64,000 bases of DNA from the NCBI RefSeq assembly GCF_004362895.1, contig NZ_SNXI01000014.1, positions 1 to 64,000 on the forward strand, given 5' to 3'. The DNA comes from Idiomarina aquatica. GTDB lineage: Bacteria; Pseudomonadota; Gammaproteobacteria; Enterobacterales; Alteromonadaceae. Under the pieces are notes generated by a model. The model did not search any database, was not told the DNA's origin, and worked only from the letters and a program-made list of their open reading frames with translations. A program made the position numbers and the translations under genes. This document shows, piece by piece, positions 1-64,000 of this stretch (positions within the stretch are counted from its first letter, which is position 1; every line of letters begins with the position of its first letter).

Positions 1-95
1 CAGCGATAATATCGACCACTTACTGCCCTGGAATATCGAGCTCACACCCTAGCGTCAATTATCTTGGCCGGTTGTGTGGTTCGCGTTACGCTTAC
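1..95 (+). mobile_element. Right end of an IS66-family insertion sequence (partial)
   Basis: The first 95 bases look like the 3' end of an IS66-type element. A short reading frame ends with a typical IS66 transposase C-terminus (next entry). About 43 bp later the sequence finishes with GCGTTACGCTTAC at 83-95, whose reverse complement starts GTAAGCG, the usual terminal sequence of IS66 elements. The rest of the element lies left of the window. IS66 elements normally duplicate 8 bp of target, so 96-103 should recur at the other end if the copy is intact. The call rests on a short stretch and is inferred from motif memory. Confidence 0.6.
2..52 (+). CDS. tnpC: IS66-family transposase (TnpC), last 16 codons
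   Basis: The frame starting at base 2 reads SDNIDHLLPWNIELTP and then stops at 50-52. A DxLLPW-type ending is characteristic of the C-terminal tail of IS66 TnpC transposases, which are DDE enzymes catalysing transposition of the element. Only the extreme 3' end is in the window, so it cannot be said whether the gene is intact. Its position just inside the putative right terminal repeat supports the assignment. Confidence 0.55.
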   Translation, partial: SDNIDHLLPWNIELTP

Positions 96-190
96 TTTCC
101 AACCGCCCTGTTTTCTCAACCGATGCAAATAGACTAAAATTAATCCCAGTGCTACATTGTACTTAACATGTAACACATTAAGGAGTTGAC

Positions 191-478
191 ATGAGTGATG
201 CAACCTTCACTTTTAGAGTAGAAGAGGATTTGAAAAGTCAATTTGCTCATGCCGCAAAGTCTCGTGACCGGAGCAGTGCCCAATTGCTTCGCGATTTTAT
301 GCGTGAATATGTACAGCAACAGCAGAAAGTGGCTGACCATGATGCTTGGTTTCAACAGCAAGTTCAGGCGGGAATAGAGTCTGCCGATGCACAAAACCTT
401 GTCTCAGCGGCAGAAGTTGAAGCGAAATTTGCCGCTCGTCGAATTGCTACAAAACGCAAGCTTGATCAGTCTGAATGA
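191..478 (+). CDS. RHH/RelB-type antitoxin
   Basis: This 95-residue protein begins with a ribbon-helix-helix-like segment (residues about 4-40: a beta-strand with TFTFRV followed by two charged helices) of the kind that forms DNA-binding dimers in RelB/ParD antitoxins. The C-terminal half is charged and helical (lysine and arginine near the end), as expected for the toxin-neutralising tail. AGGAG at 181-185 sits five bases before the ATG. The stop codon overlaps the start of the toxin gene (ATGA at 475-478), which indicates translational coupling. The protein presumably binds and blocks the downstream RelE/ParE-like toxin and represses its own operon; the imperfect inverted repeat around 153-175 could be the operator. 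The exact family (RelB or ParD-like) is uncertain. Confidence 0.8.
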   Translation: MSDATFTFRVEEDLKSQFAHAAKSRDRSSAQLLRDFMREYVQQQQKVADHDAWFQQQVQAGIESADAQNLVSAAEVEAKFAARRIATKRKLDQSE

Positions 479-753
479 TAGACGTTACCTGGACCTTAAA
501 AGCGATACAGGATCGCGAGACTATCTATGACTACATTGAAAAAATTAACCCGACAGCCGCTCTAGAGTTGGACGAGCTATTCTCGTTAACAATATCGCAT
601 TTGGAACGTCATCCTGAGTTGGGTCGCAAAGGTAGAGTATCATCGACCCGTGAATTGGTTGTGCATGAGAACTACATCGCGGTTTATCGTTTTGATGGCT
701 CACAGCTTCAAATTTTACGTATTCTCCATGCAGCAATGCAGTGGCCGTCTTAA
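475..753 (+). CDS. RelE/ParE-family toxin
   Basis: This 92-residue protein has the RelE/ParE fold signature: a helical N-terminal hairpin (residues 5-45), then GRKGRV and RELVV, followed by beta-strands carrying YIAVYRF and a C-terminal ILRILHA strand. It lacks an obvious catalytic residue set that would separate ribosome-dependent mRNA cleavage (RelE) from gyrase poisoning (ParE), so the target is open. The spacing of conserved arginines and the RILHA ending resemble the ParE/RelE superfamily. It overlaps the antitoxin by 4 bp and forms a two-gene operon with it. A REP-like hairpin and a terminator follow. Together with the upstream IS66 end, the pair looks like accessory DNA. Confidence 0.8.
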   Translation: MIDVTWTLKAIQDRETIYDYIEKINPTAALELDELFSLTISHLERHPELGRKGRVSSTRELVVHENYIAVYRFDGSQLQILRILHAAMQWPS

Positions 754-774
754 CCGGAACAAAAATGAATTCCT

Positions 775-796
775 CTCGCGCCAGGGCGCGAGCTAC
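775..796 (-). repeat. REP-like palindrome with GTAG head
   Basis: On the minus strand GTAG (793-796) is followed by a perfect 8-bp stem, CTCGCGCC/GGCGCGAG, with a 2-nt loop. The same layout recurs at 6165, 20175, 21645, 22411 and 22933, and a variant is found at 6912-7013. A GTAG tetranucleotide 5' of a hairpin is the hallmark of REP elements mobilised by RAYT (TnpA-REP) tyrosine transposases; that link is inference. Confidence 0.7.
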
Positions 797-814
797 GGGT
801 AAGATACGGGTAAT

Positions 815-842
815 AAAAAAGCCGCTCAGTGAGCGGCTTTTT
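815..842. terminator. Bidirectional intrinsic terminator between the toxin gene and ssrA
   Basis: A 9-bp stem (AGCCGCTCA/TGAGCGGCT, almost no loop) is flanked by an A-run on the left and a T-run on the right, so it can terminate tmRNA transcription on the minus strand (it lies just past the tmRNA 3' end) and the toxin operon on the plus strand. Confidence 0.85.
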
Positions 843-849
843 ATGGAAT

Positions 850-1209
850 TGGTGGAGCTGGCGGGAGTTGAACCCGCGTCCGCAATACCTACATCCTCGG
901 TCCTACATGCTTATTCAGTCTTTTTATTAACCAGCATGACGCCGACTGACAGGCTTCAACTACTGGCGAGTCCGATTGAGTTTAACGCTTCAGCTCCGGA
1001 CAAAGCATCCACGCGAGTCTACCTTAGGTCGAGCCGTCCTGATCCAGTCTCGTAGACAAAGCGCTGGGGGACGGGCTTAGCGGGTTATTAAGCCGCTAGA
1101 GCGTAGTTGTCGTCGTTTGCAACTATAAAGTTGAGGCTTTTTACGAGGCCAGCCTCACCTCGGCATGCACCTTGGGTTTCGTGTATCCCGTCGAATCCTG
1201 ATCAGCCCC
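850..1209 (-). ncRNA. ssrA: tmRNA (SsrA), tag ANDDNYALAA
   Basis: The minus strand starts GGGGCTGAT at 1209 and ends with an alanine-acceptor-like T-arm (GGGTTCAACTCCCGCC) and CCACCA at 850-855, so the molecule is about 360 nt. The tag reading frame is at 1088-1120: GCA AAC GAC GAC AAC TAC GCT CTA GCG GCT then TAA TAA, giving ANDDNYALAA, the normal gammaproteobacterial proteolysis tag ending in ALAA. tmRNA together with SmpB rescues ribosomes stalled on broken mRNAs and marks the partial proteins for ClpXP. A terminator lies immediately downstream (815-842). The 3' end of ssrA is a frequent integration site for islands, and the toxin-antitoxin pair and IS66 end lie on that side. Confidence 0.97.
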
Positions 1210-1247
1210 AAAGTTTTCTGTCAGTTCTTATTGACGTGATGTTGTTA

Positions 1248-1253
1248 CTATAC
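1248..1253 (-). promoter_or_regulatory. Possible -10 box of the ssrA promoter
   Basis: Reading the minus strand, TATAGT lies about 40 nt before the mature 5' end of tmRNA, which would leave room for a short 5' extension removed by RNase P. No good -35 hexamer is visible 17 nt upstream, so this is a weak call. Confidence 0.35.
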
Positions 1254-1260
1254 CTGAGAC

Positions 1261-1296
1261 ACCGTTTAAGCGCTATAAGTTCCGCACTTAAACGGT
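1261..1296. other. Stem-loop between elbB and ssrA
   Basis: A perfect 10-bp inverted repeat, ACCGTTTAAG (1261-1270) and CTTAAACGGT (1287-1296), encloses a 16-nt loop. It lies 22 bp past the elbB stop and upstream of the ssrA promoter region. No U-run follows it on the minus strand, so it is either a weak elbB terminator or an operator; the sequence does not decide. Confidence 0.4.
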
Positions 1297-1317
1297 TATT
1301 TATTACCCGATAGCCAC

Positions 1318-1971
1318 TTATGCGGCCATATACAGCACTTTTTCGACCAATTTACTGATACCAGCTTCGGCATCCGGTAAATTTTCGGCCAGCATATAAG
1401 CTGGTGTGGTGACCAAGCGGTGATTATCATCGACCACGATATCGCGTACATCACAGTCCACGTGTTCGCCACCCATTTTATTAATGGCGGCGGCAACATC
1501 AGCGTCGTTACCCACGGTCACACGCACTCCGTTACCGTAAATATACGGCAGCATTACCGGTGCGATGCATAAGTAACCTGCCGGTTTACGCGCATCCTTA
1601 AAGGCTTTACCCACGTGTTCAACCTGTTCGTTGATCATCATTTGGTCGCCTTTAAAAGCGAAGTCACAAAAGTTTTTCGCAACACCAAACCCGCCGGGTA
1701 CGATGAGCGCATCGAATTCACTCACGTTAAGTTCGCTTAACGGCTTAACGTCACCACGAGCGATGCGGGCCGCTTCTTGTAACACATTGCGCTTTTCGCT
1801 GCTTTCCTCACCGCTTAAGTGATTAATCACCTGAGTCTGTTGCGTATCCGGTGCAAAACACTGATACGAAGCGCCCTGCTTGCTAATATGCAGGAGTGTT
1901 AACACCACCTCATTCACTTCGGCCCCATCAAATACGCCTGAACCTGCTAATAACACTGCTACGTTTTTCAT
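1318..1971 (-). CDS. elbB: ElbB-type glyoxalase / DJ-1-PfpI superfamily protein
   Basis: This 217-residue protein belongs to the ElbB branch of the DJ-1/PfpI (class I glutamine amidotransferase-like) fold. Visible marks are the N-terminal strand VAVLLAGSGVFDG, the ALIVPGGFG motif around residue 90, and the nucleophile-elbow cysteine in AGYLCIAP near residue 136. E. coli ElbB has weak glyoxalase activity and has been linked to isoprenoid metabolism, but its physiological role is unclear. Length matches the family (about 217). ATG at 1971 is preferred over the GTG one codon upstream because of the GGG Shine-Dalgarno spacing. It is monocistronic and downstream of an ene-reductase gene on the same strand. 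Confidence 0.9.
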   Translation of the reverse strand: MKNVAVLLAGSGVFDGAEVNEVVLTLLHISKQGASYQCFAPDTQQTQVINHLSGEESSEKRNVLQEAARIARGDVKPLSELNVSEFDALIVPGGFGVAKNFCDFAFKGDQMMINEQVEHVGKAFKDARKPAGYLCIAPVMLPYIYGNGVRVTVGNDADVAAAINKMGGEHVDCDVRDIVVDDNHRLVTTPAYMLAENLPDAEAGISKLVEKVLYMAA

Positions 1972-2006
1972 CACAATACCCTTTTGATTCGATCCCTTTT
2001 ATGTGC

Positions 2007-3128
2007 TTAGTCCGCTTCGATGTGCTTGTCGTGCTCATCGCGCCACTGCCATTCGTTTTCCAGGGTGGCGGTTGGCTGCAGCATCGCAAACTCCAAATCC
2101 TCAATGGTTTCGCCGTCTTTCAAGCGCTTAGGCATATCAGGATTAGCCAACGCTTTCTTGCCCAACGCCAGCAACGCATTGGGATAATGCGCGGCAATAT
2201 GCTCGTAGTTACTTTCGTCGATACCGCCATTAACAATTAACGGGATATCACTAAATTCCTGCACGATTTCCGCTAAGGTCTTGTTGCTGCCGCCTTTAAA
2301 CGGCTTACGGCTAACATCAGTGTCTGTGGTATGAATATAGTCGATGCCGGCTTCTTTCAAGGCCTTGACGATTTTGATCATGGCGTCCTCGCCTTCTGGC
2401 CATTGATAATCGGGGTCAGTCACAGTGATTTGCCCTAACCGAATGCCAACGATAAAGTTTTCACCTTTGGCCGCGTCTTTACAAGCCTTGGCCACCATCG
2501 CCACAAATTTTAACCGGTGGCCAATGTCGCCACCCCACTGATCACCGCGTTGATTAAAGTGTTCGCTTAAAAATTCATTCAACAGATAACCATTTGCCGC
2601 ATGCAGCTCGACACCATCAAAGCCAGCTTCTTCAGCCCGGTTAACAGAGCCGACAAAGCCCTGCATCACCGCATCAAAATCGCTTTCATCCATGGCTTTG
2701 GGGGGTTTCCAACCGTCGCTTTCACCGTATAACGCCAGCGGCTCGCCTTTGGGTTTTACTTCGCTCGGCGCGATCGGCGTATCGGTGTATTCGTTGTGCT
2801 GAAACTGTGCGCCGGCATGCATTAATTGCATAATGAATTTGGCGCCATGCTTGTGCACGCGCTCAACGACTTGCTTCCAGGCATCGGTTTGCGGTGCATC
2901 AGTAATGCCCGGCTGGTTAACATAGCCCTGACTTGCCTGGCGGTCGGTATACACGCCTTCGCTGATAATCAGCGGCCAGCCGCCCTCAGCAAAGCGCGCA
3001 TAATAGTCACCCATCAACTCGGTAGGTTTACCTTTGCTGTCAGCGCTGGTGCGCGTCATCGGTGCCACAACAAAACGGTTATCTAGTTTATGACCTTTTA
3101 ACTCGAAATCATCAAATGCAGAGCTCAT
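2007..3128 (-). CDS. Old-yellow-enzyme family NADH:flavin oxidoreductase (ene-reductase)
   Basis: This 373-residue FMN-dependent TIM-barrel enzyme belongs to the Old Yellow Enzyme family (NemA/XenB relatives), which reduces activated C=C bonds of enals, enones, nitro-esters or nitroaromatics using NAD(P)H. Motifs seen are NRFVVAPMTRTSAD near the N-terminus (FMN phosphate/isoalloxazine side), IMQLMHAGAQ around residue 100, the active-site region GVELHAANGYLLNEFLS around residue 175, and a C-terminal IVNGGID/LGKKALANPD phosphate-binding segment. The length is normal. The gap to elbB is about 35 bp and both are on the minus strand, so co-transcription is possible. The natural substrate cannot be told. 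Confidence 0.88.
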   Translation of the reverse strand: MSSAFDDFELKGHKLDNRFVVAPMTRTSADSKGKPTELMGDYYARFAEGGWPLIISEGVYTDRQASQGYVNQPGITDAPQTDAWKQVVERVHKHGAKFIMQLMHAGAQFQHNEYTDTPIAPSEVKPKGEPLALYGESDGWKPPKAMDESDFDAVMQGFVGSVNRAEEAGFDGVELHAANGYLLNEFLSEHFNQRGDQWGGDIGHRLKFVAMVAKACKDAAKGENFIVGIRLGQITVTDPDYQWPEGEDAMIKIVKALKEAGIDYIHTTDTDVSRKPFKGGSNKTLAEIVQEFSDIPLIVNGGIDESNYEHIAAHYPNALLALGKKALANPDMPKRLKDGETIEDLEFAMLQPTATLENEWQWRDEHDKHIEAD

Positions 3129-3222
3129 TCTTCAATCCTTATACCATCGCTATTGTTATATGCCCATAAGCATAGCTGTTGTGATGGGTTACGCTTAAAT
3201 CAAGCGGTTTTGATCACTTTGC

Positions 3223-4359
3223 TCACTTAATCGCCTGTAAAACCACCGCTGCTTTTTGCTTTCGCCCGCCGTAGCCAAAAGCCTTGTTAAAGGTAGCGAT
3301 TGGTATAGGCAGATACTGTCGCTGGGTCGATGACTCCCAGGGCAAGGTATCGTAATCGGGATCGTTGATATACACGAAATCATCGTCTGCCGCACAAATC
3401 AGCACCCAATGCGGTGCCCGCACACCATCAAACTGATAGGTTGATATCAGTGCCATGACCAACGCGCCATTGGCGAGGTCTTCTTTTAGCAGTTCGAGCG
3501 TGTAATCCCGCACATTAATCGGCACGCCCTGTGCCTGCAAAAAGTTCATGTCCGCGGCCTGAATACGCTGCATAACATCCTTTTTTTGCACTTGCCGAAC
3601 CGACTCAATAAATAGTGGACTATCGGTATTCACCTCGACTCGTGCCGACAACCCACGATTATAAGCCGCCCGGGCCAAACCATGCGGGCCACAGCCTCCA
3701 TGTCCGGAGGTCATGTAAATGGTGGTCGCTTCACGCCAGATTTCTAATTCTTCCGCGGCGGGGTCAGTACTTGGCCGATCAAAATAATCCATAGCCATCA
3801 GCAAGCTAGCCGGGCCACAGGTAAATTCAGTAGTTTGCGTTAACATGGGAACATATTCATCGGTCGCGCCGACACCGCTGTCATCGCCCAATTCGTAACG
3901 CGGCAATAGTTTTTGCATGACCAGTGCGTCGGTCGACTGACCGCTACTGGGCGGATAATAGGCTTCACGCAATTCTATCAAACGAAATCCCTCGCCACGG
4001 AATAGCTGCTCAGCGCGCTGGTTAGATGTGGCCATTTCTGTGCGTAAAAACAAGCAATGGCGTTCATCGGCCAAGTGCTCCGCCCACTGCAAAAGTTTAC
4101 GACCATAACCCATGCCTTGTCTTGAAGGTGCCAACACCAGCGCATACAAGCGGGCAAGATTGGTGCTGTTGCGATACAACAACACAGTGTAACCCTGCAC
4201 ACTTTCGTCAGCATCAACAGCAACGTAAAAGTCAGCGCTGGGCGCATCAATAAAGCGTCGAAAGCTACGCCGGCTAATCGCATCATCAGGAAACGTACCC
4301 TGTTCCAGTGCAACGACCGCGTCGAGGTGCGAAACTTGGGCGGGAATAAAGTTAATCAA
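3223..4359 (-). CDS. GNAT acetyltransferase fused to a C39-like cysteine peptidase
   Basis: This 378-residue fusion has two domains. Residues 1-150 are a GNAT acetyltransferase of RimI type with the acetyl-CoA pyrophosphate loop RQGMGYG at 80-86. Residues about 170-378 are a peptidase C39-like domain with the nucleophile in EFTCGPAS (Cys181), a histidine in APHWVLI (His317) and a following INDPD aspartate (Asp333), so the papain-type triad looks complete. Such two-domain proteins (DUF3335-type) are known in proteobacteria, often near RimK-like ATP-grasp enzymes, but their substrate is not established. No signal peptide is visible, so it is probably cytoplasmic. It is divergent from purM, with 97 bp between them. 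Activity on a protein terminus or a modified peptide is inference. Confidence 0.85.
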   Translation of the reverse strand: MINFIPAQVSHLDAVVALEQGTFPDDAISRRSFRRFIDAPSADFYVAVDADESVQGYTVLLYRNSTNLARLYALVLAPSRQGMGYGRKLLQWAEHLADERHCLFLRTEMATSNQRAEQLFRGEGFRLIELREAYYPPSSGQSTDALVMQKLLPRYELGDDSGVGATDEYVPMLTQTTEFTCGPASLLMAMDYFDRPSTDPAAEELEIWREATTIYMTSGHGGCGPHGLARAAYNRGLSARVEVNTDSPLFIESVRQVQKKDVMQRIQAADMNFLQAQGVPINVRDYTLELLKEDLANGALVMALISTYQFDGVRAPHWVLICAADDDFVYINDPDYDTLPWESSTQRQYLPIPIATFNKAFGYGGRKQKAAVVLQAIK

Positions 4360-4456
4360 GGCACAATCCCTAAAATGAAACAGGTTTTACAGTACCTTTT
4401 TTACCACATTTCGTGCTAAACTTGCGCGCAAATTTTGAGCCTGTTAAGGAATTTTC

Positions 4457-5512
4457 GTGAGCGATAACAAACCCTCTCTAAGCTACAAAGACGCAGGCGT
4501 CGATATTGACGCTGGTAACGCCCTGGTTGACCGTATCAAAGGGGTCACAAAACGGACGGCGCGCCCTGAAGTGATGGGGAGCATTGGTGGTTTTGGCGCG
4601 CTTTGCGAACTGCCCGAAGGCTACAAAAAACCGGTATTGGTATCCGGCACAGATGGCGTTGGCACTAAGCTCCGCCTGGCGATTGACTTAAAACAGCATC
4701 GCGGTGTGGGTATCGACCTGGTCGCTATGTGCGTTAACGATTTAATCGTACAAGGTGCAGAACCGCTATTTTTCCTTGATTATTACGCTACCGGCAAACT
4801 TGATGTCGATGTAGCCGCTGACGTTGTCACCGGTATTGGCGATGGCTGCGAACAATCAGGCTGCGCACTTATCGGTGGTGAGACGGCGGAGATGCCGGGC
4901 ATGTACGAGCACGGCGATTATGATTTAGCCGGCTTCTGTGTTGGTGTGGTCGAAAAAGAAGACATTATCGATGGCTCAAAAGTTGCCGAAGGCGACGCGC
5001 TGATCGCGCTGGCCTCCAGCGGCCCGCACTCTAACGGCTATTCTCTGATCCGTAAAATTATTGAAGTCAGCGGTGCTGATTTAGAATCAGACCTGCACGG
5101 CCGTACACTGGCTCAGCACTTGCTTGAGCCAACGCGTATCTACGTTAAATCGGTGCTTGAATTAATAAAGCAGGTGCCGGTGCACGCGCTGTCACACATA
5201 ACCGGCGGCGGTTTCTGGGAGAATATCCCACGCGTTTTGCCCAAAGGCGCCAAAGCAGTGATCGACGGCAACAGCTGGGATTGGCCGGTGATTTTTGACT
5301 GGTTAAAAGAGAACGGTAACGTCAGCATGAAAGAGATGTACCGCACCTTTAACTGTGGCGTAGGCATGGTCATTGCGGTTCCGCAGGAGCATGCTGAGCG
5401 CGCCGTTGAAGTACTTACCGCAGCCGGCGAAACTGCCTGGAACATTGGTCATATTGCCAACGCCGATGATGCCGACGAGCAGGTTGAAATTCTGGCTGAC
5501 GAGACTCGCTAA
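4457..5512 (+). CDS. purM: Phosphoribosylformylglycinamidine cyclo-ligase (AIR synthetase)
   Basis: PurM makes aminoimidazole ribonucleotide from FGAM with ATP, step five of de novo purine synthesis. The protein has 351 residues, close to the usual 345. Clear family motifs are the N-terminal [26 protein letters not shown] (ATP/substrate loop, residues about 62-75), [35 protein letters not shown] and [14 protein letters not shown]. The start is GTG at 4457 with AAGGA at 4446-4450. purN follows after 9 bp, forming the usual purMN operon. No convincing PurR box was found in the 97-bp upstream gap. Confidence 0.98.
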
Positions 5513-5521
5513 GGCGCTTTG

Positions 5522-6160
5522 ATGAAACGTATTGTAGTTCTGATTTCGGGAACCGGCTCTAATATGCTGGCTATTCAGCAGGCCTGCGAAGAAGGCCGTA
5601 TTGCCGGGCAGATCGTTGCAGTTATTGCCAATAAGGCATCGGCAAAGGGTCTGGAAAAAGCCGCTGCTAAAGGTATTGATACAGAAGTGCTGTCGCACAA
5701 GGCGTTTGCAAGCCGCGAAGCCTATGACGCAGAACTTAATGTCCTGATCGACAGCTATCAACCTGATTTAGTCGTATTGGCCGGCTTTATGCGTATTCTG
5801 ACCGGAGAATTTACCCGCCATTATGAAGGCCGCATGCTGAATATTCACCCGTCTTTGCTACCTAAGTATAAAGGTGTCAACACGCACCAGCGGGCGCTGG
5901 ATGCGGGCGATGAAGAGCATGGTGTCAGTGTACACTTTGTTACCGAAGAGCTTGATGGCGGACCGGTTGTATTGCAAGCCAAAGTGCCGGTGTTCGATGG
6001 TGACACGGTTGATGATTTGCAGGCGCGTGTGCATGAACAGGAGCACCGAATTTATCCACTAGTGGTTAATTGGTTCTGTCAGCAACGACTTAAACTTGAA
6101 GGCGGCCGCGCGACACTCGACGGTCAGCCATTAGGTGAACACGGCTACGCGGCAGATTAA
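5522..6160 (+). CDS. purN: Phosphoribosylglycinamide formyltransferase (GAR transformylase)
   Basis: PurN transfers the formyl group of 10-formyl-THF to GAR, step three of purine synthesis. The 212-residue protein carries the N-terminal phosphate-binding loop VLISGTGSNMLAI, the AGFMRIL segment, and the catalytic region LNIHPSLLPKYKG (Asn/His) with the downstream aspartate in EELDGGPVV. An in-frame TTG at 5519 is rejected in favour of ATG at 5522, which has AAGG seven bases before it and matches the family start (MK-IVVLISG). It lies 9 bp after purM in the same operon. The stop is followed within a few bases by a REP-like hairpin that may act as the 3' end of the transcript. Confidence 0.97.
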   Translation: MKRIVVLISGTGSNMLAIQQACEEGRIAGQIVAVIANKASAKGLEKAAAKGIDTEVLSHKAFASREAYDAELNVLIDSYQPDLVVLAGFMRILTGEFTRHYEGRMLNIHPSLLPKYKGVNTHQRALDAGDEEHGVSVHFVTEELDGGPVVLQAKVPVFDGDTVDDLQARVHEQEHRIYPLVVNWFCQQRLKLEGGRATLDGQPLGEHGYAAD

Positions 6161-6164
6161 TAAT

Positions 6165-6187
6165 GTAGCTTGCGCCTGAGGCGCAAG
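6165..6187 (+). repeat. REP-like palindrome filling the purN / DUF3108 gap
   Basis: GTAG at 6165-6168 is followed by CTTGCGCC, TGA and GGCGCAAG, a perfect 8-bp stem with a 3-nt loop. The element occupies nearly all of the 27 bp between two convergent stop codons; the next base on the right starts the TAA stop of the DUF3108 gene (minus strand). It has the same GTAG-hairpin design as the other copies and may also serve as a bidirectional transcript end. Confidence 0.65.
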
Positions 6188-6892
6188 TTATCTATTCAAT
6201 TTTTCCAACGTCATGGTGGCTTGTTCGTCACCCTCTTTGAATTGCTGCATTTTTACCAGCAGGTAGTCGAGTTCGGGTGCGAACCAAAAATAGGTTTGGC
6301 GCCGGTTGTTTTCGCGTACCCTTTCGACTTTTACCGTATCTAACTGACCGTATGGCGTGCTGATCTGCTCTTCTCCAAGCACCGCAAAGCGGTATTCATC
6401 TGCTTGTCCTTTTTCATCGATAATGTCATACACGTAAGGCGCATTATCGGCTGCCACATCTAAACGTAGTTTTTCAATTACGCTGGCTTCGTCATAAAGC
6501 GCCCCCTGCCAATCGATGTCGATCAACCGCCCGCTATCGACATTCTTTACTTCCTGTTCATCAGCATCAAAACTGGCATGGAAAGATTTATCTGAGCCGG
6601 TGCCCGAACGCATGTATAAAAACTCGATCGGATCAAAACGCTGATGTTCTTCATTATAGGTAAACACCGAGCGGGTCTCGCGAACGTCGGACAAAATAAA
6701 CCAGGAGATATCGGTTTTACCCCGCAGCTGCCATTCACCATTGGGCGAGGTTTCGAGCATCCTGTAGCCTTCACCGTAGTCACTGCCACCACGAGTTACT
6801 TTGTAATGGGCTTCGTACGGAGACAGTTTAACCGGTTCTGCGACAGCGGCGGTTGCAGTAAGCGCTAAAAACATCGTTAACGCTAGTTTCAT
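6188..6892 (-). CDS. DUF3108 domain-containing exported protein
   Basis: This 234-residue protein has a clear N-terminal signal peptide (MKLALTMFLALTATAAVA, likely cleaved before EPVKL), so it is exported to the periplasm. The mature part, with YEAHYKVTRGG, the DISWFILSDVRETRSVF segment and a C-terminal TYFWFAPELDYLLVKMQQ, matches the DUF3108 family, beta-rich exported proteins of unknown function. Members often sit beside purMN in Alteromonadales and Vibrio relatives, as here, in convergent orientation. No catalytic residues can be assigned. The stop codon directly touches a REP-like hairpin shared with purN. No function is assigned. Confidence 0.85.
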   Translation of the reverse strand: MKLALTMFLALTATAAVAEPVKLSPYEAHYKVTRGGSDYGEGYRMLETSPNGEWQLRGKTDISWFILSDVRETRSVFTYNEEHQRFDPIEFLYMRSGTGSDKSFHASFDADEQEVKNVDSGRLIDIDWQGALYDEASVIEKLRLDVAADNAPYVYDIIDEKGQADEYRFAVLGEEQISTPYGQLDTVKVERVRENNRRQTYFWFAPELDYLLVKMQQFKEGDEQATMTLEKLNR

Positions 6893-6911
6893 TGAATACT
6901 CCTTATCGATC

Positions 6912-7013
6912 GCGCTCGCGCAAAATGCGCGAGTTACATGCTTGAGAGCGCTCGCGCAAAATGCGCGAGTTACATACTTGAGGGCTCTCGGGCACGATGC
7001 GCGAGTTACATAG
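6912..7013 (-). repeat. Three tandem REP-like palindromes, 36-bp period
   Basis: Three contiguous units begin at 6912, 6948 and 6984. The first two differ by only a couple of bases; the third is diverged. Each holds CTCGCGC/GCGCGAG with an A/T-rich loop followed by TTAC, that is GTAA preceding the hairpin on the minus strand, a variant of the GTAG design seen elsewhere. The array lies between the starts of the divergent DUF3108 and fadE genes, upstream of the fadE operator. There are no unique spacers, so it is not a CRISPR. Confidence 0.75.
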
Positions 7014-7111
7014 CATGCAAAGTACAGTTTCCACTCAATCTGACCATTATTTCAAACGCTTGTTCAATTTTCACTTGAAATTGCAATCCGTCTGATCTAC
7101 TTTGCATGTAT

Positions 7112-7128
7112 TACTGGTCAGACCTCTA
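7112..7128. promoter_or_regulatory. Candidate FadR operator upstream of fadE
   Basis: TACTGGTCAGACCTCTA at 7112-7128 matches the core of the FadR site (TGGTNNNACCA) at all but one defined position. It lies 16 bp before the fadE ATG, overlapping the leader or start-point region. In enterobacteria and vibrios FadR represses fadE and is released by long-chain acyl-CoA; the same logic is inferred here. A second partly palindromic stretch at 7051-7067 (TTCAAACGCTTGTTCAA) might be another regulator site, but the match is poor. Confidence 0.6.
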
Positions 7129-7144
7129 AAAATCGGAGAAAGCT

Positions 7145-9598
7145 ATGAGTGTCGCACTGTGGATCATCGCAACGTTAGTTGTTGCCGGTGTATTAGTATA
7201 CAAACGAACCAGCCTGATGGCGTTTAGCCTGGGCATGGTCGTCATGTTCGCCATTGGTGGACTGTTTGACATTGTTGGCCCCGTTTTGTGGATCCTGTTG
7301 GCGATTGCCTTAGTCCCGCTTAACGTAACATCAATTCGTCAAAACTTCCTGACCAAGCCCATTCTTAAGGCTTACCGCAAAGTTATGCCGGAAATGTCTG
7401 ACACCGAGCGTGATGCCTTAGAAGCAGGTACCGTTTGGTGGGATGGTGATTTATTCAGCGGTGCGCCCGACTGGAAAAAACTATTAGACGTACCTAAAGC
7501 AGAACTCAGCGCAGAAGAAAAAGCGTTTTTAGACGGTCCGTGTGAAGAAGTTTGCAAAATGCTGGACGACTGGGAAGTCACGCACGAACTGACCGATATG
7601 CCCGAAGACGTCTGGCAGTATCTGAAGGACAATAAGTTCTTCGCCATGATCATTAAAAAAGAATACGGCGGTCTGGAGTTTTCTGCTTACGCGCAATCGC
7701 GTGTGCTGCAGAAGCTAGCCGGCGTAAGCACCGTACTGGCATCAACCGTTGGTGTACCTAACTCATTAGGTCCGGGCGAGTTGCTGCAACACTATGGTAC
7801 TAAAGAACAGCAAGACCATTACTTGCCGCGCTTGGCCAGTGGCGACGAAATCCCGTGTTTCGCGCTGACTAGCCCGGAAGCAGGTTCTGACGCGGGCGCT
7901 ATTCCTGATTCAGGCGTGGTCTGTAGAGGCGAATGGAACGGCGAAGAAATCGTCGGCATCAAACTGAATTTTAATAAGCGCTACATTACCCTTGCACCTG
8001 TAGCTACTGTTCTGGGTTTAGCATTCAAGATGTACGACCCGGATGGCTTGTTAGGTGAAACCAAGGAATTAGGCATAACTTGTGCGCTAATTCCGCGTGA
8101 TACCGATGGTGTAGAAATTGGCCGTCGCCACTTCCCGCTAAACGTACCATTCCAGAATGGTCCAATCCGCGGTAACGACGTGTTTGTACCACTGGATTAC
8201 ATCATTGGTGGCGCTAAAAATGCCGGTAAAGGCTGGCGCATGCTGGTTGAATGTTTGTCAGTCGGCCGTTCAATTACGTTGCCGTCTAACAGTGCCGGTG
8301 GTATCAAACAAATGGCTCTGGCTACAGGTGCCTATGCCCGCATTCGCCGCCAGTTCAAACTGCCTATCGGTAAAATGGAAGGCGTAGAGGAGCCAATGGC
8401 TCGCATCGGCGGTAACGCGTACCTGATGGACGCCGTTACAACGCTTTCTACCAAGGGTATTGATTTGGGCGAGAAACCCGGTGTTATCGGCGCTATTGCC
8501 AAATACCACATGACCGAGAAATTGCGTGCTTGCATGGATGATGCGATGGATGTACACGGTGGTAAAGGTATTTGTTTAGGTCCGAATAACTATCTGGGTC
8601 GCGGTTATCAGGGGGTACCTGTTGCGATTACCGTTGAGGGTGCCAATATCCTGACGCGTAACATGATGATCTATGGTCAGGGTGCAATTCGTTGCCATCC
8701 ATTTGTATTAAAAGAGATGGAAGCGTCAGCGAAAGACGGTTCTGCAGCACTTGCCGAGTTTGATGAAGCCGTATTCGGCCACATCGGTTTTGCCGCCAGT
8801 AACTTTGTTCGTTCTTTATTTTACGGCTTTGGTGGTTATCGCTTGAGTACCGTACCGGGTGGCAACGCAACTAAGCGTTACTTCCAGCAAATGAACCGCT
8901 TTAGTGCCAACCTGGCGTTGTTGTCAGATGTTGCAATGGGCGTGCTAGGCGGCAGCCTTAAGCGTAAAGAGCGTATTTCTGCTCGTTTAGGTGACATGCT
9001 GAGCTACCTCTACATCGGCTCTGCAGTGCTGAAGCGCTTTGAAGACCAGGGTCGTTTAAAAGATGACGAACCCCTGATGCATTGGGCCATGCAGGATACG
9101 TTATACAAATTGCAAGAAGCCCAATTAGCGATGCTGGACAACTTTGGTGGTATCGGCACTGCGATGCGCGCCATTATGTTCCCGTTAGGTCGCGTTGCTA
9201 AGCGTCCAAGCGATAAAAATGATCATAAGATTGCGCGTATGCTGATGGAACCGAGCGAAACCCGTTCACGTCTGGGCGAAGGCCAGTTCTTGAGCGCTGA
9301 AGGTCACTTTGGCTTCTTAGAACAGACCTTGCAGGACATGATTGCCTGTGAGCCTCTGCACAGCAAAATCTGTAAAGCAGCCGGCGAGCGCTTTACCTTT
9401 ACGCAGCTTGATGCATTAGCGGATCGCGGTCTGGAACTGGGCGTTATCAGCGATGACGAAGCGGAGCTATTGCGTCGCACCGAAGTCGGACGCCTGCGTA
9501 CCATTAACGTTGACGACTTTGATCCGGCTGATTTACTGGCTGGTCAGGCAGCGTTTGATTACGCACTTAAAAATCTAGCTAAGGGCGAAGCTGCATAA
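7145..9598 (+). CDS. fadE: FadE-type acyl-CoA dehydrogenase
   Basis: FadE catalyses the first, FAD-dependent step of fatty-acid beta-oxidation, turning acyl-CoA into trans-2-enoyl-CoA. At 817 residues it matches the large FadE class (E. coli 814) rather than short acyl-CoA dehydrogenases. The N-terminus has two hydrophobic helices (residues about 2-60) that would hold it at the inner membrane. Then come the dehydrogenase domains with [16 protein letters not shown] (flavin/substrate region, about 235-250), [14 protein letters not shown], and [14 protein letters not shown], where the catalytic glutamate is at about residue 498. GGAGAA precedes the ATG. It is monocistronic, with a FadR-like site upstream and a strong terminator downstream. 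Confidence 0.95.
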
Positions 9599-9623
9599 GC
9601 TATGCGTAAAAATTAGCCAATTT

Positions 9624-9651
9624 AAAAAGCACCTTTCGAGGTGCTTTTTTT
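9624..9651 (+). terminator. Intrinsic terminator of fadE
   Basis: AAAAGCACCT, a TTCG tetraloop and AGGTGCTTTT form a stable hairpin followed by further T residues, 26 bp after the fadE stop. Confidence 0.92.
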
Positions 9652-9726
9652 ATGCGGTTTTTTTAGCAATAAAAGTTCGGTAGAATCGAGCGCTGATTTT
9701 AAATTATTATAACAAGAGTCGTCTTT

Positions 9727-11298
9727 ATGCAGTCTTCGAATAACAGTTACGACGATACCAGCAAACGCGGTTGGTTTACCCGCTTTCTTGATGGTGTTGA
9801 ATGGTTAGGTAACCTCCTGCCCCACCCGATTACGCTTTTTGCCATGTTCTGTGTGTTCATCATTATCGCCAGTGGCATCGCGGCCTACTTTGGCGTTAGT
9901 GCAATTGACCCGCGCGATGGCGAAACCGTGATCGAAGCGGTCAGCCTGATGACCGCCGAGGGTGTGCAAAAGATGGTGACAAATTTAGTCACTAACTTTA
10001 CCGGCTTCACGCCACTAGGCACGGTGTTGGTGGCATTACTGGGTGTGGGTGTCGCCGAGCGCTCCGGGCTTATTTCAGCTGCCATGCGTGGCCTGGTAAT
10101 GAAGGCACCGCCACAATTGATTACGGTTACCGTAGTGTTTGCCGGTGTTATCTCCAATACCGCCTCAGAGCTTGGCTACGTCGTTTTAGTGCCGTTAGCT
10201 GCGATGATATTTTACGGCCTTGGACGTCACCCATTGGCCGGACTTGCGGCAGCCTTCGCCGGGGTCTCTGCCGGTTACAGCGCTAACTTGTTAATTGGTA
10301 CTGTCGATCCGCTGCTTTCCGGTATCACCGCCGAGGCCGCACGTATCATCGACCCCGAATACAGCGTCGGCGCTGAAGCAAACTGGTACTTTATGATGGT
10401 GAGTACCTTTTTAATTGCCATTTTGGGCGCGCTGATTACCGATAAAATCGTTGAGCCCAAACTGGGCAAGTACAACGATGAAGAAGCCTCAATAGATTTA
10501 TCCGATCAATCATCGATGGATCCGCTCTCTAAACAAGAGAAAAAGGGCCTGATATACGCCGGTATTAGCGTACTGATCATCAGCGCCATTTTGGCTTTAA
10601 CTGTTGTGCCTGAATGGGGCATTCTGCGCCACCCGGAAACCGGTGAGGTTAAAGGTTCGCCCTTCTTAAAAGGCGTGGTCGTTTATATTTTCTTCTTCTT
10701 TGCGATTCCTGGTTTTGTCTACGGCCGGGTAGTTGAAACCATGAAAAATGACCGCGATGTCATTGATGCCATGTCGCACAGCATGAGTACCATGGGCATG
10801 TATATCGTGCTGGTATTCTTCGCCGCGCAGTTTGTTAACTTCTTTAAGTGGACTAACTTTGGCACCATCTTTGCCATTAACGGCGCCGAATTTCTTACCA
10901 ATATGGGATTAACCGGACCGTTGTTGTTTGTTTTCTTCATTATGATTTGCGGTTTCGTTAACCTCATGCTGGGCTCGGCTTCGGCACAATGGGCTATTAC
11001 CGCGCCTATCTTCGTACCTATGCTGATGTTGGTCGGTTACGCACCGGAAGTTATCCAGGCGGCTTATCGTATCGGTGATTCAGTAACCAATGTTATTACG
11101 CCAATGATGAGTTATTTTGGCCTGATATTAGCCGTTGCCGCCCGTTATAAGAAAGATCTGGGGATTGGAACGCTGATCGCGATGATGCTGCCCTACTCGA
11201 TTATTTTCTTTATCGGTTGGACTATTCTGTTTTTTATTTGGGTATTTGCCCTGGGTATGCCGGTTGGCCCCGAAGCGCCAACCTACTATACGCCGTAA
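9727..11298 (+). CDS. AbgT-family transporter (first copy)
   Basis: This 523-residue inner-membrane protein has about a dozen hydrophobic segments and the marks of the AbgT family: RFLDGVEWLGNLLPHP at the N-terminus, GFTPLGTVLVALLGVGVAERSG, a re-entrant region with GYSANLLIGTVDPLL, and SASAQWAITAPIFVPM near residue 420. Family members include E. coli AbgT (p-aminobenzoyl-glutamate uptake), YdaH and MtrF; the latter two have been described as efflux proteins for folate-related antimetabolites such as sulfonamides. The direction and substrate here are unknown. A paralogue of the same length lies at 16006. The gene ends 8 bp before a convergent MFS pump gene and has its own promoter region after the fadE terminator. 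Confidence 0.92.
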   Translation: MQSSNNSYDDTSKRGWFTRFLDGVEWLGNLLPHPITLFAMFCVFIIIASGIAAYFGVSAIDPRDGETVIEAVSLMTAEGVQKMVTNLVTNFTGFTPLGTVLVALLGVGVAERSGLISAAMRGLVMKAPPQLITVTVVFAGVISNTASELGYVVLVPLAAMIFYGLGRHPLAGLAAAFAGVSAGYSANLLIGTVDPLLSGITAEAARIIDPEYSVGAEANWYFMMVSTFLIAILGALITDKIVEPKLGKYNDEEASIDLSDQSSMDPLSKQEKKGLIYAGISVLIISAILALTVVPEWGILRHPETGEVKGSPFLKGVVVYIFFFFAIPGFVYGRVVETMKNDRDVIDAMSHSMSTMGMYIVLVFFAAQFVNFFKWTNFGTIFAINGAEFLTNMGLTGPLLFVFFIMICGFVNLMLGSASAQWAITAPIFVPMLMLVGYAPEVIQAAYRIGDSVTNVITPMMSYFGLILAVAARYKKDLGIGTLIAMMLPYSIIFFIGWTILFFIWVFALGMPVGPEAPTYYTP

Positions 11299-11306
11299 TT
11301 CATCGA

Positions 11307-12530
11307 TTATGCGCCGGCTTCGGCCGGCGCCTCAGGTCTACGCATAATCGTGTAACAAGCGACGGCAATTAACCCCGCGCCACTGATCACCCAGGCCATG
11401 GCATAATCGCTGTAGCTGCTTACGTAATTAACGCCCATCGATACCAGCCCCGCAATCAGAAACTGCAAACTACCGGTTACCGCAGATGCCGAACCCGCCC
11501 GCTCCTGGTGATTCGCCAACGCACCTGCCATGGCGTTAGGGAATACCAATCCGAGCGTCGAAATATAGGCAAACAAAGGAATTAACACGCCCCACAGTGG
11601 CGCCTCAACAACGGCAGCGATACCCATCGCAACGGCGACTACAGCTAATATCGGCAGCGATACGTTTAAAATTTTGCGGGAGGCATGACGCTTTAACAAC
11701 CAACCATTAAGCTGAGAAAAACCAATGATGCCGATGGCATTGGCGCCAAATAACCAACTGTACAGCGTAGGGCTTAAATCAAATACTTGAATAAACAGCA
11801 TCGGTGAACCGGTAATGTAGGCAAATAACCCCGATTGGGCAATACCACCAGTTAGCGAGTAGCGTAAAAACTCGCGATCTTTAAGTACCTGCCAATAGGT
11901 TTGGCCACTATGGCGCATGCGTACGTCATAACGTCGCCCGCGAGTTTCCGGTAAGGTCAGGTGAATAGTGAACGCACAGGCCACACCCAGTGCAGCAACT
12001 ATCCAAAACAATGCCCGCCAGCCCATAAACTCAGTAATATAGGCGCCGAATAAGGGCGCTAGTATAGGCGCGACACCCATGACTAAAATAAGAAACGAGA
12101 ACACCCGCGCTGATGCTTGCGGTGTATACAGATCTCGCACCACTGCCCGGGCAATGACGATACCCGCACAGGCACCGATAGCCTGGAAAAAGCGCATCGC
12201 GATCAACCATTCAATATTGGGCGCCCAGGCACACGCGATTGAGGTGACAACATAAATTGCCAGCCCCACGTATAGCGGCTTCTTACGGCCAAACTTATCG
12301 GTAGCGGTACCGTACAGCAGTTGCCCGATGAACAGCCCAAAAAAGAACGCCGTTAGTGATAATTCAACGCCATGCGTATCGGTCGCGTAGTCTTCGGCTA
12401 TGGCGGTGAATGCCGGCAGGTACATGTCAATTGATAAGGGGGCGAACGCCGTTAACAGCGCCAGCACCACGACAATAAAGTCAAACCGGGCGTTATCTGA
12501 GGGAGTGACGGGCTCGTAAGAACGAGCCAT
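11307..12530 (-). CDS. Bcr/CflA-family MFS multidrug efflux transporter
   Basis: This 407-residue protein has 12 predicted membrane helices and the DHA1 (Bcr/CflA) pattern: an N-terminal FAPLSIDMYLPAFTAIAEDY segment in TM1, the loop TDKFGRKKPLYVGL between TM2 and TM3 (motif A), and FQAIGACAGIVIARAVVRD in TM4-5. E. coli Bcr exports bicyclomycin, sulfonamides and cysteine; proton-driven drug or metabolite export is inferred here. Its ATG overlaps the stop of the upstream nucleotidase gene (TAATG at 12530), so the two are one transcript with coupled translation. That pairing may mean export of a nucleoside or amino-acid product, which is speculation. Confidence 0.9.
   Translation of the reverse strand: MARSYEPVTPSDNARFDFIVVVLALLTAFAPLSIDMYLPAFTAIAEDYATDTHGVELSLTAFFFGLFIGQLLYGTATDKFGRKKPLYVGLAIYVVTSIACAWAPNIEWLIAMRFFQAIGACAGIVIARAVVRDLYTPQASARVFSFLILVMGVAPILAPLFGAYITEFMGWRALFWIVAALGVACAFTIHLTLPETRGRRYDVRMRHSGQTYWQVLKDREFLRYSLTGGIAQSGLFAYITGSPMLFIQVFDLSPTLYSWLFGANAIGIIGFSQLNGWLLKRHASRKILNVSLPILAVVAVAMGIAAVVEAPLWGVLIPLFAYISTLGLVFPNAMAGALANHQERAGSASAVTGSLQFLIAGLVSMGVNYVSSYSDYAMAWVISGAGLIAVACYTIMRRPEAPAEAGA
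11311..11330. terminator. Perfect UUCG-type hairpin at the convergent abgT / MFS 3' ends
   Basis: GCGCCGGC, TTCG and GCCGGCGC make a perfect 8-bp stem with a very stable tetraloop 12 bp after the abgT stop. It also encodes the last residues of the MFS protein (the APAEAGA tail). It lacks a proper T-run, so it may block exonucleases or antisense readthrough rather than act as a classical terminator. Confidence 0.45.
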
Positions 12531-14317
12531 TAGTTTTTACCCTTATTATTGACCGGCACATAAGATTGCGTGGCAAAGTCTTCAGGCCGTTCCAGCACCT
12601 TTAGTTCGCGTGCATAATTGGCCATTGCTTTAGCGTAATCGATACCGGTATTGGTTGCCCGGCCGCGTTCAGCCAGATTATAAAAGGTTTCGTAACCGTC
12701 CTGTCCGCCAGCGATAAAACTATTAGTGACAACAACATAGTTTTCGCGTGGACGCACTGGCTGCCAGTCATCTAATTCTTTATTCCAAACCTGCAGGTTC
12801 GCTACGCGATCGCCGAAGTTCTTCGTTAAGTCGACACTATAACGGATACCCGCGCCATAAGGATAAGCACGCGTCGAACCGCCATCCGAAACCGAATAAG
12901 CAATGCCCTCTTCCATCACCTGCTTGAGCTCAGAACCGGTGATTTCGATTTTTACCAGGGTGTTGGCAAACGGCAACAGACTGAATGCATCACCACGGGT
13001 AAAGTCGCCGGCTTCGATATCACCACGAATACTGCCACCATTATTTAACGCAAAGTCAGCTTCCGGTACTGCATGTAAAAAAGCTTCTGCGGTTAAACGG
13101 TGAGCGCCCGAACTCAGAATGTCGGCACACCCCGGCCGCCGTGGTAGATCAATTTCCTGGTTACAAATAAGTTCAGGAACGTCCGCCAGTACCTCCGCAG
13201 AAAAGGTCTCAACCTTCTGCTGGTAGCGTTCCAATAAACGTTGTAGCTCCGGCGCTGGCTCTACCATGCTGAACACACCACTCTCGCGCAACGCATTTTT
13301 AACTGGGTTGAGGGTGGTTACCGCACCTTCGACCGGGCTGATATCAGCCCCCAACAAAAAGTGGGGGCGGCCACCGCATTGTGCTATGTCATCGCCGCTA
13401 AATTCCACCTGCAGTTCGCCGACAACCTGCGAATATTGATACGCATGCGCTAAACATACCGGCGTGCCATCTGCATTAGTCAACTCAGTAGGGTATGGGC
13501 CGGCAGACTGAAGTCCAAAATCGTTAAAGTCGCCAAGCAAGGTATGAGAATCGCCGCCGATGACAATATCGACTGCCGGCAGCTGCCGGATCAAATCGAT
13601 ATCACGCTGGTATTGAATGTGGGATAACAGGATAATCTTCTCGACACCCTGAGCCTGCAGCGCCGAAATTGCCCGGCGGGTTGCCGTTAATTCATCCTCA
13701 AACTGAGTCGTTTCGTCCGGCTGAGATGACTTCTTGGTTTTAGTTGCAATGGTTAACCCGACAATACCAATCGATTCCCCACCGCGTTGTAACACCGTAT
13801 ACGGCGAGAATGAGTCAGTCATCGAGGTTGGCGTTAACGGTGACACGCCCAATTCAGGCTTCACATTCGCCGACAGCTTCGCAGTCGGGCATGCAGGTGT
13901 TCCCAATTGCTCTAAAAAGGTCTTCAGCCCTTTGTCGCCGTTGTCAAATTCATGATTACCGATAGTAAAGGCATCAAAACAAACCTGATTCATCATCACC
14001 GCATCGGGTTCGCTGCCAAACAGAGTAAAGAACAAGCTTCCTGTTATCGCATCCCCCGCATGCAGTGTTAGTACATGCTCGTTTTGCTGACGTAAGGCAT
14101 CGATTTGTGCCGCCACCCGCGGGAAACCTCCACTTTGCACTTGCCAGTCCTGACCGCCCCAACTCAACGTCCGGGTTTTGGGCGCTAAATTGGAGTGATG
14201 GTCATTAACGTGCAACACCGTGAATTGGAAATTTTCCGGAGGCTGTGGCGCTTGTGTTGCGCACCCTGCCAATAATGCAAATGCTGCAGCAACCGCTGCC
14301 AGGCGACCTAAAGCCAT
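12530..14317 (-). CDS. Bifunctional UDP-sugar hydrolase/5'-nucleotidase, lipoprotein
   Basis: This 595-residue member of the UshA/NutA family hydrolyses nucleotides to nucleosides and phosphate outside the cytoplasm. The N-terminus is a lipoprotein signal with lipobox LLAGC (Cys19), so the enzyme is membrane-anchored. The metallophosphoesterase domain shows LHVNDHHSN, LHAGDAITGSLFF, GNHEFDNG, LLSHIQYQRDI and GGDSHT, the complete two-metal set. The C-terminal substrate domain carries NNGGSIRGDI and AGGQDGYETFYN. It would let the cell use extracellular nucleotides or UDP-sugars for phosphate and nucleosides. It is followed, with a 1-bp overlap, by the MFS gene. Confidence 0.93.
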   Translation of the reverse strand: MALGRLAAVAAAFALLAGCATQAPQPPENFQFTVLHVNDHHSNLAPKTRTLSWGGQDWQVQSGGFPRVAAQIDALRQQNEHVLTLHAGDAITGSLFFTLFGSEPDAVMMNQVCFDAFTIGNHEFDNGDKGLKTFLEQLGTPACPTAKLSANVKPELGVSPLTPTSMTDSFSPYTVLQRGGESIGIVGLTIATKTKKSSQPDETTQFEDELTATRRAISALQAQGVEKIILLSHIQYQRDIDLIRQLPAVDIVIGGDSHTLLGDFNDFGLQSAGPYPTELTNADGTPVCLAHAYQYSQVVGELQVEFSGDDIAQCGGRPHFLLGADISPVEGAVTTLNPVKNALRESGVFSMVEPAPELQRLLERYQQKVETFSAEVLADVPELICNQEIDLPRRPGCADILSSGAHRLTAEAFLHAVPEADFALNNGGSIRGDIEAGDFTRGDAFSLLPFANTLVKIEITGSELKQVMEEGIAYSVSDGGSTRAYPYGAGIRYSVDLTKNFGDRVANLQVWNKELDDWQPVRPRENYVVVTNSFIAGGQDGYETFYNLAERGRATNTGIDYAKAMANYARELKVLERPEDFATQSYVPVNNKGKN

Positions 14318-14342
14318 GCTTAACGTCCTATGCGTTGTATTC

Positions 14343-15305
14343 TTAATTATCTTTAACTAAGCCGATTTCGCGTAAACGTTCCATCAGGTAATCATCTGCG
14401 GTTATCGGCTCGTCACGTTGTGGATTATCTTCGGTAATACAGGTAGATAACGGTGTAATCATGACATCCGGATTAAAATGCAGGAAAAACGGAATCGAAT
14501 ACCGCGACTTAGCGTTGTATGGTGCCGGCGGATTAACGACACGGTGTGTGGTCGAACGCAATACGTGATTGGTCATGCGTTGCAACATATCACCGACATT
14601 ACAGATAATAGCACCCTCAATAATAGTGACCGGCACCCAGGTACCGTCTTTGGCCAATACTTCCAGCCCCGGCTCGCGTGAGCCCACCAATAACGTTAAC
14701 ACGTTAATGTCTTCGTGTGCGCCGGCGCGTACCGATGGTGTGCCTTCGTCAATAATCGGCGGATAATGCAGTGGCCGTAAAATCGAGTTGCCGTTGTTCA
14801 CTTTATCGCGGAAGAAATCGCGTGGCTGCCCCAAAAACACCGCAATGGCATCCAGTACCTTATTACCCAGCTTATCCAGCTCGCGATAAACCGCCATCAT
14901 GTCACGTTTAAATTCCGGTAACTCTTGCGGCCACACATTGGGCAACAGTTGTGGGTATTTAGGTTCGCCCTCGACTTCGCGGCCAACGTGCCAGAACTCT
15001 TTTAAGTCGACATGCTTGGCGTCTTTAGCTATCTCAGTGCCAAATGGCGTGTACCCCCGGGCGCCGCCCTGACCGGGACGATGATATTGCTTTTTAACGT
15101 CCTCAGGCAAAGCAAACAAATCGCGACAGGTGTCTAGGGCGCGATCAATCAGATCGGTATCCACACCATGTTGCGTCAAGGCAATAAAACCATATTGCTC
15201 GTAACCATTACCGACCGCTTGTGTAAACGCATCGAAGTTTTCATCGTATTGGCGCATATCCACGTGAGGGATTGAATGAGAGGCAGACTGCATGCGGTTT
15301 TCCAT
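14343..15305 (-). CDS. 2-oxoglutarate/Fe(II)-dependent oxygenase, isopenicillin N synthase family
   Basis: This 320-residue oxygenase of the IPNS-like plant/bacterial superfamily has the N-terminal non-haem dioxygenase domain (YGFIALTQHGVD, residues about 37-50) and the catalytic jelly roll with the iron ligands GAHEDINVLTLL (H-x-D, about 193-195) and the distal His in LRSTTHRVVNP, then RYSIPFF (the R-x-S 2OG-binding motif). All three metal ligands and the 2OG arginine are present, so it should be active; substrate unknown. An internal ATG four codons in (15293) has GGAAA upstream and is an alternative start. It is 25 bp upstream of the nucleotidase gene on the same strand. Confidence 0.9.
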   Translation of the reverse strand: MENRMQSASHSIPHVDMRQYDENFDAFTQAVGNGYEQYGFIALTQHGVDTDLIDRALDTCRDLFALPEDVKKQYHRPGQGGARGYTPFGTEIAKDAKHVDLKEFWHVGREVEGEPKYPQLLPNVWPQELPEFKRDMMAVYRELDKLGNKVLDAIAVFLGQPRDFFRDKVNNGNSILRPLHYPPIIDEGTPSVRAGAHEDINVLTLLVGSREPGLEVLAKDGTWVPVTIIEGAIICNVGDMLQRMTNHVLRSTTHRVVNPPAPYNAKSRYSIPFFLHFNPDVMITPLSTCITEDNPQRDEPITADDYLMERLREIGLVKDN

Positions 15306-15364
15306 TGCTTAATTAATCGTAAAAATGTATCAGTATTTTATGCTTTTATCGGCTTTTTCACAAG

Positions 15365-15922
15365 TCAGGGCAGCAGTTCACGCACTGGTCTAAAGCTCTT
15401 GCGGTGAATGGGACATGGCCCGTGTTGTTTGAGTAACTCGATGTGCTTAGCGGTGCCATAGGCTTTGTGCTTGTCAAACTCATACTGCGGGTAACGCTGG
15501 TGCCACTCGATCATTTGCCGGTCACGTTCGACTTTTGCCAGAATTGACGCCGCAGCGATACATTGTTCGCTGGCATCACCACCAACAATAGCCTCTGCCG
15601 GTACCTTTAATTGCGGTACGCGGTTGCCATCAACTAACACTTTACTCGGCTGCACCGGTAAGGCTTCGACCGCCCGCGTCATCGCATTCATTGATGCCCA
15701 AAGAATGTTGATGCGATCAATTTCTTCAACATCTGCCTGTGCGATGGCCCAGTAAAGTGCTTTTTCTTTAATTTCGGCACTTAATCGATTGCGTTTTTTT
15801 TCGCTCAGTTTCTTCGAGTCATTCAGCCCTTCGATGGGATTTTGCGGGTCTAAAATTACTGCCGCCGCAACCACCGGACCGGCAATCGGTCCCCGACCCG
15901 CTTCATCGGTGCCACAAATCAT
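15365..15922 (-). CDS. rnhB: Ribonuclease HII
   Basis: RNase HII cuts the RNA strand of RNA-DNA hybrids and starts removal of single ribonucleotides misinserted in DNA. The 185-residue protein begins [21 protein letters not shown] with the first catalytic Asp-Glu pair, followed by [22 protein letters not shown] (third acid) and [11 protein letters not shown] with a later acidic residue, the full family set. Length is typical. In most gammaproteobacteria rnhB lies between lpxB and dnaE; here it is on its own between an oxygenase gene and a divergent AbgT gene, about 21 kb from dnaE, so the ancestral cluster has been broken. Confidence 0.96.
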
Positions 15923-16005
15923 GCATTCTCTCTTGGTTAGTCAGTTAAATAATGGTTATGATACCTGTTGAATCGAACATTATATAATAACAACCAGAGG
16001 TTCTC

Positions 16006-17577
16006 ATGGCAGATTCACCGCAACCGGATCGCGAGGCAATGCAGCAGCCCCGCGGTTTACTAAACCGACTTCTCGACGGTGTCGAGCGGGTCGGTAACAA
16101 ACTCCCTGACCCAGCCGTCATGTTCTTCGGCTTACTGTTAATCGTTTGGGTCATGTCGTGGATATTTTCCAGTGTCTCGTTTGACGAAAAACACCCGTTG
16201 ACTGGCGAAGCAATTAACGTTGTTAACCTGTTAAGTGGCACCGAAATGGCCGACTTTTTGGCTAATATGGTCGATACCTTTATGGGTTTTGCGCCGTTAG
16301 GGGTAGTGTTAGTTGCCATGTTAGGTGTCGGTGTCGCCGAGCGTTCCGGGTATATCAACGTTGCCATCAAATTGATGCTAAACGTGACCCCTAAAATGTT
16401 GCTAACACCGGTATTGATTTTGGTTGCGATTGTCAGCCATACCGCGGTGGACGCCGGTTATGTGCTGGTTATTCCGCTAGGTGGGGTTATCTTCTACGCT
16501 GCCGGGCGTCATCCTTTGGCCGGTATTGCTGCGGCGTTTGCCGGAGTTTCCGGTGGTTTCAGTGCCAACTTTGTACCGTCAGCCATCGACCCGTTATTGC
16601 AGGGCTTTACCCAAACGGCAGCGCAGTTAATTGATGCGGACATGCAGTTAAACCCGTTAAATAACTACTTCTTTACCGCCGCCTCATCTATTTTAGTGAT
16701 TGCGGTAGGTTGGTTCCTTACCGATAGAGTGGTTGAACCGCGCTTACGCGGAACCGAACTGGATGGTGATCAGGAAGAAATGCCGGCACTTGACGATGTC
16801 ACTCCGCGCGACCGCAAAGCCTTTTACGCCGCATCAGCAACTATGGTTGTCGGCTTAGTGCTGTTGTACTTTACTGCGACCATGGAAAACTCACCATTAG
16901 CCGACCCTGTAACGGGGGAGCTGGCCTCGTTTGCGGCACCGTTAATGGGCATGATCGTGCCGCTCATTTTCCTGCTGTTTATTATTCCTGGCATTGTTCA
17001 CGGCTACGTCTCTGGTAACTTCACCAATTCACAGGATGTTATCGGCTCAATGACCAAATCGATGGAAGGCATGGCCTACTACATGGTCATGGCGTTCTTC
17101 TGTGCCATGTTCATCAAGGCTTTCGGCGACTCACAGCTGGGTACTTTGATATCAGTAAAAGGAGCGAACTTCCTCGCCAGTCTTGAATTGTCCGGTGGTG
17201 TCACCATGGTCGGCATGATCATGCTGGTCGCCTTCATTAACTTGTTTGTTGGCTCAGCATCCGCCAAGTGGGCCTTAATTTCACCCATTTTTGTTCCCAT
17301 GCTGATGCAGCTGGGGTATTCACCCGACCTTACTCAAGCTGCGTATCGCGTCGGTGATTCAAGCAGTAATATCATTACGCCGCTGCTCCCCTACTTCCCG
17401 CTGGTTGTTTTATATTGTCAGCGCTACGTTAAAGGCACCGGTATCGGTACCCTGGTGGCGATGATGTTGCCATTTACGGTATCACTATTGGTACTCTGGT
17501 CAGCCTTCCTGATTGTTTACTGGACACTGGGTATACCGCTAGGTTTCCAGGCCAGCTACACTTACCCGGCGGGTTAA
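16006..17577 (+). CDS. AbgT-family transporter (second copy)
   Basis: This is a second 523-residue AbgT protein, clearly paralogous to the one at 9727 (LLDGVERVGNKLPDP, MGFAPLGVVLVAMLGVGVAERSG, GGFSANFVPSAIDPLL, SASAKWALISPIFVPM) but well diverged, so the duplication is old. It has the same topology of many hydrophobic helices with two re-entrant motifs. AGAGG precedes the ATG. The gene is divergent from rnhB and is followed after 3 bp by an SDR gene, so the two are co-transcribed. Substrate and direction are unknown (folate breakdown products, dipeptides or sulfonamide-like compounds are precedents). Confidence 0.92.
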   Translation: MADSPQPDREAMQQPRGLLNRLLDGVERVGNKLPDPAVMFFGLLLIVWVMSWIFSSVSFDEKHPLTGEAINVVNLLSGTEMADFLANMVDTFMGFAPLGVVLVAMLGVGVAERSGYINVAIKLMLNVTPKMLLTPVLILVAIVSHTAVDAGYVLVIPLGGVIFYAAGRHPLAGIAAAFAGVSGGFSANFVPSAIDPLLQGFTQTAAQLIDADMQLNPLNNYFFTAASSILVIAVGWFLTDRVVEPRLRGTELDGDQEEMPALDDVTPRDRKAFYAASATMVVGLVLLYFTATMENSPLADPVTGELASFAAPLMGMIVPLIFLLFIIPGIVHGYVSGNFTNSQDVIGSMTKSMEGMAYYMVMAFFCAMFIKAFGDSQLGTLISVKGANFLASLELSGGVTMVGMIMLVAFINLFVGSASAKWALISPIFVPMLMQLGYSPDLTQAAYRVGDSSSNIITPLLPYFPLVVLYCQRYVKGTGIGTLVAMMLPFTVSLLVLWSAFLIVYWTLGIPLGFQASYTYPAG

Positions 17578-17580
17578 TCG

Positions 17581-18372
17581 ATGACCGCCATAAAGGATAA
17601 AACCATCTGGCTAACCGGTGCTTCTTCGGGCATCGGTTTAGCCTTGGCTCAACAATTGGCTGACGCGGGCGCGGCATTGATTCTGACGTCGCGACGCGAA
17701 CAGCAACTGGAAGAGTTGCGTCAGGCACTGCCTAATAGCGACAAACATCGCGTACTGGCGCTGGATTTATCGCAACCAGAAACCGCGCAAGCAGCGGCCG
17801 AGCAGGCATTAGCTGATACGCGGGTCGACATTCTCATCAACAACGCCGGCGTATCACAACGCAGCAAAGCGTTGGATACCGACTTATCCGTTTATCGCCA
17901 GCTAATGGAGATTGATTATTTTGGTGTGGTCGCACTTAACCAGGTGGTGATGCCCAAAATGATAGAGCAAGGCAGCGGCCACATAGTTACCGTTGCCAGC
18001 GTCGCTGGTAAAGTCGGTAGCAAGTTACGCAGTGGCTACTCCGGTGCTAAGTTCGCGGTAGTGGGTTATATGGATTGTTTGCGCGCAGAAATGGCCGAAC
18101 ACAATGTGCAGGTCACCAGTATTCTGCCCGGTTTCGTGAATACCCAGATTGCTATCAATGCACTACAAGCCGACGGCAAACAACAAGGTCACAACGATCC
18201 TGAAATTGAGCAGGGTATCAGTGCCGACGAATGCGCCGCGGGTATTATCCAGGCAATCCAGGCCGATAAAGCCGAAGCCATTATTGGTAAAGGACTAAGC
18301 GCATTAGCACCAACACTAAAACGCTTCTTCCCGGGGCTGGTCAGACGGATTACCGCCAAACGAGAGGGCTAG
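17581..18372 (+). CDS. Short-chain dehydrogenase/reductase
   Basis: This 263-residue classical SDR shows the Rossmann cofactor motif TGASSGIG (residues about 13-20), the structural NNAG around residue 88, a catalytic serine in VASVAGK, and the YSGAK (Y-x-x-x-K) active site near residue 155. The layout resembles the DHRS7-like group with a hydrophobic C-terminal tail. The arginines after the first strand (LTSRRE) favour NADP(H). The substrate is unknown. It is co-transcribed with the AbgT gene (3-bp gap). Its stop overlaps the stop of the convergent VOC gene by a few bases. Confidence 0.92.
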   Translation: MTAIKDKTIWLTGASSGIGLALAQQLADAGAALILTSRREQQLEELRQALPNSDKHRVLALDLSQPETAQAAAEQALADTRVDILINNAGVSQRSKALDTDLSVYRQLMEIDYFGVVALNQVVMPKMIEQGSGHIVTVASVAGKVGSKLRSGYSGAKFAVVGYMDCLRAEMAEHNVQVTSILPGFVNTQIAINALQADGKQQGHNDPEIEQGISADECAAGIIQAIQADKAEAIIGKGLSALAPTLKRFFPGLVRRITAKREG

Positions 18373-18776
18373 CCGTCAACAGCCGGATTGTAGGTGATCT
18401 CCCACAAGTGGCCGTCAGGATCTTTAAAGTAGGCACCGTAGCAGCCCCAGGGTTGCCAGTGCGGCGACTTCAGCAGCTCTGCACCCGCTTGCTCTGCTGC
18501 GCTTGCCAACTCATCAATTTGTTCTTGTCTCGTAACATTGTGGCTAAGCATATGTCCACTACCCTTGGGCGTGATACCGAGTTGATTAGCCAAACTCCGG
18601 CGCGGCCAGATCGCCAATTTCAGGTTGTCATTAAGGTTAAAGAACGCCACTTGAGTGTCAGTGTTTACATCCCCCACAATACCCTTGGTGGGCAAGCCCA
18701 GGCCATCGCGATAAAAGCTAACCGCCTGTTCTAAATCATCGGTCATCAGCGTGATAACGGTAATTGTTGGTTGCAT
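18369..18776 (-). CDS. VOC superfamily (glyoxalase/bleomycin-resistance fold) protein
   Basis: This 135-residue vicinal-oxygen-chelate protein has paired beta-alpha-beta-beta-beta modules: TLMTDDLEQAVSFYRDGLGL near the N-terminus and LKSPHWQPWGCYGAYFKDPDGHLWEITYN at the C-terminus, with a likely metal-binding Glu in WEITYN. The ATG at 18776 (Shine-Dalgarno GGAGA) is preferred; 17 further codons upstream have no support. Members include lactoylglutathione lyase-like enzymes, dioxygenases and drug-binding proteins; substrate not determinable. It converges on the SDR gene, with stop codons overlapping. Confidence 0.88.
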   Translation of the reverse strand: MQPTITVITLMTDDLEQAVSFYRDGLGLPTKGIVGDVNTDTQVAFFNLNDNLKLAIWPRRSLANQLGITPKGSGHMLSHNVTRQEQIDELASAAEQAGAELLKSPHWQPWGCYGAYFKDPDGHLWEITYNPAVDG

Positions 18777-18885
18777 AACATCTCCCGGTTTTTCCTGACC
18801 ATAACAATTTTTAATACGCATAAACACGCTATTTACGCTATGCTCCGCGCTACACCAATGATTTTAACGGTTGCAAGGAGCCACT

Positions 18886-19794
18886 GTGTCACTAACTGCC
18901 AATGACAAAAAAGCCGTCGGCTATGCACTCACCGCGGTATTGCTTTGGTCCACCGTGGCAACCGCCTTTAAAATCACCCTGAATTACTTAACACCGTTAC
19001 AAATGGTCACCGCCGCAACTGCGGTATCTTTTGCTATTTTGTTTGCTATTGCGTTAATTCGCGGTAAACAGTCACTGATACTACTCGAACTGCGCCGAAT
19101 GCCCTTATATTACTTGCTGATTGGCGCGATTAATCCCGTACTCTATTATCTGGTGCTGTTCGAAGCCTATTCACTGTTACCCGCATCCGAAGCCCAGCCG
19201 TTAAATTATACCTGGGCAATCGCACTCACCTTTATGGCCGCCGTCATATTAAAGCAACCAATTCGTAAACGCGACTGGGCAGCCAGCGCGCTCGGCTATT
19301 TAGGCGTGTTGGTAATCGCCACCCGTGGTGATGTCTTAGGTTTAAGCTTTTCCAATCCGATGGGTGTATTTTGGGCGCTGTTATCGACATTTTTGTGGGC
19401 CGCCTACTGGATCATCAATACTAAACGTAACGCCGAGTCCATCGTTCAGTTAGTGTTGGCATTTGGCCTCGCACTACCATTTTTAATAATCTGGAGCCTC
19501 ATAAGCAGCGACTGGTCAAACATCCCCTGGCAAGGCTGGGCGGCAGTAACCTACGTTGGTTTGTTCGAAATGGGTATCACTTTCCTGTTTTGGATGATGG
19601 CCATGAAAACCGCCACCAACACCTCGCTCATCAGCAATCTGATATTCCTGTCACCATTCGTCTCGCTGCTACTGCTAAACCAGATCCTCGGCGAAACCAT
19701 CTACCCCAGCACCATCACCGGTCTCATCCTCATCGTCACCGGCCTGATCCTGCAACGCCTGCGCTTTGGACGTGAGCGTAGCGCAGATCGTTGA
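18886..19794 (+). CDS. EamA/DMT-family transporter
   Basis: This 302-residue inner-membrane protein has ten hydrophobic helices arranged as two EamA repeats (for example YALTAVLLWSTVATAFKITL at the start of the first and NPMGVFWALLSTFLWAAYW at the start of the second). EamA (RhaT/YdcZ-like) drug/metabolite transporters export amino acids, metabolites or nucleotide sugars; the substrate cannot be read here. GTG at 18886 is chosen because AAGGAG lies five bases upstream; a TTG five codons earlier overlaps that site. The gene stands alone and is followed by over 400 bp of repeats. Confidence 0.9.
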   Translation: MSLTANDKKAVGYALTAVLLWSTVATAFKITLNYLTPLQMVTAATAVSFAILFAIALIRGKQSLILLELRRMPLYYLLIGAINPVLYYLVLFEAYSLLPASEAQPLNYTWAIALTFMAAVILKQPIRKRDWAASALGYLGVLVIATRGDVLGLSFSNPMGVFWALLSTFLWAAYWIINTKRNAESIVQLVLAFGLALPFLIIWSLISSDWSNIPWQGWAAVTYVGLFEMGITFLFWMMAMKTATNTSLISNLIFLSPFVSLLLLNQILGETIYPSTITGLILIVTGLILQRLRFGRERSADR

Positions 19795-19815
19795 GCATTC
19801 TGTCATTGGATTTGG

Positions 19816-19978
19816 TGCTGCGAGGCTCACTAGCGGGCTTTGTCCTGTCATCGGGCAGGAAATTCAAAGGGACGCTGCAAGTACATCCCTGTACGCTTGT
19901 TTCCGGCCATCCATGGCCTCCAACACCCTTTGAATCCCCCACCCGACAACAGAACGCCCACGAGTAAACCTCGCAGCA
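19816..19978 (-). repeat. Composite palindrome A (core on minus strand)
   Basis: The outer arms pair (TGCTGCGAGG at 19816-19825 with CCTCGCAGCA at 19969-19978), with further complementary blocks down to ATTCAAAGGG/CCCTTTGAAT. In between (19872-19925) is a core which, read on the minus strand, contains GGCCATGGATGGCC and ACAGGGATGTACTTG. The same core is in palindromes B, C and D. The arms differ from those of B-D, so A is a separate subtype. Confidence 0.8.
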
Positions 19979-19999
19979 TGGATATCCGGTAACAGCATG

Positions 20000-20171
20000 C
20001 TCACCAAGAAGTTGAAGCGCTATCGGCGTGATTGGCTGTTATACCCTCCCCCGAGAATGTTGGAGGGCATGGATGCCCGGAAACAAGCCACACGGACGTG
20101 CTTGGTGCGGTTCTCGGGCGAGGGTATAACAGCCAAGCAAAAAGCCGATAGCACTTCAGCTGCTTGGTGAG
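20000..20171 (+). repeat. Composite palindrome B (core on plus strand)
   Basis: Arms 20000-20057 and 20111-20171 are complementary with a few bulges (outer CTCACCAAG/CTTGGTGAG, inner CCCGAGAA/TTCTCGGG). The core at 20058-20110 has GGGCATGGATGCCC and then ACACGGACGTGCTTG. B is nearly identical, arms included, to palindrome C in inverted orientation, down to the same arm mismatch, so B and C are recent copies of one element. Confidence 0.85.
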
Positions 20172-20174
20172 TGT

Positions 20175-20196
20175 GTCGCGTCAGGACGCGACCTAC
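20175..20196 (-). repeat. REP-like palindrome with GTAG head
   Basis: On the minus strand GTAG is followed by GTCGCGTC, a 2-nt loop and GACGCGAC. It lies 6 bp after the stop of the EEP-family gene and next to palindrome B. The flank ATGATGTAG and the tail GACACAC match the copy at 21645. Confidence 0.75.
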
Positions 20197-20202
20197 ATCA
20201 TG

Positions 20203-21252
20203 TTAACGCACCTGCTGGCGGAGGTTGCGGGCGAGCTCTTGGTCGGCGGCGTCGGGTTCTGGTGCGTCTGTGGGGCTGTTGAGTTCAGGTTTTAGGGCGA
20301 GCTCGGTTAGTAAGGGAAAGTGATCGGAGCCAAACGGGGGCAAGCGTTCGACCTTTACTAAGGCAAAGTGGTGGCTGTGGAAAATATGATCTAATGGCCA
20401 GCGGGCAAACCAGTAATTGGCATGGAATGTATTAAACATGCCCCTGCCAATGCGCGGATCGAGCAGGCCACTCATTTTGCGGAACAAAAGCGTTGTGCGC
20501 GACCAGGCGACATCGTTAAGATCACCTGCAACCACCGTCGGCGTGTGCTTTTCATCAATTTCTTCCGCCAACCGCAATAACTCCGCATCGCGCTCAGCCG
20601 ATTCTTCATTTTCGGACGGGCTTGGTGGTGCCGGATGAACAAAGTGTGCTTTTATACGCTCACCGGATTCGAGTTCTATCCAGGTATGTATCGAGGGTTT
20701 ATCGTTTTCGACGATATATCGCACTTCACTGTTATGCAAAGGCAGCCGCGAGTATAAGTGCATGCCGTAAAGATTATCCAACGGCACCTTTACCGAATAA
20801 GTATAAACCTCTTCGATCGCAGCCAATTGTTGCTGCCACCAATCGTCTGACTCCAGTGTAATGATCACATCTGGCTGATTATGCTTAATAAGGCGTATTA
20901 ATTGCTCGCTGTTGCGGTTAGGCGTTAGCACGTTAGCTGTCATTATCTTGATATGCGCCACGCTGTTGTCGCTGGTAGCCTCCACCTCGACCGGGAACAA
21001 GCGGGTATACGGAATAATCCACCATAACTGACGCGCCAGGGTAAGCACCAATATCGCCATAGATAGCGACTCTGTCAGGGCGAATGATTCGAAATAGAAC
21101 AATCCAATCAGCAACCAGAAAGCCAGCAAAACCGCTAACTGAAAGCGCGGAAAATCCAGCCCGCGAATTAGCCAATGTTGAACACGCAATAACGGCGCTA
21201 ACGATAGCAGCGCGAGAATGACAGAAACGCTAAGATGAACAGACTCAAACAT
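20203..21252 (-). CDS. Membrane-anchored endonuclease/exonuclease/phosphatase (EEP) family protein
   Basis: This 349-residue protein has two or three N-terminal membrane helices (residues about 5-90), then an EEP (DNase I-like) catalytic domain in the order expected: IMTANVLTPNRN, VIITLESDDWW (metal-binding Glu), an HPAPP segment, AGDLNDVAWS (Asp/Asn), a WPLDHIFHS segment and GSDHFPLL (catalytic Asp-His). The set is complete, so metal-dependent phosphodiesterase or phosphatase activity is expected; E. coli YafD is the nearest type I recall. Whether the domain faces cytoplasm or periplasm is uncertain. The gene is enclosed by repeats: REP plus palindromes B and A after its stop, palindromes C and D before its start. 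Confidence 0.87.
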   Translation of the reverse strand: MFESVHLSVSVILALLSLAPLLRVQHWLIRGLDFPRFQLAVLLAFWLLIGLFYFESFALTESLSMAILVLTLARQLWWIIPYTRLFPVEVEATSDNSVAHIKIMTANVLTPNRNSEQLIRLIKHNQPDVIITLESDDWWQQQLAAIEEVYTYSVKVPLDNLYGMHLYSRLPLHNSEVRYIVENDKPSIHTWIELESGERIKAHFVHPAPPSPSENEESAERDAELLRLAEEIDEKHTPTVVAGDLNDVAWSRTTLLFRKMSGLLDPRIGRGMFNTFHANYWFARWPLDHIFHSHHFALVKVERLPPFGSDHFPLLTELALKPELNSPTDAPEPDAADQELARNLRQQVR

Positions 21253-21319
21253 CAGTGAATCCCTTTATACACTGACTTAACGCTACTGCACGAACGGATA
21301 AACTGCAACAAGTAAAGGG

Positions 21320-21470
21320 GCTTGAAGTGCTATCGGCTTTCTGCTTGGCTGCTATACCCTCGCCCGAGAACCGCTCCAAGCACGTCCGTGTGGCTTGTTT
21401 CCGGGCATCCATGCCCTCCAACATTCTCGGGCGAGGGTATAGCAGCCAATCACGCCGATAGCACTTCAGC
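21320..21470 (-). repeat. Composite palindrome C (inverted copy of B)
   Basis: Arms 21320-21370 and 21424-21470 pair over most of their length (inner CGCCCGAGAA/TTCTCGGGCG). The core at 21371-21423, read on the minus strand, is almost base-for-base the core of B. The arm carrying CGGCGTGATTGGC is on the opposite side from B, showing true inversion of the same element. Confidence 0.85.
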
Positions 21471-21475
21471 CGTAA

Positions 21476-21634
21476 GGCGAGTACAAAAAAGAAGGCGCCA
21501 AGGTGATTGACTAACCTCTTAAGCAAGGGTGTCTGGCGCCATGGATGGCGCCAGTCAAGCCCTACAGGGACGTACTTGCGGGCGTCCCTTGATTAAGAGG
21601 TTTCAATCACCCAGCCGCCTTTTTTGTGTTCGCC
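21476..21634 (+). repeat. Composite palindrome D (core on plus strand)
   Basis: Arms 21476-21529 and 21584-21634 pair with some bulges (for example GGCGAGTACAAAAAA with TTTTTTGTGTTCGCC, and CCTCTTAAGCAAGGG with CCCTTGATTAAGAGG). The core has GGCGCCATGGATGGCGCC and ACAGGGACGTACTTG. The arms are unlike those of A, B or C. D lies between palindrome C and the REP at the end of bkdB. Confidence 0.8.
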
Positions 21635-21644
21635 GCAACGGGTG

Positions 21645-21667
21645 TGTCGCGTCAGGGCGCGAACTAC
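21645..21667 (-). repeat. REP-like palindrome overlapping the bkdB stop codon
   Basis: The minus-strand sequence GTAGTTCGCGCC, CT, GACGCGAC has an imperfect stem of about 7 bp. The TAG of its GTAG head (21664-21666) is the bkdB stop codon. It shares flanks with the copy at 20175. Confidence 0.75.
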
Positions 21668-23244
21668 ACCATGTTGACGAGCATGCTGGTGGGGTCTTCG
21701 AGGTATTCCTGCCAGCGTTTGTTAAAGCGGGCTATGGTGCCGCCGTCGATAATACGATGGTCGCCTGACCAGCTTACCGTCATTATCTTACGAGCTACGA
21801 CGTTGCCGTTTTCGTCAAAGCGCGGTAGTTCCTGCACTTTGCCTAAGGCAACAATGGCTGCTTCCGGCTTATTAATGATAGGTGTTGCCACCGTACCGCC
21901 GATAACACCAATGTTCGAAATACTAATAGTACCGCCTTTCATGTCAGCCTGAGGCACTTTCCCTTCTCGAGCTGCTTGAGTCAGACGAGTCACTTCATTG
22001 GCCACATCAATAATACTCTTGTTCTGTACCTGTTTTACGTTAGGCACTAACAAGCCAATTTTGGTATCGACTGCCATGCCGATATTGTGGTCATCAAAGT
22101 AGGTAATTTCAGTGCAGTCTTCGTTCACCTGCGCATTCATTACCGGGAACTCTTTTAGAGCCAGCGACAAAGCTTTAATAAAGAACGGCATGACAGTTAA
22201 GCGTACGCCTTTCTCTTTGTATTGTTCTTTCAGCTTTTCACGCAGCGCAATCAGGTTAGTTAGATCAAATTCATCGGCATAAGTGAAGTGCGGAATAGTG
22301 CTGACAGAGTTCATCATCTGCTTAGCCATAGCCGCTTTGACGCCACGGATAGCTTCGGTGCGTGTGCCGCCGCTAGTACTAGTAGCTGCATTGGCACTGA
22401 CATCTGCGTTATTACTCGAGCCAGAGGCACGAGCTACGTTGTCACCCGACTTGAAGGCTTCAATGTCTTTTTTCAAGACACGACCTTTCTTACCAGAGCC
22501 AGAAACGTCAGCGATATTAATATCATTCTCGCGCGCTAAGCGACGCACTGCAGGGCTGGCAATGGCTTTGCCCTGGCGCGCTTTCGCTGGTGGCTCAGCC
22601 TCTGCCTTTGCAGTTGCCTGCGGCTTAGACTCTGCACTGTTTTGCGAAGCGCTGCCTGAAGCAGTCTCGCCAGAGCCTGAAGCCTGAGCGCCGCCGGCTG
22701 ATTGCAAAGCAAATAACGGCTTATGGACTTCGGCGATATCGCCTTTTTTGTGATACAGCTTAACGACTTTACCGTCATCTTTCGCTGGAATCTCAACCGT
22801 GGCTTTGTCGGTCATCACCTCAACCACGGGTTGGTCTTCTTTCACTTCATCGCCTTCAGCGACCAACCACTCAACGATTTCACACTCAACAATACCTTCG
22901 CCGATATCGGGAAGGATGAAGTCGGTGGTTTCGTTACTCGTGCCAGAGGCACGAGCTACGTCGTCCTCTTTTGGTTCTTCGGTTGCAGCAGCGTCGTTTG
23001 AATCGCCTTCAGCATTAATGCGGAATAACGGCTCGTGGACTTTAGCAATATCGCCTTTTTGGTAATACAGCTTTTCAACCACACCATCGTCTTTCGCCGG
23101 TATCTCAACCATGGCTTTGTCAGTCATGACCTCAACAACGGGCTGATCTTCTTTAACTTCGTCGCCTTCGGCTACCAGCCACTCAACGATTTCGCACTCT
23201 ACGATCCCTTCGCCGATATCGGGCAGAATAAAATCTTTACTCAT
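21664..23244 (-). CDS. bkdB: Branched-chain 2-oxoacid dehydrogenase E2 (dihydrolipoamide acyltransferase), two lipoyl domains
   Basis: This 526-residue E2 core subunit takes acyl groups from E1 on swinging lipoyl-lysines and passes them to CoA. Order: lipoyl domain 1 (residues 1-80, lipoyl Lys43 in MTDKAMVEIPA), linker, lipoyl domain 2 (108-185, Lys147), a long Ala/Ser/Glu linker, the peripheral-subunit-binding domain (about 230-265, ASPAVRRLAREN), a second linker, and the catalytic domain ending SWSGDHRIIDGG (His and Asp). Both linkers contain a REP-like element in frame, at residues 96-104 and 270-278, each encoding VARASG and then SN. Its E1 partners lie upstream; no E3 gene is near. A PDH-type role is the alternative, but the alpha/beta E1 favours branched-chain substrates. 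Confidence 0.9.
   Translation of the reverse strand: MSKDFILPDIGEGIVECEIVEWLVAEGDEVKEDQPVVEVMTDKAMVEIPAKDDGVVEKLYYQKGDIAKVHEPLFRINAEGDSNDAAATEEPKEDDVARASGTSNETTDFILPDIGEGIVECEIVEWLVAEGDEVKEDQPVVEVMTDKATVEIPAKDDGKVVKLYHKKGDIAEVHKPLFALQSAGGAQASGSGETASGSASQNSAESKPQATAKAEAEPPAKARQGKAIASPAVRRLARENDINIADVSGSGKKGRVLKKDIEAFKSGDNVARASGSSNNADVSANAATSTSGGTRTEAIRGVKAAMAKQMMNSVSTIPHFTYADEFDLTNLIALREKLKEQYKEKGVRLTVMPFFIKALSLALKEFPVMNAQVNEDCTEITYFDDHNIGMAVDTKIGLLVPNVKQVQNKSIIDVANEVTRLTQAAREGKVPQADMKGGTISISNIGVIGGTVATPIINKPEAAIVALGKVQELPRFDENGNVVARKIMTVSWSGDHRIIDGGTIARFNKRWQEYLEDPTSMLVNMV
22411..22437 (-). repeat. REP-like palindrome inside bkdB (second linker)
   Basis: On the minus strand GTAG is followed by CTCGTGCC, TCT and GGCTCGAG (one mismatch). 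It is in frame in bkdB and encodes residues 270-278, VARASGSSN, just after the subunit-binding domain. Confidence 0.8.
22933..22959 (-). repeat. REP-like palindrome inside bkdB (first linker)
   Basis: On the minus strand GTAG is followed by CTCGTGCC, TCT and GGCACGAG, a perfect 8-bp stem. It is in frame and encodes residues 96-104, VARASGTSN, between the two lipoyl domains. It differs from the copy at 22411 at only two or three of 27 bases. Confidence 0.82.
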
Positions 23245-23256
23245 GTCGATGGGTCC

Positions 23257-24234
23257 TTAGTAGTTCATTGAGCGTTTGATGGCTTCGTAGATCTTCAAGT
23301 GATCAGCCATGTACTCTTTCTCGTGACACAACGGATATGGCACATCAATACCTGATACGCGCGCGATTGGCGACTCAAGGTATAAGAAGCACTTATCCTG
23401 CACCGTTGCTGCAATCTCGCTAGCAAAGCCGCCGGTAATTGGGGCTTCCTGAGAAATAACCAAACGTCCGGTTTTCAGTACCGACTGAGTGACAGTTTCA
23501 ACGTCCCACGGCAAAATAGTCCGTAAGTCGATCACTTCACAAGACACGCCGTCTTGTTCGGCTTTCTCGACCGCTTTTTCGGTCACTTCCATCTGCGCGC
23601 CCCAGCCCAGTACAGTAATATCCGTACCTTCTTTAACGACGTCAGCTTTGCCTAATGGAATAGTGTATTCTTCTTCAGGAACCTCACCCGTCGATGCACG
23701 ATACAGGCGCTTCGGCTCCATAAATAACACCGGGTTTTTATCAAAAATGGCGCTCAGCAATAGACCCTTAGCTTCGTATGGGTTACGCGGCGTTACAATT
23801 TTCATACCCGGGGTATGAGCAAAATACGCTTCCGGCGACTGCGAGTGATAGTGACCACCGGCGATACCACCGCCGTATGGCGTACGAATGGTTAAACCAC
23901 CTACATCAAACTCGTTGCCTGAGCGGTAACGGAACTTAGCTGATTCGTTAACGATTTGGTCAAACGCCGGGAATATGTAGTCACCAAACTGAATTTCCGC
24001 AACCGCATAGCTACCTTGTGACGCCAGACCGTTAGCAAAGCCAATGATACCCTGTTCAACCAGTGGTGTATTAAAGTTGCGGTGCTTGCCGTATTTCTCG
24101 GTCAAACCAGAAGTTGCACGGAATACGCCGCCAAAGCCACCGGTGTCTTCACCAAAACTGTATACATTGTCGTGTTTGGCCATCGCCAGGTCGAGTGCGC
24201 TGTTGATGGCTTGTAATAAATTCATTTTAGCCAT
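23257..24234 (-). CDS. bkdA2: Branched-chain 2-oxoacid dehydrogenase E1 beta subunit
   Basis: This 325-residue transketolase-like beta subunit pairs with BkdA1 to form the thiamine-diphosphate E1 component that decarboxylates 2-oxoacids from valine, leucine and isoleucine. Seen: [12 protein letters not shown] at the start, [31 protein letters not shown] (with the glutamate that activates thiamine diphosphate), [18 protein letters not shown] and the C-terminal domain with DLRTILPWD. The start ATG overlaps the bkdA1 stop by 1 bp (TAATG) and bkdB follows after 12 bp, so the three form one operon. Confidence 0.93.
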
Positions 24235-25421
24235 TAGTCGATTCTCCCTGACGTTTTCGGATACGCATCCGGATACTTACGGATATGCTCTTTCAACTCT
24301 TCCAATTGCTCTTTCAGCAATGGCGTCGGCTCGTCATATACGTCATTAATCAGTTCATCGATATGTGGCGCAGGTACTTTTTCGGCTTCTTTTAACGCCG
24401 CCAGAACCTTAGCTTTGACTTCTGCATGATGCTCTTCAACATGGTCTTTATCCAACCAGCCTTCATTCATCATCCATTTTTGCAGACGATCAAGCGGATC
24501 TTTTACTTTCCAGTCGTCTTCTTCTTCGCGCGTACGGTAACCCGTTGGATCGTCCGACGTCGAGTGACCCGACATACGATAAGACATGGCTTCAATCAGT
24601 ACCGGCTCGTTTTCTTCTACTGCCAGGCGACGTGCTTCCTGCGTCGCTTTTAGCACGGCAAACACGTCGTTACCGTCGATACGGATGGTTTTCATGCCAT
24701 AGCCAATACCGCGTGGCGCAATGCCGTCACCGCCATACTGCTCGCCTTGCGATGGCGTTGATATGGCGTAACCGTTGTTACGACAGAAGAAAATAACCGG
24801 CACTTTGTAAACCGATGCCATGTTCAGAGCTGCGTGGAAGTCGCCTTCAGAAGCAGCACCTTCGCCAAAATAGCAAATTGTGCACTTGCCGGTTTTATCC
24901 ATCTTCTGCCCGAAGGCATAACCGGTCGCTTGTGGTATTTGTGTACCCAGCGGCGAAGATATGGTCATAAAGTTTAAGTCAGCACAGCCATAGTGAACCG
25001 GCATTTGACGACCTTTACCTAAGTCTTTTTCGTTCGAAAACAGCTGGTTCATGAACTGTTCAACGGTAAAGCCGCGGTACGCCAAGGCACCCTGCTCACG
25101 ATACTGTCCCATGATCATATCGCCGTCATCTAATGCAGCCGCAGAAGCGACACTTTCGGCTTCTTCACCGCGCGAAGCCAGGTAGAAGCTAATACGCCCC
25201 TGACGCTGCGCGGCAATCATGCGCTCGTCCAGCGTACGAATAAACTGCATGGTGTCATGGATTTTTACGATAAGGTCTTTATCGTACTCTGGCATGTCAG
25301 CATTTTTATGGAAGCTACCGTCCTCTTTGAGGATTTGCAGCATCGGAATTGTGACTGATTCACCATCAAACCATTGAGGTTTTGTCACAATCTCTGTGTT
25401 GTGTTTTTTATCCTTGGCCAT
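24234..25421 (-). CDS. bkdA1: Branched-chain 2-oxoacid dehydrogenase E1 alpha subunit
   Basis: This 395-residue alpha subunit carries the thiamine-diphosphate site: the motif [19 protein letters not shown] and the following Asn residues (about 205-235), preceded by [15 protein letters not shown] and followed by [17 protein letters not shown], the phosphorylation-loop-like segment that orders the active site. The N-terminal extension (about 50 residues) is typical of BkdA1 rather than of PdhA. AAGG lies upstream of the ATG. It is first gene of bkdA1-bkdA2-bkdB. The 154-bp upstream gap carries a candidate operator at 25464-25483. Confidence 0.93.
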
Positions 25422-25463
25422 AACCTTCTCTTTCGGTTGTTAGCAGGGTGGAAAATTGCCGCT

Positions 25464-25483
25464 ACTTTACCTTTACGTAAAGT
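25464..25483 (-). promoter_or_regulatory. Candidate operator/promoter of the bkd operon
   Basis: ACTTTAC and GTAAAGT form a perfect inverted repeat with a 6-bp spacer. On the minus strand it falls between a poor -35-like TTGCAT and a -10-like TAAAGT separated by 17 bp, the geometry used by MerR-type activators. LiuR, a MerR regulator of branched-chain amino-acid catabolism in gammaproteobacteria, is a possible candidate; this is inference. A second inverted repeat (CCCATTG/CAATGGG) lies at 25506-25528. Confidence 0.4.
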
Positions 25484-25575
25484 GCTATGCAAATAGCCCA
25501 CTCAACCCATTGCACATTAATCAATGGGCTAAGTGTAAATAGAAACGAACAGTTTTAACAATGATTCAACGCAGA

Positions 25576-26619
25576 TTAGACCAGCTCAAGCGACTCCGTC
25601 GGTACTCGCACAACCGTAAGCAATGCGCGCTGCCCTAATGCGACCTTAGCGTTGGGGAAAATAATGTGTTCAGCGTCATGTTGGGCGTAGATCGGCTCGC
25701 CACCATCCGTGGCCAATAAATCACCCTTTTCAAACGCGGTAAAGTTGGCCACGTCATCAGCAAAATTAAGTTCAAAGTCCTGATTCATGCGGTTAATAGT
25801 TTGTGCTTCTGCAAAAATAAAGTGCTGTTGCGGATCAAAATTCGGTAACTGCGGCTCCGGCTGAGCTATTAATTGCCGCAAGCTTCGCTCCGCAGCGGCA
25901 AAACTGTCGCGGTTATTCTCACCAAAGGGTCGTACCTTACCGAGCTCGACTGTAAAGGCATCAGCGCCAAACTCATTGACCGAAAAGTATGAGAACGTGG
26001 TTGTCGCTGCTTTGTTCAGCAACACTGTATCGACCCCGCAGGCCAATAAAAACAACAGCTGGTCTTTTTTATAAGGCTTACCGTGAGTAAATGGATAAAC
26101 CGCAAATTTTTCACGCTTAGAATCACGAATCGCGGTATGCAGGTCGTAGTGATAACGGCGACGGTTGGTTCCCTCAACGTACTGGTAAAAACGTTTAACG
26201 TACTGTTCCAGCTTAGCCGCCCGCTCACGTTCGGGATTACTTATTCCGCCTTCGCTATGAGCGCCACTGAACAGCCTGTTCATATTTTCTTCAACAAAGC
26301 GTCGGCCAACATTTATCGACGCAGGGTTGGCTATTAAAAACAACGTACGGTGTATTACCGACTGTTTCTCAGCAATAATGTCCTGAATAATGTCACGACA
26401 GATCTCAATTGGTGCGGTCTCGTTACCATGCACAGCGCAACTAATCACAATATCTTTGTCTGTCGTCTTCGCCGGCTCAACCACCAGCACACCGCTATCC
26501 CAAACCGTTAGCTGAGTACCATCGCTAAGGTTAGTTTCGAAGTGACCGTTGTAGCCCCACTCATTATCACGAGTCCATTGCAAAAAGTCGTTAAACACCG
26601 TTGACTGTGTTGTGTTCAA
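25576..26619 (-). CDS. astE: Succinylglutamate desuccinylase / AstE-like metallocarboxypeptidase
   Basis: This 347-residue AstE/AspA-family zinc hydrolase has the metal ligands in AVHGNETAP (His64, Glu67) and YDLHTAI (His161), the substrate-binding segment EENMNRLF (about 110-117) and a catalytic glutamate in TVELGKV (Glu224). AstE splits N-succinylglutamate into succinate and glutamate, the last step of the arginine succinyltransferase pathway. No astA, astB, astC or astD lies nearby, so the gene is detached from the usual cluster. Length agrees with AstE (about 345). It is followed on the same strand by the bkd operon and preceded by a DUF599 gene 12 bp away. Confidence 0.87.
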   Translation of the reverse strand: MNTTQSTVFNDFLQWTRDNEWGYNGHFETNLSDGTQLTVWDSGVLVVEPAKTTDKDIVISCAVHGNETAPIEICRDIIQDIIAEKQSVIHRTLFLIANPASINVGRRFVEENMNRLFSGAHSEGGISNPERERAAKLEQYVKRFYQYVEGTNRRRYHYDLHTAIRDSKREKFAVYPFTHGKPYKKDQLLFLLACGVDTVLLNKAATTTFSYFSVNEFGADAFTVELGKVRPFGENNRDSFAAAERSLRQLIAQPEPQLPNFDPQQHFIFAEAQTINRMNQDFELNFADDVANFTAFEKGDLLATDGGEPIYAQHDAEHIIFPNAKVALGQRALLTVVRVPTESLELV

Positions 26620-26631
26620 ACCTTACTCCTG

Positions 26632-27342
26632 TTATTTCTTGCCGGGTTCAAGTCCGTGCGTAGCCAGTAAATGCCTGAGTACACGCGAATTGTATTCACG
26701 GCGATAGAGAATAAAGACAACAATACTGCTGGATAAAATCAGCATCAGAGGATGTAAAAACCAGGCCAAGTAGGCGAGTGCAAAGTAATAGGTCCGCAAT
26801 CCTTTATTGTACTCATGACCGGACTGGTCCAGTACCCGCGCGGCATGATTGGCAAACGCAACGCGCTCGTCTTCGCTGCGGTTCTGTTGCTGATATTTAA
26901 CCGATGCACCCAATAATACCGAGACAAAGCCGAACTGTCGTATCGACCAGGTAAATTTGAAAAAGGCGTAGATAAATATCATCGCCAAAACGGCCAATTG
27001 GAATTGCACCATAATGGCACTGGAAGCCGGTGTTAGTGGCAGCTCATTGAGAACTTCGACGACTTCTTCAGAATGCGCGAGTACGGTAATGACACCGGCT
27101 AACACCAGTACCGTCGAAGAAGCAAAAAACGTGACTGTACGCTCGACGTTACCGATAAGCGACGCATCGGCAATCTGATTATCCTTGTGCATCACCGTTT
27201 GCATCCAGTCAATACGCAAAGTACACAAAATACTGGATAAACAGTGCGTCGTTCGCGCTCGTTTGCGTGCGAATAACGAGTAACCGATCCAGCAAAAAAA
27301 GAAAAATGCTAACGCAATAAAATCGAGCAGTGATAGCAACAT
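26632..27342 (-). CDS. DUF599 family membrane protein
   Basis: This 236-residue protein has four or five hydrophobic segments (residues about 5-22, 75-95, 105-130 and 185-215) and the DUF599 N-terminal pattern FFCWIGYSLFARKRART with DWMQTVMHKDNQI. The family is widespread in proteobacteria and has no established function. It lies 12 bp upstream of the astE-like gene on the same strand, so the two are probably co-transcribed, though no functional link is evident. No catalytic motif is visible. Confidence 0.82.
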   Translation of the reverse strand: MLLSLLDFIALAFFFFCWIGYSLFARKRARTTHCLSSILCTLRIDWMQTVMHKDNQIADASLIGNVERTVTFFASSTVLVLAGVITVLAHSEEVVEVLNELPLTPASSAIMVQFQLAVLAMIFIYAFFKFTWSIRQFGFVSVLLGASVKYQQQNRSEDERVAFANHAARVLDQSGHEYNKGLRTYYFALAYLAWFLHPLMLILSSSIVVFILYRREYNSRVLRHLLATHGLEPGKK

Positions 27343-27412
27343 GATGCCTGTGCCCTGACAGTTTGTTGTAGTTTATGGGCTCTATATTAACAAATTATGA
27401 CGACCGCTAAGT

Positions 27413-27447
27413 AAAAAAGCCGCAGTTTTTTACAAAACTGCGGCTCA
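27413..27447 (-). terminator. Intrinsic terminator of the RND efflux operon
   Basis: On the minus strand GAGCCGCAGTTTTGT is followed by the complementary ACTGCGGC and a run of T, about 20 bp past the stop of the RND gene. The left side has an A/T-rich mirror, so it may also stop readthrough from the plus side. Confidence 0.85.
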
Positions 27448-27467
27448 TTAATCGAGGCTATTGCAAG

Positions 27468-30400
27468 CTAGTAGTTTTCCAATGCCTTTTTTGTGCTCAT
27501 GTCTTTAGGTTCGGGTGGTTTAGCTAACCCATACCAGGACAACATACTGCGCATACCACGTTTAAAGTCACTCAATATCAAATACAGACACGGAATTAAC
27601 AGCAGCGTAATAATCGTTGCAAAGATAATACCGAACGCCAGTGATATCGCCATCGGAATGACCAACTTAGCCTGCATACTTTTTTCCAGTACAATAGGTA
27701 ACAGGCCAAAGAACGTCGTTAGCGAGGTCAACGTAATCGCGCGGAAACGGCGGCAACCGGCATCCAATACCGCATGACGCAAGTCGGTGCCGGCTTCACG
27801 CGCTTTGTTAACGTAATCCACCATCACCAAACTATCATTAACAACCACCCCGGATAGCGCGATAATACCGAATAAGCTCAAGATGCTGACCGGCATACCT
27901 AATACCCAATGGCCGATAACCGCACCGATGATACCAAACGGAATTACCGACATAATGATTAACGGCTGGCTATATGACTTAAGCGGAATCGCCATCAGCG
28001 CGTATACCGCCAGCATTGCCAGTAAACCACCTAACGCCAGTGAGTCAGTCGCTTCGGCTTCATCCTGGGTTGCCCCCTGCAGTTTAAAGCCAACGCTTGG
28101 GTATTTTTCCAAAATTTCCGGTAGTTTCTGACCCCGAACTTCACCGACAATTCGGAATGGCTCGACACGGTCTTTGTCAGCCCGTGCCCGCACGTTCACA
28201 GAACGTTCACGATTGATACGGGTAATCGTAGAGTAACCTTCAGCAAACTCGATATCAGCAAGTTCCGTAAACGGAATTTCCGAGCCATCTGCCATGCGTA
28301 ACTTCATATCCTGCAAGTTACCCACCGATTGGCGCTGTTCTTCCGGATAGCGAACCATGACTTTGACTTCTTCGTCACCGCGTTGTATGCGCTGTGCTTC
28401 GGCGCCGTAGAATGCATATCGAACCTGCGTAGCCAGCTCGGCGAGGTTTATACCCATTGCCTCAGCTAGCGGTTTGGTGGTTACCAACACTTCGTCTTTG
28501 CCATCACCAAAGGTATCCTCGATATCGAACACACCATCATATTCACCCAGCACCGCTTTTAACTCATCTGCGGCTGCTTTTAGCGCGTTAAGATCATCAC
28601 CAACCAACTGGAATTCGATGTCGAAGCCGCCACCGCCGCCAATACCGCCCTGGAAGTTAATCGCGCGCACGCCAGCAAGTTCCGGCACTGATTCACGCCA
28701 TTGGTTAACAATTTCATAGCCGTCGATATTGCGATCTTCGCCTTTTTTAAGTTCGGCGAAAACCGTGCCTGATTCAGTACCATTCAGCCAAATATTGGTG
28801 TGACGAACAACGCCATCACCTTCCGACTGCTCGGTTTCTTCGTCAACGTGTTGCAGTCCTTTGGCGACGCTTTCAAGCACTTCAATAGTGCGTTCTTCTG
28901 AGCTACCAGGCTGCATTTCAACGTTAGCTTGAATAAAGTCACTGGGGATATCCGGGAAGAAAACCCAACGCACGATACCGCCACTGAGCAGACCGATCAT
29001 TAAAATCATCATGCCAACAAAGGTAGCCAACGTGGCATAACGATAGTGCAGACACTTCTTCAAAAACGGACGGTAATAATTGGTCACGAATCGCTGAATA
29101 GCATCGGCAAAACGGTTACGAAAACGTTGAAACTTATTTGGTTTTTCTAAACCATCTTTGGAGTACTTCATCTGTGCAATATGCGCGGGCAAAATCCATT
29201 TTGACTCGATTAAGGAAAACGCCAAGGCGATGATTACCACAAACGCAATCGACTCCCAAATAGCCCCCATGCCGCCTTCTACCATCAGCATAGGAATAAA
29301 CGCTACCATGGTGGTTAAAACCCCAAACGTTGCCGGTATCGCAACGCGTTTGGCGCCAGCGACGACATTGTCAACGCTTTTGCCTTTTTCCTCTATTTCT
29401 GTGTAAGCACTCTCGCCGATGACTATCGCGTCATCGACCACTATCCCCAGTACCAATATAAAGCCAAACAACGAAATCATGTTGATAGAAACATCAACAA
29501 TCGGCAATAGCGCAATGGTACCCAAGAAACACACCGGAATACCGATCATAACCCAGAACGCCAAGCGCAATTGCAGGAACAATGACAGCATTAGGAATAC
29601 CAATAAGCCACCGATCCACATATTGTTAAGCATTAAGTCCAGGCGACCTTGCAGATAGTAGGATGAGTCACCCCATGATGCGACCTGGATCTCGTTTGGT
29701 AACTCTTGCTGTTTCTCTGCTACGTAGTTCTTTACATACTCAGCGATCTTCAGGTCGTTTTGGTCACCCACTGAATTAATACGGACAAACGTTGCCGGCT
29801 TGCCATCAAATCGGGTAAATGCCTCTGTCTCGACAAAGCCATCCTCAACTTTTGCAATATCGCCTAGCGTTATTCGAGTGCCATCGGGCCGGCTGACTAA
29901 AACAATTTTTTCGAACTCATCGCCGCGATAAGCCTGATTGTTAGCGCGTAATAAAATATCGCCATTAGGGGTCTTTATTGAACCACCAGCCACATCAATG
30001 GAGGTACCGCGAACCGCGTTAACAATTTGCTGGAAGGTTAAGCCGTAACGCTCCAAATCCTGCTGCGAAATTTCAATCGCAATTTCATAGTCGCGGGCAC
30101 CAACCACTTCGACTTTGGTAATACCGCCAACCGTTTTTAGCTCATCGCGGATGGTTTTTGCTAACTCTTTACGGGTGCGTTCGTTGGCATCACCAAATAC
30201 GGTGACCCAGATGACGTCACGATTGGGTCGTACCCGATAAATATTGGGTTTTTCAATTTGCTGCGGAAAGTTGGGAATAGCATCTACCAGCATTTTGACC
30301 TCGTCCATGACTACTTGCACATCGTAGTCAGGCTCCACTTCCAGGGTCACACTACCAATGCCTTCACTAGAGCGTGATGTCATTTCTTCGATACCGTCAA

Positions 30401-30638
30401 CATCCTCAATCGAGTCTTCGATAAGCATGATCACGCCCTGCTCGACTTCCTGCGGGGCAGCACCGGGGAATGGTACTTGAATGCTGATAATATTCAGCTC
30501 AATTTCCGGGAACATTTGCTTGCGCACCGTAAAGATAGATAGTGCGCCGGCAACCAAAATCACAATCATGAGAAGGTTTGCCGCAACCGGGTTATTGCCA
30601 AACCAGGCGATTATCCCTTTTTGCTTTTCGTTAGCCAT
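27468..30638 (-). CDS. RND-family efflux permease
   Basis: This 1056-residue inner-membrane pump of the AcrB/MdtB superfamily has the usual two repeats of one plus five helices and large periplasmic loops. It starts with WFGNNPVAANLLM in TM1 and has PGAAPQEVEQGV in the porter domain, GIVVDDAIVIGES in TM4 (the proton-relay Asp pair) and ALSGVVVNDSLVMVDYVNKAREAG in TM10. Driven by proton influx, it would export drugs, bile salts, detergents or metabolites. It forms a pair with the adaptor gene 5 bp upstream. No outer-membrane TolC-like gene is present, so a shared TolC encoded elsewhere is presumed. Substrate unknown; not of the CusA heavy-metal type by its TM4 motif. Confidence 0.93.
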   Translation of the reverse strand: MANEKQKGIIAWFGNNPVAANLLMIVILVAGALSIFTVRKQMFPEIELNIISIQVPFPGAAPQEVEQGVIMLIEDSIEDVDGIEEMTSRSSEGIGSVTLEVEPDYDVQVVMDEVKMLVDAIPNFPQQIEKPNIYRVRPNRDVIWVTVFGDANERTRKELAKTIRDELKTVGGITKVEVVGARDYEIAIEISQQDLERYGLTFQQIVNAVRGTSIDVAGGSIKTPNGDILLRANNQAYRGDEFEKIVLVSRPDGTRITLGDIAKVEDGFVETEAFTRFDGKPATFVRINSVGDQNDLKIAEYVKNYVAEKQQELPNEIQVASWGDSSYYLQGRLDLMLNNMWIGGLLVFLMLSLFLQLRLAFWVMIGIPVCFLGTIALLPIVDVSINMISLFGFILVLGIVVDDAIVIGESAYTEIEEKGKSVDNVVAGAKRVAIPATFGVLTTMVAFIPMLMVEGGMGAIWESIAFVVIIALAFSLIESKWILPAHIAQMKYSKDGLEKPNKFQRFRNRFADAIQRFVTNYYRPFLKKCLHYRYATLATFVGMMILMIGLLSGGIVRWVFFPDIPSDFIQANVEMQPGSSEERTIEVLESVAKGLQHVDEETEQSEGDGVVRHTNIWLNGTESGTVFAELKKGEDRNIDGYEIVNQWRESVPELAGVRAINFQGGIGGGGGFDIEFQLVGDDLNALKAAADELKAVLGEYDGVFDIEDTFGDGKDEVLVTTKPLAEAMGINLAELATQVRYAFYGAEAQRIQRGDEEVKVMVRYPEEQRQSVGNLQDMKLRMADGSEIPFTELADIEFAEGYSTITRINRERSVNVRARADKDRVEPFRIVGEVRGQKLPEILEKYPSVGFKLQGATQDEAEATDSLALGGLLAMLAVYALMAIPLKSYSQPLIIMSVIPFGIIGAVIGHWVLGMPVSILSLFGIIALSGVVVNDSLVMVDYVNKAREAGTDLRHAVLDAGCRRFRAITLTSLTTFFGLLPIVLEKSMQAKLVIPMAISLAFGIIFATIITLLLIPCLYLILSDFKRGMRSMLSWYGLAKPPEPKDMSTKKALENY

Positions 30639-30643
30639 GGTTA

Positions 30644-31879
30644 TTACTCACTCTCACCGTTATCGTTAGCAGCGACTTGCTCTTGCTCATCATCGCTGTC
30701 GGCTTTGGCTGCAGTTTCCATTTGCTCCGGCAACGGGTCCCCCTCAAGGCGAACTTCCATGCCGTTTAGTGCATTTTTCAGTTGCGTCAATACGACAAGG
30801 TCACCCGCTTCCAGACCATCGCTGACGATACTGGTATTAGCCTGCGTGCGAATCACTTCGATAGCTTTTTTCTTTAATCTACGGTCTTCTGCAACAGTCC
30901 AGACACTGCCATCAGGATTAATAGCGTAAGTGGGCACTTCCATTACGCCACTCACCTGCTGCCCTTCTATTTGTGCCTGAACAAAGCGTCCGAACCGCAA
31001 TGGTTCTGGGTGTGACTGCCCGTTCAGATTGTACGGGTCGGAAACCTGTACCACGCCATAAATAACACGACTGGCTTCGTCTAAAACCCCTTCTGTACGA
31101 ACCAATTTGCCCAACCACTGTGTGTCTACACCCGATACCTGAGACTCCAGCAACACCTTAGGTTGGGTATTGGTCTCATCCGGCAGATTCAGGTAGGTTA
31201 CGTCCAAGTCGCTCAACGGCAGTCGCACTTCAGCAACGTCAGTACCAAATAAGGTGGTAATTTGCGAACCCGCGCCAACAAACTGCCCGAGGTCGGCTTG
31301 TTTATTCCGTAATACTGCGGCATAAGGCGCACGAATCGTGGTGCGCTCCAGATTCCGCTCTGCCATTGCCAGGTTGGCTTCGGCTGACTCAAGTGCAGCA
31401 AAAGCACTGGCCAACTGAGGCTTGCGCAAGCCCAGCGCCGGTGCTTCACCGTCAGTGAATTGCGACCACTCTTCTTCGGCAACTCGTGCGCGGGCTTTTT
31501 CTTCTTCTAAGGTTGCTTGTGCCTGAAGTAATTGAGCCCGCGCTTGCTGTACCGCAACTTCGTAGTCAGAAGGATCTATTTGTAACAGCATTTCGCCTTT
31601 GTCAAAAAAGCCACCGGCATTGTATTTGTCTGCCACATCGACTATTTGCCCGCTAACTTCCGCAACCAGCGTGGTCGAAAATTTAGGTGCTGCGGTACCC
31701 TGTGAATCGACCAAAAAGGTCATTTCCTGGGTTTGAACTTCTTTTACCTCGACCATAACCGCTGGCTTTTTTTGTTGTTTCATTTGCGGCGGTTTTGCAG
31801 CCATGCTTGCTAATACAGCCAGCAAAATGGCAACAACAATAATTAATGGTGGGATAAACGCTCGTTTCTTTAATTTCAT
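30644..31879 (-). CDS. RND efflux periplasmic adaptor subunit (MFP)
   Basis: This 411-residue adaptor links the RND pump to an outer-membrane channel. It has an N-terminal membrane anchor (FIPPLIIVVAILLAVLASMAA), the barrel-sandwich segment FDKGEMLLQIDPSDYEVAVQQARAQ, a coiled-coil hairpin (about 110-185), then RAPYAAVLRNKQADLGQFVGAG and the beta-barrel, and an acidic low-complexity tail. There is no lipobox. ATG at 31879 is preferred over a GTG ten codons upstream because a good promoter at 31912-31939 would start transcription at about 31905. It is first gene of the two-gene operon with the RND permease. Confidence 0.9.
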   Translation of the reverse strand: MKLKKRAFIPPLIIVVAILLAVLASMAAKPPQMKQQKKPAVMVEVKEVQTQEMTFLVDSQGTAAPKFSTTLVAEVSGQIVDVADKYNAGGFFDKGEMLLQIDPSDYEVAVQQARAQLLQAQATLEEEKARARVAEEEWSQFTDGEAPALGLRKPQLASAFAALESAEANLAMAERNLERTTIRAPYAAVLRNKQADLGQFVGAGSQITTLFGTDVAEVRLPLSDLDVTYLNLPDETNTQPKVLLESQVSGVDTQWLGKLVRTEGVLDEASRVIYGVVQVSDPYNLNGQSHPEPLRFGRFVQAQIEGQQVSGVMEVPTYAINPDGSVWTVAEDRRLKKKAIEVIRTQANTSIVSDGLEAGDLVVLTQLKNALNGMEVRLEGDPLPEQMETAAKADSDDEQEQVAANDNGESE

Positions 31880-31911
31880 CACAGTTCGCTCAACAGTTTG
31901 AAAATTCACTG

Positions 31912-31948
31912 ACTATATTATCCGCCTAACAAATGTAAATTGTTAGGC
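31912..31948 (-). promoter_or_regulatory. Promoter and overlapping perfect inverted-repeat operator of the RND operon
   Basis: On the minus strand TTTACA (31934-31939) and TATAGT (31912-31917) are separated by 16 bp, each one base off consensus. A perfect 9-bp inverted repeat GCCTAACAA/TTGTTAGGC with a 7-bp centre (31924-31948) covers the -35 box and half of the spacer, as a TetR- or MarR-type repressor site would. No regulator gene adjoins the operon. Confidence 0.65.
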
Positions 31949-32020
31949 TTTATCTGTTGCGAACTGTGATTTTTGCCGGTTAAGTTGTAACGGACTATTA
32001 CAAAAGCACTAGAACGGCAG

Positions 32021-33985
32021 TTAACCTTCTAACAACCAACGTTCTGCAGACTCCACATAGCGGGGTTTCCCACTCAATAGCACCACGTCGCCGGCGCGTA
32101 ACGTTATCTGCGACGAGGGATCCTCAACTTCGACATCATCGCGACGCAACGCTTTAAGTTTTACCTGATAATCACTCCAATTGAGCTCCTCTACCGACTT
32201 ACCCACAGCCCACGCTTGTTCAGGTAGGTTCACCGCATGCAAAAACTCCAGCCGATCCGCATTTTCTGCGTCGACGGTGGTCTGGGACCCCGGATAAAAG
32301 CCATGCATGTCGCCATAGTGATTACGACGCTCCTGTTCCAGTCGTGACAAAATGCGCCGAATTGGAATACCGCTATGGCTCAACACATGAGAGATCAACA
32401 TCAGGCTTGCTTCGAGGGTATCCGGAACAACTTGCGAGGCGCCGGCGTCAGTAAGTCTATCCAGGTTTAAATCGTCGCGACTGCGGACGATAACAAAAGC
32501 CTTATCGTTCATTGAGCGAATTTCTTTTAATACGTCAATAGCCCGTGAGTCATCAGAAAAACTGATAATGATCAGAGGGACGTGAGCCGCCCCGACAGCG
32601 CGTAAAATATCCCGTTTAGCACTATCACCAAAGTAAACCGGTGCGCCACCGGCAACAGCTTCCTGAACACGTAGTGGGTCATTATCCACGGCAATATGTT
32701 TTATTCCTTCCGCATCTAAAAAGCGGCTAATCGTTTGACCCACGCGGCCAAAGCCACAGATTAACACCTGCTGTTCACGACCTGAGTTTTCGACTTTCTG
32801 CGCAATATCGGGTTCTTCGGTGGGTTCGCGAATAAGCAACGATACTAATGGCTGCAACTTTTGGATAACAATAGGTGTTACCGCCATACTGAAGACGCCC
32901 ACACCAATCAGAATTGATGACACTTGGTCAGTTAAGAGATTATAAGTGCCGGCCAACGAGACAATAACAAAACCGAACTCACCCATTTGAAACAAAGATA
33001 TGGCACTGCCCCAGGCATCCCGGTCGCGCTCACCTAATGCTTTCGCAACGTAACGTATCAGTACCAGCTTGACCGCTGTCATACCCAATATAATCAGTAG
33101 CACCCAATGCAACGACTGAATAAACGTTGTTAAAGCCAGCTGCATACCTACCGTGGTAAAAAACAGCCCCATCAGAATATCGCGAAAAGGCCTAATATCA
33201 GCTTCTAACTGGTGTTTGTATTTGCTTTCGCCCAGCATCATGCCGGCCAAGAAGGCACCCAATGCCATAGACAAACCAAATGCGTGTGTTAAGCCACCGG
33301 CGACTAAGGCCACCAGCAATGTTGCCAGCACAAACAGTTCGTCGGTGCGTTGGTTTGCAATTTCGCGGAATGCATAGGGAAGCACCCATTTACCCACCGC
33401 CATGAGCACCGCTATAACGGCGGCTCCTTTTACCAGCGCCATCAATAAACTGTATGCGATACTGCCGTCGCCGCCCCCGGCAAGCAGAGGAATAATAATT
33501 AACAACGGCACCACGGCGATATCCTGAAACAGCAATATTGCCACGCTAACCTGGCCGCGCCGCGTGGCCGTTTGCGAACTCTCACTCAGCTGCTTAATGA
33601 CTACCGCTGTTGACGACAATGCCAGCGCGCCAGCAATGGCTAGCGCTGCCGCCCAATTGCCGAGCAACAAAAAACCAACCACTAAAAATATCAGTAGCGA
33701 GCCCAAAACTTGCGCGGCGCCCAAGCCAAACACCAGTCGCCGCATGGCAATCATTTTTGGCAAGGAAAATTCTAAGCCGAGTGAGAACAGCAACAGTACG
33801 ATACCTAATTCAGCAATCAGGTGATATTCGTCTGGATCCGAAATCCATCCCATAACATGGGGGCCAGCGATTATGCCGGCGCACAGATAAGCAAGAATTG
33901 CAGGTAACTTGATTCGGCGAAACGCCCATACCAACACCACGGCGACGCCGAGTAATAGTAATAAACTGGTAAAAGTTCCGTACAT
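32021..33985 (-). CDS. Kef-type CPA2 monovalent cation:proton antiporter with RCK domains
   Basis: This 654-residue protein has an N-terminal CPA2 membrane part (about 12 helices, residues 1-385, with LLFSLGLEFSLPKM and GALALSSTAVVIKQL), followed by a TrkA-N/RCK domain with the nucleotide-binding LICGFGRVGQTISRFL (about 408-423) and a C-terminal RCK_C domain (about 570-654). KefB/KefC of E. coli are glutathione-gated K+/H+ antiporters; YbaL is similar. Which ion this protein carries, and what gates it, cannot be told. No KefF/KefG-like quinone reductase subunit is adjacent. It is monocistronic, upstream of the RND operon on the same strand. Confidence 0.9.
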   Translation of the reverse strand: MYGTFTSLLLLLGVAVVLVWAFRRIKLPAILAYLCAGIIAGPHVMGWISDPDEYHLIAELGIVLLLFSLGLEFSLPKMIAMRRLVFGLGAAQVLGSLLIFLVVGFLLLGNWAAALAIAGALALSSTAVVIKQLSESSQTATRRGQVSVAILLFQDIAVVPLLIIIPLLAGGGDGSIAYSLLMALVKGAAVIAVLMAVGKWVLPYAFREIANQRTDELFVLATLLVALVAGGLTHAFGLSMALGAFLAGMMLGESKYKHQLEADIRPFRDILMGLFFTTVGMQLALTTFIQSLHWVLLIILGMTAVKLVLIRYVAKALGERDRDAWGSAISLFQMGEFGFVIVSLAGTYNLLTDQVSSILIGVGVFSMAVTPIVIQKLQPLVSLLIREPTEEPDIAQKVENSGREQQVLICGFGRVGQTISRFLDAEGIKHIAVDNDPLRVQEAVAGGAPVYFGDSAKRDILRAVGAAHVPLIIISFSDDSRAIDVLKEIRSMNDKAFVIVRSRDDLNLDRLTDAGASQVVPDTLEASLMLISHVLSHSGIPIRRILSRLEQERRNHYGDMHGFYPGSQTTVDAENADRLEFLHAVNLPEQAWAVGKSVEELNWSDYQVKLKALRRDDVEVEDPSSQITLRAGDVVLLSGKPRYVESAERWLLEG

Positions 33986-34185
33986 CCTCTGCTCCCTGAC
34001 TATGTTTGGCGGCCGATTCTCAGTTGCCGTTTGGTTTAATCATAACACCGTCTAGATGACCTTAACACGACTTTAATAGTCACCGAATTACTCGCCTAAC
34101 AAGTTCTGGCACACTTTTTGTATGTTTCTGGCATAAGTAAAGCATTGTCAATTTTGCGTCACACAAATAACGCCGGGAAGTAACC

Positions 34186-35103
34186 ATGCTAACAAAAGTT
34201 GCATTTGGAAAAGTCAAACAGCCGCAGCCTGTGCGCTCACAGTCACAGGTGAGTCAACTGACCAGTAGCCGCGACCTGTCGCGTTCCAATACCTTGACCG
34301 AGGTATTGCAAACGACTCTGGATACCCATCAGTTATTATCAGTTTATGCTGACTTTTTAAAAACCCGGCTCGATGTTGAGGCGCTGCAGTTTGTTTCCGA
34401 TGATCAGTTGTTCAGTCTCATCGGCGACTTTGACCAAAGCCAGATACAGCATGCGGTGATGTTGTATGCGGATCAAGCCTACCTGGGCCAGTTGGTTTAT
34501 GGTCTTAAACGACCGTTAACCGTTACCCAAAAGTTGCGCCTGGAGCAATGGCACCGGGAGCTGACTTTTCCGCTGCGCAATGCGCTAAAGTTCTCACAGT
34601 TACATCGTTTGGCGGTGCGTGATCATTTAACCGGTCTCGGCAACCGGGCGTTGCTAGAGGAAGTTCTGGAGCATTTGCATATTAAGCAGCAACGCCAAAA
34701 AAATGGCTCTCACTCGGTCATGTTACTTGATTTAGATGGCTTTAAAGATGTCAATGATGAGCACGGCCACCAGCAGGGTGATGACATTTTACGCGTGTTT
34801 GCGGAGTTATTGCGCACAACGGTACGCGACAGTGATCAAGTGTTCCGTTTTGGCGGTGACGAATTCGTTATTGTAATGGAAGATACTAATCTGTATCAGG
34901 CTCAGGACGTCTACAACCGTATTCGAACAGCTGTCGATAGCTGCGATACGCTCAGCCGTTATGGCTTGAGTACCAGTGCCGGTACCGCACAGCTGGAGTG
35001 TTTTAATACCGTTGAACAAAGCTTAGACGAAGCAGACCAGTGCCTTTATCAGGCCAAGCACGGCGGTAAAAACCGTCATTGCGGATCAGTCGGTTGCGCT
35101 TAA
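34186..35103 (+). CDS. GGDEF-domain diguanylate cyclase
   Basis: This 305-residue protein makes cyclic di-GMP from two GTP. The catalytic domain (residues about 140-300) shows the RDHLTGLGNR entry motif, DLDGFKDVND with the first metal Asp, and an intact RFGGDEF active site. RDSD stands exactly five residues before GGDEF, so the product-inhibition I-site is intact. The N-terminal 135 residues have no membrane helices and resemble a degenerate GAF/PAS-like sensor I do not recognise. It would be cytoplasmic. It is divergent from the Kef-type gene across 200 bp, and its 3' end overlaps the tilS 3' end by 18 bp. Confidence 0.93.
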   Translation: MLTKVAFGKVKQPQPVRSQSQVSQLTSSRDLSRSNTLTEVLQTTLDTHQLLSVYADFLKTRLDVEALQFVSDDQLFSLIGDFDQSQIQHAVMLYADQAYLGQLVYGLKRPLTVTQKLRLEQWHRELTFPLRNALKFSQLHRLAVRDHLTGLGNRALLEEVLEHLHIKQQRQKNGSHSVMLLDLDGFKDVNDEHGHQQGDDILRVFAELLRTTVRDSDQVFRFGGDEFVIVMEDTNLYQAQDVYNRIRTAVDSCDTLSRYGLSTSAGTAQLECFNTVEQSLDEADQCLYQAKHGGKNRHCGSVGCA

Positions 35104-36432
35104 CCATTGCGGCTGTGGCGGCGGAGTCATTGCCGAGCCAGCGGTAGCATCTTGGTGTAACCACCCAACCCCGGGTAACCATGCCCACGCAGAACGCTTT
35201 TGTAAGCAGGGCGCGCACTGACGTAACCAGGCAGGTACCTGCGCCTGCTTTAACCAGTCTGCCATGGTTTTACGGCCTTTACGCTGCGGATGTTGCCATT
35301 TACCGGGCAGTAATCCATAACCAAGCGTTAAGTCTGCCTCGTTAACCAACGCTTCAGTAATAATCAACTGACCCCAAGGGCTTGCCAGACTATAGGTTCC
35401 CGCTTCTGTAAGCTTAACGTGCGATGGTGTTTGCTGATTCTGTTCCTCGACACACCAAAGCGCCACCTGATAAAAACGCACCTCATAATCAGCACAGCTC
35501 ACACACATACGGGTATCCGCACGCGCATCACTGGCCTGCTGTCTAATTTGCTCAAGCTGTTGAAAGCTCGGTAAAGACGCCGCCTCGCCCGCGGCAATTT
35601 CCAGCCACCGGCGCAGTATCGCACGTTGCATTGCTGCTGACTGCCGACGCAAGGTATCCACCGGCAAACCTTTGCCTAATAGCGGATGCTCAATCCATTG
35701 CTGCGAGAGTTTTTCACTCAACAAGTCATCCAATACCTGTTGCTGTTCCGCACAGAGCCGCGCCGACCGTAGCACACTATCGCCAAAAGTTGGCCAGCGT
35801 TGCTCCAGTAACGGAATTACGTCGTGACGTAAAAAGTTACGCTCAATTCGCGTATCGTAGTTGGTGTCATCTTCAATCCAGGTCAACTGACGCGCGTTTG
35901 CATAGTCGTAAATGTCCTGTTTGCTTACCGCCAGTATTGGCCGTACCAGGCGCCGCTGATCGTACCAGCAATGCACTTCAGCCATACTGGCAAGCCCTTT
36001 TGGACCGCTACCTCGGTTTAACTGCAGTAAAAACGTTTCGATTTGATCATTACGATGCTGACCCAACAATATGATTGCATCGTTATCGCTCAGTTCACGC
36101 AAACGCTGATAACGACGTTCCCGGCCTGCGGCTTCTTTCGACTGCCGTGATTCGATTGGTACAGTCAGTGGTTCAAAGTGTGTGGTAACGCCATAAGCTT
36201 TAGCAGCTTTTTGGATTGTTTCTGACCAAGCCGCTGAGTTGGGGTGAAAACTGTGATCGAGGTGCACCGCCAGGTAGCGATACTGATCATGCTGCTGATG
36301 ATAGCGCATCGCGCAATCCAGCACCGTTTGTGAGTCAGCACCGCCACCCAGGGCGATAATTATTTGCTGCCCGGGCCTGAGCGATAAGCCATCCATAACC
36401 GTACAAAAGCGGTCAAATAACGCGTCGCTCAT
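35086..36432 (-). CDS. tilS: tRNA(Ile)-lysidine synthetase
   Basis: TilS attaches lysine to C34 of the CAU-anticodon tRNA-Ile so that it reads AUA. The 448-residue protein has the N-type ATP-pyrophosphatase domain (residues 22-210), with IALGGGADSQTVLD in place of the usual SGGxDS P-loop, HLDHSFHPNSAAW and LGQHRNDQIETFLLQLNRGSG, and then the linker and C-terminal tRNA-binding domain (LPGKWQHPQRKGRKTMADWLKQ). The first Ser of the P-loop is Gly, an unusual change. It is last gene of dnaE-accA-tilS, 12 bp after accA, and overlaps the diguanylate cyclase gene tail to tail. Confidence 0.93.
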   Translation of the reverse strand: MSDALFDRFCTVMDGLSLRPGQQIIIALGGGADSQTVLDCAMRYHQQHDQYRYLAVHLDHSFHPNSAAWSETIQKAAKAYGVTTHFEPLTVPIESRQSKEAAGRERRYQRLRELSDNDAIILLGQHRNDQIETFLLQLNRGSGPKGLASMAEVHCWYDQRRLVRPILAVSKQDIYDYANARQLTWIEDDTNYDTRIERNFLRHDVIPLLEQRWPTFGDSVLRSARLCAEQQQVLDDLLSEKLSQQWIEHPLLGKGLPVDTLRRQSAAMQRAILRRWLEIAAGEAASLPSFQQLEQIRQQASDARADTRMCVSCADYEVRFYQVALWCVEEQNQQTPSHVKLTEAGTYSLASPWGQLIITEALVNEADLTLGYGLLPGKWQHPQRKGRKTMADWLKQAQVPAWLRQCAPCLQKRSAWAWLPGVGWLHQDATAGSAMTPPPQPQWLSATD

Positions 36433-36444
36433 TAACGTAGCTGC

Positions 36445-37401
36445 CTAGCAATAACCAAATGACATGAGTTTTTGATAGCGGCGATCGAGCAGTTCGCTAC
36501 GCTCGAGTCCACGCAATTCGTTTAAATCAGTTATTAAGCGCTGCTTAAGCGCCGAAGCCATATCGTCCATATTGCGATGAGCGCCACCCAGTGGCTCGGC
36601 AATAACTGTATCAATTAAACCTAATTCTTTACTGCGCTGCGCGGTAACGCCCATTGCCTCGGCCGCAAGTGGCGCTTTACTAGCGCTCTTCCACAGAATC
36701 GACGCGCAGCCTTCCGGCGAGATAACCGAATAGGTGCTGTACTGCAGCATATTAACTTTGTCGCCCACGCCAATAGCCAATGCGCCGCCGGATCCGCCCT
36801 CACCGATAACGGTACAAACGATGGGTACACCCAAACGCGACATGACTTTAAGATTGCGGGCGATAGCCTCACTCTGACCGCGCTCTTCGGCGCCAATGCC
36901 CGGATAAGCCCCCGGCGTATCAATAAAGGTGACAATTGGCATTTTAAAGCGTTCTGCAGTTTCCATCAGGCGTAATGCTTTGCGATAGCCCTCAGGCTTT
37001 GGCATGCCAAAATTACGGCGAATTTTATCTTTTGTTTCGCGGCCTTTTTGCTGACCAATAACCATCATCGGCTCGTCATTAAGTCGTGCAATACCACCAA
37101 CAATCGCTTCGTCATTGGCATAGGTGCGATCTCCCGCCAATTCATCGAACTCGGTAAAAATACGCGGAATATAATCTAGCGTATAGGGCCGCAACGGGTG
37201 CCGCGCTAACTGCGCAACCTGCCACGCGCCTAACTCAGAAAATATTTTTTCGGTAAGCTCACGGCTTTTGTTGGTCAGACGTTGAATCTCTTCTTCAATA
37301 TTGATGTCCAGCTCACCGCGTTCGCCGACGTTTTTTAGTTCATCTATCTGCGCTTCAAGCTCGGCAATTGGCTGTTCGAAGTCTAAAAAGTTCAAGCTCA
37401 T
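36445..37401 (-). CDS. accA: Acetyl-CoA carboxylase carboxyltransferase subunit alpha
   Basis: AccA, with AccD, transfers the carboxyl group from biotin to acetyl-CoA to give malonyl-CoA, the first committed step of fatty-acid synthesis. The 318-residue length is standard (E. coli 319). Seen: the N-terminal helical [29 protein letters not shown], the crotonase-like core with [36 protein letters not shown] and [16 protein letters not shown], which carry the oxyanion-hole glycines. Flanked by dnaE (14 bp upstream) and tilS (12 bp downstream) in the normal gammaproteobacterial order. Confidence 0.98.
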
Positions 37402-37415
37402 TCGCTACCCATTCC

Positions 37416-40400
37416 TTAAAATTCTAACGAGACCCACTGTTCACCCAGCAGCTCCCTTAAATTATGTATCAGTTCGTCAGCTGGTCGAATATACCATTGC
37501 ACGCCAGCTGTTAACGTCGCGTTCGCCTTGTCACCCTTAAAGTGAATAATTAACGGGCAGGTACCTTCGGCATAGGGTTGCAATTCGTTTTGCAGTTTAG
37601 CTGCCATACCCTGTTGCAGCTGTTCACTTGTTACGGTTATGGCGACATGCCGTAAAAAACTTTCCCGCGCCTGATCGATACTCATCACTTCTCGGGCTAT
37701 CATTCTATTACCACCAGAGAAGTTATCAAATCGTACCTCCCCTTTTGCCCACAAAATTCGGTCTTTTTCGAGCAAATGCTGGAAGCTTTCATACTCATTA
37801 CTATAGAGCATGACATCCATTCGTGCGCTTTTATCGTCCAACGTGACCACGGCAAACCGCTGACCGCGTTTATTTACGATAACACGAACATCAATCACCA
37901 ACCCGGCTATTGCAACCAGCTCATTCTTTCGCGTTTCGTTAATTTCGGACAAAAAGCCGGCGACGTAATGGCGCAATTCCTGGCGAAAACGATTAATCGG
38001 GTGACCCGTTAAATAAAGCCCTAATGTTTCCCTTTCACCTTCAAGCCAAACCGCTTCGGGCCAGGGTTTTACGTTAACAAACTCGTGTTCTACTGCTTCC
38101 GGCTCGGTGGTGAGCACGCCAAACATATCACTTTGGCCAATACTTTCTGCCTGACGATGTTGCTCGGCCTGGCGCATAGCTTTTTCCAGCGATGCCATTA
38201 TGGTAGCGCGATGCGGTCCAAGCGTGTCCATTGCACCACCACGTATCAGTCGCTCCATCACGCGTTTATTGAGCCGTTTTAAGTCGACCCGGCAACAAAA
38301 ATCGAACAGATCGGTAAATTGACCTCCTTCCTGACGTGCTTCGATAATTGCCTCAATGGGCGCCTCGCCAACTCCTTTTATGGCACCGATGCCATAGACA
38401 ACACGACCTTCCTCATCAACGGTAAACTTATACTGGCCCTTATTAACATCAGGCGGCAGTAACTTTAGGCCCATGCGTTCGCATTCGTCAGCCAGGGTAA
38501 CGATCTTGTCGGTATTATCCATATCGGCTGACATTACTGCCGCCATAAATTCAGCGGGGTAATGCGTTTTCATCCACAGCGTCTGATACGACACCAACGC
38601 GTAAGCAGCCGAGTGTGATTTATTAAACCCGTATCCGGCAAACTTCTCTACCAGGTCGAAGATTTTCATCGCCAGTTCGGGGTCAATGTTATTTTTAGCC
38701 GCGCCCTCGCGGAAAATATCACGCTGCTTGGCCATTTCTTCGGGCTTTTTCTTACCCATGGCGCGCCGCAGCAAATCAGCGCCGCCTAATGAATATCCGG
38801 CCATGACCTGAGCCACCTGCATAACCTGCTCCTGGTACAGGATAACGCCATAGGTCGGTTCAAGAATTGGTTCCAGGCATGCGTGTTGATATTGCGCATC
38901 CGGGTAGGATACTTCTTCGCGGCCATGCTTACGGTCGATAAAGTTATCTACCATGCCCGATTCCAGTGGCCCGGGCCGGAATAAGGCGACCAGCGCGATA
39001 ATGTCTTCAAAGCTATCCGGTAACAAACGCAGAATAAGCTTTTTCATCCCCGCTGACTCTAGCTGAAACACCGCCGTGGTCTCGGCGCGTTTTAAAATTC
39101 GGAAGCATTGCGGGTCATCCAGCGGAATAGCATTGATATCAATCAGCGCTTTGCCCTGTTGTTGATGACGTGCATTAACCATATCCAGCGCCCACTGGAT
39201 AATTGTCAGCGTACGCAGGCCCAAAAAGTCGAATTTAACCAAACCGGCTGACTCGACATCGTTTTTATCAAACTGTGTAACCGGGTTTTTACCCTCATCA
39301 TCACAATAGAGTGCAGCAAAATCGGTAATCGTGGTTGGTGAAATAACTACCCCACCCGCGTGTTTGCCAGCATTACGGGTCACCCCCTCGAGAATCCGGG
39401 CAAAATCGATGAGCTCTTTAACTTCTTCGTCAGCATCGTAACGTTCGCCCAGCTCAGGGACTTCTTGAAACGCCTTCGCCAGGGTCATCCCCGGCGCTCC
39501 GGGCACCAGCTTGGATATGCCATCAACGAAGCCATAAGGGTGGCCAAGCACACGACCGGCATCACGGATGGATGCTTTTGCCGCCATGGTACCAAAGGTA
39601 ATAATTTGCGATACCGCATCACGGCCGTACAGCTCGGCCACGTGATCAATAACCTCGTCACGGCGATCCATACAAAAATCGACATCAAAGTCCGGCATGG
39701 ATACCCGTTCGGGGTTCAAAAAACGTTCGAATAGCAGATCAAACTCAAGCGGATCAAGATCCGTGATTTTTAACGCATAGGCGACCAATGACCCGGCACC
39801 AGAGCCCCGCCCCGGCCCGACCGGGATATTATTGTCCTTACTCCACTGAATAAATTCCATGACGATAAGGAAGTAACCGGGAAAGCCCATTTGGTTAATT
39901 ACATCAAGCTCGATTTTTAACCGTTCGTCATAGGCAGGACGTTTTTCTTTCCGTTCCTGCTCGTCGGGGAACAAAAACGCCAGCCGCTCTTCTAATCCTT
40001 CCTCTGACACCTTAACCAGGTAATCACCTTCGGTTAAGTTGCCGGTCGGGAAAGCTGGCAGAAAGTATTCGCCCAGCCGGATAGTCACGTTACACCGTTT
40101 TGCTATTTCAACCGTGTTTTGCAACGCTTCCGGAATATCAGCGAACAATTCCTGCATTTCTTCGGCGCTGCGAAGATATTGCTGTGGCGAGTATTTTTTG
40201 GGTCGGCGTTTGTCACCAAGCTGAAAGCCATCATGGATGGCAACACGAATTTCGTGTGCTTCAAAGTTATCGGCTTCTAAAAACACCACTTCGTTAGTTG
40301 CCACTACCGGAATATCGCGTTCTGCGGCCAAATCGACGGCAGCATGCAGGTAGTCTTCTTCCTGTGGTCGGCCGGTGCGGGTTAACTCAAGATAATAACG

Positions 40401-40919
40401 GTTAGCAAAATGCTGTTGATAAAATGTCAGGCACTGCTCTAAAGCATCTGCATGGCCTTTTAATAAGGCCTGTCCGACATCACCCTGACGTGCCCCCGAT
40501 AACAATAAAACACCGGCATTGTGCTCGACCAGCCAGTCTTTATCGATAACCGGTTTGCCTTGTACGTGGCCGCGAAGATAAGCTTTTGAAATGAGTTGGA
40601 TAAGACTTTGGTAACCATCGTTATCCATAGCCAGCGCCGTCAGACGAAAAATTTCGCCTTCAGGATAGTCGCCCTGCACCCAGAGGTCTGCACCGACCAG
40701 AGGTTTAATGCCCTGCTTGTGAGCCGCACCGTAATATTGCACCAACCCACAGAAGTTCATCTGATCAGTTAGCGCCATGGCCGGCATGCCAGCTTCCGCC
40801 ACCGCTTCGCAAATAGGCCCGATTTTTGTCAGGCCGTCAATCATAGAAAAATCACTATGTATGCGCAGATGAACAAAAGGACTATCGTTAGCTGTGGTGC
40901 CGGTCAGGTCGCTGGTCAT
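37416..40919 (-). CDS. dnaE: DNA polymerase III alpha subunit
   Basis: DnaE is the replicative polymerase of the Pol III holoenzyme. The 1167-residue protein has the N-terminal PHP domain ([16 protein letters not shown]), the palm with [16 protein letters not shown] and [12 protein letters not shown] (the catalytic aspartates, about residue 405), fingers with [18 protein letters not shown]-like sequence, a helix-hairpin-helix region and a C-terminal OB-fold ([21 protein letters not shown]) and tau-binding part. Length matches E. coli (1160). rnhB and lpxB, which normally precede it, are absent; ndh lies upstream on the same strand instead. First gene of dnaE-accA-tilS. Confidence 0.98.
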
Positions 40920-41005
40920 AATAGCAGTAGCTTTACCATTTTTAGTTTTTATAGTAGCGCGTATTGTGCCTCAATCGCTGCTGGCAGTCGAGTAGCCGCA
41001 AACTA

Positions 41006-42295
41006 TCAATGTAACTTCAAACGCGGTTTAACCGCGTGGTTAAGCTTATCCACAGTAATAATTAACAGCATTTTCCACCACCCGTGTAAGGCCCGTTGAT
41101 GCATTCGATAAAGACTAGCATAAGCATACCGAGCCAGTGTTCCTTCAATCGACATGGATAGACTCTTACTCTGCATCAAATTTCCCACGGCCGAGAAACG
41201 ACTGAGCGATACCAGCGAGCCGCGATCTTTATACTTAAATGGTTTTGCTGCTCTGCCTTTTAACTCACGCTGGATATTAGTGGCCAGACAAGCGGCCATT
41301 TGATGTGCTGATTGCGCCCGCGGCGGTACAAAGCGATCATCGTCAATAGCGCAGGCCGCGCAATCTCCTAACGCATAAACAGATGGGTCATCGGTGCTTT
41401 GCAGATACTCATTTACCAGCAACTGGTTATTTTTGCGGTGCGCCAGCCCCAGCGACGCTAAAAAGTCAGGTGCCCGAATTCCTGCCGCCCAAACCATCAG
41501 GTTAGCATCGATATGCGCGTCATCTTTTAACGTCAGGCCGTCGCTACCGGCTTTTACTGCCGGATTGCCGGTTATCACGTTAACCCCAAGTGATTCGAGC
41601 TTTTGCTTAACCCGATGTGCCAGGCCTTCCGGTAAAGCAGGTAATAATCGTGGACCGGCCTCGACCAGGCTGACTTTCAGGCGCTCACGAGTTAAATGCG
41701 TTAAGCCGTAAATATTTAATAAGGATACCGAGTGCACCAGTTCTGCCGCAAGTTCGACCCCGGTTGCGCCACCACCGACAATCGCGATATCCAATGTTTG
41801 CTCGTCGCCATCCTCCAGCGCCTGGTTAACCCGCAGAAATTCGTTAAGTAATTCGTGATGAAAATTATCGGCTTGCTGCGTCGAGTCCAAAAAGTAGCAA
41901 TGTTGTTTAACACCGTCGACGCCAAAGTCTGCGGTGACGCTGCCTACCGCCAGTATGAGCCGGTCATAGCGAATAGAACGTTCGGCTAAGACCTCTTCAC
42001 CGTCGTCAACGATCGGGGCAAGCTGTACCTGCCGATTATCCCGGTCAATTCCGGTTAAAGTACCGACTAGAAAACGAAAGCCAGCCCTGGCGCCCTGCCC
42101 CCGATAATCTAGCTCCGCAAGTCGCGAGTCCAAAGCGCCCGATGCCACCTCGTGTAACAGTGGTTTCCACACGTGGGTACTGTTTCGATCAATCAGAATA
42201 ATTTCTGCTTGTTTTTTCTTACCTAACGTTTTCCCGAGTTCGGTAGCCAGCTCAAGCCCTCCGGCACCACCTCCAACCACTACGATGCGCTCCAT
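41006..42295 (-). CDS. ndh: Type II NADH dehydrogenase
   Basis: This 429-residue single-subunit, non-proton-pumping NADH:quinone oxidoreductase holds two Rossmann folds: FAD-binding VVVGGGAGGLELATELG at the N-terminus and NADH-binding IAIVGGGATGVELAAELV near residue 170, followed by YALGDCAAC (FAD-contacting) around residue 308. The C-terminal helical region (about 370-429) would hold it on the inner-membrane face. It feeds NADH electrons into the quinone pool without energy conservation. It ends 86 bp before dnaE; the upstream M3 peptidase gene has its own terminator, so ndh probably has a separate promoter. Confidence 0.93.
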   Translation of the reverse strand: MERIVVVGGGAGGLELATELGKTLGKKKQAEIILIDRNSTHVWKPLLHEVASGALDSRLAELDYRGQGARAGFRFLVGTLTGIDRDNRQVQLAPIVDDGEEVLAERSIRYDRLILAVGSVTADFGVDGVKQHCYFLDSTQQADNFHHELLNEFLRVNQALEDGDEQTLDIAIVGGGATGVELAAELVHSVSLLNIYGLTHLTRERLKVSLVEAGPRLLPALPEGLAHRVKQKLESLGVNVITGNPAVKAGSDGLTLKDDAHIDANLMVWAAGIRAPDFLASLGLAHRKNNQLLVNEYLQSTDDPSVYALGDCAACAIDDDRFVPPRAQSAHQMAACLATNIQRELKGRAAKPFKYKDRGSLVSLSRFSAVGNLMQSKSLSMSIEGTLARYAYASLYRMHQRALHGWWKMLLIITVDKLNHAVKPRLKLH

Positions 42296-42310
42296 CTCGT
42301 TGTCCCTTAT

Positions 42311-42352
42311 AAAATAAAAAAGCCACTGACGATAATAACGCCAGTGGCTTTG
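42311..42352 (-). terminator. Intrinsic terminator of the M3 peptidase gene
   Basis: On the minus strand AAAGCCACTG and CAGTGGCTTTTTT form a hairpin with a loop of about 13 nt, about 40 bp after the peptidase stop codon and before ndh. Confidence 0.85.
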
Positions 42353-42389
42353 TTTCGCATCCGTACTAACGGATTAAATTGCTATAAGC

Positions 42390-44582
42390 TTAGTCAATTG
42401 ACGGATCAGTCAAACCGCGACGTTCCAGCAAGGCTTCAACCGTTGGCTCTTGACCACGCCAGTTGATGTACTGTTGCATCGGATCTTTACTGTTACCCTG
42501 AGACAGGATTTCTTTACGAAACGCCTGGCCATTTTCCAGCGTCAAACCACCGTTATTATTCATGTGTTTAAACGCATCAGCAGCCAATACTTCACTCCAC
42601 ATGTAGGCGTAGTAGCCTGCTGAGTAACCACCCGCAAACACATGCGCAAAGTACGTCGAGCGGTAGCGCGGCGGTACCGCTTCTACCAGTACGCCATTGC
42701 GTTCAAGGGCTTCTTTTTCAAACGCTTGTACATCGTCAATTTCTGTACCCGGCTCTACCGTGTGATACTCAAGATCAAGTAGTGCTGCAGCAACATATTC
42801 CAATGTATCAAAGCCTTGGTTAAAGTTACGTGCGGCCAATACTTTATCTAACAGCTCCTGAGGAATCTGTTCACCGGTTTCGTAATGCTTAGCAAAGTTG
42901 TTGATAACTTTTTCGTTAAGCATCCAGTCTTCCTGGAACGTTGAAGGGAACTCAACATAGTCTCGTGATACCGATGTGCCGGCCAGTGATGGATATTTCA
43001 CGTCCGAGAACATACCGTGTAACGCGTGGCCCATCTCATGGAACATGGTAGAAACTTCATCAAAGCTTAAGAACGTTGGTTCACCGTCAGGCGCTTTGGT
43101 GATGTTCATGTTATTAAGAATAACCGGCTTCTGTTCCATCAAACCAGACTGGCTGCGGAATGAACTCATCCAGGCACCACCGCGTTTACTATCACGCGCA
43201 TAGTAGTCAGCATAGAACAAACCAAGGCTGCTTCCGTCAACGTCAAACACTTCGTAGACATCAACGTCTTCCTGATAAACCGGAATATCGTTACGTTCTT
43301 TAAAGGTGATACCGAACAACTCAGTCATGGCATAAAATACGCCGTCTTCCAGCACACGGTTAAACTCAAAATATTTTTTAACTTCGTCTGAATCCAACGC
43401 GTACTTCTCAGCACGAACTTTCTCGGCATAGTAGAACCAATCCCATGGTGCCAGTTCAAAGTCCTTACCGTCAGCAACGATAGCCTGTTGGATTTCTTCT
43501 GCTTCGCGGTTTACGTTAGAAACCACAGCTGGTACCAGGTCACGTAGCATTTTCTTAGCCGCGTCAGGGTTGCCTGCCATGTTTGTTTCTAAGACGTAGT
43601 CACCCCAGCTGTTATAACCCAGCAATTGTGCTTTATCAGCACGTAGTTTAACGAGTTGCTTAACCAGTGGGTTTTGATCAGTCTCGGTATTACCGGTACC
43701 GCGGTTAGCTGATGCTTCCCATACCCGCTGACGCAGTTCACGATTTTCTAACTCAGCCAAAATTGACTGGCGTGTGGTGTTAGTTAACACAATCGCATAC
43801 TGGCCTTCTTTATCACGGCTTTCTGCTGCATTTGCTAAGCCCTGAATGCGGCTGTCACTTAAACCTGCCAACTGTGATTTGTCTTCTACAAAGATCACGT
43901 TTTCCTGAGTCAGTGACATCAGTCCGTCACGGAATTCATTGGTCAGACTGGATAGTTGCTCGTTGATGTCACGAATTTGCGCTTTTTCTTCGTCATTTAA
44001 CAATGCACCCGAGCGCACAAAGTCTTTGTAGGTTTCTTCCAGTAAACGCTGACTTTCATTATCCAAGCCTAAGTCTTCGCGTTGCTCATACAGTGATTTA
44101 ATGCGAGCAAACAAGTTGGCATTCAGGCTGATGTTATCACCATGAGCGGCCATTTTAGGGGCAAGCTCCGCCTGCAACTCTCGAATTTGGTCATTCGAGT
44201 GAGAAGATGACAGATTATAAAATACCGAGCTCACGCGATTCAGAATTGCGCCTGACTTTTCCATTGCAACAATGGTATTTTCGAATGTGGGCTCTGCTGA
44301 ATTATTAGCAATGGCTTCAATCTCTGCCATATGCTCTTGCATACCCTTTTCGAATGCCGGTTTGAAATGTTCAAACTCGATTGCATTAAAATCAGGTGCC
44401 TGATATTGCAACGGGCTTGGCTCATAGAATGGGTTTTGTTCAGTTGCAGCCTGCTGCGACTGTTCTGGTTGCTGCTCAGCTTGTTGTTCTGCTTGGTTCG
44501 CTGTCGCTTGCTGCTCATTGTCACTGCACGCGCTCAGTGATACAGCTGCGCCAATGGCAACTGCAACTAATGTTTTACGCAT
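42390..44582 (-). CDS. M3-family metallopeptidase (Dcp-like peptidyl-dipeptidase), lipoprotein
   Basis: This 730-residue zinc peptidase of family M3 (thimet oligopeptidase/Dcp group) cuts short peptides. The N-terminus is a lipoprotein signal with lipobox LSAC (Cys19), followed by a Gln/Glu-rich linker, so it is exported and membrane-anchored, unlike the mostly soluble E. coli Dcp. The zinc site FHEMGHALHG (about residue 515) and the downstream third ligand region are intact, as is the C-terminal YRSTYFAHVFAGGYSAGYYAY substrate-binding segment. It probably digests imported or cell-wall-derived oligopeptides in the periplasm, fitting an amino-acid-based metabolism. Monocistronic with its own terminator. 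Confidence 0.9.
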   Translation of the reverse strand: MRKTLVAVAIGAAVSLSACSDNEQQATANQAEQQAEQQPEQSQQAATEQNPFYEPSPLQYQAPDFNAIEFEHFKPAFEKGMQEHMAEIEAIANNSAEPTFENTIVAMEKSGAILNRVSSVFYNLSSSHSNDQIRELQAELAPKMAAHGDNISLNANLFARIKSLYEQREDLGLDNESQRLLEETYKDFVRSGALLNDEEKAQIRDINEQLSSLTNEFRDGLMSLTQENVIFVEDKSQLAGLSDSRIQGLANAAESRDKEGQYAIVLTNTTRQSILAELENRELRQRVWEASANRGTGNTETDQNPLVKQLVKLRADKAQLLGYNSWGDYVLETNMAGNPDAAKKMLRDLVPAVVSNVNREAEEIQQAIVADGKDFELAPWDWFYYAEKVRAEKYALDSDEVKKYFEFNRVLEDGVFYAMTELFGITFKERNDIPVYQEDVDVYEVFDVDGSSLGLFYADYYARDSKRGGAWMSSFRSQSGLMEQKPVILNNMNITKAPDGEPTFLSFDEVSTMFHEMGHALHGMFSDVKYPSLAGTSVSRDYVEFPSTFQEDWMLNEKVINNFAKHYETGEQIPQELLDKVLAARNFNQGFDTLEYVAAALLDLEYHTVEPGTEIDDVQAFEKEALERNGVLVEAVPPRYRSTYFAHVFAGGYSAGYYAYMWSEVLAADAFKHMNNNGGLTLENGQAFRKEILSQGNSKDPMQQYINWRGQEPTVEALLERRGLTDPSID

Positions 44583-44732
44583 TGGTTATCTCCCGCTGGA
44601 TTATTTTTTAAATGCGCCATTACTCTAGACGCGGATTGCGTCAGGCTCAATAGCTACACGGCAGAAAAACCTAAATATTCGGTAAATGGATGTGTCTGAA
44701 ACAGGGAAACTGGGCCGATTGACCCATAAAAA

Positions 44733-44761
44733 CAAAAAAACACGCTCGAAGGCGTGTTTTA
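44733..44761 (-). terminator. Intrinsic terminator of the tRNA-Asp operon
   Basis: On the minus strand AAACACGCC, TTCGA and GCGTGTTTTTTTG make a hairpin followed by a T-run, 5 bp past the second tRNA-Asp. Confidence 0.88.
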
Positions 44762-44765
44762 ATGA

Positions 44766-44842
44766 TGGCGGAGCGGACGGGACTCGAACCCGCGACCTCC
44801 GGCGTGACAGGCCGGCATTCTAACCAACTGAACTACCGCTCC
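44766..44842 (-). tRNA. tRNA-Asp (GTC), downstream copy
   Basis: 77 nt including the encoded CCA. Anticodon GTC sits in CCTGTCACGCC; the acceptor stem GGAGCGG pairs with CCGCTCC, and D and T arms (GGTTCGAGTCC) are canonical. It appears identical to the copy at 44887. Confidence 0.97.
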
Positions 44843-44886
44843 ACATCAGAGATGTGGTGACCTTCGCTAAAAGGTCAAGGTTAAGG

Positions 44887-44963
44887 TGGCGGAGCGGACG
44901 GGACTCGAACCCGCGACCTCCGGCGTGACAGGCCGGCATTCTAACCAACTGAACTACCGCTCC
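44887..44963 (-). tRNA. tRNA-Asp (GTC), upstream copy
   Basis: 77 nt with encoded CCA and anticodon GTC, the same sequence as the neighbour 44 bp away. First gene of the tandem pair after the promoter at 45006-45034. Confidence 0.97.
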
Positions 44964-45005
44964 ACACTTAACCGCTGTTGAGGCTCTCCCCTCAACGCGG
45001 CGTGA

Positions 45006-45034
45006 ATATTACGAGCGACCCGCTAAACAGTCAA
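45006..45034 (-). promoter_or_regulatory. Promoter of the tRNA-Asp pair
   Basis: On the minus strand TTGACT and TAATAT are exactly 17 bp apart, followed by a G/C-rich discriminator (CACGCCGCG) typical of stable-RNA promoters under ppGpp control. The leader before the first tRNA holds a small inverted repeat, TTGAGG/CCTCAA. Confidence 0.82.
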
Positions 45035-45110
45035 CCCTTTTTTTCATAAAATTTTAAACAAATGCTCTGTTTGACTGAATAATATGCAGATCAGTGCTTT
45101 TTTAATCAGT

Positions 45111-46457
45111 TTACTCGCTTTTAGCGGCTTTTTTTTGCGCCTTCTTCTGCGCTTTCTGCTCAGCTTTCTCTGCATTCTTTTGTGCAGTTGCCGGATCATT
45201 ATTTAGCCGCTTACTACGACGCCGCCACCAAACAAAGCTTATAGCGCCAGCAATCAACACAACATTTACGGCCGCAACGATAATTAGATTAACGATTAGC
45301 TGCTGTTCTTCAGCCTCACGTTGTTGTCGCTCCAACTCGGCTTTGCGGACTGCCTCCTGACGCGCCTGCTGGGCAAGTTCTTCTGCTGTAGGTTCTGCAA
45401 CAGGCTCCACCGAAATAAAACTTAAGTTATTAAACTGCAACTCAAACTCACGTCCCTGATTTGATGTCGCAAACACAGTGAGTTCCACCAGATGCTTGCC
45501 ATAAGCGAGATTGTCTAGCGGAATGACGTGCGGAAAGGAATCTATTTTAGTTACTGAGAAGCGTCGCTCTTCGCCATTTGGATAACTCACGCTACCGTTA
45601 ATAGCAACGCTCGACGGGTTGACCAGCTTTTCGTCGAGACTAACCTCAATACCATTGTCTGCGCCACGCTCTTCCGCCAACTGAAAATCAATAGTTACCG
45701 GTTGGTGCTCTACCACCACCGCTTCGTCCTCAAAACTCCGCTCATATAACGGTGTTTCCAGCTGATACGTTGGTAAATATTCGCCGGGCACCACATCTAA
45801 TGCAAAACGGCCGGTAAAGACACCATCGCCGGCTTGTTCGTCATGCCCCTGACCATTGTCGCTGAATTCTGCAACGCGGGTAGGATCAGCACCAAAATTG
45901 TCAAAGTCCGGATTGTTGCTACTTACAAACAACACATCCAGCACCACGGTTTCTCTAAATCTCGCCGTCGACACCGGTGTAGTGCCGTTATAAAGCGTAC
46001 CCTCCACCTTTAGTCGTTCATTTTGGAATAACTGTTTAGGCAGTGGCTCGGCTTCAAAACGGACTTCCGATACAATGATTGCCTTGTTTTGCTTGTCGAC
46101 CCGGCCAGCCACTTGCCAGGGCCCCGGCTCCGGATCAACAATTTTAATCATGTCGAAGTTTGGATCGGTATACCAGGTCACCCGTTCTAATGGGTAATCG
46201 CTGTCATACCACTTACTGCCATCGGGCTTAATCAGTATCAGCGGCTGGCTATTAGGCTCGCGAAAGAACAGCAGCGTAATTTCTTCTATGTCGGCGTCGA
46301 TACGGAACCGCTGCCCTTCAATTGGCAGCATATTATCCATCGGCCCATCCATCAGCTGCATAGGCTGATTTTGTTCCGTTTGTTGCTGAGCATTTAGCGG
46401 GAGTGCGGCACTAACCAAGCACACCCATAGTACTATCAGGAATCGAGCCAAAGACAC
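45111..46457 (-). CDS. TIGR03503 family exported membrane protein
   Basis: This 448-residue protein has a signal peptide (residues 1-23, cleaved near LNAQQQ), a large beta-rich extracytoplasmic region, one membrane helix near residue 390 (VNLIIVAAVNVVLIAGAI) and a short, very Lys/Ala-rich cytoplasmic tail. This layout matches TIGR03503 proteins of Alteromonadales, whose function is unknown. Within the ectodomain, TRFR-like and FTGRFALDVVPGEYLPTYQ segments suggest Ig-like or choice-of-anchor folds. The GTG start overlaps the end of dnaQ by 22 bp, so it is translated from the dnaQ transcript. No enzymatic motif was found. Confidence 0.82.
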   Translation of the reverse strand: MSLARFLIVLWVCLVSAALPLNAQQQTEQNQPMQLMDGPMDNMLPIEGQRFRIDADIEEITLLFFREPNSQPLILIKPDGSKWYDSDYPLERVTWYTDPNFDMIKIVDPEPGPWQVAGRVDKQNKAIIVSEVRFEAEPLPKQLFQNERLKVEGTLYNGTTPVSTARFRETVVLDVLFVSSNNPDFDNFGADPTRVAEFSDNGQGHDEQAGDGVFTGRFALDVVPGEYLPTYQLETPLYERSFEDEAVVVEHQPVTIDFQLAEERGADNGIEVSLDEKLVNPSSVAINGSVSYPNGEERRFSVTKIDSFPHVIPLDNLAYGKHLVELTVFATSNQGREFELQFNNLSFISVEPVAEPTAEELAQQARQEAVRKAELERQQREAEEQQLIVNLIIVAAVNVVLIAGAISFVWWRRRSKRLNNDPATAQKNAEKAEQKAQKKAQKKAAKSE

Positions 46458-47146
46458 TTACCACCCTCGTTTTTTACTAGCGCCAGCCGTTGTTGATGCT
46501 GTTCTAATTCATCGGCCGTTGCCGTCAAAACCTTTAGCGGGCGACGGTTTTTTATCGGTTTATGTTGCACGTCACCGGGCCCATTAGCATTACCGCGCTG
46601 GGCATTATTGTGCAGGTTAAGGTCTGTTTGACCGCCGGTCATAGCCAGGTACACGTCAGCCAGAATTTCCGCATCCAGTAGCGCTCCGTGCAACTCGCGG
46701 ACAGAGTTATCCACCTCGAACGCCTTACATAACGCATCCAGACTATTACGTTGCCCCGGTCGCATTTCTCGCGCTAACTGCAATGAATCCAGCACCGAAC
46801 AATAATCAGTGGTTTGGCCATATCCCGCTTGCAACCGGCTAAATTCAGCGTCCATGTGACCGACATCGAATGGCGCATTATGGATTACTAATTGTGCGCC
46901 TTTAATAAAGCCTAGAAAATCATCAACAATTTGCGCAAACACCGGCTTGTCGGTAAGGAAATCATTGGTAATTCCGTGAACCTCGATAGCTTCCTGCTCG
47001 ACCACCCGTTCAGGATTAATATAAACGTGGTAATGCTTACCCGTGGGCTTTCTGTCGATTAACTCAACACAACCAATTTCAATGATCCGATGCCCTTCGG
47101 CTGGGTTAATACCTGTAGTTTCGGTATCCAGTACCACCTGACGCAT
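46436..47146 (-). CDS. dnaQ: DNA polymerase III epsilon subunit (3'-5' proofreading exonuclease)
   Basis: DnaQ proofreads for DnaE. The 236-residue protein shows ExoI VLDTETTGINPAEGHRIIEIG (Asp/Glu metal ligands), ExoII HNAPFDVGHMDAEF, and ExoIII HGALLDAEILADVYL (His and Asp), so all five DEDDh residues are present. QTDLNL near residue 185 may be the beta-clamp-binding peptide. It is divergent from rnhA (52 bp), the standard gammaproteobacterial arrangement, and overlaps the downstream TIGR03503 gene. Confidence 0.96.
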   Translation of the reverse strand: MRQVVLDTETTGINPAEGHRIIEIGCVELIDRKPTGKHYHVYINPERVVEQEAIEVHGITNDFLTDKPVFAQIVDDFLGFIKGAQLVIHNAPFDVGHMDAEFSRLQAGYGQTTDYCSVLDSLQLAREMRPGQRNSLDALCKAFEVDNSVRELHGALLDAEILADVYLAMTGGQTDLNLHNNAQRGNANGPGDVQHKPIKNRRPLKVLTATADELEQHQQRLALVKNEGGKCLWLDS

Positions 47147-47198
47147 GCTAATTTCCTGATATACTCTGTGCTAATTTGAGCTAATAGTAGCAATATTT

Positions 47199-47672
47199 AT
47201 GACCAACACAAACGCTGTTCACTTATATACAGATGGTTCCTGCCTGGGTAATCCGGGGCCGGGCGGCTACGGAGTGGTACTGGAATATAATAAACACCGC
47301 AAAGAATTAAGTCAGGGCTTTAAATGCACCACCAATAACCGTATGGAGATGCTGGCCTGCATAGAGGGGTTAAAAGCCTTAAAACGCGACTGTGAGGTCG
47401 TCATAACGACCGACAGCCAGTATGTAAAACAAGGTATCGAACAATGGATGCATGGTTGGAAGCGTAATGGCTGGAAAACATCAGCGAAAAAGCCCGTTAA
47501 AAACCAGGATCTATGGGTAAAACTGGATAACGAGCTACAGCGCCATAAGGTTCGCTGGGATTGGGTAAAAGGTCACTCAGGTCATCCGCAAAACGAGCGC
47601 TGTGACGAGCTCGCCCGCGAGGCGGCGAGTGGCTCGTCACTACAGGAAGACGGCGGCTATAACCCGTTATAA
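47199..47672 (+). CDS. rnhA: Ribonuclease HI
   Basis: RNase HI degrades the RNA strand of RNA-DNA hybrids (R-loops, primers). The 157-residue protein has the complete catalytic set: YTDGSC (Asp), TTNNRMEM (Glu), TTDSQY (Asp), [17 protein letters not shown] (His and final Asp). The length agrees with E. coli (155). It is divergent from dnaQ and sits 2 bp from the convergent rhodanese gene, leaving no room for a terminator between them. Confidence 0.97.
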
Positions 47673-47674
47673 CA

Positions 47675-48067
47675 CTAACCTTCGCCAGCGACGACCGGGC
47701 GTTTTTCTTCGGCCCAGGCACTCATCCCGCCGGTTACGCTATACACTTTATCAAAGCCCATGCGCTCGAGGCTTTCGGCAGCCAACGCCGAGCGCCCGCC
47801 GGTCTTACAGATAAGATACAAGGGTTTATCAGCAATGCGCTGCAGCGCATCATCGTAACCGGCTACATCAGGGTGTTGATTAAGTTGCATCTCCAGCACG
47901 CCCCGGGGCATATTGACCGCTTCCCGGATATGACCCTGGGTATATTCGGCTGGTTCGCGCACATCGATCACACGCGCACCATCTCTTAGCGCTTGTTGGA
48001 GCTGTTCGGTGGTCACTTCGTTAACATTATTTTTTGCCATTTGGCAAAGCTTCATTGCATCAATCAT
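47675..48067 (-). CDS. Rhodanese-domain sulfurtransferase
   Basis: This 130-residue single-domain rhodanese has VIDVREPAEYTQGHI near residue 35 and the active loop LICKTGGRSALAAE with the persulfide-carrying cysteine (about residue 87), then the GGMSAW ending typical of GlpE/PspE-like proteins. It would transfer sulfane sulfur to cyanide or to protein acceptors. There is no signal peptide, so it is cytoplasmic. The start overlaps the upstream methyltransferase stop by 8 bp, with GAGG at the right distance, so the two are translationally coupled. Confidence 0.9.
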   Translation of the reverse strand: MIDAMKLCQMAKNNVNEVTTEQLQQALRDGARVIDVREPAEYTQGHIREAVNMPRGVLEMQLNQHPDVAGYDDALQRIADKPLYLICKTGGRSALAAESLERMGFDKVYSVTGGMSAWAEEKRPVVAGEG

Positions 48068-48839
48068 GCAGTACCTCTTTGCTTGTCGTTAAACTACTTC
48101 GGGTTGTTGCCGTGGCGACCGGCCGTTGACTAAGCGCGGCGCCGCTTGGCACTCTCATTCTAGGCGTTTTTAATATAACGCATTTACGTGCCAGTATGGC
48201 ATAACCACTGTGTAATAGCGGAATTTTCTGACACAGTTTTTCTGTCCATACGGGGCTTGGTGAGGTTTTAGATCGGTTACTGTCGGTAGCTAAAAACCGT
48301 CCCATATAATAATCATGCTGGACAATTTCATAACCCAACAGCTGCAGCCAGTCTTTTATGCGAAAGGCACTAAAATAACGCCCCGACCATGGCAGTCGTT
48401 TACGATTAGCCGGTAACCAGCCACTTAACATGGCAGGACTCAACGGATTAAAACCACAAATAAATAAGTAACCATCGTCCATCAGCACGCGGTTTACCTC
48501 GCGCAGTACTTGGTGCGGATCGCGGCTGTACTCAAGTACAAACGGCATCACCACCTGATCAACCACAGCATTCTTAATCGGCAAGTGCTCAAGTTTAGCC
48601 TGAATAGTATTCGCTTTAGCAGCGGGACTTACTAACACCGGCGCAGTCAAACTAAAAGCCTGATAACTCAACTCTGCCGCTAATCCGCCTAATCCCAGGG
48701 TCGTTCCGCAACGCAGCCGGCGTCCATAGTCATTCATTAACCACTGCGTATGCTCACGCATGTAGTCGCCGCAGACAAACGATTGCCAGCTGTCAGGTTG
48801 CGGCAATTTAGCGGGGCTATACGCTGGCTTAATAAGCAC
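48060..48839 (-). CDS. Class I SAM-dependent methyltransferase (YafS-like)
   Basis: This 259-residue protein has the methyltransferase-11 pattern: a motif I region TTLGLGGLAAELSYQ (less acidic and less glycine-spaced than usual), KLEHLPIKNAVVDQVVMPFVLEYS (motif II/III) and HQVLREVNRVLMDDGYLFICGFNP (motif IV). In E. coli the equivalent gene yafS lies beside gloB and rnhA/dnaQ, as here. The substrate is unknown. The weak motif I raises the chance of altered SAM binding. The C-terminal tail is basic and rich in Ser/Thr/Arg. Divergent from gloB (61 bp). Confidence 0.82.
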   Translation of the reverse strand: MLIKPAYSPAKLPQPDSWQSFVCGDYMREHTQWLMNDYGRRLRCGTTLGLGGLAAELSYQAFSLTAPVLVSPAAKANTIQAKLEHLPIKNAVVDQVVMPFVLEYSRDPHQVLREVNRVLMDDGYLFICGFNPLSPAMLSGWLPANRKRLPWSGRYFSAFRIKDWLQLLGYEIVQHDYYMGRFLATDSNRSKTSPSPVWTEKLCQKIPLLHSGYAILARKCVILKTPRMRVPSGAALSQRPVATATTRSSLTTSKEVLHD

Positions 48840-48900
48840 TCGGGTATCCTTTATGGTAGGCTCTTGGCTATAATTCTATGCTAGCGCTAATGAGGTCGAT

Positions 48901-49662
48901 ATGCGAGTGCATCCAATCAAAGCATACAACGATAATTATATTTGGCTTATTCAACCGACCACAGAGCCCGCAGTCATCGTGGTAGACCCCGGCGATGATA
49001 AACCTGTGCGGCAGTGGCTTAGTGATAACAATGCCACTATCGACAGTTATTTAATCACTCACCACCACTGGGATCATACCGATGGTTTAGCGCCATTACT
49101 TAATGATTATCCGGCACCTGTTTTTGGTCCTAAAAATAGCAACATAGCCGCAATTTCCGCGTCTCTGTCAGAAGGGGATAAATTTTCCCGACTCGGTTTA
49201 TCATTTGAGGTATTTGAAACGCCCGGACACACTTTAGACCACATTAGTTTTTACTGTAACGGCTATTTATTTTGCGGTGACACGTTATTTTCAGGTGGCT
49301 GTGGACGCATGTTCGAAGGTAACCCGGAGATGTATGTCGAGTCGTTAAAAAAGCTTCGTCTATTACCGGGCGACACGCGAGTTTTCTGCGCGCATGAGTA
49401 CACCCAGGCAAACTTAACCTTTGCAGTGTTGGTAGAACCCGACAATGCACTGCTAAACAGTTATCTGGAAAAAGTAAAGCTAATGCGTCAGCAAAACGAA
49501 ATCACTTTGCCCAGCAGTCTGCAGCTGGAGTTGGCAATGAATCCATTTTTACGTTTTGACCAGCCCACCGTAATAAGCGCTGCCGAGCAGCATGCCGAGC
49601 GAGCCTTAGATAGCGCTGCCGATGTGTTCGGGTGCATAAGACAGTGGAAAGACAACCTGTAA
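48901..49662 (+). CDS. gloB: Hydroxyacylglutathione hydrolase (glyoxalase II)
   Basis: GloB hydrolyses S-lactoylglutathione to lactate and glutathione, the second step of methylglyoxal detoxification. The 253-residue metallo-beta-lactamase-fold protein shows the metal-binding THHHWDHTDG (about 53-62), TPGHTLDHISFY (His), CGDTLFSGGCGRMFEG (Asp) and CAHEYTQANLTFA (His). The C-terminal substrate-binding helices match GloB length (251 in E. coli). It is divergent from the methyltransferase gene and followed by mltD, the common neighbourhood. Confidence 0.96.
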   Translation: MRVHPIKAYNDNYIWLIQPTTEPAVIVVDPGDDKPVRQWLSDNNATIDSYLITHHHWDHTDGLAPLLNDYPAPVFGPKNSNIAAISASLSEGDKFSRLGLSFEVFETPGHTLDHISFYCNGYLFCGDTLFSGGCGRMFEGNPEMYVESLKKLRLLPGDTRVFCAHEYTQANLTFAVLVEPDNALLNSYLEKVKLMRQQNEITLPSSLQLELAMNPFLRFDQPTVISAAEQHAERALDSAADVFGCIRQWKDNL

Positions 49663-49715
49663 TTCATTAAACTTGACGCGTTTTTAAACAAAAACTTTAA
49701 CGAGACGTTATTTGC

Positions 49716-51362
49716 ATGAAGTTGACGAAAGCCCCTTTTGCCATTGCTCTGGTCTCTGCCCTTGTATTAAGCGGCTGCCAAAGTACATCGCCACAGACAT
49801 GGTTTGTGTCTGAGTCAGAACCCGAAGAAACCAATAAAACTGTCGCCAAACGGGCACCTGACAACTCAGCTGAAGTAGAGCCGAAATCCTTACAAACCGT
49901 GCCAGAAATTGCATTAGGTACAGCGGAGTTTCATCAACAACCTGTTGCTGAAGAACCTTTGCCCGAACAGGATCTATGGCAGCGTATTCGGCAAAATCTG
50001 CAATTTGAGGCTCCGGACAATCAACGTTTACGTTCACAACGCAATTGGTATGTTAGCCATCCTGAATATCTGCAGCGTGTCGGTAAACGAGCAGAGCCTT
50101 TTTTACACTTAATTGTAGAAGAGATCGAAAAGCGTAAACTGCCGATGGACTTGGTGCTTCTGCCCATTGTAGAAAGTGCTTTTGATCCCTTCGCATACAG
50201 CCATGGCAGTGCTGCCGGAGTCTGGCAGTTTATTCCGGGGACCGCTCGTCATTACGGTTTAGATATCAACTGGTGGTACGACGGCCGTCGTGACGTTTAT
50301 GCGGCTACTCACGCAGCGCTAGACTACCTGGAAGATTTGTATGCCTATTTTGACGGCGACTGGTTACACGCATTAGCGGCCTATAACTCAGGTCAGGGGC
50401 GCGTCGGCAATGCTATCCGAAAAAACCAGCGGGCCGGCAAACCGACTGACTTCTGGTCACTTGATCTACCCCGCGAAACGCGCGCTTACGTACCTAAATT
50501 GCTGGCATTATCTGATATTTTACGAAACACCGATGAGTATGGCATCGTTTGGTATCCCATTGAGAATCAGCCCTCTCTGAAAGTTGTTGAACTGCCGGCA
50601 CAAATTGACCTGGCTAAAGCCGCCGATATGGCGGCTATGCCATTGGCAGAACTGCACCGCTACAACGCCGCGTATAACCGTTGGTCTACCGCTCCGGGCG
50701 GCCCGCACCGACTATTACTGCCGCAACAAAATGCCAATACCTTTGAACAAGCCATTGCAGCAACTGATCCCAAGCAATGGTTAAACTGGCAACGTCACCA
50801 GGTTCAATCGGGCGAGAGCTTGTTAACTATCGCCAAAAAGTATCACACCTCCGTTGATGTCATTCAGCAGGTTAATGATATTAGTAGTCATATTATCCGA
50901 GCTGGTGAGTTTTTGCTGATCCCCGTCGCCAGCAACGATTTAGATGACTATACACTGTCACAGGGGCAGCGACTGTTGGCTACCCAGACGCGACAGCGGC
51001 AAGGAGAAAAATCCGAGTATGTGGTGCAGTCCGGAGACACGCTCTGGGATATCAGTCGCATCTACGATGTCGGTACCCGTGAGCTAGCCAAGTGGAATGG
51101 TATGGCCCCGGGGGATTTCTTGCGCCCTGGTCAAAAACTGGTAATCTGGAGTGACAGCAAAGCACCGAGCCAGCGCAGTGCAAGCTTAATTAGAACAGTG
51201 ACTTACCAAGTCAGAAACGGTGACTCGCTGGCTCGCATTGCGAATAAATTTAATGTCACTATTGGTGATATTGAAAAATGGAATAATATAAATCGCAGCC
51301 GCTACCTGCAACCCGGGCAACGTCTGACCCTAAAAGTTGATGTTACAAACGTAAGTGGTTAA
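49716..51362 (+). CDS. mltD: Membrane-bound lytic murein transglycosylase D
   Basis: MltD cleaves peptidoglycan glycan strands by forming 1,6-anhydro-muramic ends. The 548-residue lipoprotein (lipobox VLSGC, Cys21) has the SLT catalytic domain with LPIVESAFDP (catalytic Glu, about residue 150), SAAGVWQFIPGTARHYGL and ALAAYNSGQGRV, and three C-terminal LysM repeats (near 365, 445 and 500: HQVQSGESL, YVVQSGDTLW, YQVRNGDSLA) for glycan binding. It follows gloB. A small exported protein starts 3 bp after its stop, so the two are co-transcribed. Confidence 0.95.
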   Translation: MKLTKAPFAIALVSALVLSGCQSTSPQTWFVSESEPEETNKTVAKRAPDNSAEVEPKSLQTVPEIALGTAEFHQQPVAEEPLPEQDLWQRIRQNLQFEAPDNQRLRSQRNWYVSHPEYLQRVGKRAEPFLHLIVEEIEKRKLPMDLVLLPIVESAFDPFAYSHGSAAGVWQFIPGTARHYGLDINWWYDGRRDVYAATHAALDYLEDLYAYFDGDWLHALAAYNSGQGRVGNAIRKNQRAGKPTDFWSLDLPRETRAYVPKLLALSDILRNTDEYGIVWYPIENQPSLKVVELPAQIDLAKAADMAAMPLAELHRYNAAYNRWSTAPGGPHRLLLPQQNANTFEQAIAATDPKQWLNWQRHQVQSGESLLTIAKKYHTSVDVIQQVNDISSHIIRAGEFLLIPVASNDLDDYTLSQGQRLLATQTRQRQGEKSEYVVQSGDTLWDISRIYDVGTRELAKWNGMAPGDFLRPGQKLVIWSDSKAPSQRSASLIRTVTYQVRNGDSLARIANKFNVTIGDIEKWNNINRSRYLQPGQRLTLKVDVTNVSG

Positions 51363-51365
51363 CCA

Positions 51366-51869
51366 ATGAAAAATCTCACGTCAGTTGTTTTAATCGTTTT
51401 AGCAGCGCTGTTTTTATTACCCAATAAATCCGTAGCGCAGGAATGGGATGCCTCAGGTGAAGGTAAAGTTACCTACCCCAGTGGCCGCACTGAACCGCTG
51501 ACGTTTGGCTTTTCCTATCAAAAAACCTATGGCACCTTTGTTTTTAAGGCAGGTAACGCCAAAATGCGGACCGATGAGCCGCCACCGAATTACATTCTTA
51601 ACGTTATCGTTAACGACGATGGATTATTATACATCGCTGAATTTGCCGACGGCTTTTTTGAATCATTTGAGTTAGCGTTAGGCGGCCACAAGGTGGCTAT
51701 AAAGCCGCGCCGCGAATTTGATGAAGATGAGCCGGTCAAGCACCTGGTGGTTTACATCGACGACCGTAGCTTTTTGCTAGATACCACACACCCGTCGTTA
51801 AAGTTTTCGTTTGACGAAGATGGTATCAGCGAGATTGACGGTAACGGCCTAATCCGTGACTTGAGTTCA

Positions 51870-51878
<9 letters not shown>
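51366..51878 (+). CDS. Small exported protein linked to mltD
   Basis: This 170-residue protein has a signal peptide (MKNLTSVVLIVLAALFLL, cleavage probably after VAQ), so it is periplasmic or outer-membrane facing. The mature part is beta-rich with TFGFSYQKTYGTFVFKAGN, VNDDGLLYIAEFADGFFES, VVYIDDRSFLLD and no cysteine pair, membrane span or catalytic motif. I do not recognise a family. It begins 3 bp after mltD in the same operon, suggesting a cell-wall or envelope role, for example modulating the transglycosylase; that is inference from position only. Confidence 0.7.
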
Positions 51879-53919
<2,041 letters not shown>

Positions 53920-53933
53920 TCACGGTTGAACGC

Positions 53934-54938
53934 TCAGACACTACCGGCCTGAGCCTTTTCAAATTCACGAATAGTTTGGTGTGCTTTTTGTATGGATTGA
54001 CGCGATAACACCTGTCGCTGGCCATCGAGCACCTGGCCTTGCGGAATTTCCATCGCCAGTTTTTTAGCGGCATTAAGCATCATGTTAAACGCCTGCTGGC
54101 CATCATAATCCAGTGGTAACGTCATAAACAACGCTACCCCTTCGGTTTCAAAGTTTTCGATGTTATCTAAGTCAAAGGTGCCTGGATTAAACATATTGGC
54201 AACGCTAAAAATTAATGGTCCGTTACCTGAGGTTTGCTCGTAACGATGAAAAATGCCCATCTCACCAAACTTGCACCCCAGTTCGGTCATCATTTGCAAT
54301 AACACAGCGCCCTGTACTGAACCTTTAACAAATAACGAAATAACTTCCTGCGCCGGCGGCGGTGTTGATTTTTGCATGGTGGGTTCAGCAGCAGTCGACT
54401 CTGGTTCTAACTCTGGAGCGGGTTCAGGCTCAGGGTCATGCTCGGGTTCAGCTTTTGCTTTTATATCCGGCTCGGGCGCTGCTTCTGCTTGCTCGTCATT
54501 ATCGTTTGCCGTTAATTCGAACTCTGCCTGTTGCAGTGCATCTGCTTCATCTTTGTTAACCCGCATGGAAGGCAACGGTGTATTGTCGTCCTCAAGATCC
54601 AGGTTCATCGACATTTGCTCAATCTCATCGTCTGCGCTCGGCGCCGTATTTACTTTTGAGCTTTTGGATTCATTCAGATTAGGCTTATGAGTACTAGCCG
54701 TCTTGTCATCAGTATCTGGCTGCGCATGCTCACGTTTTTTAACGACCCGAACTTCGCCGACGCCGTCATCATCAAACCCGGCATTCGTTGCCGAGGCTCG
54801 CTGCCGCTTAGCAGCTACCTGTTCTTTTTGTTGCGTCATTTTTTGGCTGTTACGGCGCATCGTCCACAAGCCGTGGCCGATGATTGCAATAATCAGCAGC
54901 ACACCAACAATGCTTAACGTGATCTGTAGATTGCTCAT
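53934..54938 (-). CDS. zipA: Cell-division protein ZipA
   Basis: ZipA anchors FtsZ to the inner membrane at the septum. The 334-residue protein has an N-terminal membrane helix (LQITLSIVGVLLIIAIIGHG, residues 3-22), a basic stretch, an unstructured acidic linker with Pro-Glu repeats (EPEHDPEPEPAPELEPE, about 160-178), and the C-terminal FtsZ-binding domain (about 195-325) with VISLFVKGSVQGAVLLQMM and MTLPLDYDGQQAFNMMLNAA. It lies between smc and ligA, its standard place. Length is normal for the family. Confidence 0.95.
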   Translation of the reverse strand: MSNLQITLSIVGVLLIIAIIGHGLWTMRRNSQKMTQQKEQVAAKRQRASATNAGFDDDGVGEVRVVKKREHAQPDTDDKTASTHKPNLNESKSSKVNTAPSADDEIEQMSMNLDLEDDNTPLPSMRVNKDEADALQQAEFELTANDNDEQAEAAPEPDIKAKAEPEHDPEPEPAPELEPESTAAEPTMQKSTPPPAQEVISLFVKGSVQGAVLLQMMTELGCKFGEMGIFHRYEQTSGNGPLIFSVANMFNPGTFDLDNIENFETEGVALFMTLPLDYDGQQAFNMMLNAAKKLAMEIPQGQVLDGQRQVLSRQSIQKAHQTIREFEKAQAGSV

Positions 54939-54972
54939 TCAGTTGCCAACCCTTAGTTATTTTAATTCTTGC

Positions 54973-57900
54973 TTAGCTTTCGGTCATTGCGACCGCTTGC
55001 TCTACATCAACAGCGACGAGTCGTGATACGCCGGCTTCCTGCATTGTCACACCTGCCAGGTGCGACGCCATTTCCATAGCCACTTTGTTGTGACTTATAT
55101 AAATAAACTGTACTGATTCTGACATTTCACTGACCAAACGGCAAAAACGAGCAACGTTGGCATCATCCAGCGGCGCGTCCACCTCATCCAGCAGGCAGAA
55201 AGGTGCCGGATTAAGTCTAAAAATAGCAAAAACTAATGATAAAGCGGTTAACGCCTTTTCACCACCACTTAGCAGGTGAATGGTACTATTTTTCTTGCCC
55301 GGAGGCTGCGCCATTATGGCAACTCCGGTCTCCAATAAATCGTCATCCGTCAATTCAAGTCGCGCACTGCCCCCGCCAAACACCTTGGGGAACAACGTTT
55401 GCAGATCCGCATTTACCGCATCAAACGTCTGCCGGAATCGTTGTCGGGTCTCTTTATCGATTTTTCGAATCGCGGCTTCTAAGGTCTCCAGCGCCGAGGA
55501 TAAATCATCAAACTGCTGGTCTAGGTAGTCTTTTCGTTCTTTTTGCGTTTCAGCTTCTTCAATAGCCGCCAGGTTAATAGCGCCCAGCCGTTTGACTTTG
55601 TTTTGCACGTCGTCCAGTTGTTGCTGCCAACGGCTTTCCCGGGCATCTTCAGGTAAGGTCTGCAATAACTCTTTTAAGTTACTGTTATTGTCTGCTAACG
55701 CCTGCACCACCGATTGCGTGCGTTCCTGCAGTTTTGCCAGTTCTATTTCAGTGCTTTGCATCTGTTGCTGCAATTGCGCTACTTTTTCACGCAGGCTCGC
55801 ACTCCCCTGACTTAGCTCGTGCAACTCGTTTTCTAACTGCGCTAAATGGTCGCGCGACTCAGTCAGCACTTCTTCCTGTTGCTGCCGCTGTTCCAGCAAC
55901 AGCTGTAATTGTTCTCGTTGCTCGGCTTGCTGCTCGCTCGATTCCAGGTCTTCGGCTAATTGTTCTAGCTCCTGCAGCAGCGCCTCGTAGCGCTCATTAT
56001 GCCGTTGATGCAACTTTTGTTGTTGCTGTTGCTGCTGAGTTAGGTGTTGTTGTTGCAGCATGAGTTGCTGTTTTTTACTCTGTAACTGCTGTTGCTGTTG
56101 TTGCTGATCGCGAAGCCGCTGCTGCAAATCCTGCAATTGTTGCTGGTCCGTCTCGGGTAACTCGTCAAGTTGCTGCTGCGTTTGTGCCAGCGTTTGTTGC
56201 ACATCGTCTAGCTGTGCAATTAATTGTTGCTGCTGTTGTTGTAATTGCTCGCGTTGCTGCAAAGCTTGCTGTTGGCGCTGCTGATCAAGCTGATATTGCT
56301 GTCGCGCGTACCGCAGCTGTTGCTCGTTAGTTGCTTTTTGGGTCGCTAACGCATGCAATGCCTGTTGTTCTGTTTGTTGTTGCCTTTGCAGCTGCTGTAA
56401 CTCACTTTTGCTTTGCTCAACCTCGCTGCTAATTTCACTCAACGCCTGCTGGCTTTGCTCGATTTGCTGCTGCAGATTGTCGACTTCAGCTTGCATTACC
56501 AACACGCTGTCTTCATCACTAACCGTTTCGCAATCTGCCGACCAACGACTAAACCAATGGCCTTGCTCTGTTAAGGCGATGAGTATATCGGGTTGTTGTG
56601 CAAAGGCGCTGTCAGCCTCAGCTTTGTCAGCCACTAACGCGCAATAATTCAGCCACGGCCATTGCTTGAGAGCGCCGGTTACCACCGACGATGCGCGCGG
56701 GCATTGACCGCTTGCCGTATCGCTATCGTCTGGCCATGCGACGCTGACACCTTCAGGCACGGCTTCCTTCGGTGCGGTGTTCAACCAGTATCCACTCAGC
56801 CAGGGCCCGGCGACACGCTCGATGGCTGCCTGCCACGGCGCCTCGACCTGTAACATTTCACGCAGCGGCTTGGCGCCGTGACGCTCGAGCCATTGTTGCG
56901 CATTGCTAGTTAATTGAGGCTGTTGCCGTTGCAGAATTTGCAGCAACGCAGCACGGCGCGCATCTAGCTGGTTTTGCTGACGCTCTGTCGCAGTATATTG
57001 TTGCTGCTGTTCGGCTAACTGACGCTGCTGCTTGTCGTGTGTCGCATTGGTTTGCTGCAACGCTTGCTCGGCAGCCAAATAGTCCTGCTGTACCTGCTCG
57101 AGTTGTTGTTGCGCCTGCTCGCATTCCTGTTCAGCTAGTTGCAACGATTCACTTAACGCATCGATAGACAGGCTTTGTAACTGCTCTTGCGTATGTTCCA
57201 GCTGCTGTTGCAATCGCTGTTGCTGTAACTGATGTTGCTGAACTTGTTGTTGCAACTGTCGTTGCTGGTGCAGCGCGTCATTTTGTTGATGCTGTAATCG
57301 GTCGTATTGCTGCTGGGTTTCATCTAATTGTTCGTCCACTACCAGCAACTGCTCTTCTACCTGCTCAGTTGCCGGCAGCAACTGCTCAATTTGCACTTCG
57401 ATGTGTTGTAATTCTGACTGATCTTCGCCGGCTTGTTGTTGCAACTGCTGCAGTTCACCCTGCAGTTGCCCGCGGCGTTGCTGTTGTTGTTGATAAAGTT
57501 GTTGCTGGTGTTGGAGTTGCTGTTCTAACCGCGTAATTTGATTAGACACAGTAAAAAGTTGTTGCTGCTGGTCATCGACCGTCTGTTTTAACTCCTCAGC
57601 CCGCTCGCGGCGTTCAATGACGCCACGTTCATCGCCCGTCTGTTCGGTTTGCCAGCGTTCAAGCTCGGTTTGTTGTTGCGTTAATTGTTGCTGTAATTGT
57701 TGACGCTGTTGTTCCAGCTGAAGCCAGCGAATGGCATACAGCTCGCCTTTGAGTTGCCGTTCTTTGGTTTTAAGCTCTTTATAGCGCGTGGCAGCGGCGG
57801 CCTGCCGTTGCAGCTTTTCCAGCTGCTGGCCTAATTCCTCGCGTACATCGCTGATACGCTCCAGATTTTCGCGGGTGTGTCCGATACGGTTTTCTGTTTC

Positions 57901-58434
57901 GCGGCGGCGTTCCTTGTATTTAGAAATACCTGCTGCCTCTTCGATAAATACGCGCAGCTCTTGCGGCTTCGACTCGATTAACCGCGAGATCATGCCCTGC
58001 TCTATAATGGCGTAGCTACGCGGACCCAGGCCGGTTCCCAGAAATAAGTCGGTGATGTCGCGACGACGGCATTTGCTGCTATTTAAGAAGTAATTGGACT
58101 GGCCATCCCGGGTAACCTGGCGCTTGACAGAAATTTCTTTAAATGCGGCAAACTCACCCTGAATACGACCGCTGGTGTTATCAAAAACAAGCTCGACACT
58201 GGCCTGTGACACAGGTTTACGCGACGACGAACCGTTAAAAATAACGTCAGTCATGGCATCGCCACGCAAATTCTTTGCCGAGCTTTCGCCCAGCACCCAA
58301 CGCACGGCATCAATAACGTTTGATTTGCCACAGCCATTCGGCCCGACAACACACGTCATTTGATCCGGAAAAGGCACTTTTGTTGGGTCGACAAAGGATT
58401 TAAAGCCGACCAGCTTTATATGTTTTAGCCGCAT
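54973..58434 (-). CDS. smc: Chromosome-partition protein SMC, with a glutamine-rich coiled coil
   Basis: SMC organises and helps segregate the chromosome with ScpA/ScpB. The 1153-residue protein has the N-terminal Walker A head (VVGPNGCGKSNVIDAVRWV, 29-47), two long antiparallel coiled coils, a hinge near 510-640 (TSNAQQWLERHGAKPL onwards) and the C-terminal head with the signature HLLSGGEKALTALS (about 1053) and Walker B FCLLDEVDAPLDDAN. Both coils are remarkably rich in glutamine (long runs of Q and QL repeats), so the DNA looks like imperfect TTG/CTG repeats on the plus strand. First gene of smc-zipA-ligA. Confidence 0.97.
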   Translation of the reverse strand: MRLKHIKLVGFKSFVDPTKVPFPDQMTCVVGPNGCGKSNVIDAVRWVLGESSAKNLRGDAMTDVIFNGSSSRKPVSQASVELVFDNTSGRIQGEFAAFKEISVKRQVTRDGQSNYFLNSSKCRRRDITDLFLGTGLGPRSYAIIEQGMISRLIESKPQELRVFIEEAAGISKYKERRRETENRIGHTRENLERISDVREELGQQLEKLQRQAAAATRYKELKTKERQLKGELYAIRWLQLEQQRQQLQQQLTQQQTELERWQTEQTGDERGVIERRERAEELKQTVDDQQQQLFTVSNQITRLEQQLQHQQQLYQQQQQRRGQLQGELQQLQQQAGEDQSELQHIEVQIEQLLPATEQVEEQLLVVDEQLDETQQQYDRLQHQQNDALHQQRQLQQQVQQHQLQQQRLQQQLEHTQEQLQSLSIDALSESLQLAEQECEQAQQQLEQVQQDYLAAEQALQQTNATHDKQQRQLAEQQQQYTATERQQNQLDARRAALLQILQRQQPQLTSNAQQWLERHGAKPLREMLQVEAPWQAAIERVAGPWLSGYWLNTAPKEAVPEGVSVAWPDDSDTASGQCPRASSVVTGALKQWPWLNYCALVADKAEADSAFAQQPDILIALTEQGHWFSRWSADCETVSDEDSVLVMQAEVDNLQQQIEQSQQALSEISSEVEQSKSELQQLQRQQQTEQQALHALATQKATNEQQLRYARQQYQLDQQRQQQALQQREQLQQQQQQLIAQLDDVQQTLAQTQQQLDELPETDQQQLQDLQQRLRDQQQQQQQLQSKKQQLMLQQQHLTQQQQQQQKLHQRHNERYEALLQELEQLAEDLESSEQQAEQREQLQLLLEQRQQQEEVLTESRDHLAQLENELHELSQGSASLREKVAQLQQQMQSTEIELAKLQERTQSVVQALADNNSNLKELLQTLPEDARESRWQQQLDDVQNKVKRLGAINLAAIEEAETQKERKDYLDQQFDDLSSALETLEAAIRKIDKETRQRFRQTFDAVNADLQTLFPKVFGGGSARLELTDDDLLETGVAIMAQPPGKKNSTIHLLSGGEKALTALSLVFAIFRLNPAPFCLLDEVDAPLDDANVARFCRLVSEMSESVQFIYISHNKVAMEMASHLAGVTMQEAGVSRLVAVDVEQAVAMTES

Positions 58435-58551
58435 TTATGTCGTTATATCGTTTTTTGTAACAATTTCAAGGATGCATCCACTGCCGCCTCGGGCTACCAT
58501 CTTAGCATTAAAGATACTGATATACGCTAGTCAAAAAAGGGTGATGTTAGC

Positions 58552-59292
58552 ATGCGTAGTGCAATTTACAGCGACAACGGCCTGGCCTATCTTGCAAGAG
58601 GCCTAAAGCTTATTCAAACCAAAGGCTTAAAACGCTTTGTACTGATACCAATTGCGATTAACTTTCTATTGTTCGGTGGCGCGGTTTACTGGCTTACGGT
58701 AACCACCCAAGCCTGGACTGACAAGGTTATAGGTTGGTTACCCAGTTACTTTCAATGGGTTGAATATCTTATCTACCCGTTGCTGGTTATTTTTATCCTC
58801 GCAATGTTCTATTTTTTGTTTACCTCGGTCACTAATCTTATAGCCGCGCCATTTAACGGCTTGTTGTCGGAAAAAGTCGAACGCTACGAAAGCGGTCAAA
58901 CCGTCAGCGATGAAGGCATTGCCGGGCTCATCAAAGATATTCCCCGCACTCTGGGGCGTGAGTTGCAAAAAATGTGGTACTTCCTGCCACGCGCAATCGG
59001 ATTCTTCTTGTTGTCTTTAGTACTACCGGTTATCGGTCAGGTTATTTGGTTTTTCTGGATTAGCTGGATGATGGCCATCCAGTACCTGGACTACCCGTTT
59101 GATAATCATAAATTACCATTTGACCGCATGCGCTTTGAACTGCGGGCGCAAAAGGGTAAATCACTAGGCTTTGGGTTCGGTATTATTGTATTAACCATGA
59201 TTCCACTAGTGAATTTAATCGTGATGCCATTGGCTGTCGCAGGCGCAACGGCTATGTGGGTCGATCACTACCGCGATAAGGCGCTTCAGTAA
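58552..59292 (+). CDS. cysZ: Sulfate transporter CysZ
   Basis: CysZ is an inner-membrane protein that lets sulfate enter for cysteine synthesis. The 246-residue protein has four hydrophobic regions (about 30-50, 70-95, 140-175 and 200-235) and family motifs GLAYLARGLKLIQTKGLKRF, FTSVTNLIAAPFNGLLSEKVE and QYLDYPFDNHKLPFDRMR. The length is close to E. coli (253). It is divergent from smc (117 bp) and next to zipA-ligA as in many gammaproteobacteria. It is followed by a stem-loop at 59297-59317. Confidence 0.95.
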   Translation: MRSAIYSDNGLAYLARGLKLIQTKGLKRFVLIPIAINFLLFGGAVYWLTVTTQAWTDKVIGWLPSYFQWVEYLIYPLLVIFILAMFYFLFTSVTNLIAAPFNGLLSEKVERYESGQTVSDEGIAGLIKDIPRTLGRELQKMWYFLPRAIGFFLLSLVLPVIGQVIWFFWISWMMAIQYLDYPFDNHKLPFDRMRFELRAQKGKSLGFGFGIIVLTMIPLVNLIVMPLAVAGATAMWVDHYRDKALQ

Positions 59293-59296
59293 GACG

Positions 59297-59317
59297 GCGG
59301 GGTACGTCTTACCCCGC
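59297..59317 (+). terminator. Stem-loop after cysZ
   Basis: GCGGGGTA and TACCCCGC form a perfect 8-bp stem with a 5-nt loop, 4 bp after the cysZ stop. The following bases (TAGAAAATTATAT) are A/T-rich but not a T-run, so it is a weak terminator or an mRNA 3' end structure. Confidence 0.5.
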
Positions 59318-59382
59318 TAGAAAATTATATCGCTGTTTTTAAACTGGATTAAATTCGCTTTAATTCACTTAAGGACAGCGTT

Positions 59383-59820
59383 ATGACATCAATCCCCAAT
59401 GCTACACCCCATGCCACACTGGTTTACCTATACCACCCTGATACCGGCGTTCTGCTGATGAGTCAGGCATTACAACAACTCTATGAACTGCCTAATGAGC
59501 AACGGTTATCGCCCCCTAAACGCTGGTTTAACTGTCACCCGCCGGAAGCACAGCGACAATTGCAACACGCCTTTGCTGCGCTCTGCTTTGCGAATGACGA
59601 TAACCGTATGACACTGGCGCTAAAACTGCGTTCGACCAGCTGTTCCGGTCAACACCATGACGTTGAACATCGCCTCTGTATGGTAATCATTAACGAACAA
59701 CGTTTTATTTGCGGTCAGGTGAGTCCGATTTGGAACCCGCACTGTCATCGTCCAGCAAGTTATCCGCAATCCGCTTGCTGGTCTGCACGCCCATTTCGCG
59801 AAACTTTTCGATCCGGCTAA
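59383..59820 (+). CDS. Small PAS-like protein overlapping the 3' end of rmuC
   Basis: This 145-residue ORF has AAGGA eight bases before the ATG and opens with a PAS-like pattern (ATLVYLYHPDTGVLLMSQALQQLYEL, with a later strand MVIINEQRFICGQVSPI). From about residue 115 it runs antisense through the last 116 bp of rmuC, and the tail (IWNPHCHRPASYPQSACW) looks unstructured and random. The natural stop may have been lost, or the gene may be a decayed sensor or diguanylate-cyclase remnant. It is included because of the ribosome-binding site and plausible first 110 residues; the family is uncertain. Confidence 0.5.
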   Translation: MTSIPNATPHATLVYLYHPDTGVLLMSQALQQLYELPNEQRLSPPKRWFNCHPPEAQRQLQHAFAALCFANDDNRMTLALKLRSTSCSGQHHDVEHRLCMVIINEQRFICGQVSPIWNPHCHRPASYPQSACWSARPFRETFRSG

Positions 59821-61021
59821 CCAGGTTGCCACGGCCGCTGGTTAGCTTTTTCATGGCTTCTTGATAGCGATTATCGAGGGTTTGTAAACTACCGCCTATT
59901 TTTTCCAGGTCTTCGATAAAACCAACGAACTTGTCGTATAATTTTCCCGCTTCAATCGCTATTTTCTCGGCATTGCGGTTTTGATACTCGTACTGCCAAA
60001 TATTGTGCACGGTGCGCAAAGCCACCAATAAGTTGGTTGGGCTGACCAACATAATTTGTTCATCCAGCGCCAGTTTTATAAGCTCGGGCTCACGATCAAC
60101 CGCTAGTAAAAACGCCGGTTCGACCGGCACGAACATCAATACGTAGTCCAGTGTCCGCAGCCCTTCCAACTGTTGATAATTCTTTTTACCGAGTTGCTTG
60201 ATATGCTGCTTCAGCGACTGTACATGATCATTCAACAAGCGTTCGCGCTCGCTGTCATCATCACTGTTAAAATAACGCTCGTAAGCCGCCAGGCTAACCT
60301 TCGAGTCAATAACCACGTCTTTTTGGTTCGGCAAGTGCACGATGACGTCCGGTTTAAAACTGCGGCCATCTTCGTCGCGGTGATGGCTTTGGGTTTTATA
60401 CTCATGCCCCTCGCGTAACCCGGATTGCTCTAGAATGCGTTCCAGCACCAATTCGCCCCAATTACCTTGTTGCTTGGTGTCTCCCTTCAGCGCTTTTGTC
60501 AACGCTTCGGCCTCGTGCGCCATTTGACGGTTAAGTTCGCGCAGACTCATCACCTCTGACTTTAATGCACTGCGTTCTTTGGCCTCGTCCGTGTATTGCT
60601 GGGTTACCTGCCGCTTAAAAGACTCCAATTGCTCTTTAAATGGTGCCAGCGTGGCGCTCAGAGTTTGTTGATTTTGTTGCTGAAAGCCCTGTGATTTCTG
60701 CTCAAAAATCTTATTAGCCAGATTCTCGAATTGTTGCGTCAAGCGCTCCTCAGACGCTTGTAATAAGCGCAGTTTGTCATCGGCATTGCGACGCTCCTGC
60801 ATCGCCGTTGCACGCAACGTCTGTAGCTGCGACTCAGCGTACTGTGCCCGCTCACGTAATTCGTCTGTGCGTTGTTGCTGTTCAGTCAGTTGCTGTTGCA
60901 ATTGCTGGTTTTGTTTGCGCGCATTCACTAACAGGGTCAATGCGACAGCTGCTAGCAGCAGCACAAAAAATAAGGGTATTGCCCACAGGACAATACCCTC
61001 TTGTGTCAGCATTTCTGCCAC
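59705..61021 (-). CDS. rmuC: RmuC family DNA recombination/anti-inversion protein
   Basis: RmuC limits inversions at short inverted repeats and has a restriction-endonuclease-like core. The 438-residue protein has an N-terminal membrane helix (WAIPLFFVLLLAAVALTLLV), a long coiled coil (about 35-190, Gln- and Arg-rich) and the nuclease-like domain with GNWGELVLERILEQSGLREG, KPDVIVHLPNQKDVVIDSKVSL (the PD-DSK motif, about 240-262) and AYERY. The PD-(D/E)xK-like residues are intact. It follows the fumarase gene by about 3 bp on the same strand, so the two are co-transcribed. This is notable in a region rich in palindromes and inverted repeats, but no direct link is shown. Confidence 0.92.
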   Translation of the reverse strand: MAEMLTQEGIVLWAIPLFFVLLLAAVALTLLVNARKQNQQLQQQLTEQQQRTDELRERAQYAESQLQTLRATAMQERRNADDKLRLLQASEERLTQQFENLANKIFEQKSQGFQQQNQQTLSATLAPFKEQLESFKRQVTQQYTDEAKERSALKSEVMSLRELNRQMAHEAEALTKALKGDTKQQGNWGELVLERILEQSGLREGHEYKTQSHHRDEDGRSFKPDVIVHLPNQKDVVIDSKVSLAAYERYFNSDDDSERERLLNDHVQSLKQHIKQLGKKNYQQLEGLRTLDYVLMFVPVEPAFLLAVDREPELIKLALDEQIMLVSPTNLLVALRTVHNIWQYEYQNRNAEKIAIEAGKLYDKFVGFIEDLEKIGGSLQTLDNRYQEAMKKLTSGRGNLVSRIEKFREMGVQTSKRIADNLLDDDSAGSKSDSPDRK

Positions 61022-61024
61022 CGT

Positions 61025-62548
61025 TTACGCTCCTGCTTTGTCATGCATATCGGCAATTTTAACTTTCCAGATAGCAGGACCCTCGGTATGCGCGTTAGTG
61101 CCATCACTATCGACCGCTACGGTCACCGGCATATCTTCTACTTCAAACTCGTAGATTGCTTCCATGCCAAGATCTTCAAACGCAACGACTTTAGCTTGTT
61201 TGATCGCTTTAGCAACTAAATACGCAGCACCGCCGACCGCCATCAAATACACCGCTTTGTGTTGGCGAATACTTTCAACCGCTTGCGGACCGCGCTCGGC
61301 CTTACCAATCATGCCAATGATGCCGGCTTGCTCTAACATCATATCGGTAAATTTATCCATTCGCGTCGAGGTGGTAGGACCGGCCGGGCCCACAACTTCG
61401 TCGCCGACCGGATCAACCGGACCAACGTAGTAGATAAAGCGATTATTAAAGTCGACCGGCAGCGATTCGCCATTTTCGATCATACCCTGAATACGCTTAT
61501 GCGCGGCATCACGGCCGGTTAGCAATTTACCGGACAACAATACCGTCTCACCCATTTTCCAATCCTGGATGTCTTCTTTAGTGACTTCATCCAGGTTCAC
61601 TCTGCGCGCGTCATCACCGAGTTCGAAGGTGACGTCAGGCCAGTCTTCCAGTTTCGGCGGGGTTAAGTCTGCCACACCCGAGCCATCCAGCGTGAAGTGA
61701 ACATGCCGGGTTGCTGCACAGTTGGGTATCAGGGTAACGGGTTTCGACGCAGCGTGAGTTGGCAGCGATTTGATTTTTACATCGAGCACCGTAGTCAAGC
61801 CACCCAAGCCCTGCGCACCAATACCTAAATCGTTAACCCGGTTAAATATTTCCAGGCGTAGCTCTTCTTCAGCTGTTTGCGGGCCGCGCTCGATCAATTC
61901 GTGAATATCGACCGGATCCATCAGTGATTCTTTTGCCAGCACCGCAGACTTTTCTGCTGTACCACCAATACCGATCCCCAGCATTCCCGGCGGGCACCAG
62001 CCTGCGCCCATTTTGGGCAGAGTTTCGACAACCCAGTCAGCGATAGAGTCACTGGGGTTGAGCATGACCATTTTTGATTTGTTTTCTGAGCCGCCGCCTT
62101 TTGCAGCAATCATAACCTCAACGGTATCGCCGGCAACCATGTCCAGGTGCACAACAGCCGGCGTATTATCACCCGTGTTTTTACGTGCGCCGGCAGGATC
62201 TGCAACAATCGACGCTCGCAGCGGATTATCCGGGTTGGTATAGGCACGGCGAGTGCCCTCGTCCACCATTTGCTGCACGGTGAGGTCAGTTTTATCCCAC
62301 TGCACGCCCATGCCGACTTTTACAAAACAGGTGACGATACCGGTGTCCTGACAAATCGGACGGTGACCCTGCGCTGACATACGCGAATTCGTCAGCACCT
62401 GAGCAATCGCATTTTTAGCCGCTTCACTCTGCTCACGTTGATACGCCTCATCCAGTGCCTGAATAAAATCCAACGGATGATAATAAGAAATATATTGCAG
62501 CGCGTCCGCGATGCTCTCGATAAAGTCGCTTTGACGAATAGTAGCCAT
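61025..62548 (-). CDS. fumA: Class I fumarate hydratase (iron-sulfur)
   Basis: This 507-residue oxygen-sensitive [4Fe-4S] fumarase interconverts fumarate and malate in the TCA cycle. Seen: RPICQDTGIVTCF with the first cluster cysteine (about residue 64), KGGGSENKSKMVMLNPSD, WCPPGMLGIGIGGTAEK (second cysteine), NCAATRHVHFTLDGSG (third cysteine), and the C-terminal beta domain with YVGPVDPVGDEVVGPAGPTTSTRMD. The alpha and beta halves are fused as in E. coli FumA. ATG at 62548 is chosen for its AGGTG site; 19 upstream codons lack support. It is divergent from pabB and co-transcribed with rmuC. Confidence 0.95.
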   Translation of the reverse strand: MATIRQSDFIESIADALQYISYYHPLDFIQALDEAYQREQSEAAKNAIAQVLTNSRMSAQGHRPICQDTGIVTCFVKVGMGVQWDKTDLTVQQMVDEGTRRAYTNPDNPLRASIVADPAGARKNTGDNTPAVVHLDMVAGDTVEVMIAAKGGGSENKSKMVMLNPSDSIADWVVETLPKMGAGWCPPGMLGIGIGGTAEKSAVLAKESLMDPVDIHELIERGPQTAEEELRLEIFNRVNDLGIGAQGLGGLTTVLDVKIKSLPTHAASKPVTLIPNCAATRHVHFTLDGSGVADLTPPKLEDWPDVTFELGDDARRVNLDEVTKEDIQDWKMGETVLLSGKLLTGRDAAHKRIQGMIENGESLPVDFNNRFIYYVGPVDPVGDEVVGPAGPTTSTRMDKFTDMMLEQAGIIGMIGKAERGPQAVESIRQHKAVYLMAVGGAAYLVAKAIKQAKVVAFEDLGMEAIYEFEVEDMPVTVAVDSDGTNAHTEGPAIWKVKIADMHDKAGA

Positions 62549-62625
62549 CCAACAACACCTCATGGTTAGGGCTTGTAGCCGTAAAATCAGAATAACATCG
62601 CGCATAATAGCGTTTTAAGCGCACG

Positions 62626-62656
62626 CTGACCAGTCGCTGAAGCGCTGTGATATAAT
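62626..62656 (+). promoter_or_regulatory. Likely pabB promoter
   Basis: A perfect TATAAT lies at 62651-62656, 37 bp before the pabB GTG. The best -35 match is CTGACC at 62626-62631 with a long 19-bp spacer, so the -35 is weak. Confidence 0.5.
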
Positions 62657-62693
62657 CGCCGCATCCGTCAGTGCAGAGAGAGACTGAACGCCA

Positions 62694-64000
62694 GTGACTA
62701 ACGTGTTAAACCAGCGTACAGAAAACCTGAGTTGGAACGCCTTTGACCACATTTTACCGGCCGCTAACGCTGAACTTGATGTTTGGCTGGCCGATGTCAT
62801 GGCCAGACATCAACACAAGGACTACAGCCTGTGGCTAGACTCGGCTGCCGACGAACACGTTAACAGCCGTTTTCATATTTTACTAAAGCAGCCACGCTGT
62901 TTTTTGCAGGCAACGGATTGCGGTGCCGAATTGCAAGTTTGCGATCCTGAGTTAGCGCAACAAGGCCTTGCATCCAGGCTGGCATCGGAGCCTTCGTTTT
63001 TAGCTGCAGCAAAACACCTTAACCAGCTTATGCAGCAACGTTTTAATGTAACCCCACATGCTGAAATACCTTTTAATGGTGGTATGGCTGGCTATTTGAG
63101 CTACGACTTGGGGCGCCAAATCGAGCATTTGCCGGCAACAAATGAAACCGAGTACCAGACAGCTATCGCAGGACTTGGTTTTTATAGCGAGGCGTTGGTC
63201 GTGGATAAACGCCATCACCGACTTTGGATCTTAGCACCGGATAACAGCCATCAGCAGGTGCTCGACTCATGGCTGGACGCGCCTTTGCCCGCGCATAAAC
63301 CATTTTCGTTGAGTTCCGGCTGGCAAAGTAATATGGACCGCAGCGGTTATGAACAACGTTTTAATCGTGTCCATGACTACCTGTTAGCCGGCGACTGTTA
63401 CCAAATAAATTTGGCACAACGCTTTAAAGCACGTTATTGCGGCGACGAATACCAGGCCTATTTGCGTTTGCGGCAACAAAATGGCGCGCCATTCTCAGCG
63501 TTTATGCGCTTACCCGGCAGCAGTATTTTAAGCGTATCACCGGAACGTTTTTTGTCGGTTGACCGACAAGCACGGGTAGAGACCAAGCCGATAAAAGGAA
63601 CACGCCCGCGTTTTAGTAATGCGGATGCTGATCAACGCTCGCGCGACGCACTGCAAAACGCTGAAAAGGACCGTGCCGAAAACCTCATGATCGTAGACTT
63701 ACTGCGTAACGACCTGTCGCGAAGTTGTCTGCCGGGAACTATCGACGTCCCGCATCTGTTCGCCATTGAAAGTTTTCCGGCGGTACACCACTTGGTATCA
63801 ACGATACAGGCACAGCTGGATCCGCAAAAATCGGTATTCGATTTGTATCAGGGCGCCTTCCCCGGCGGTTCGATAACGGGCGCGCCTAAAGTGCGGGCGA
63901 TGCAAATTATCGAAGAGCTCGAGCCCAACCGCCGCAATATCTATTGTGGCTCGATGCTTTACTTGTCGCTTTGTGGTAGCAGTGACAGCAGTATCACCAT
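62694..64000 (+). CDS. pabB: Aminodeoxychorismate synthase component I (partial, cut by window end)
   Basis: PabB converts chorismate to 4-amino-4-deoxychorismate, using ammonia from PabA, on the way to folate. The frame runs open from the GTG at 62694 to the end of the window (435 codons), so the C-terminus is missing. The chorismate-binding domain is unmistakable: ETKPIKGTRPR (the PIKGT lysine distinguishes PabB from the PIAGT of TrpE), DRAENLMIVDLLRNDLSR and FPGGSITGAPKVRAMQIIEELE. The N-terminal domain is weakly conserved, as usual. Divergent from the class I fumarase gene. Confidence 0.95.
   Translation, partial: MTNVLNQRTENLSWNAFDHILPAANAELDVWLADVMARHQHKDYSLWLDSAADEHVNSRFHILLKQPRCFLQATDCGAELQVCDPELAQQGLASRLASEPSFLAAAKHLNQLMQQRFNVTPHAEIPFNGGMAGYLSYDLGRQIEHLPATNETEYQTAIAGLGFYSEALVVDKRHHRLWILAPDNSHQQVLDSWLDAPLPAHKPFSLSSGWQSNMDRSGYEQRFNRVHDYLLAGDCYQINLAQRFKARYCGDEYQAYLRLRQQNGAPFSAFMRLPGSSILSVSPERFLSVDRQARVETKPIKGTRPRFSNADADQRSRDALQNAEKDRAENLMIVDLLRNDLSRSCLPGTIDVPHLFAIESFPAVHHLVSTIQAQLDPQKSVFDLYQGAFPGGSITGAPKVRAMQIIEELEPNRRNIYCGSMLYLSLCGSSDSSIT

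Follow-up and report, generated by a model that had tools for sequence, protein, structure and literature searches.

Translated GTAG-type REP elements in both linkers of a bkdB-like gene of Idiomarina, probably inserted after import of the gene

RESULTS

A bkdB-like gene carries two REP elements in frame

The window, that is the whole stretch of 64,000 nt analysed, carries three successive bkd-like ORFs on its minus strand (Table 1). Genomes are designated here by labels: G000 (2.95 Mb, 63 contigs) is the genome of the window, G004 is I. aquatica, G002 I. piscisalsi, G011 I. zobellii, G008 Idiomarina sp. MD25a and G013 a MAG. In the bkdB product Pfam detected two Biotin_lipoyl stretches (best 4-76), an E3_binding domain (228-262) and an acyltransferase catalytic domain (294-522). 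This domain make-up and gene order designate it as a putative, bkdB-like E2 component of a 2-oxoacid dehydrogenase; no NCBIfam equivalog scored above its cut-off with the protein, and a plasmid search with bkdB found nothing. Downstream of the gene are nested inverted repeats, 21342-21370/21424-21452 (29 nt, 97%) and 21323-21337/21454-21468 (15 nt, 100%).

Table 1. Features of the bkd locus (window coordinates)
Feature	Position	Strand	Remarks
E2 acyltransferase ORF, bkdB-like	21664..23244	minus	526 aa; two lipoyl stretches, E3-binding domain, catalytic domain
REP copy 1	22937..22959	minus	linker following lipoyl domain 1; VARASGTS at residues 96-103; GTAG head, 3-nt loop
REP copy 2	22415..22437	minus	linker joining the E3-binding domain to the catalytic one; VARASGSS at residues 270-277; GTAG head
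Decayed third REP-like element	21646..21667	minus	the TAG stop codon of bkdB is part of its GTAG
bkdA2-like E1 beta ORF	23257..24234	minus	upstream of bkdB; named by gene order and sequence by eye
bkdA1-like E1 alpha ORF	24234..25421	minus	named by gene order and sequence by eye
Putative imported tract	21660..25430 (edges approximate)	none	closest to G002/G003/G011; most flank bins closest to G004

The initial annotation had placed two REP-like elements in frame inside bkdB, and this is borne out by the ORF, its offset and the REP family matches described below. On the minus strand the 27-nt blocks read GTAGCTCGTGCCTCTGGCACGAGTAAC for copy 1 (22933-22959, peptide VARASGTSN) and GTAGCTCGTGCCTCTGGCTCGAGTAAT for copy 2 (22411-22437, peptide VARASGSSN). 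Of the two or three base differences first estimated there are exactly two in 27, and a repeat search of the window grouped the blocks as family D4 (32 nt, 94% identity). Both begin on a codon (offset 0), at residues 96 and 270, the coding strand being the minus strand, and translation of the 526-aa ORF yields the common reading VARASG-[T/S]-SN that had been announced. Since the Pfam domain borders leave them between domains, the blocks sit in two linkers, one after lipoyl domain 1 and one after the subunit-binding domain, as proposed at the outset; the term linker refers here to these borders and to sequence variability. A GTAG head and an 8-bp stem had been attributed to both copies: the head is present in both, but the stem is complete in copy 1 (8 of 8 pairs) and has one broken pair in copy 2 (7 of 8). 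With 10 nt on each side, the RNA of copy 1 folded at -18.8 kcal/mol (z -3.8; none of 200 shuffles as good) and that of copy 2 at -11.3 kcal/mol (z -0.4; 59 of 200 shuffles as good).

A 23-nt REP pattern with up to 3 mismatches matched twice in the window and never in 100 shuffles of it, and across the whole genome it matched 13 places against 0 with a reversed control pattern. Chance resemblance to REPs was ruled out by these two controls. Copy 1 is moreover identical over 23 nt, synonymous positions included, to a repeat located outside bkdB (C2:230851). A degenerate pattern search of the 64-kb window gave 0 matches, and four Rfam matches near bkdB, all below the gathering score and none at either linker REP, were taken as chance.

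The REP family and its association with RAYT genes

Both bkdB copies fit the GTAG type of REP, with a GTAG head, a short palindrome behind it and an overall length of 20-40 bp. A covariance model built from twelve REP sequences, R1, found this family at high copy number in G000: 97 places at E<=1 (at least 84 at E<=0.1 in the genus survey below), many of them arranged as inverted pairs of REPIN/BIME-like type (e.g. C2:108009/108055, C2:195299/195336 and C16:71148/71181). Contig C2, whose 292 kb make up roughly a tenth of the genome, holds 42 of the 97 matches and also a RAYT gene. More REPs of the family or of a sister subfamily occur in the window outside the bkd genes, at 775-796, 6165-6191, 6915-6973 and 20175-20196. 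Eight of the 97 lie in five Pfam-checked genes (bkdB 2, flgJ 2 with an uncertain start codon, metallopeptidase 2, purL 1 and ribF 1); other G000 ORFs holding R1 matches appeared spurious or doubtful, as judged by eye without annotation.

The survey of the genus with R1 covered 19 Idiomarina genomes at E<=0.1, the best candidates (up to 150 per genome) being scored. REP-rich genomes had at least 96 (G004), 96 (G018), 91 (G009), 84 (G000), 66 (G013), 59 (G008) and 19 (G001) matches. Elsewhere in the genus there were at least 3 in G011 and at least 1 in G002, and none among the candidates scored in the remaining 10 genomes.

Y1_Tnp genes were present in 7 of 7 REP-rich and in 4 of 12 other Idiomarina genomes, and two G000 proteins passed the NCBIfam model REP_Tyr_transpos NF047646 with 151 and 139.4 bits (cut-off 80). 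We inspected the flanks of all 14 Y1_Tnp loci for GTAG palindromes. The RAYT genes of G008, G009, G013 and G018, four out of four in this clade, are bordered by GTAGGTCGCGCC..GGCGCGAC palindromes, a member of the R1 family. The RAYT gene on C2 of G000, whose product is 65% identical to that of G009, is bordered by palindromes of a sister subfamily (GTAGGTCGCGTCC.. and GTAGCGTGCGTCC..), and for the one on C13 no GTAG palindrome was seen in the 3.3 kb inspected. G004 has three Y1_Tnp loci, two of which are fragments of 77-aa open frames; one locus is accompanied by a single family REP and two by none. GTAG palindromes of other sequence flank the Y1_Tnp genes of G001, G005, G007, G014 and G015, and such palindromes lie alongside in all four REP-poor genomes with Y1_Tnp. 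The link between family and transposase thus appears good in the G008/G009/G013/G018 clade and indirect in G000; we infer that a RAYT moved the bkdB copies.

Linker REPs of bkdB in G000 and, probably, in two sister species

The bkdB alignment comprised 30 genomes, 19 of them Idiomarina. At these two places the peptide was found in none of the 18 other Idiomarina genomes and in none of the other aligned orthologues. Its presence, encoded by other codons, in more distant E2 proteins, which the initial annotation had named as the observation that speaks for selection on the protein, was not seen in the 30 aligned orthologues, and protein-level conservation of the peptide was rejected on this survey. 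R1 gave no match in 80 named bkdB loci (59 at E<=5 and 21 at E<=1, some from the same genomes); on 110 loci (89 at E<=5, 21 at E<=1) it reported linker matches in G000 and G001 only. Of the expected marks of insertion, absence of the blocks from orthologues was thus observed, but neither a target scar nor a clean empty site was seen among those aligned, because the fast-evolving linkers carry other indels too. Measured between fixed motifs, linker 1 has 49 aa in G000 against 55 in G002, G003, G011 and G017, and linker 2 has 48 against 44. Being 6 residues shorter and 4 residues longer than in these relatives, the linkers point to a deletion or replacement accompanying the REPs, not to clean 27-bp inserts.

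The REP in linker 1 of G001, GTAGCTCGCGCCTCTGACGCAAG (23.2 bits, E 0.031), reads VARASDAS at a place different from that in G000 and by eye resembles a cleaner insertion, some 33 nt long. We then compared the letters of both linkers in 19 genomes with the REP, using 200 codon shuffles for each. Matches of 23/23 and 22/23 in the two G000 linkers, 20/23 in G001 linker 1 and 19/23 in G004 linker 2 were equalled by 0 of 200 shuffles in each case, and all four stretches lie at codon offset 0; for each of the other 34 linkers, 43 or more of the 200 shuffles did as well. The G004 linker 2 stretch comes from this letter-match test alone, R1 having made no report there at E<=5, and lies at offset 66 against 27 in G000. 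Linker 1 of G004 was dropped as a candidate REP site (13/23 letters, equalled by 138 of 200 codon shuffles), and no claim is made for a decayed second REP following copy 2 (22374-22400), which by eye would make linker 2 what was once an inverted pair. On these comparisons G000, G001 and probably G004 each have their own bkdB linker REP, against 0 of 16 others, those of the sister species G001 and G004 being probable decayed elements at other places than in G000.

The bkd genes as a putative imported tract

Identity to other genomes was profiled in 500-bp bins, the flanks being 8-21.5 and 25.5-46 kb of the window (bins at least 60% covered). Between 21.5 and 25.5 kb, identity to G002, G003 and G011 is 91.0-97.8%, with 86.4-90.2% in the two bins that hold most linker sequence, as compared with 62.8-83.8% in flank bins. 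Among 51 flank bins scored for G002 and G004, the closest genome was G004 in 38, G001 in 5, G011 in 5 and G002 in 3. In the bkd tree G000 groups with G002, G003, G011 and G017 (support 100/100) and in the ribF+purL tree with G004 and G001 (support 100/100); the AU test on bkd rejected the grouping G000+G004+G001 with p ~1e-39. The simplest account is that homologous recombination brought in bkdB-bkdA2-bkdA1 from a REP-poor lineage resembling I. piscisalsi. Since the nearest relatives of the tract are the REP-poor I. piscisalsi group, the linker REPs would postdate the import, and the order import first, insertion second is again the simplest one; it would not hold for a donor strain of piscisalsi type, outside the sample, that already bore REPs. 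The place of G001 in the bkd tree also differs from its place in the ribF+purL tree, so that an imported allele may have been struck there too.

The REP-like element at the bkdB stop codon scores weakly with the REP model both in G000 (15 bits, E 1.7) and in G001 (21.3 bits, E 0.076). A similar arrangement is found in G001 by this model match and in G004 by eye only; the I. piscisalsi group lacks it. One edge of the imported tract lies near this element.

Translated REPs in other proteins

The search for REP-encoded peptides in other proteins, suggested by the initial annotation, recovered VARASG/VGRAFG-type examples. In RibF the loop between GVFAV and GVANLGTRPT, compared in 19 genomes, holds in G009 two perfect REPs, inverted relative to each other, and in G018 a single perfect one. 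G008 and G013 have at this place five residues, NVGRA, apparent remnants as judged by eye. Longer inserts are found in G000, G004 and G001: that of G000 contains an R1 match (28.8 bits), that of G004 is similar and that of G001 is a candidate for REP origin only. No such insert was seen by eye in the RibF loops of 12 REP-poor genomes. In G009 and G018 the TGA reported within the RibF match is taken to stem from the aligner overrunning the gene end, the frames being open through the REPs. As read from the sequences, the RibF loop is struck in two clades. The ribF loci of G009, G018, G008 and G013 (L228, L229, L236 and L237) form a graded set, with two perfect REPs at one end and a remnant of five residues at the other.

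PurL, compared in 11 genomes, has inserts in G000, G004 and G001, and VGRAFGTT of G000 corresponds to a perfect REP. A stretch PKPQAQSAS, which resembles the reverse reading LAPKAQAT, is common to the three, and one purL REP overlaps another GTAG. Translated REPs also occur in a reprolysin-like metallopeptidase (G000 and G004), in CheA and FlhF (G004) and in a Wzc-type protein or Wzc-like kinase (G008 and G009); these names derive from Pfam domains and inspection of the sequence, those of the G004 metallopeptidase and the G009 Wzc-type protein from inspection. REPs near the N-terminus of FlgJ in G000 and G004 are probably translated, the start codon being uncertain; four other genomes align from the first residue as well.

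In G004 two adjacent coiled-coil-like ORFs (L308:1125-2369 and 2388-4367) hold 21-residue tandem units such as VARASGTSKELEQIKKERDEA. Each unit opens with 23 nt of REP sequence, intact or almost so, apart from one shorter unit having half a REP, and the 21 residues amount to three heptads. Coiled coil is a reading by eye: Pfam gave one match below cut-off in the first ORF and none in the second. KERDEA-VARA being an ordinary coil-like string, some of the resemblance may predate the REP. Matches to these ORFs exist in G009, G013, G007, G002 and G000.

Reading frame of intragenic REPs

The reading frame was recorded for 27 REPs in 15 of 21 gene entries examined. Sense copies lie at offset 0 in 21 of 22 cases, a count to be taken as descriptive since entries were picked for carrying REPs, doubtful ORFs were omitted and tandem units are non-independent; the exception belongs to another subfamily, in purL. 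Five antisense copies lie at offset 1 (three), offset 0 (one) and offset 2 (one). Sense offset 2 is barred because TAG would be read as a stop, and sense offset 1 would introduce Trp into each of the four consensus strings and Cys into one of them. Omitted as spurious by eye were ORFs in L067, L074, L088, L312, L313, L316, L320 and L321 and the plus-strand ones of L330; these rows include two sense copies at offset 1 (L088) and two at offset 0 (L316).

DISCUSSION

We consider it very likely that GTAG REPs of a RAYT-associated family landed in the coding sequence of bkdB after its import and were kept there in flexible linkers and in one sense frame. The bkd operon would have entered the G000 lineage by homologous recombination from an I. 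piscisalsi-like, REP-poor donor; a RAYT would have mobilised the REP, copies landing in the bkdB coding sequence of this Idiomarina lineage; and these would have been retained owing to the flexibility of the linkers and to a sense frame giving a short peptide of small residues, V-A-R-A-S-G. The proposal of the initial annotation that a normally intergenic repeat became coding sequence twice in one gene is supported by family membership, frame and absence from orthologues, an outside origin being less sure for the second copy. Its further suggestion that insertion is tolerated in flexible linkers agrees with the location of the blocks; near-neutral retention is what we infer.

How the second copy arose admits another course. 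The flanks GAC[GA]AC...TAA[CT] are common to both copies at 8 of 10 bases, so that one insertion may have been followed by local copying, with few flanking bases, into the other bkdB linker. Among the 2850 pairs formed by 76 REPs that score 27 bits or more and have sufficient flank, this level of flank identity was reached by 10, the bkdB pair included, seven of the ten belonging to one CGCGGT-flanked subfamily. However, the linkers are otherwise unlike each other and D/N codons, common in such linkers, inflate chance likeness; local copying seems to us rather unlikely, though a course to be reckoned with. It is improbable that the native bkdB already had linker REPs and that import replaced all but the linkers. 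The REP-like stretch in linker 2 of G004, a close genome-wide relative (19/23, 0 of 200 codon shuffles), and the stop-codon element in G000, G004 and G001 are in line with such a mosaic, but the former stands elsewhere in its linker and was unreported by R1, the likeness in G004 linker 1 is at chance level, the letters just before the G000 linker 1 REP resemble by eye the piscisalsi group, and several crossovers would be needed.

The two remaining explanations concern retention. A role of the REPs as DNA or RNA elements within the gene, as an mRNA hairpin or a supercoiling site, would account for the fold of copy 1, which beats 200 of 200 shuffles; copy 2, with its broken stem, folds at shuffle level, and the bkdB REP-like stretches of G001 and G004 are decayed, which makes this very improbable. 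Hardly credible is selection at the protein level, with VARASG as a functional linker motif and its DNA likeness to REPs incidental. Both copies do share a frame and a kind of site, which speaks for it, but the exact identity of copy 1 with C2:230851 extends to synonymous positions, bkdB of 16 of 18 other Idiomarina is free of such stretches while those of the other two are decayed and elsewhere, and R1 had no match in 80 named loci. Insertion of mobile REPs after import remains our preferred reading.

In-frame intragenic REPs are an already published phenomenon, as PMC3733652 documents. There, Di Nocera et al. (2013) describe GTAG palindromes of 20-40 bp, mostly intergenic, some lying wholly within ORFs and translated, together with double insertions in one gene, TAG stop codons supplied by GTAG, a link to a tyrosine transposase and REPs at about the same recB site in two Xanthomonas. 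The Idiomarina elements resemble these GTAG/CGTC REPs by the GTAG head, in-frame copies, double insertion and stop codon supply; they differ by their carriers (bkdB, ribF, purL and chemotaxis/flagellar genes) and by the graded decay and the import that orders the steps. The main text of PMC3733652 has 0 occurrences of Idiomarina.

An older in-frame case is that of the Rickettsia palindromic elements RPE-1, RPE-4 and RPE-6 (Ogata 2000; Claverie and Ogata 2003; PMC3733652, PMC2759123), likewise palindromic repeats in frame inside protein genes; by the description in PMC3733652, insertions of RPE-1 have a greater length, while RPE-4 and RPE-6 are classed with the CGTC and not the GTAG elements. 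REP/REPIN-RAYT systems share the short palindromes, the pairs in alternating orientation and the link to a tyrosine transposase (PMC3116915, PMC2817692, PMC8266576), but in the available excerpts of these papers REPs are extragenic or general repeats and translated REPs are unmentioned. The literature listed for Idiomarina with REP or RAYT deals with other subjects, and that on intragenic REPs since 2012 leads back to PMC3733652. Within the literature searched, we have not seen described the import-then-insertion history, the repeated strikes on the same linkers and loops, or the REP-cored tandem repeat.

As a tentative extension, which we consider somewhat less likely than not, RAYT-driven REPs may act in REP-rich Idiomarina as a natural linker-insertion mutagen, supplying V-[A/G]-R-A-x-G to the same permissive sites in separate lineages (in three sister species the linkers of bkdB, in two clades the RibF loop of the riboflavin-kinase part) and, in G004, the core of a three-heptad 21-residue repeat, selfish DNA having possibly been turned there into a repeat protein. 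The bkd locus would offer an ordered view of the passage of selfish palindromes to protein, with an allele brought in from a REP-poor lineage now bearing REPs in both linkers and sister species bearing older, decaying versions. In a genus where REP-rich species stand beside REP-free ones, how often and where transposable DNA becomes protein would be a countable and testable matter.
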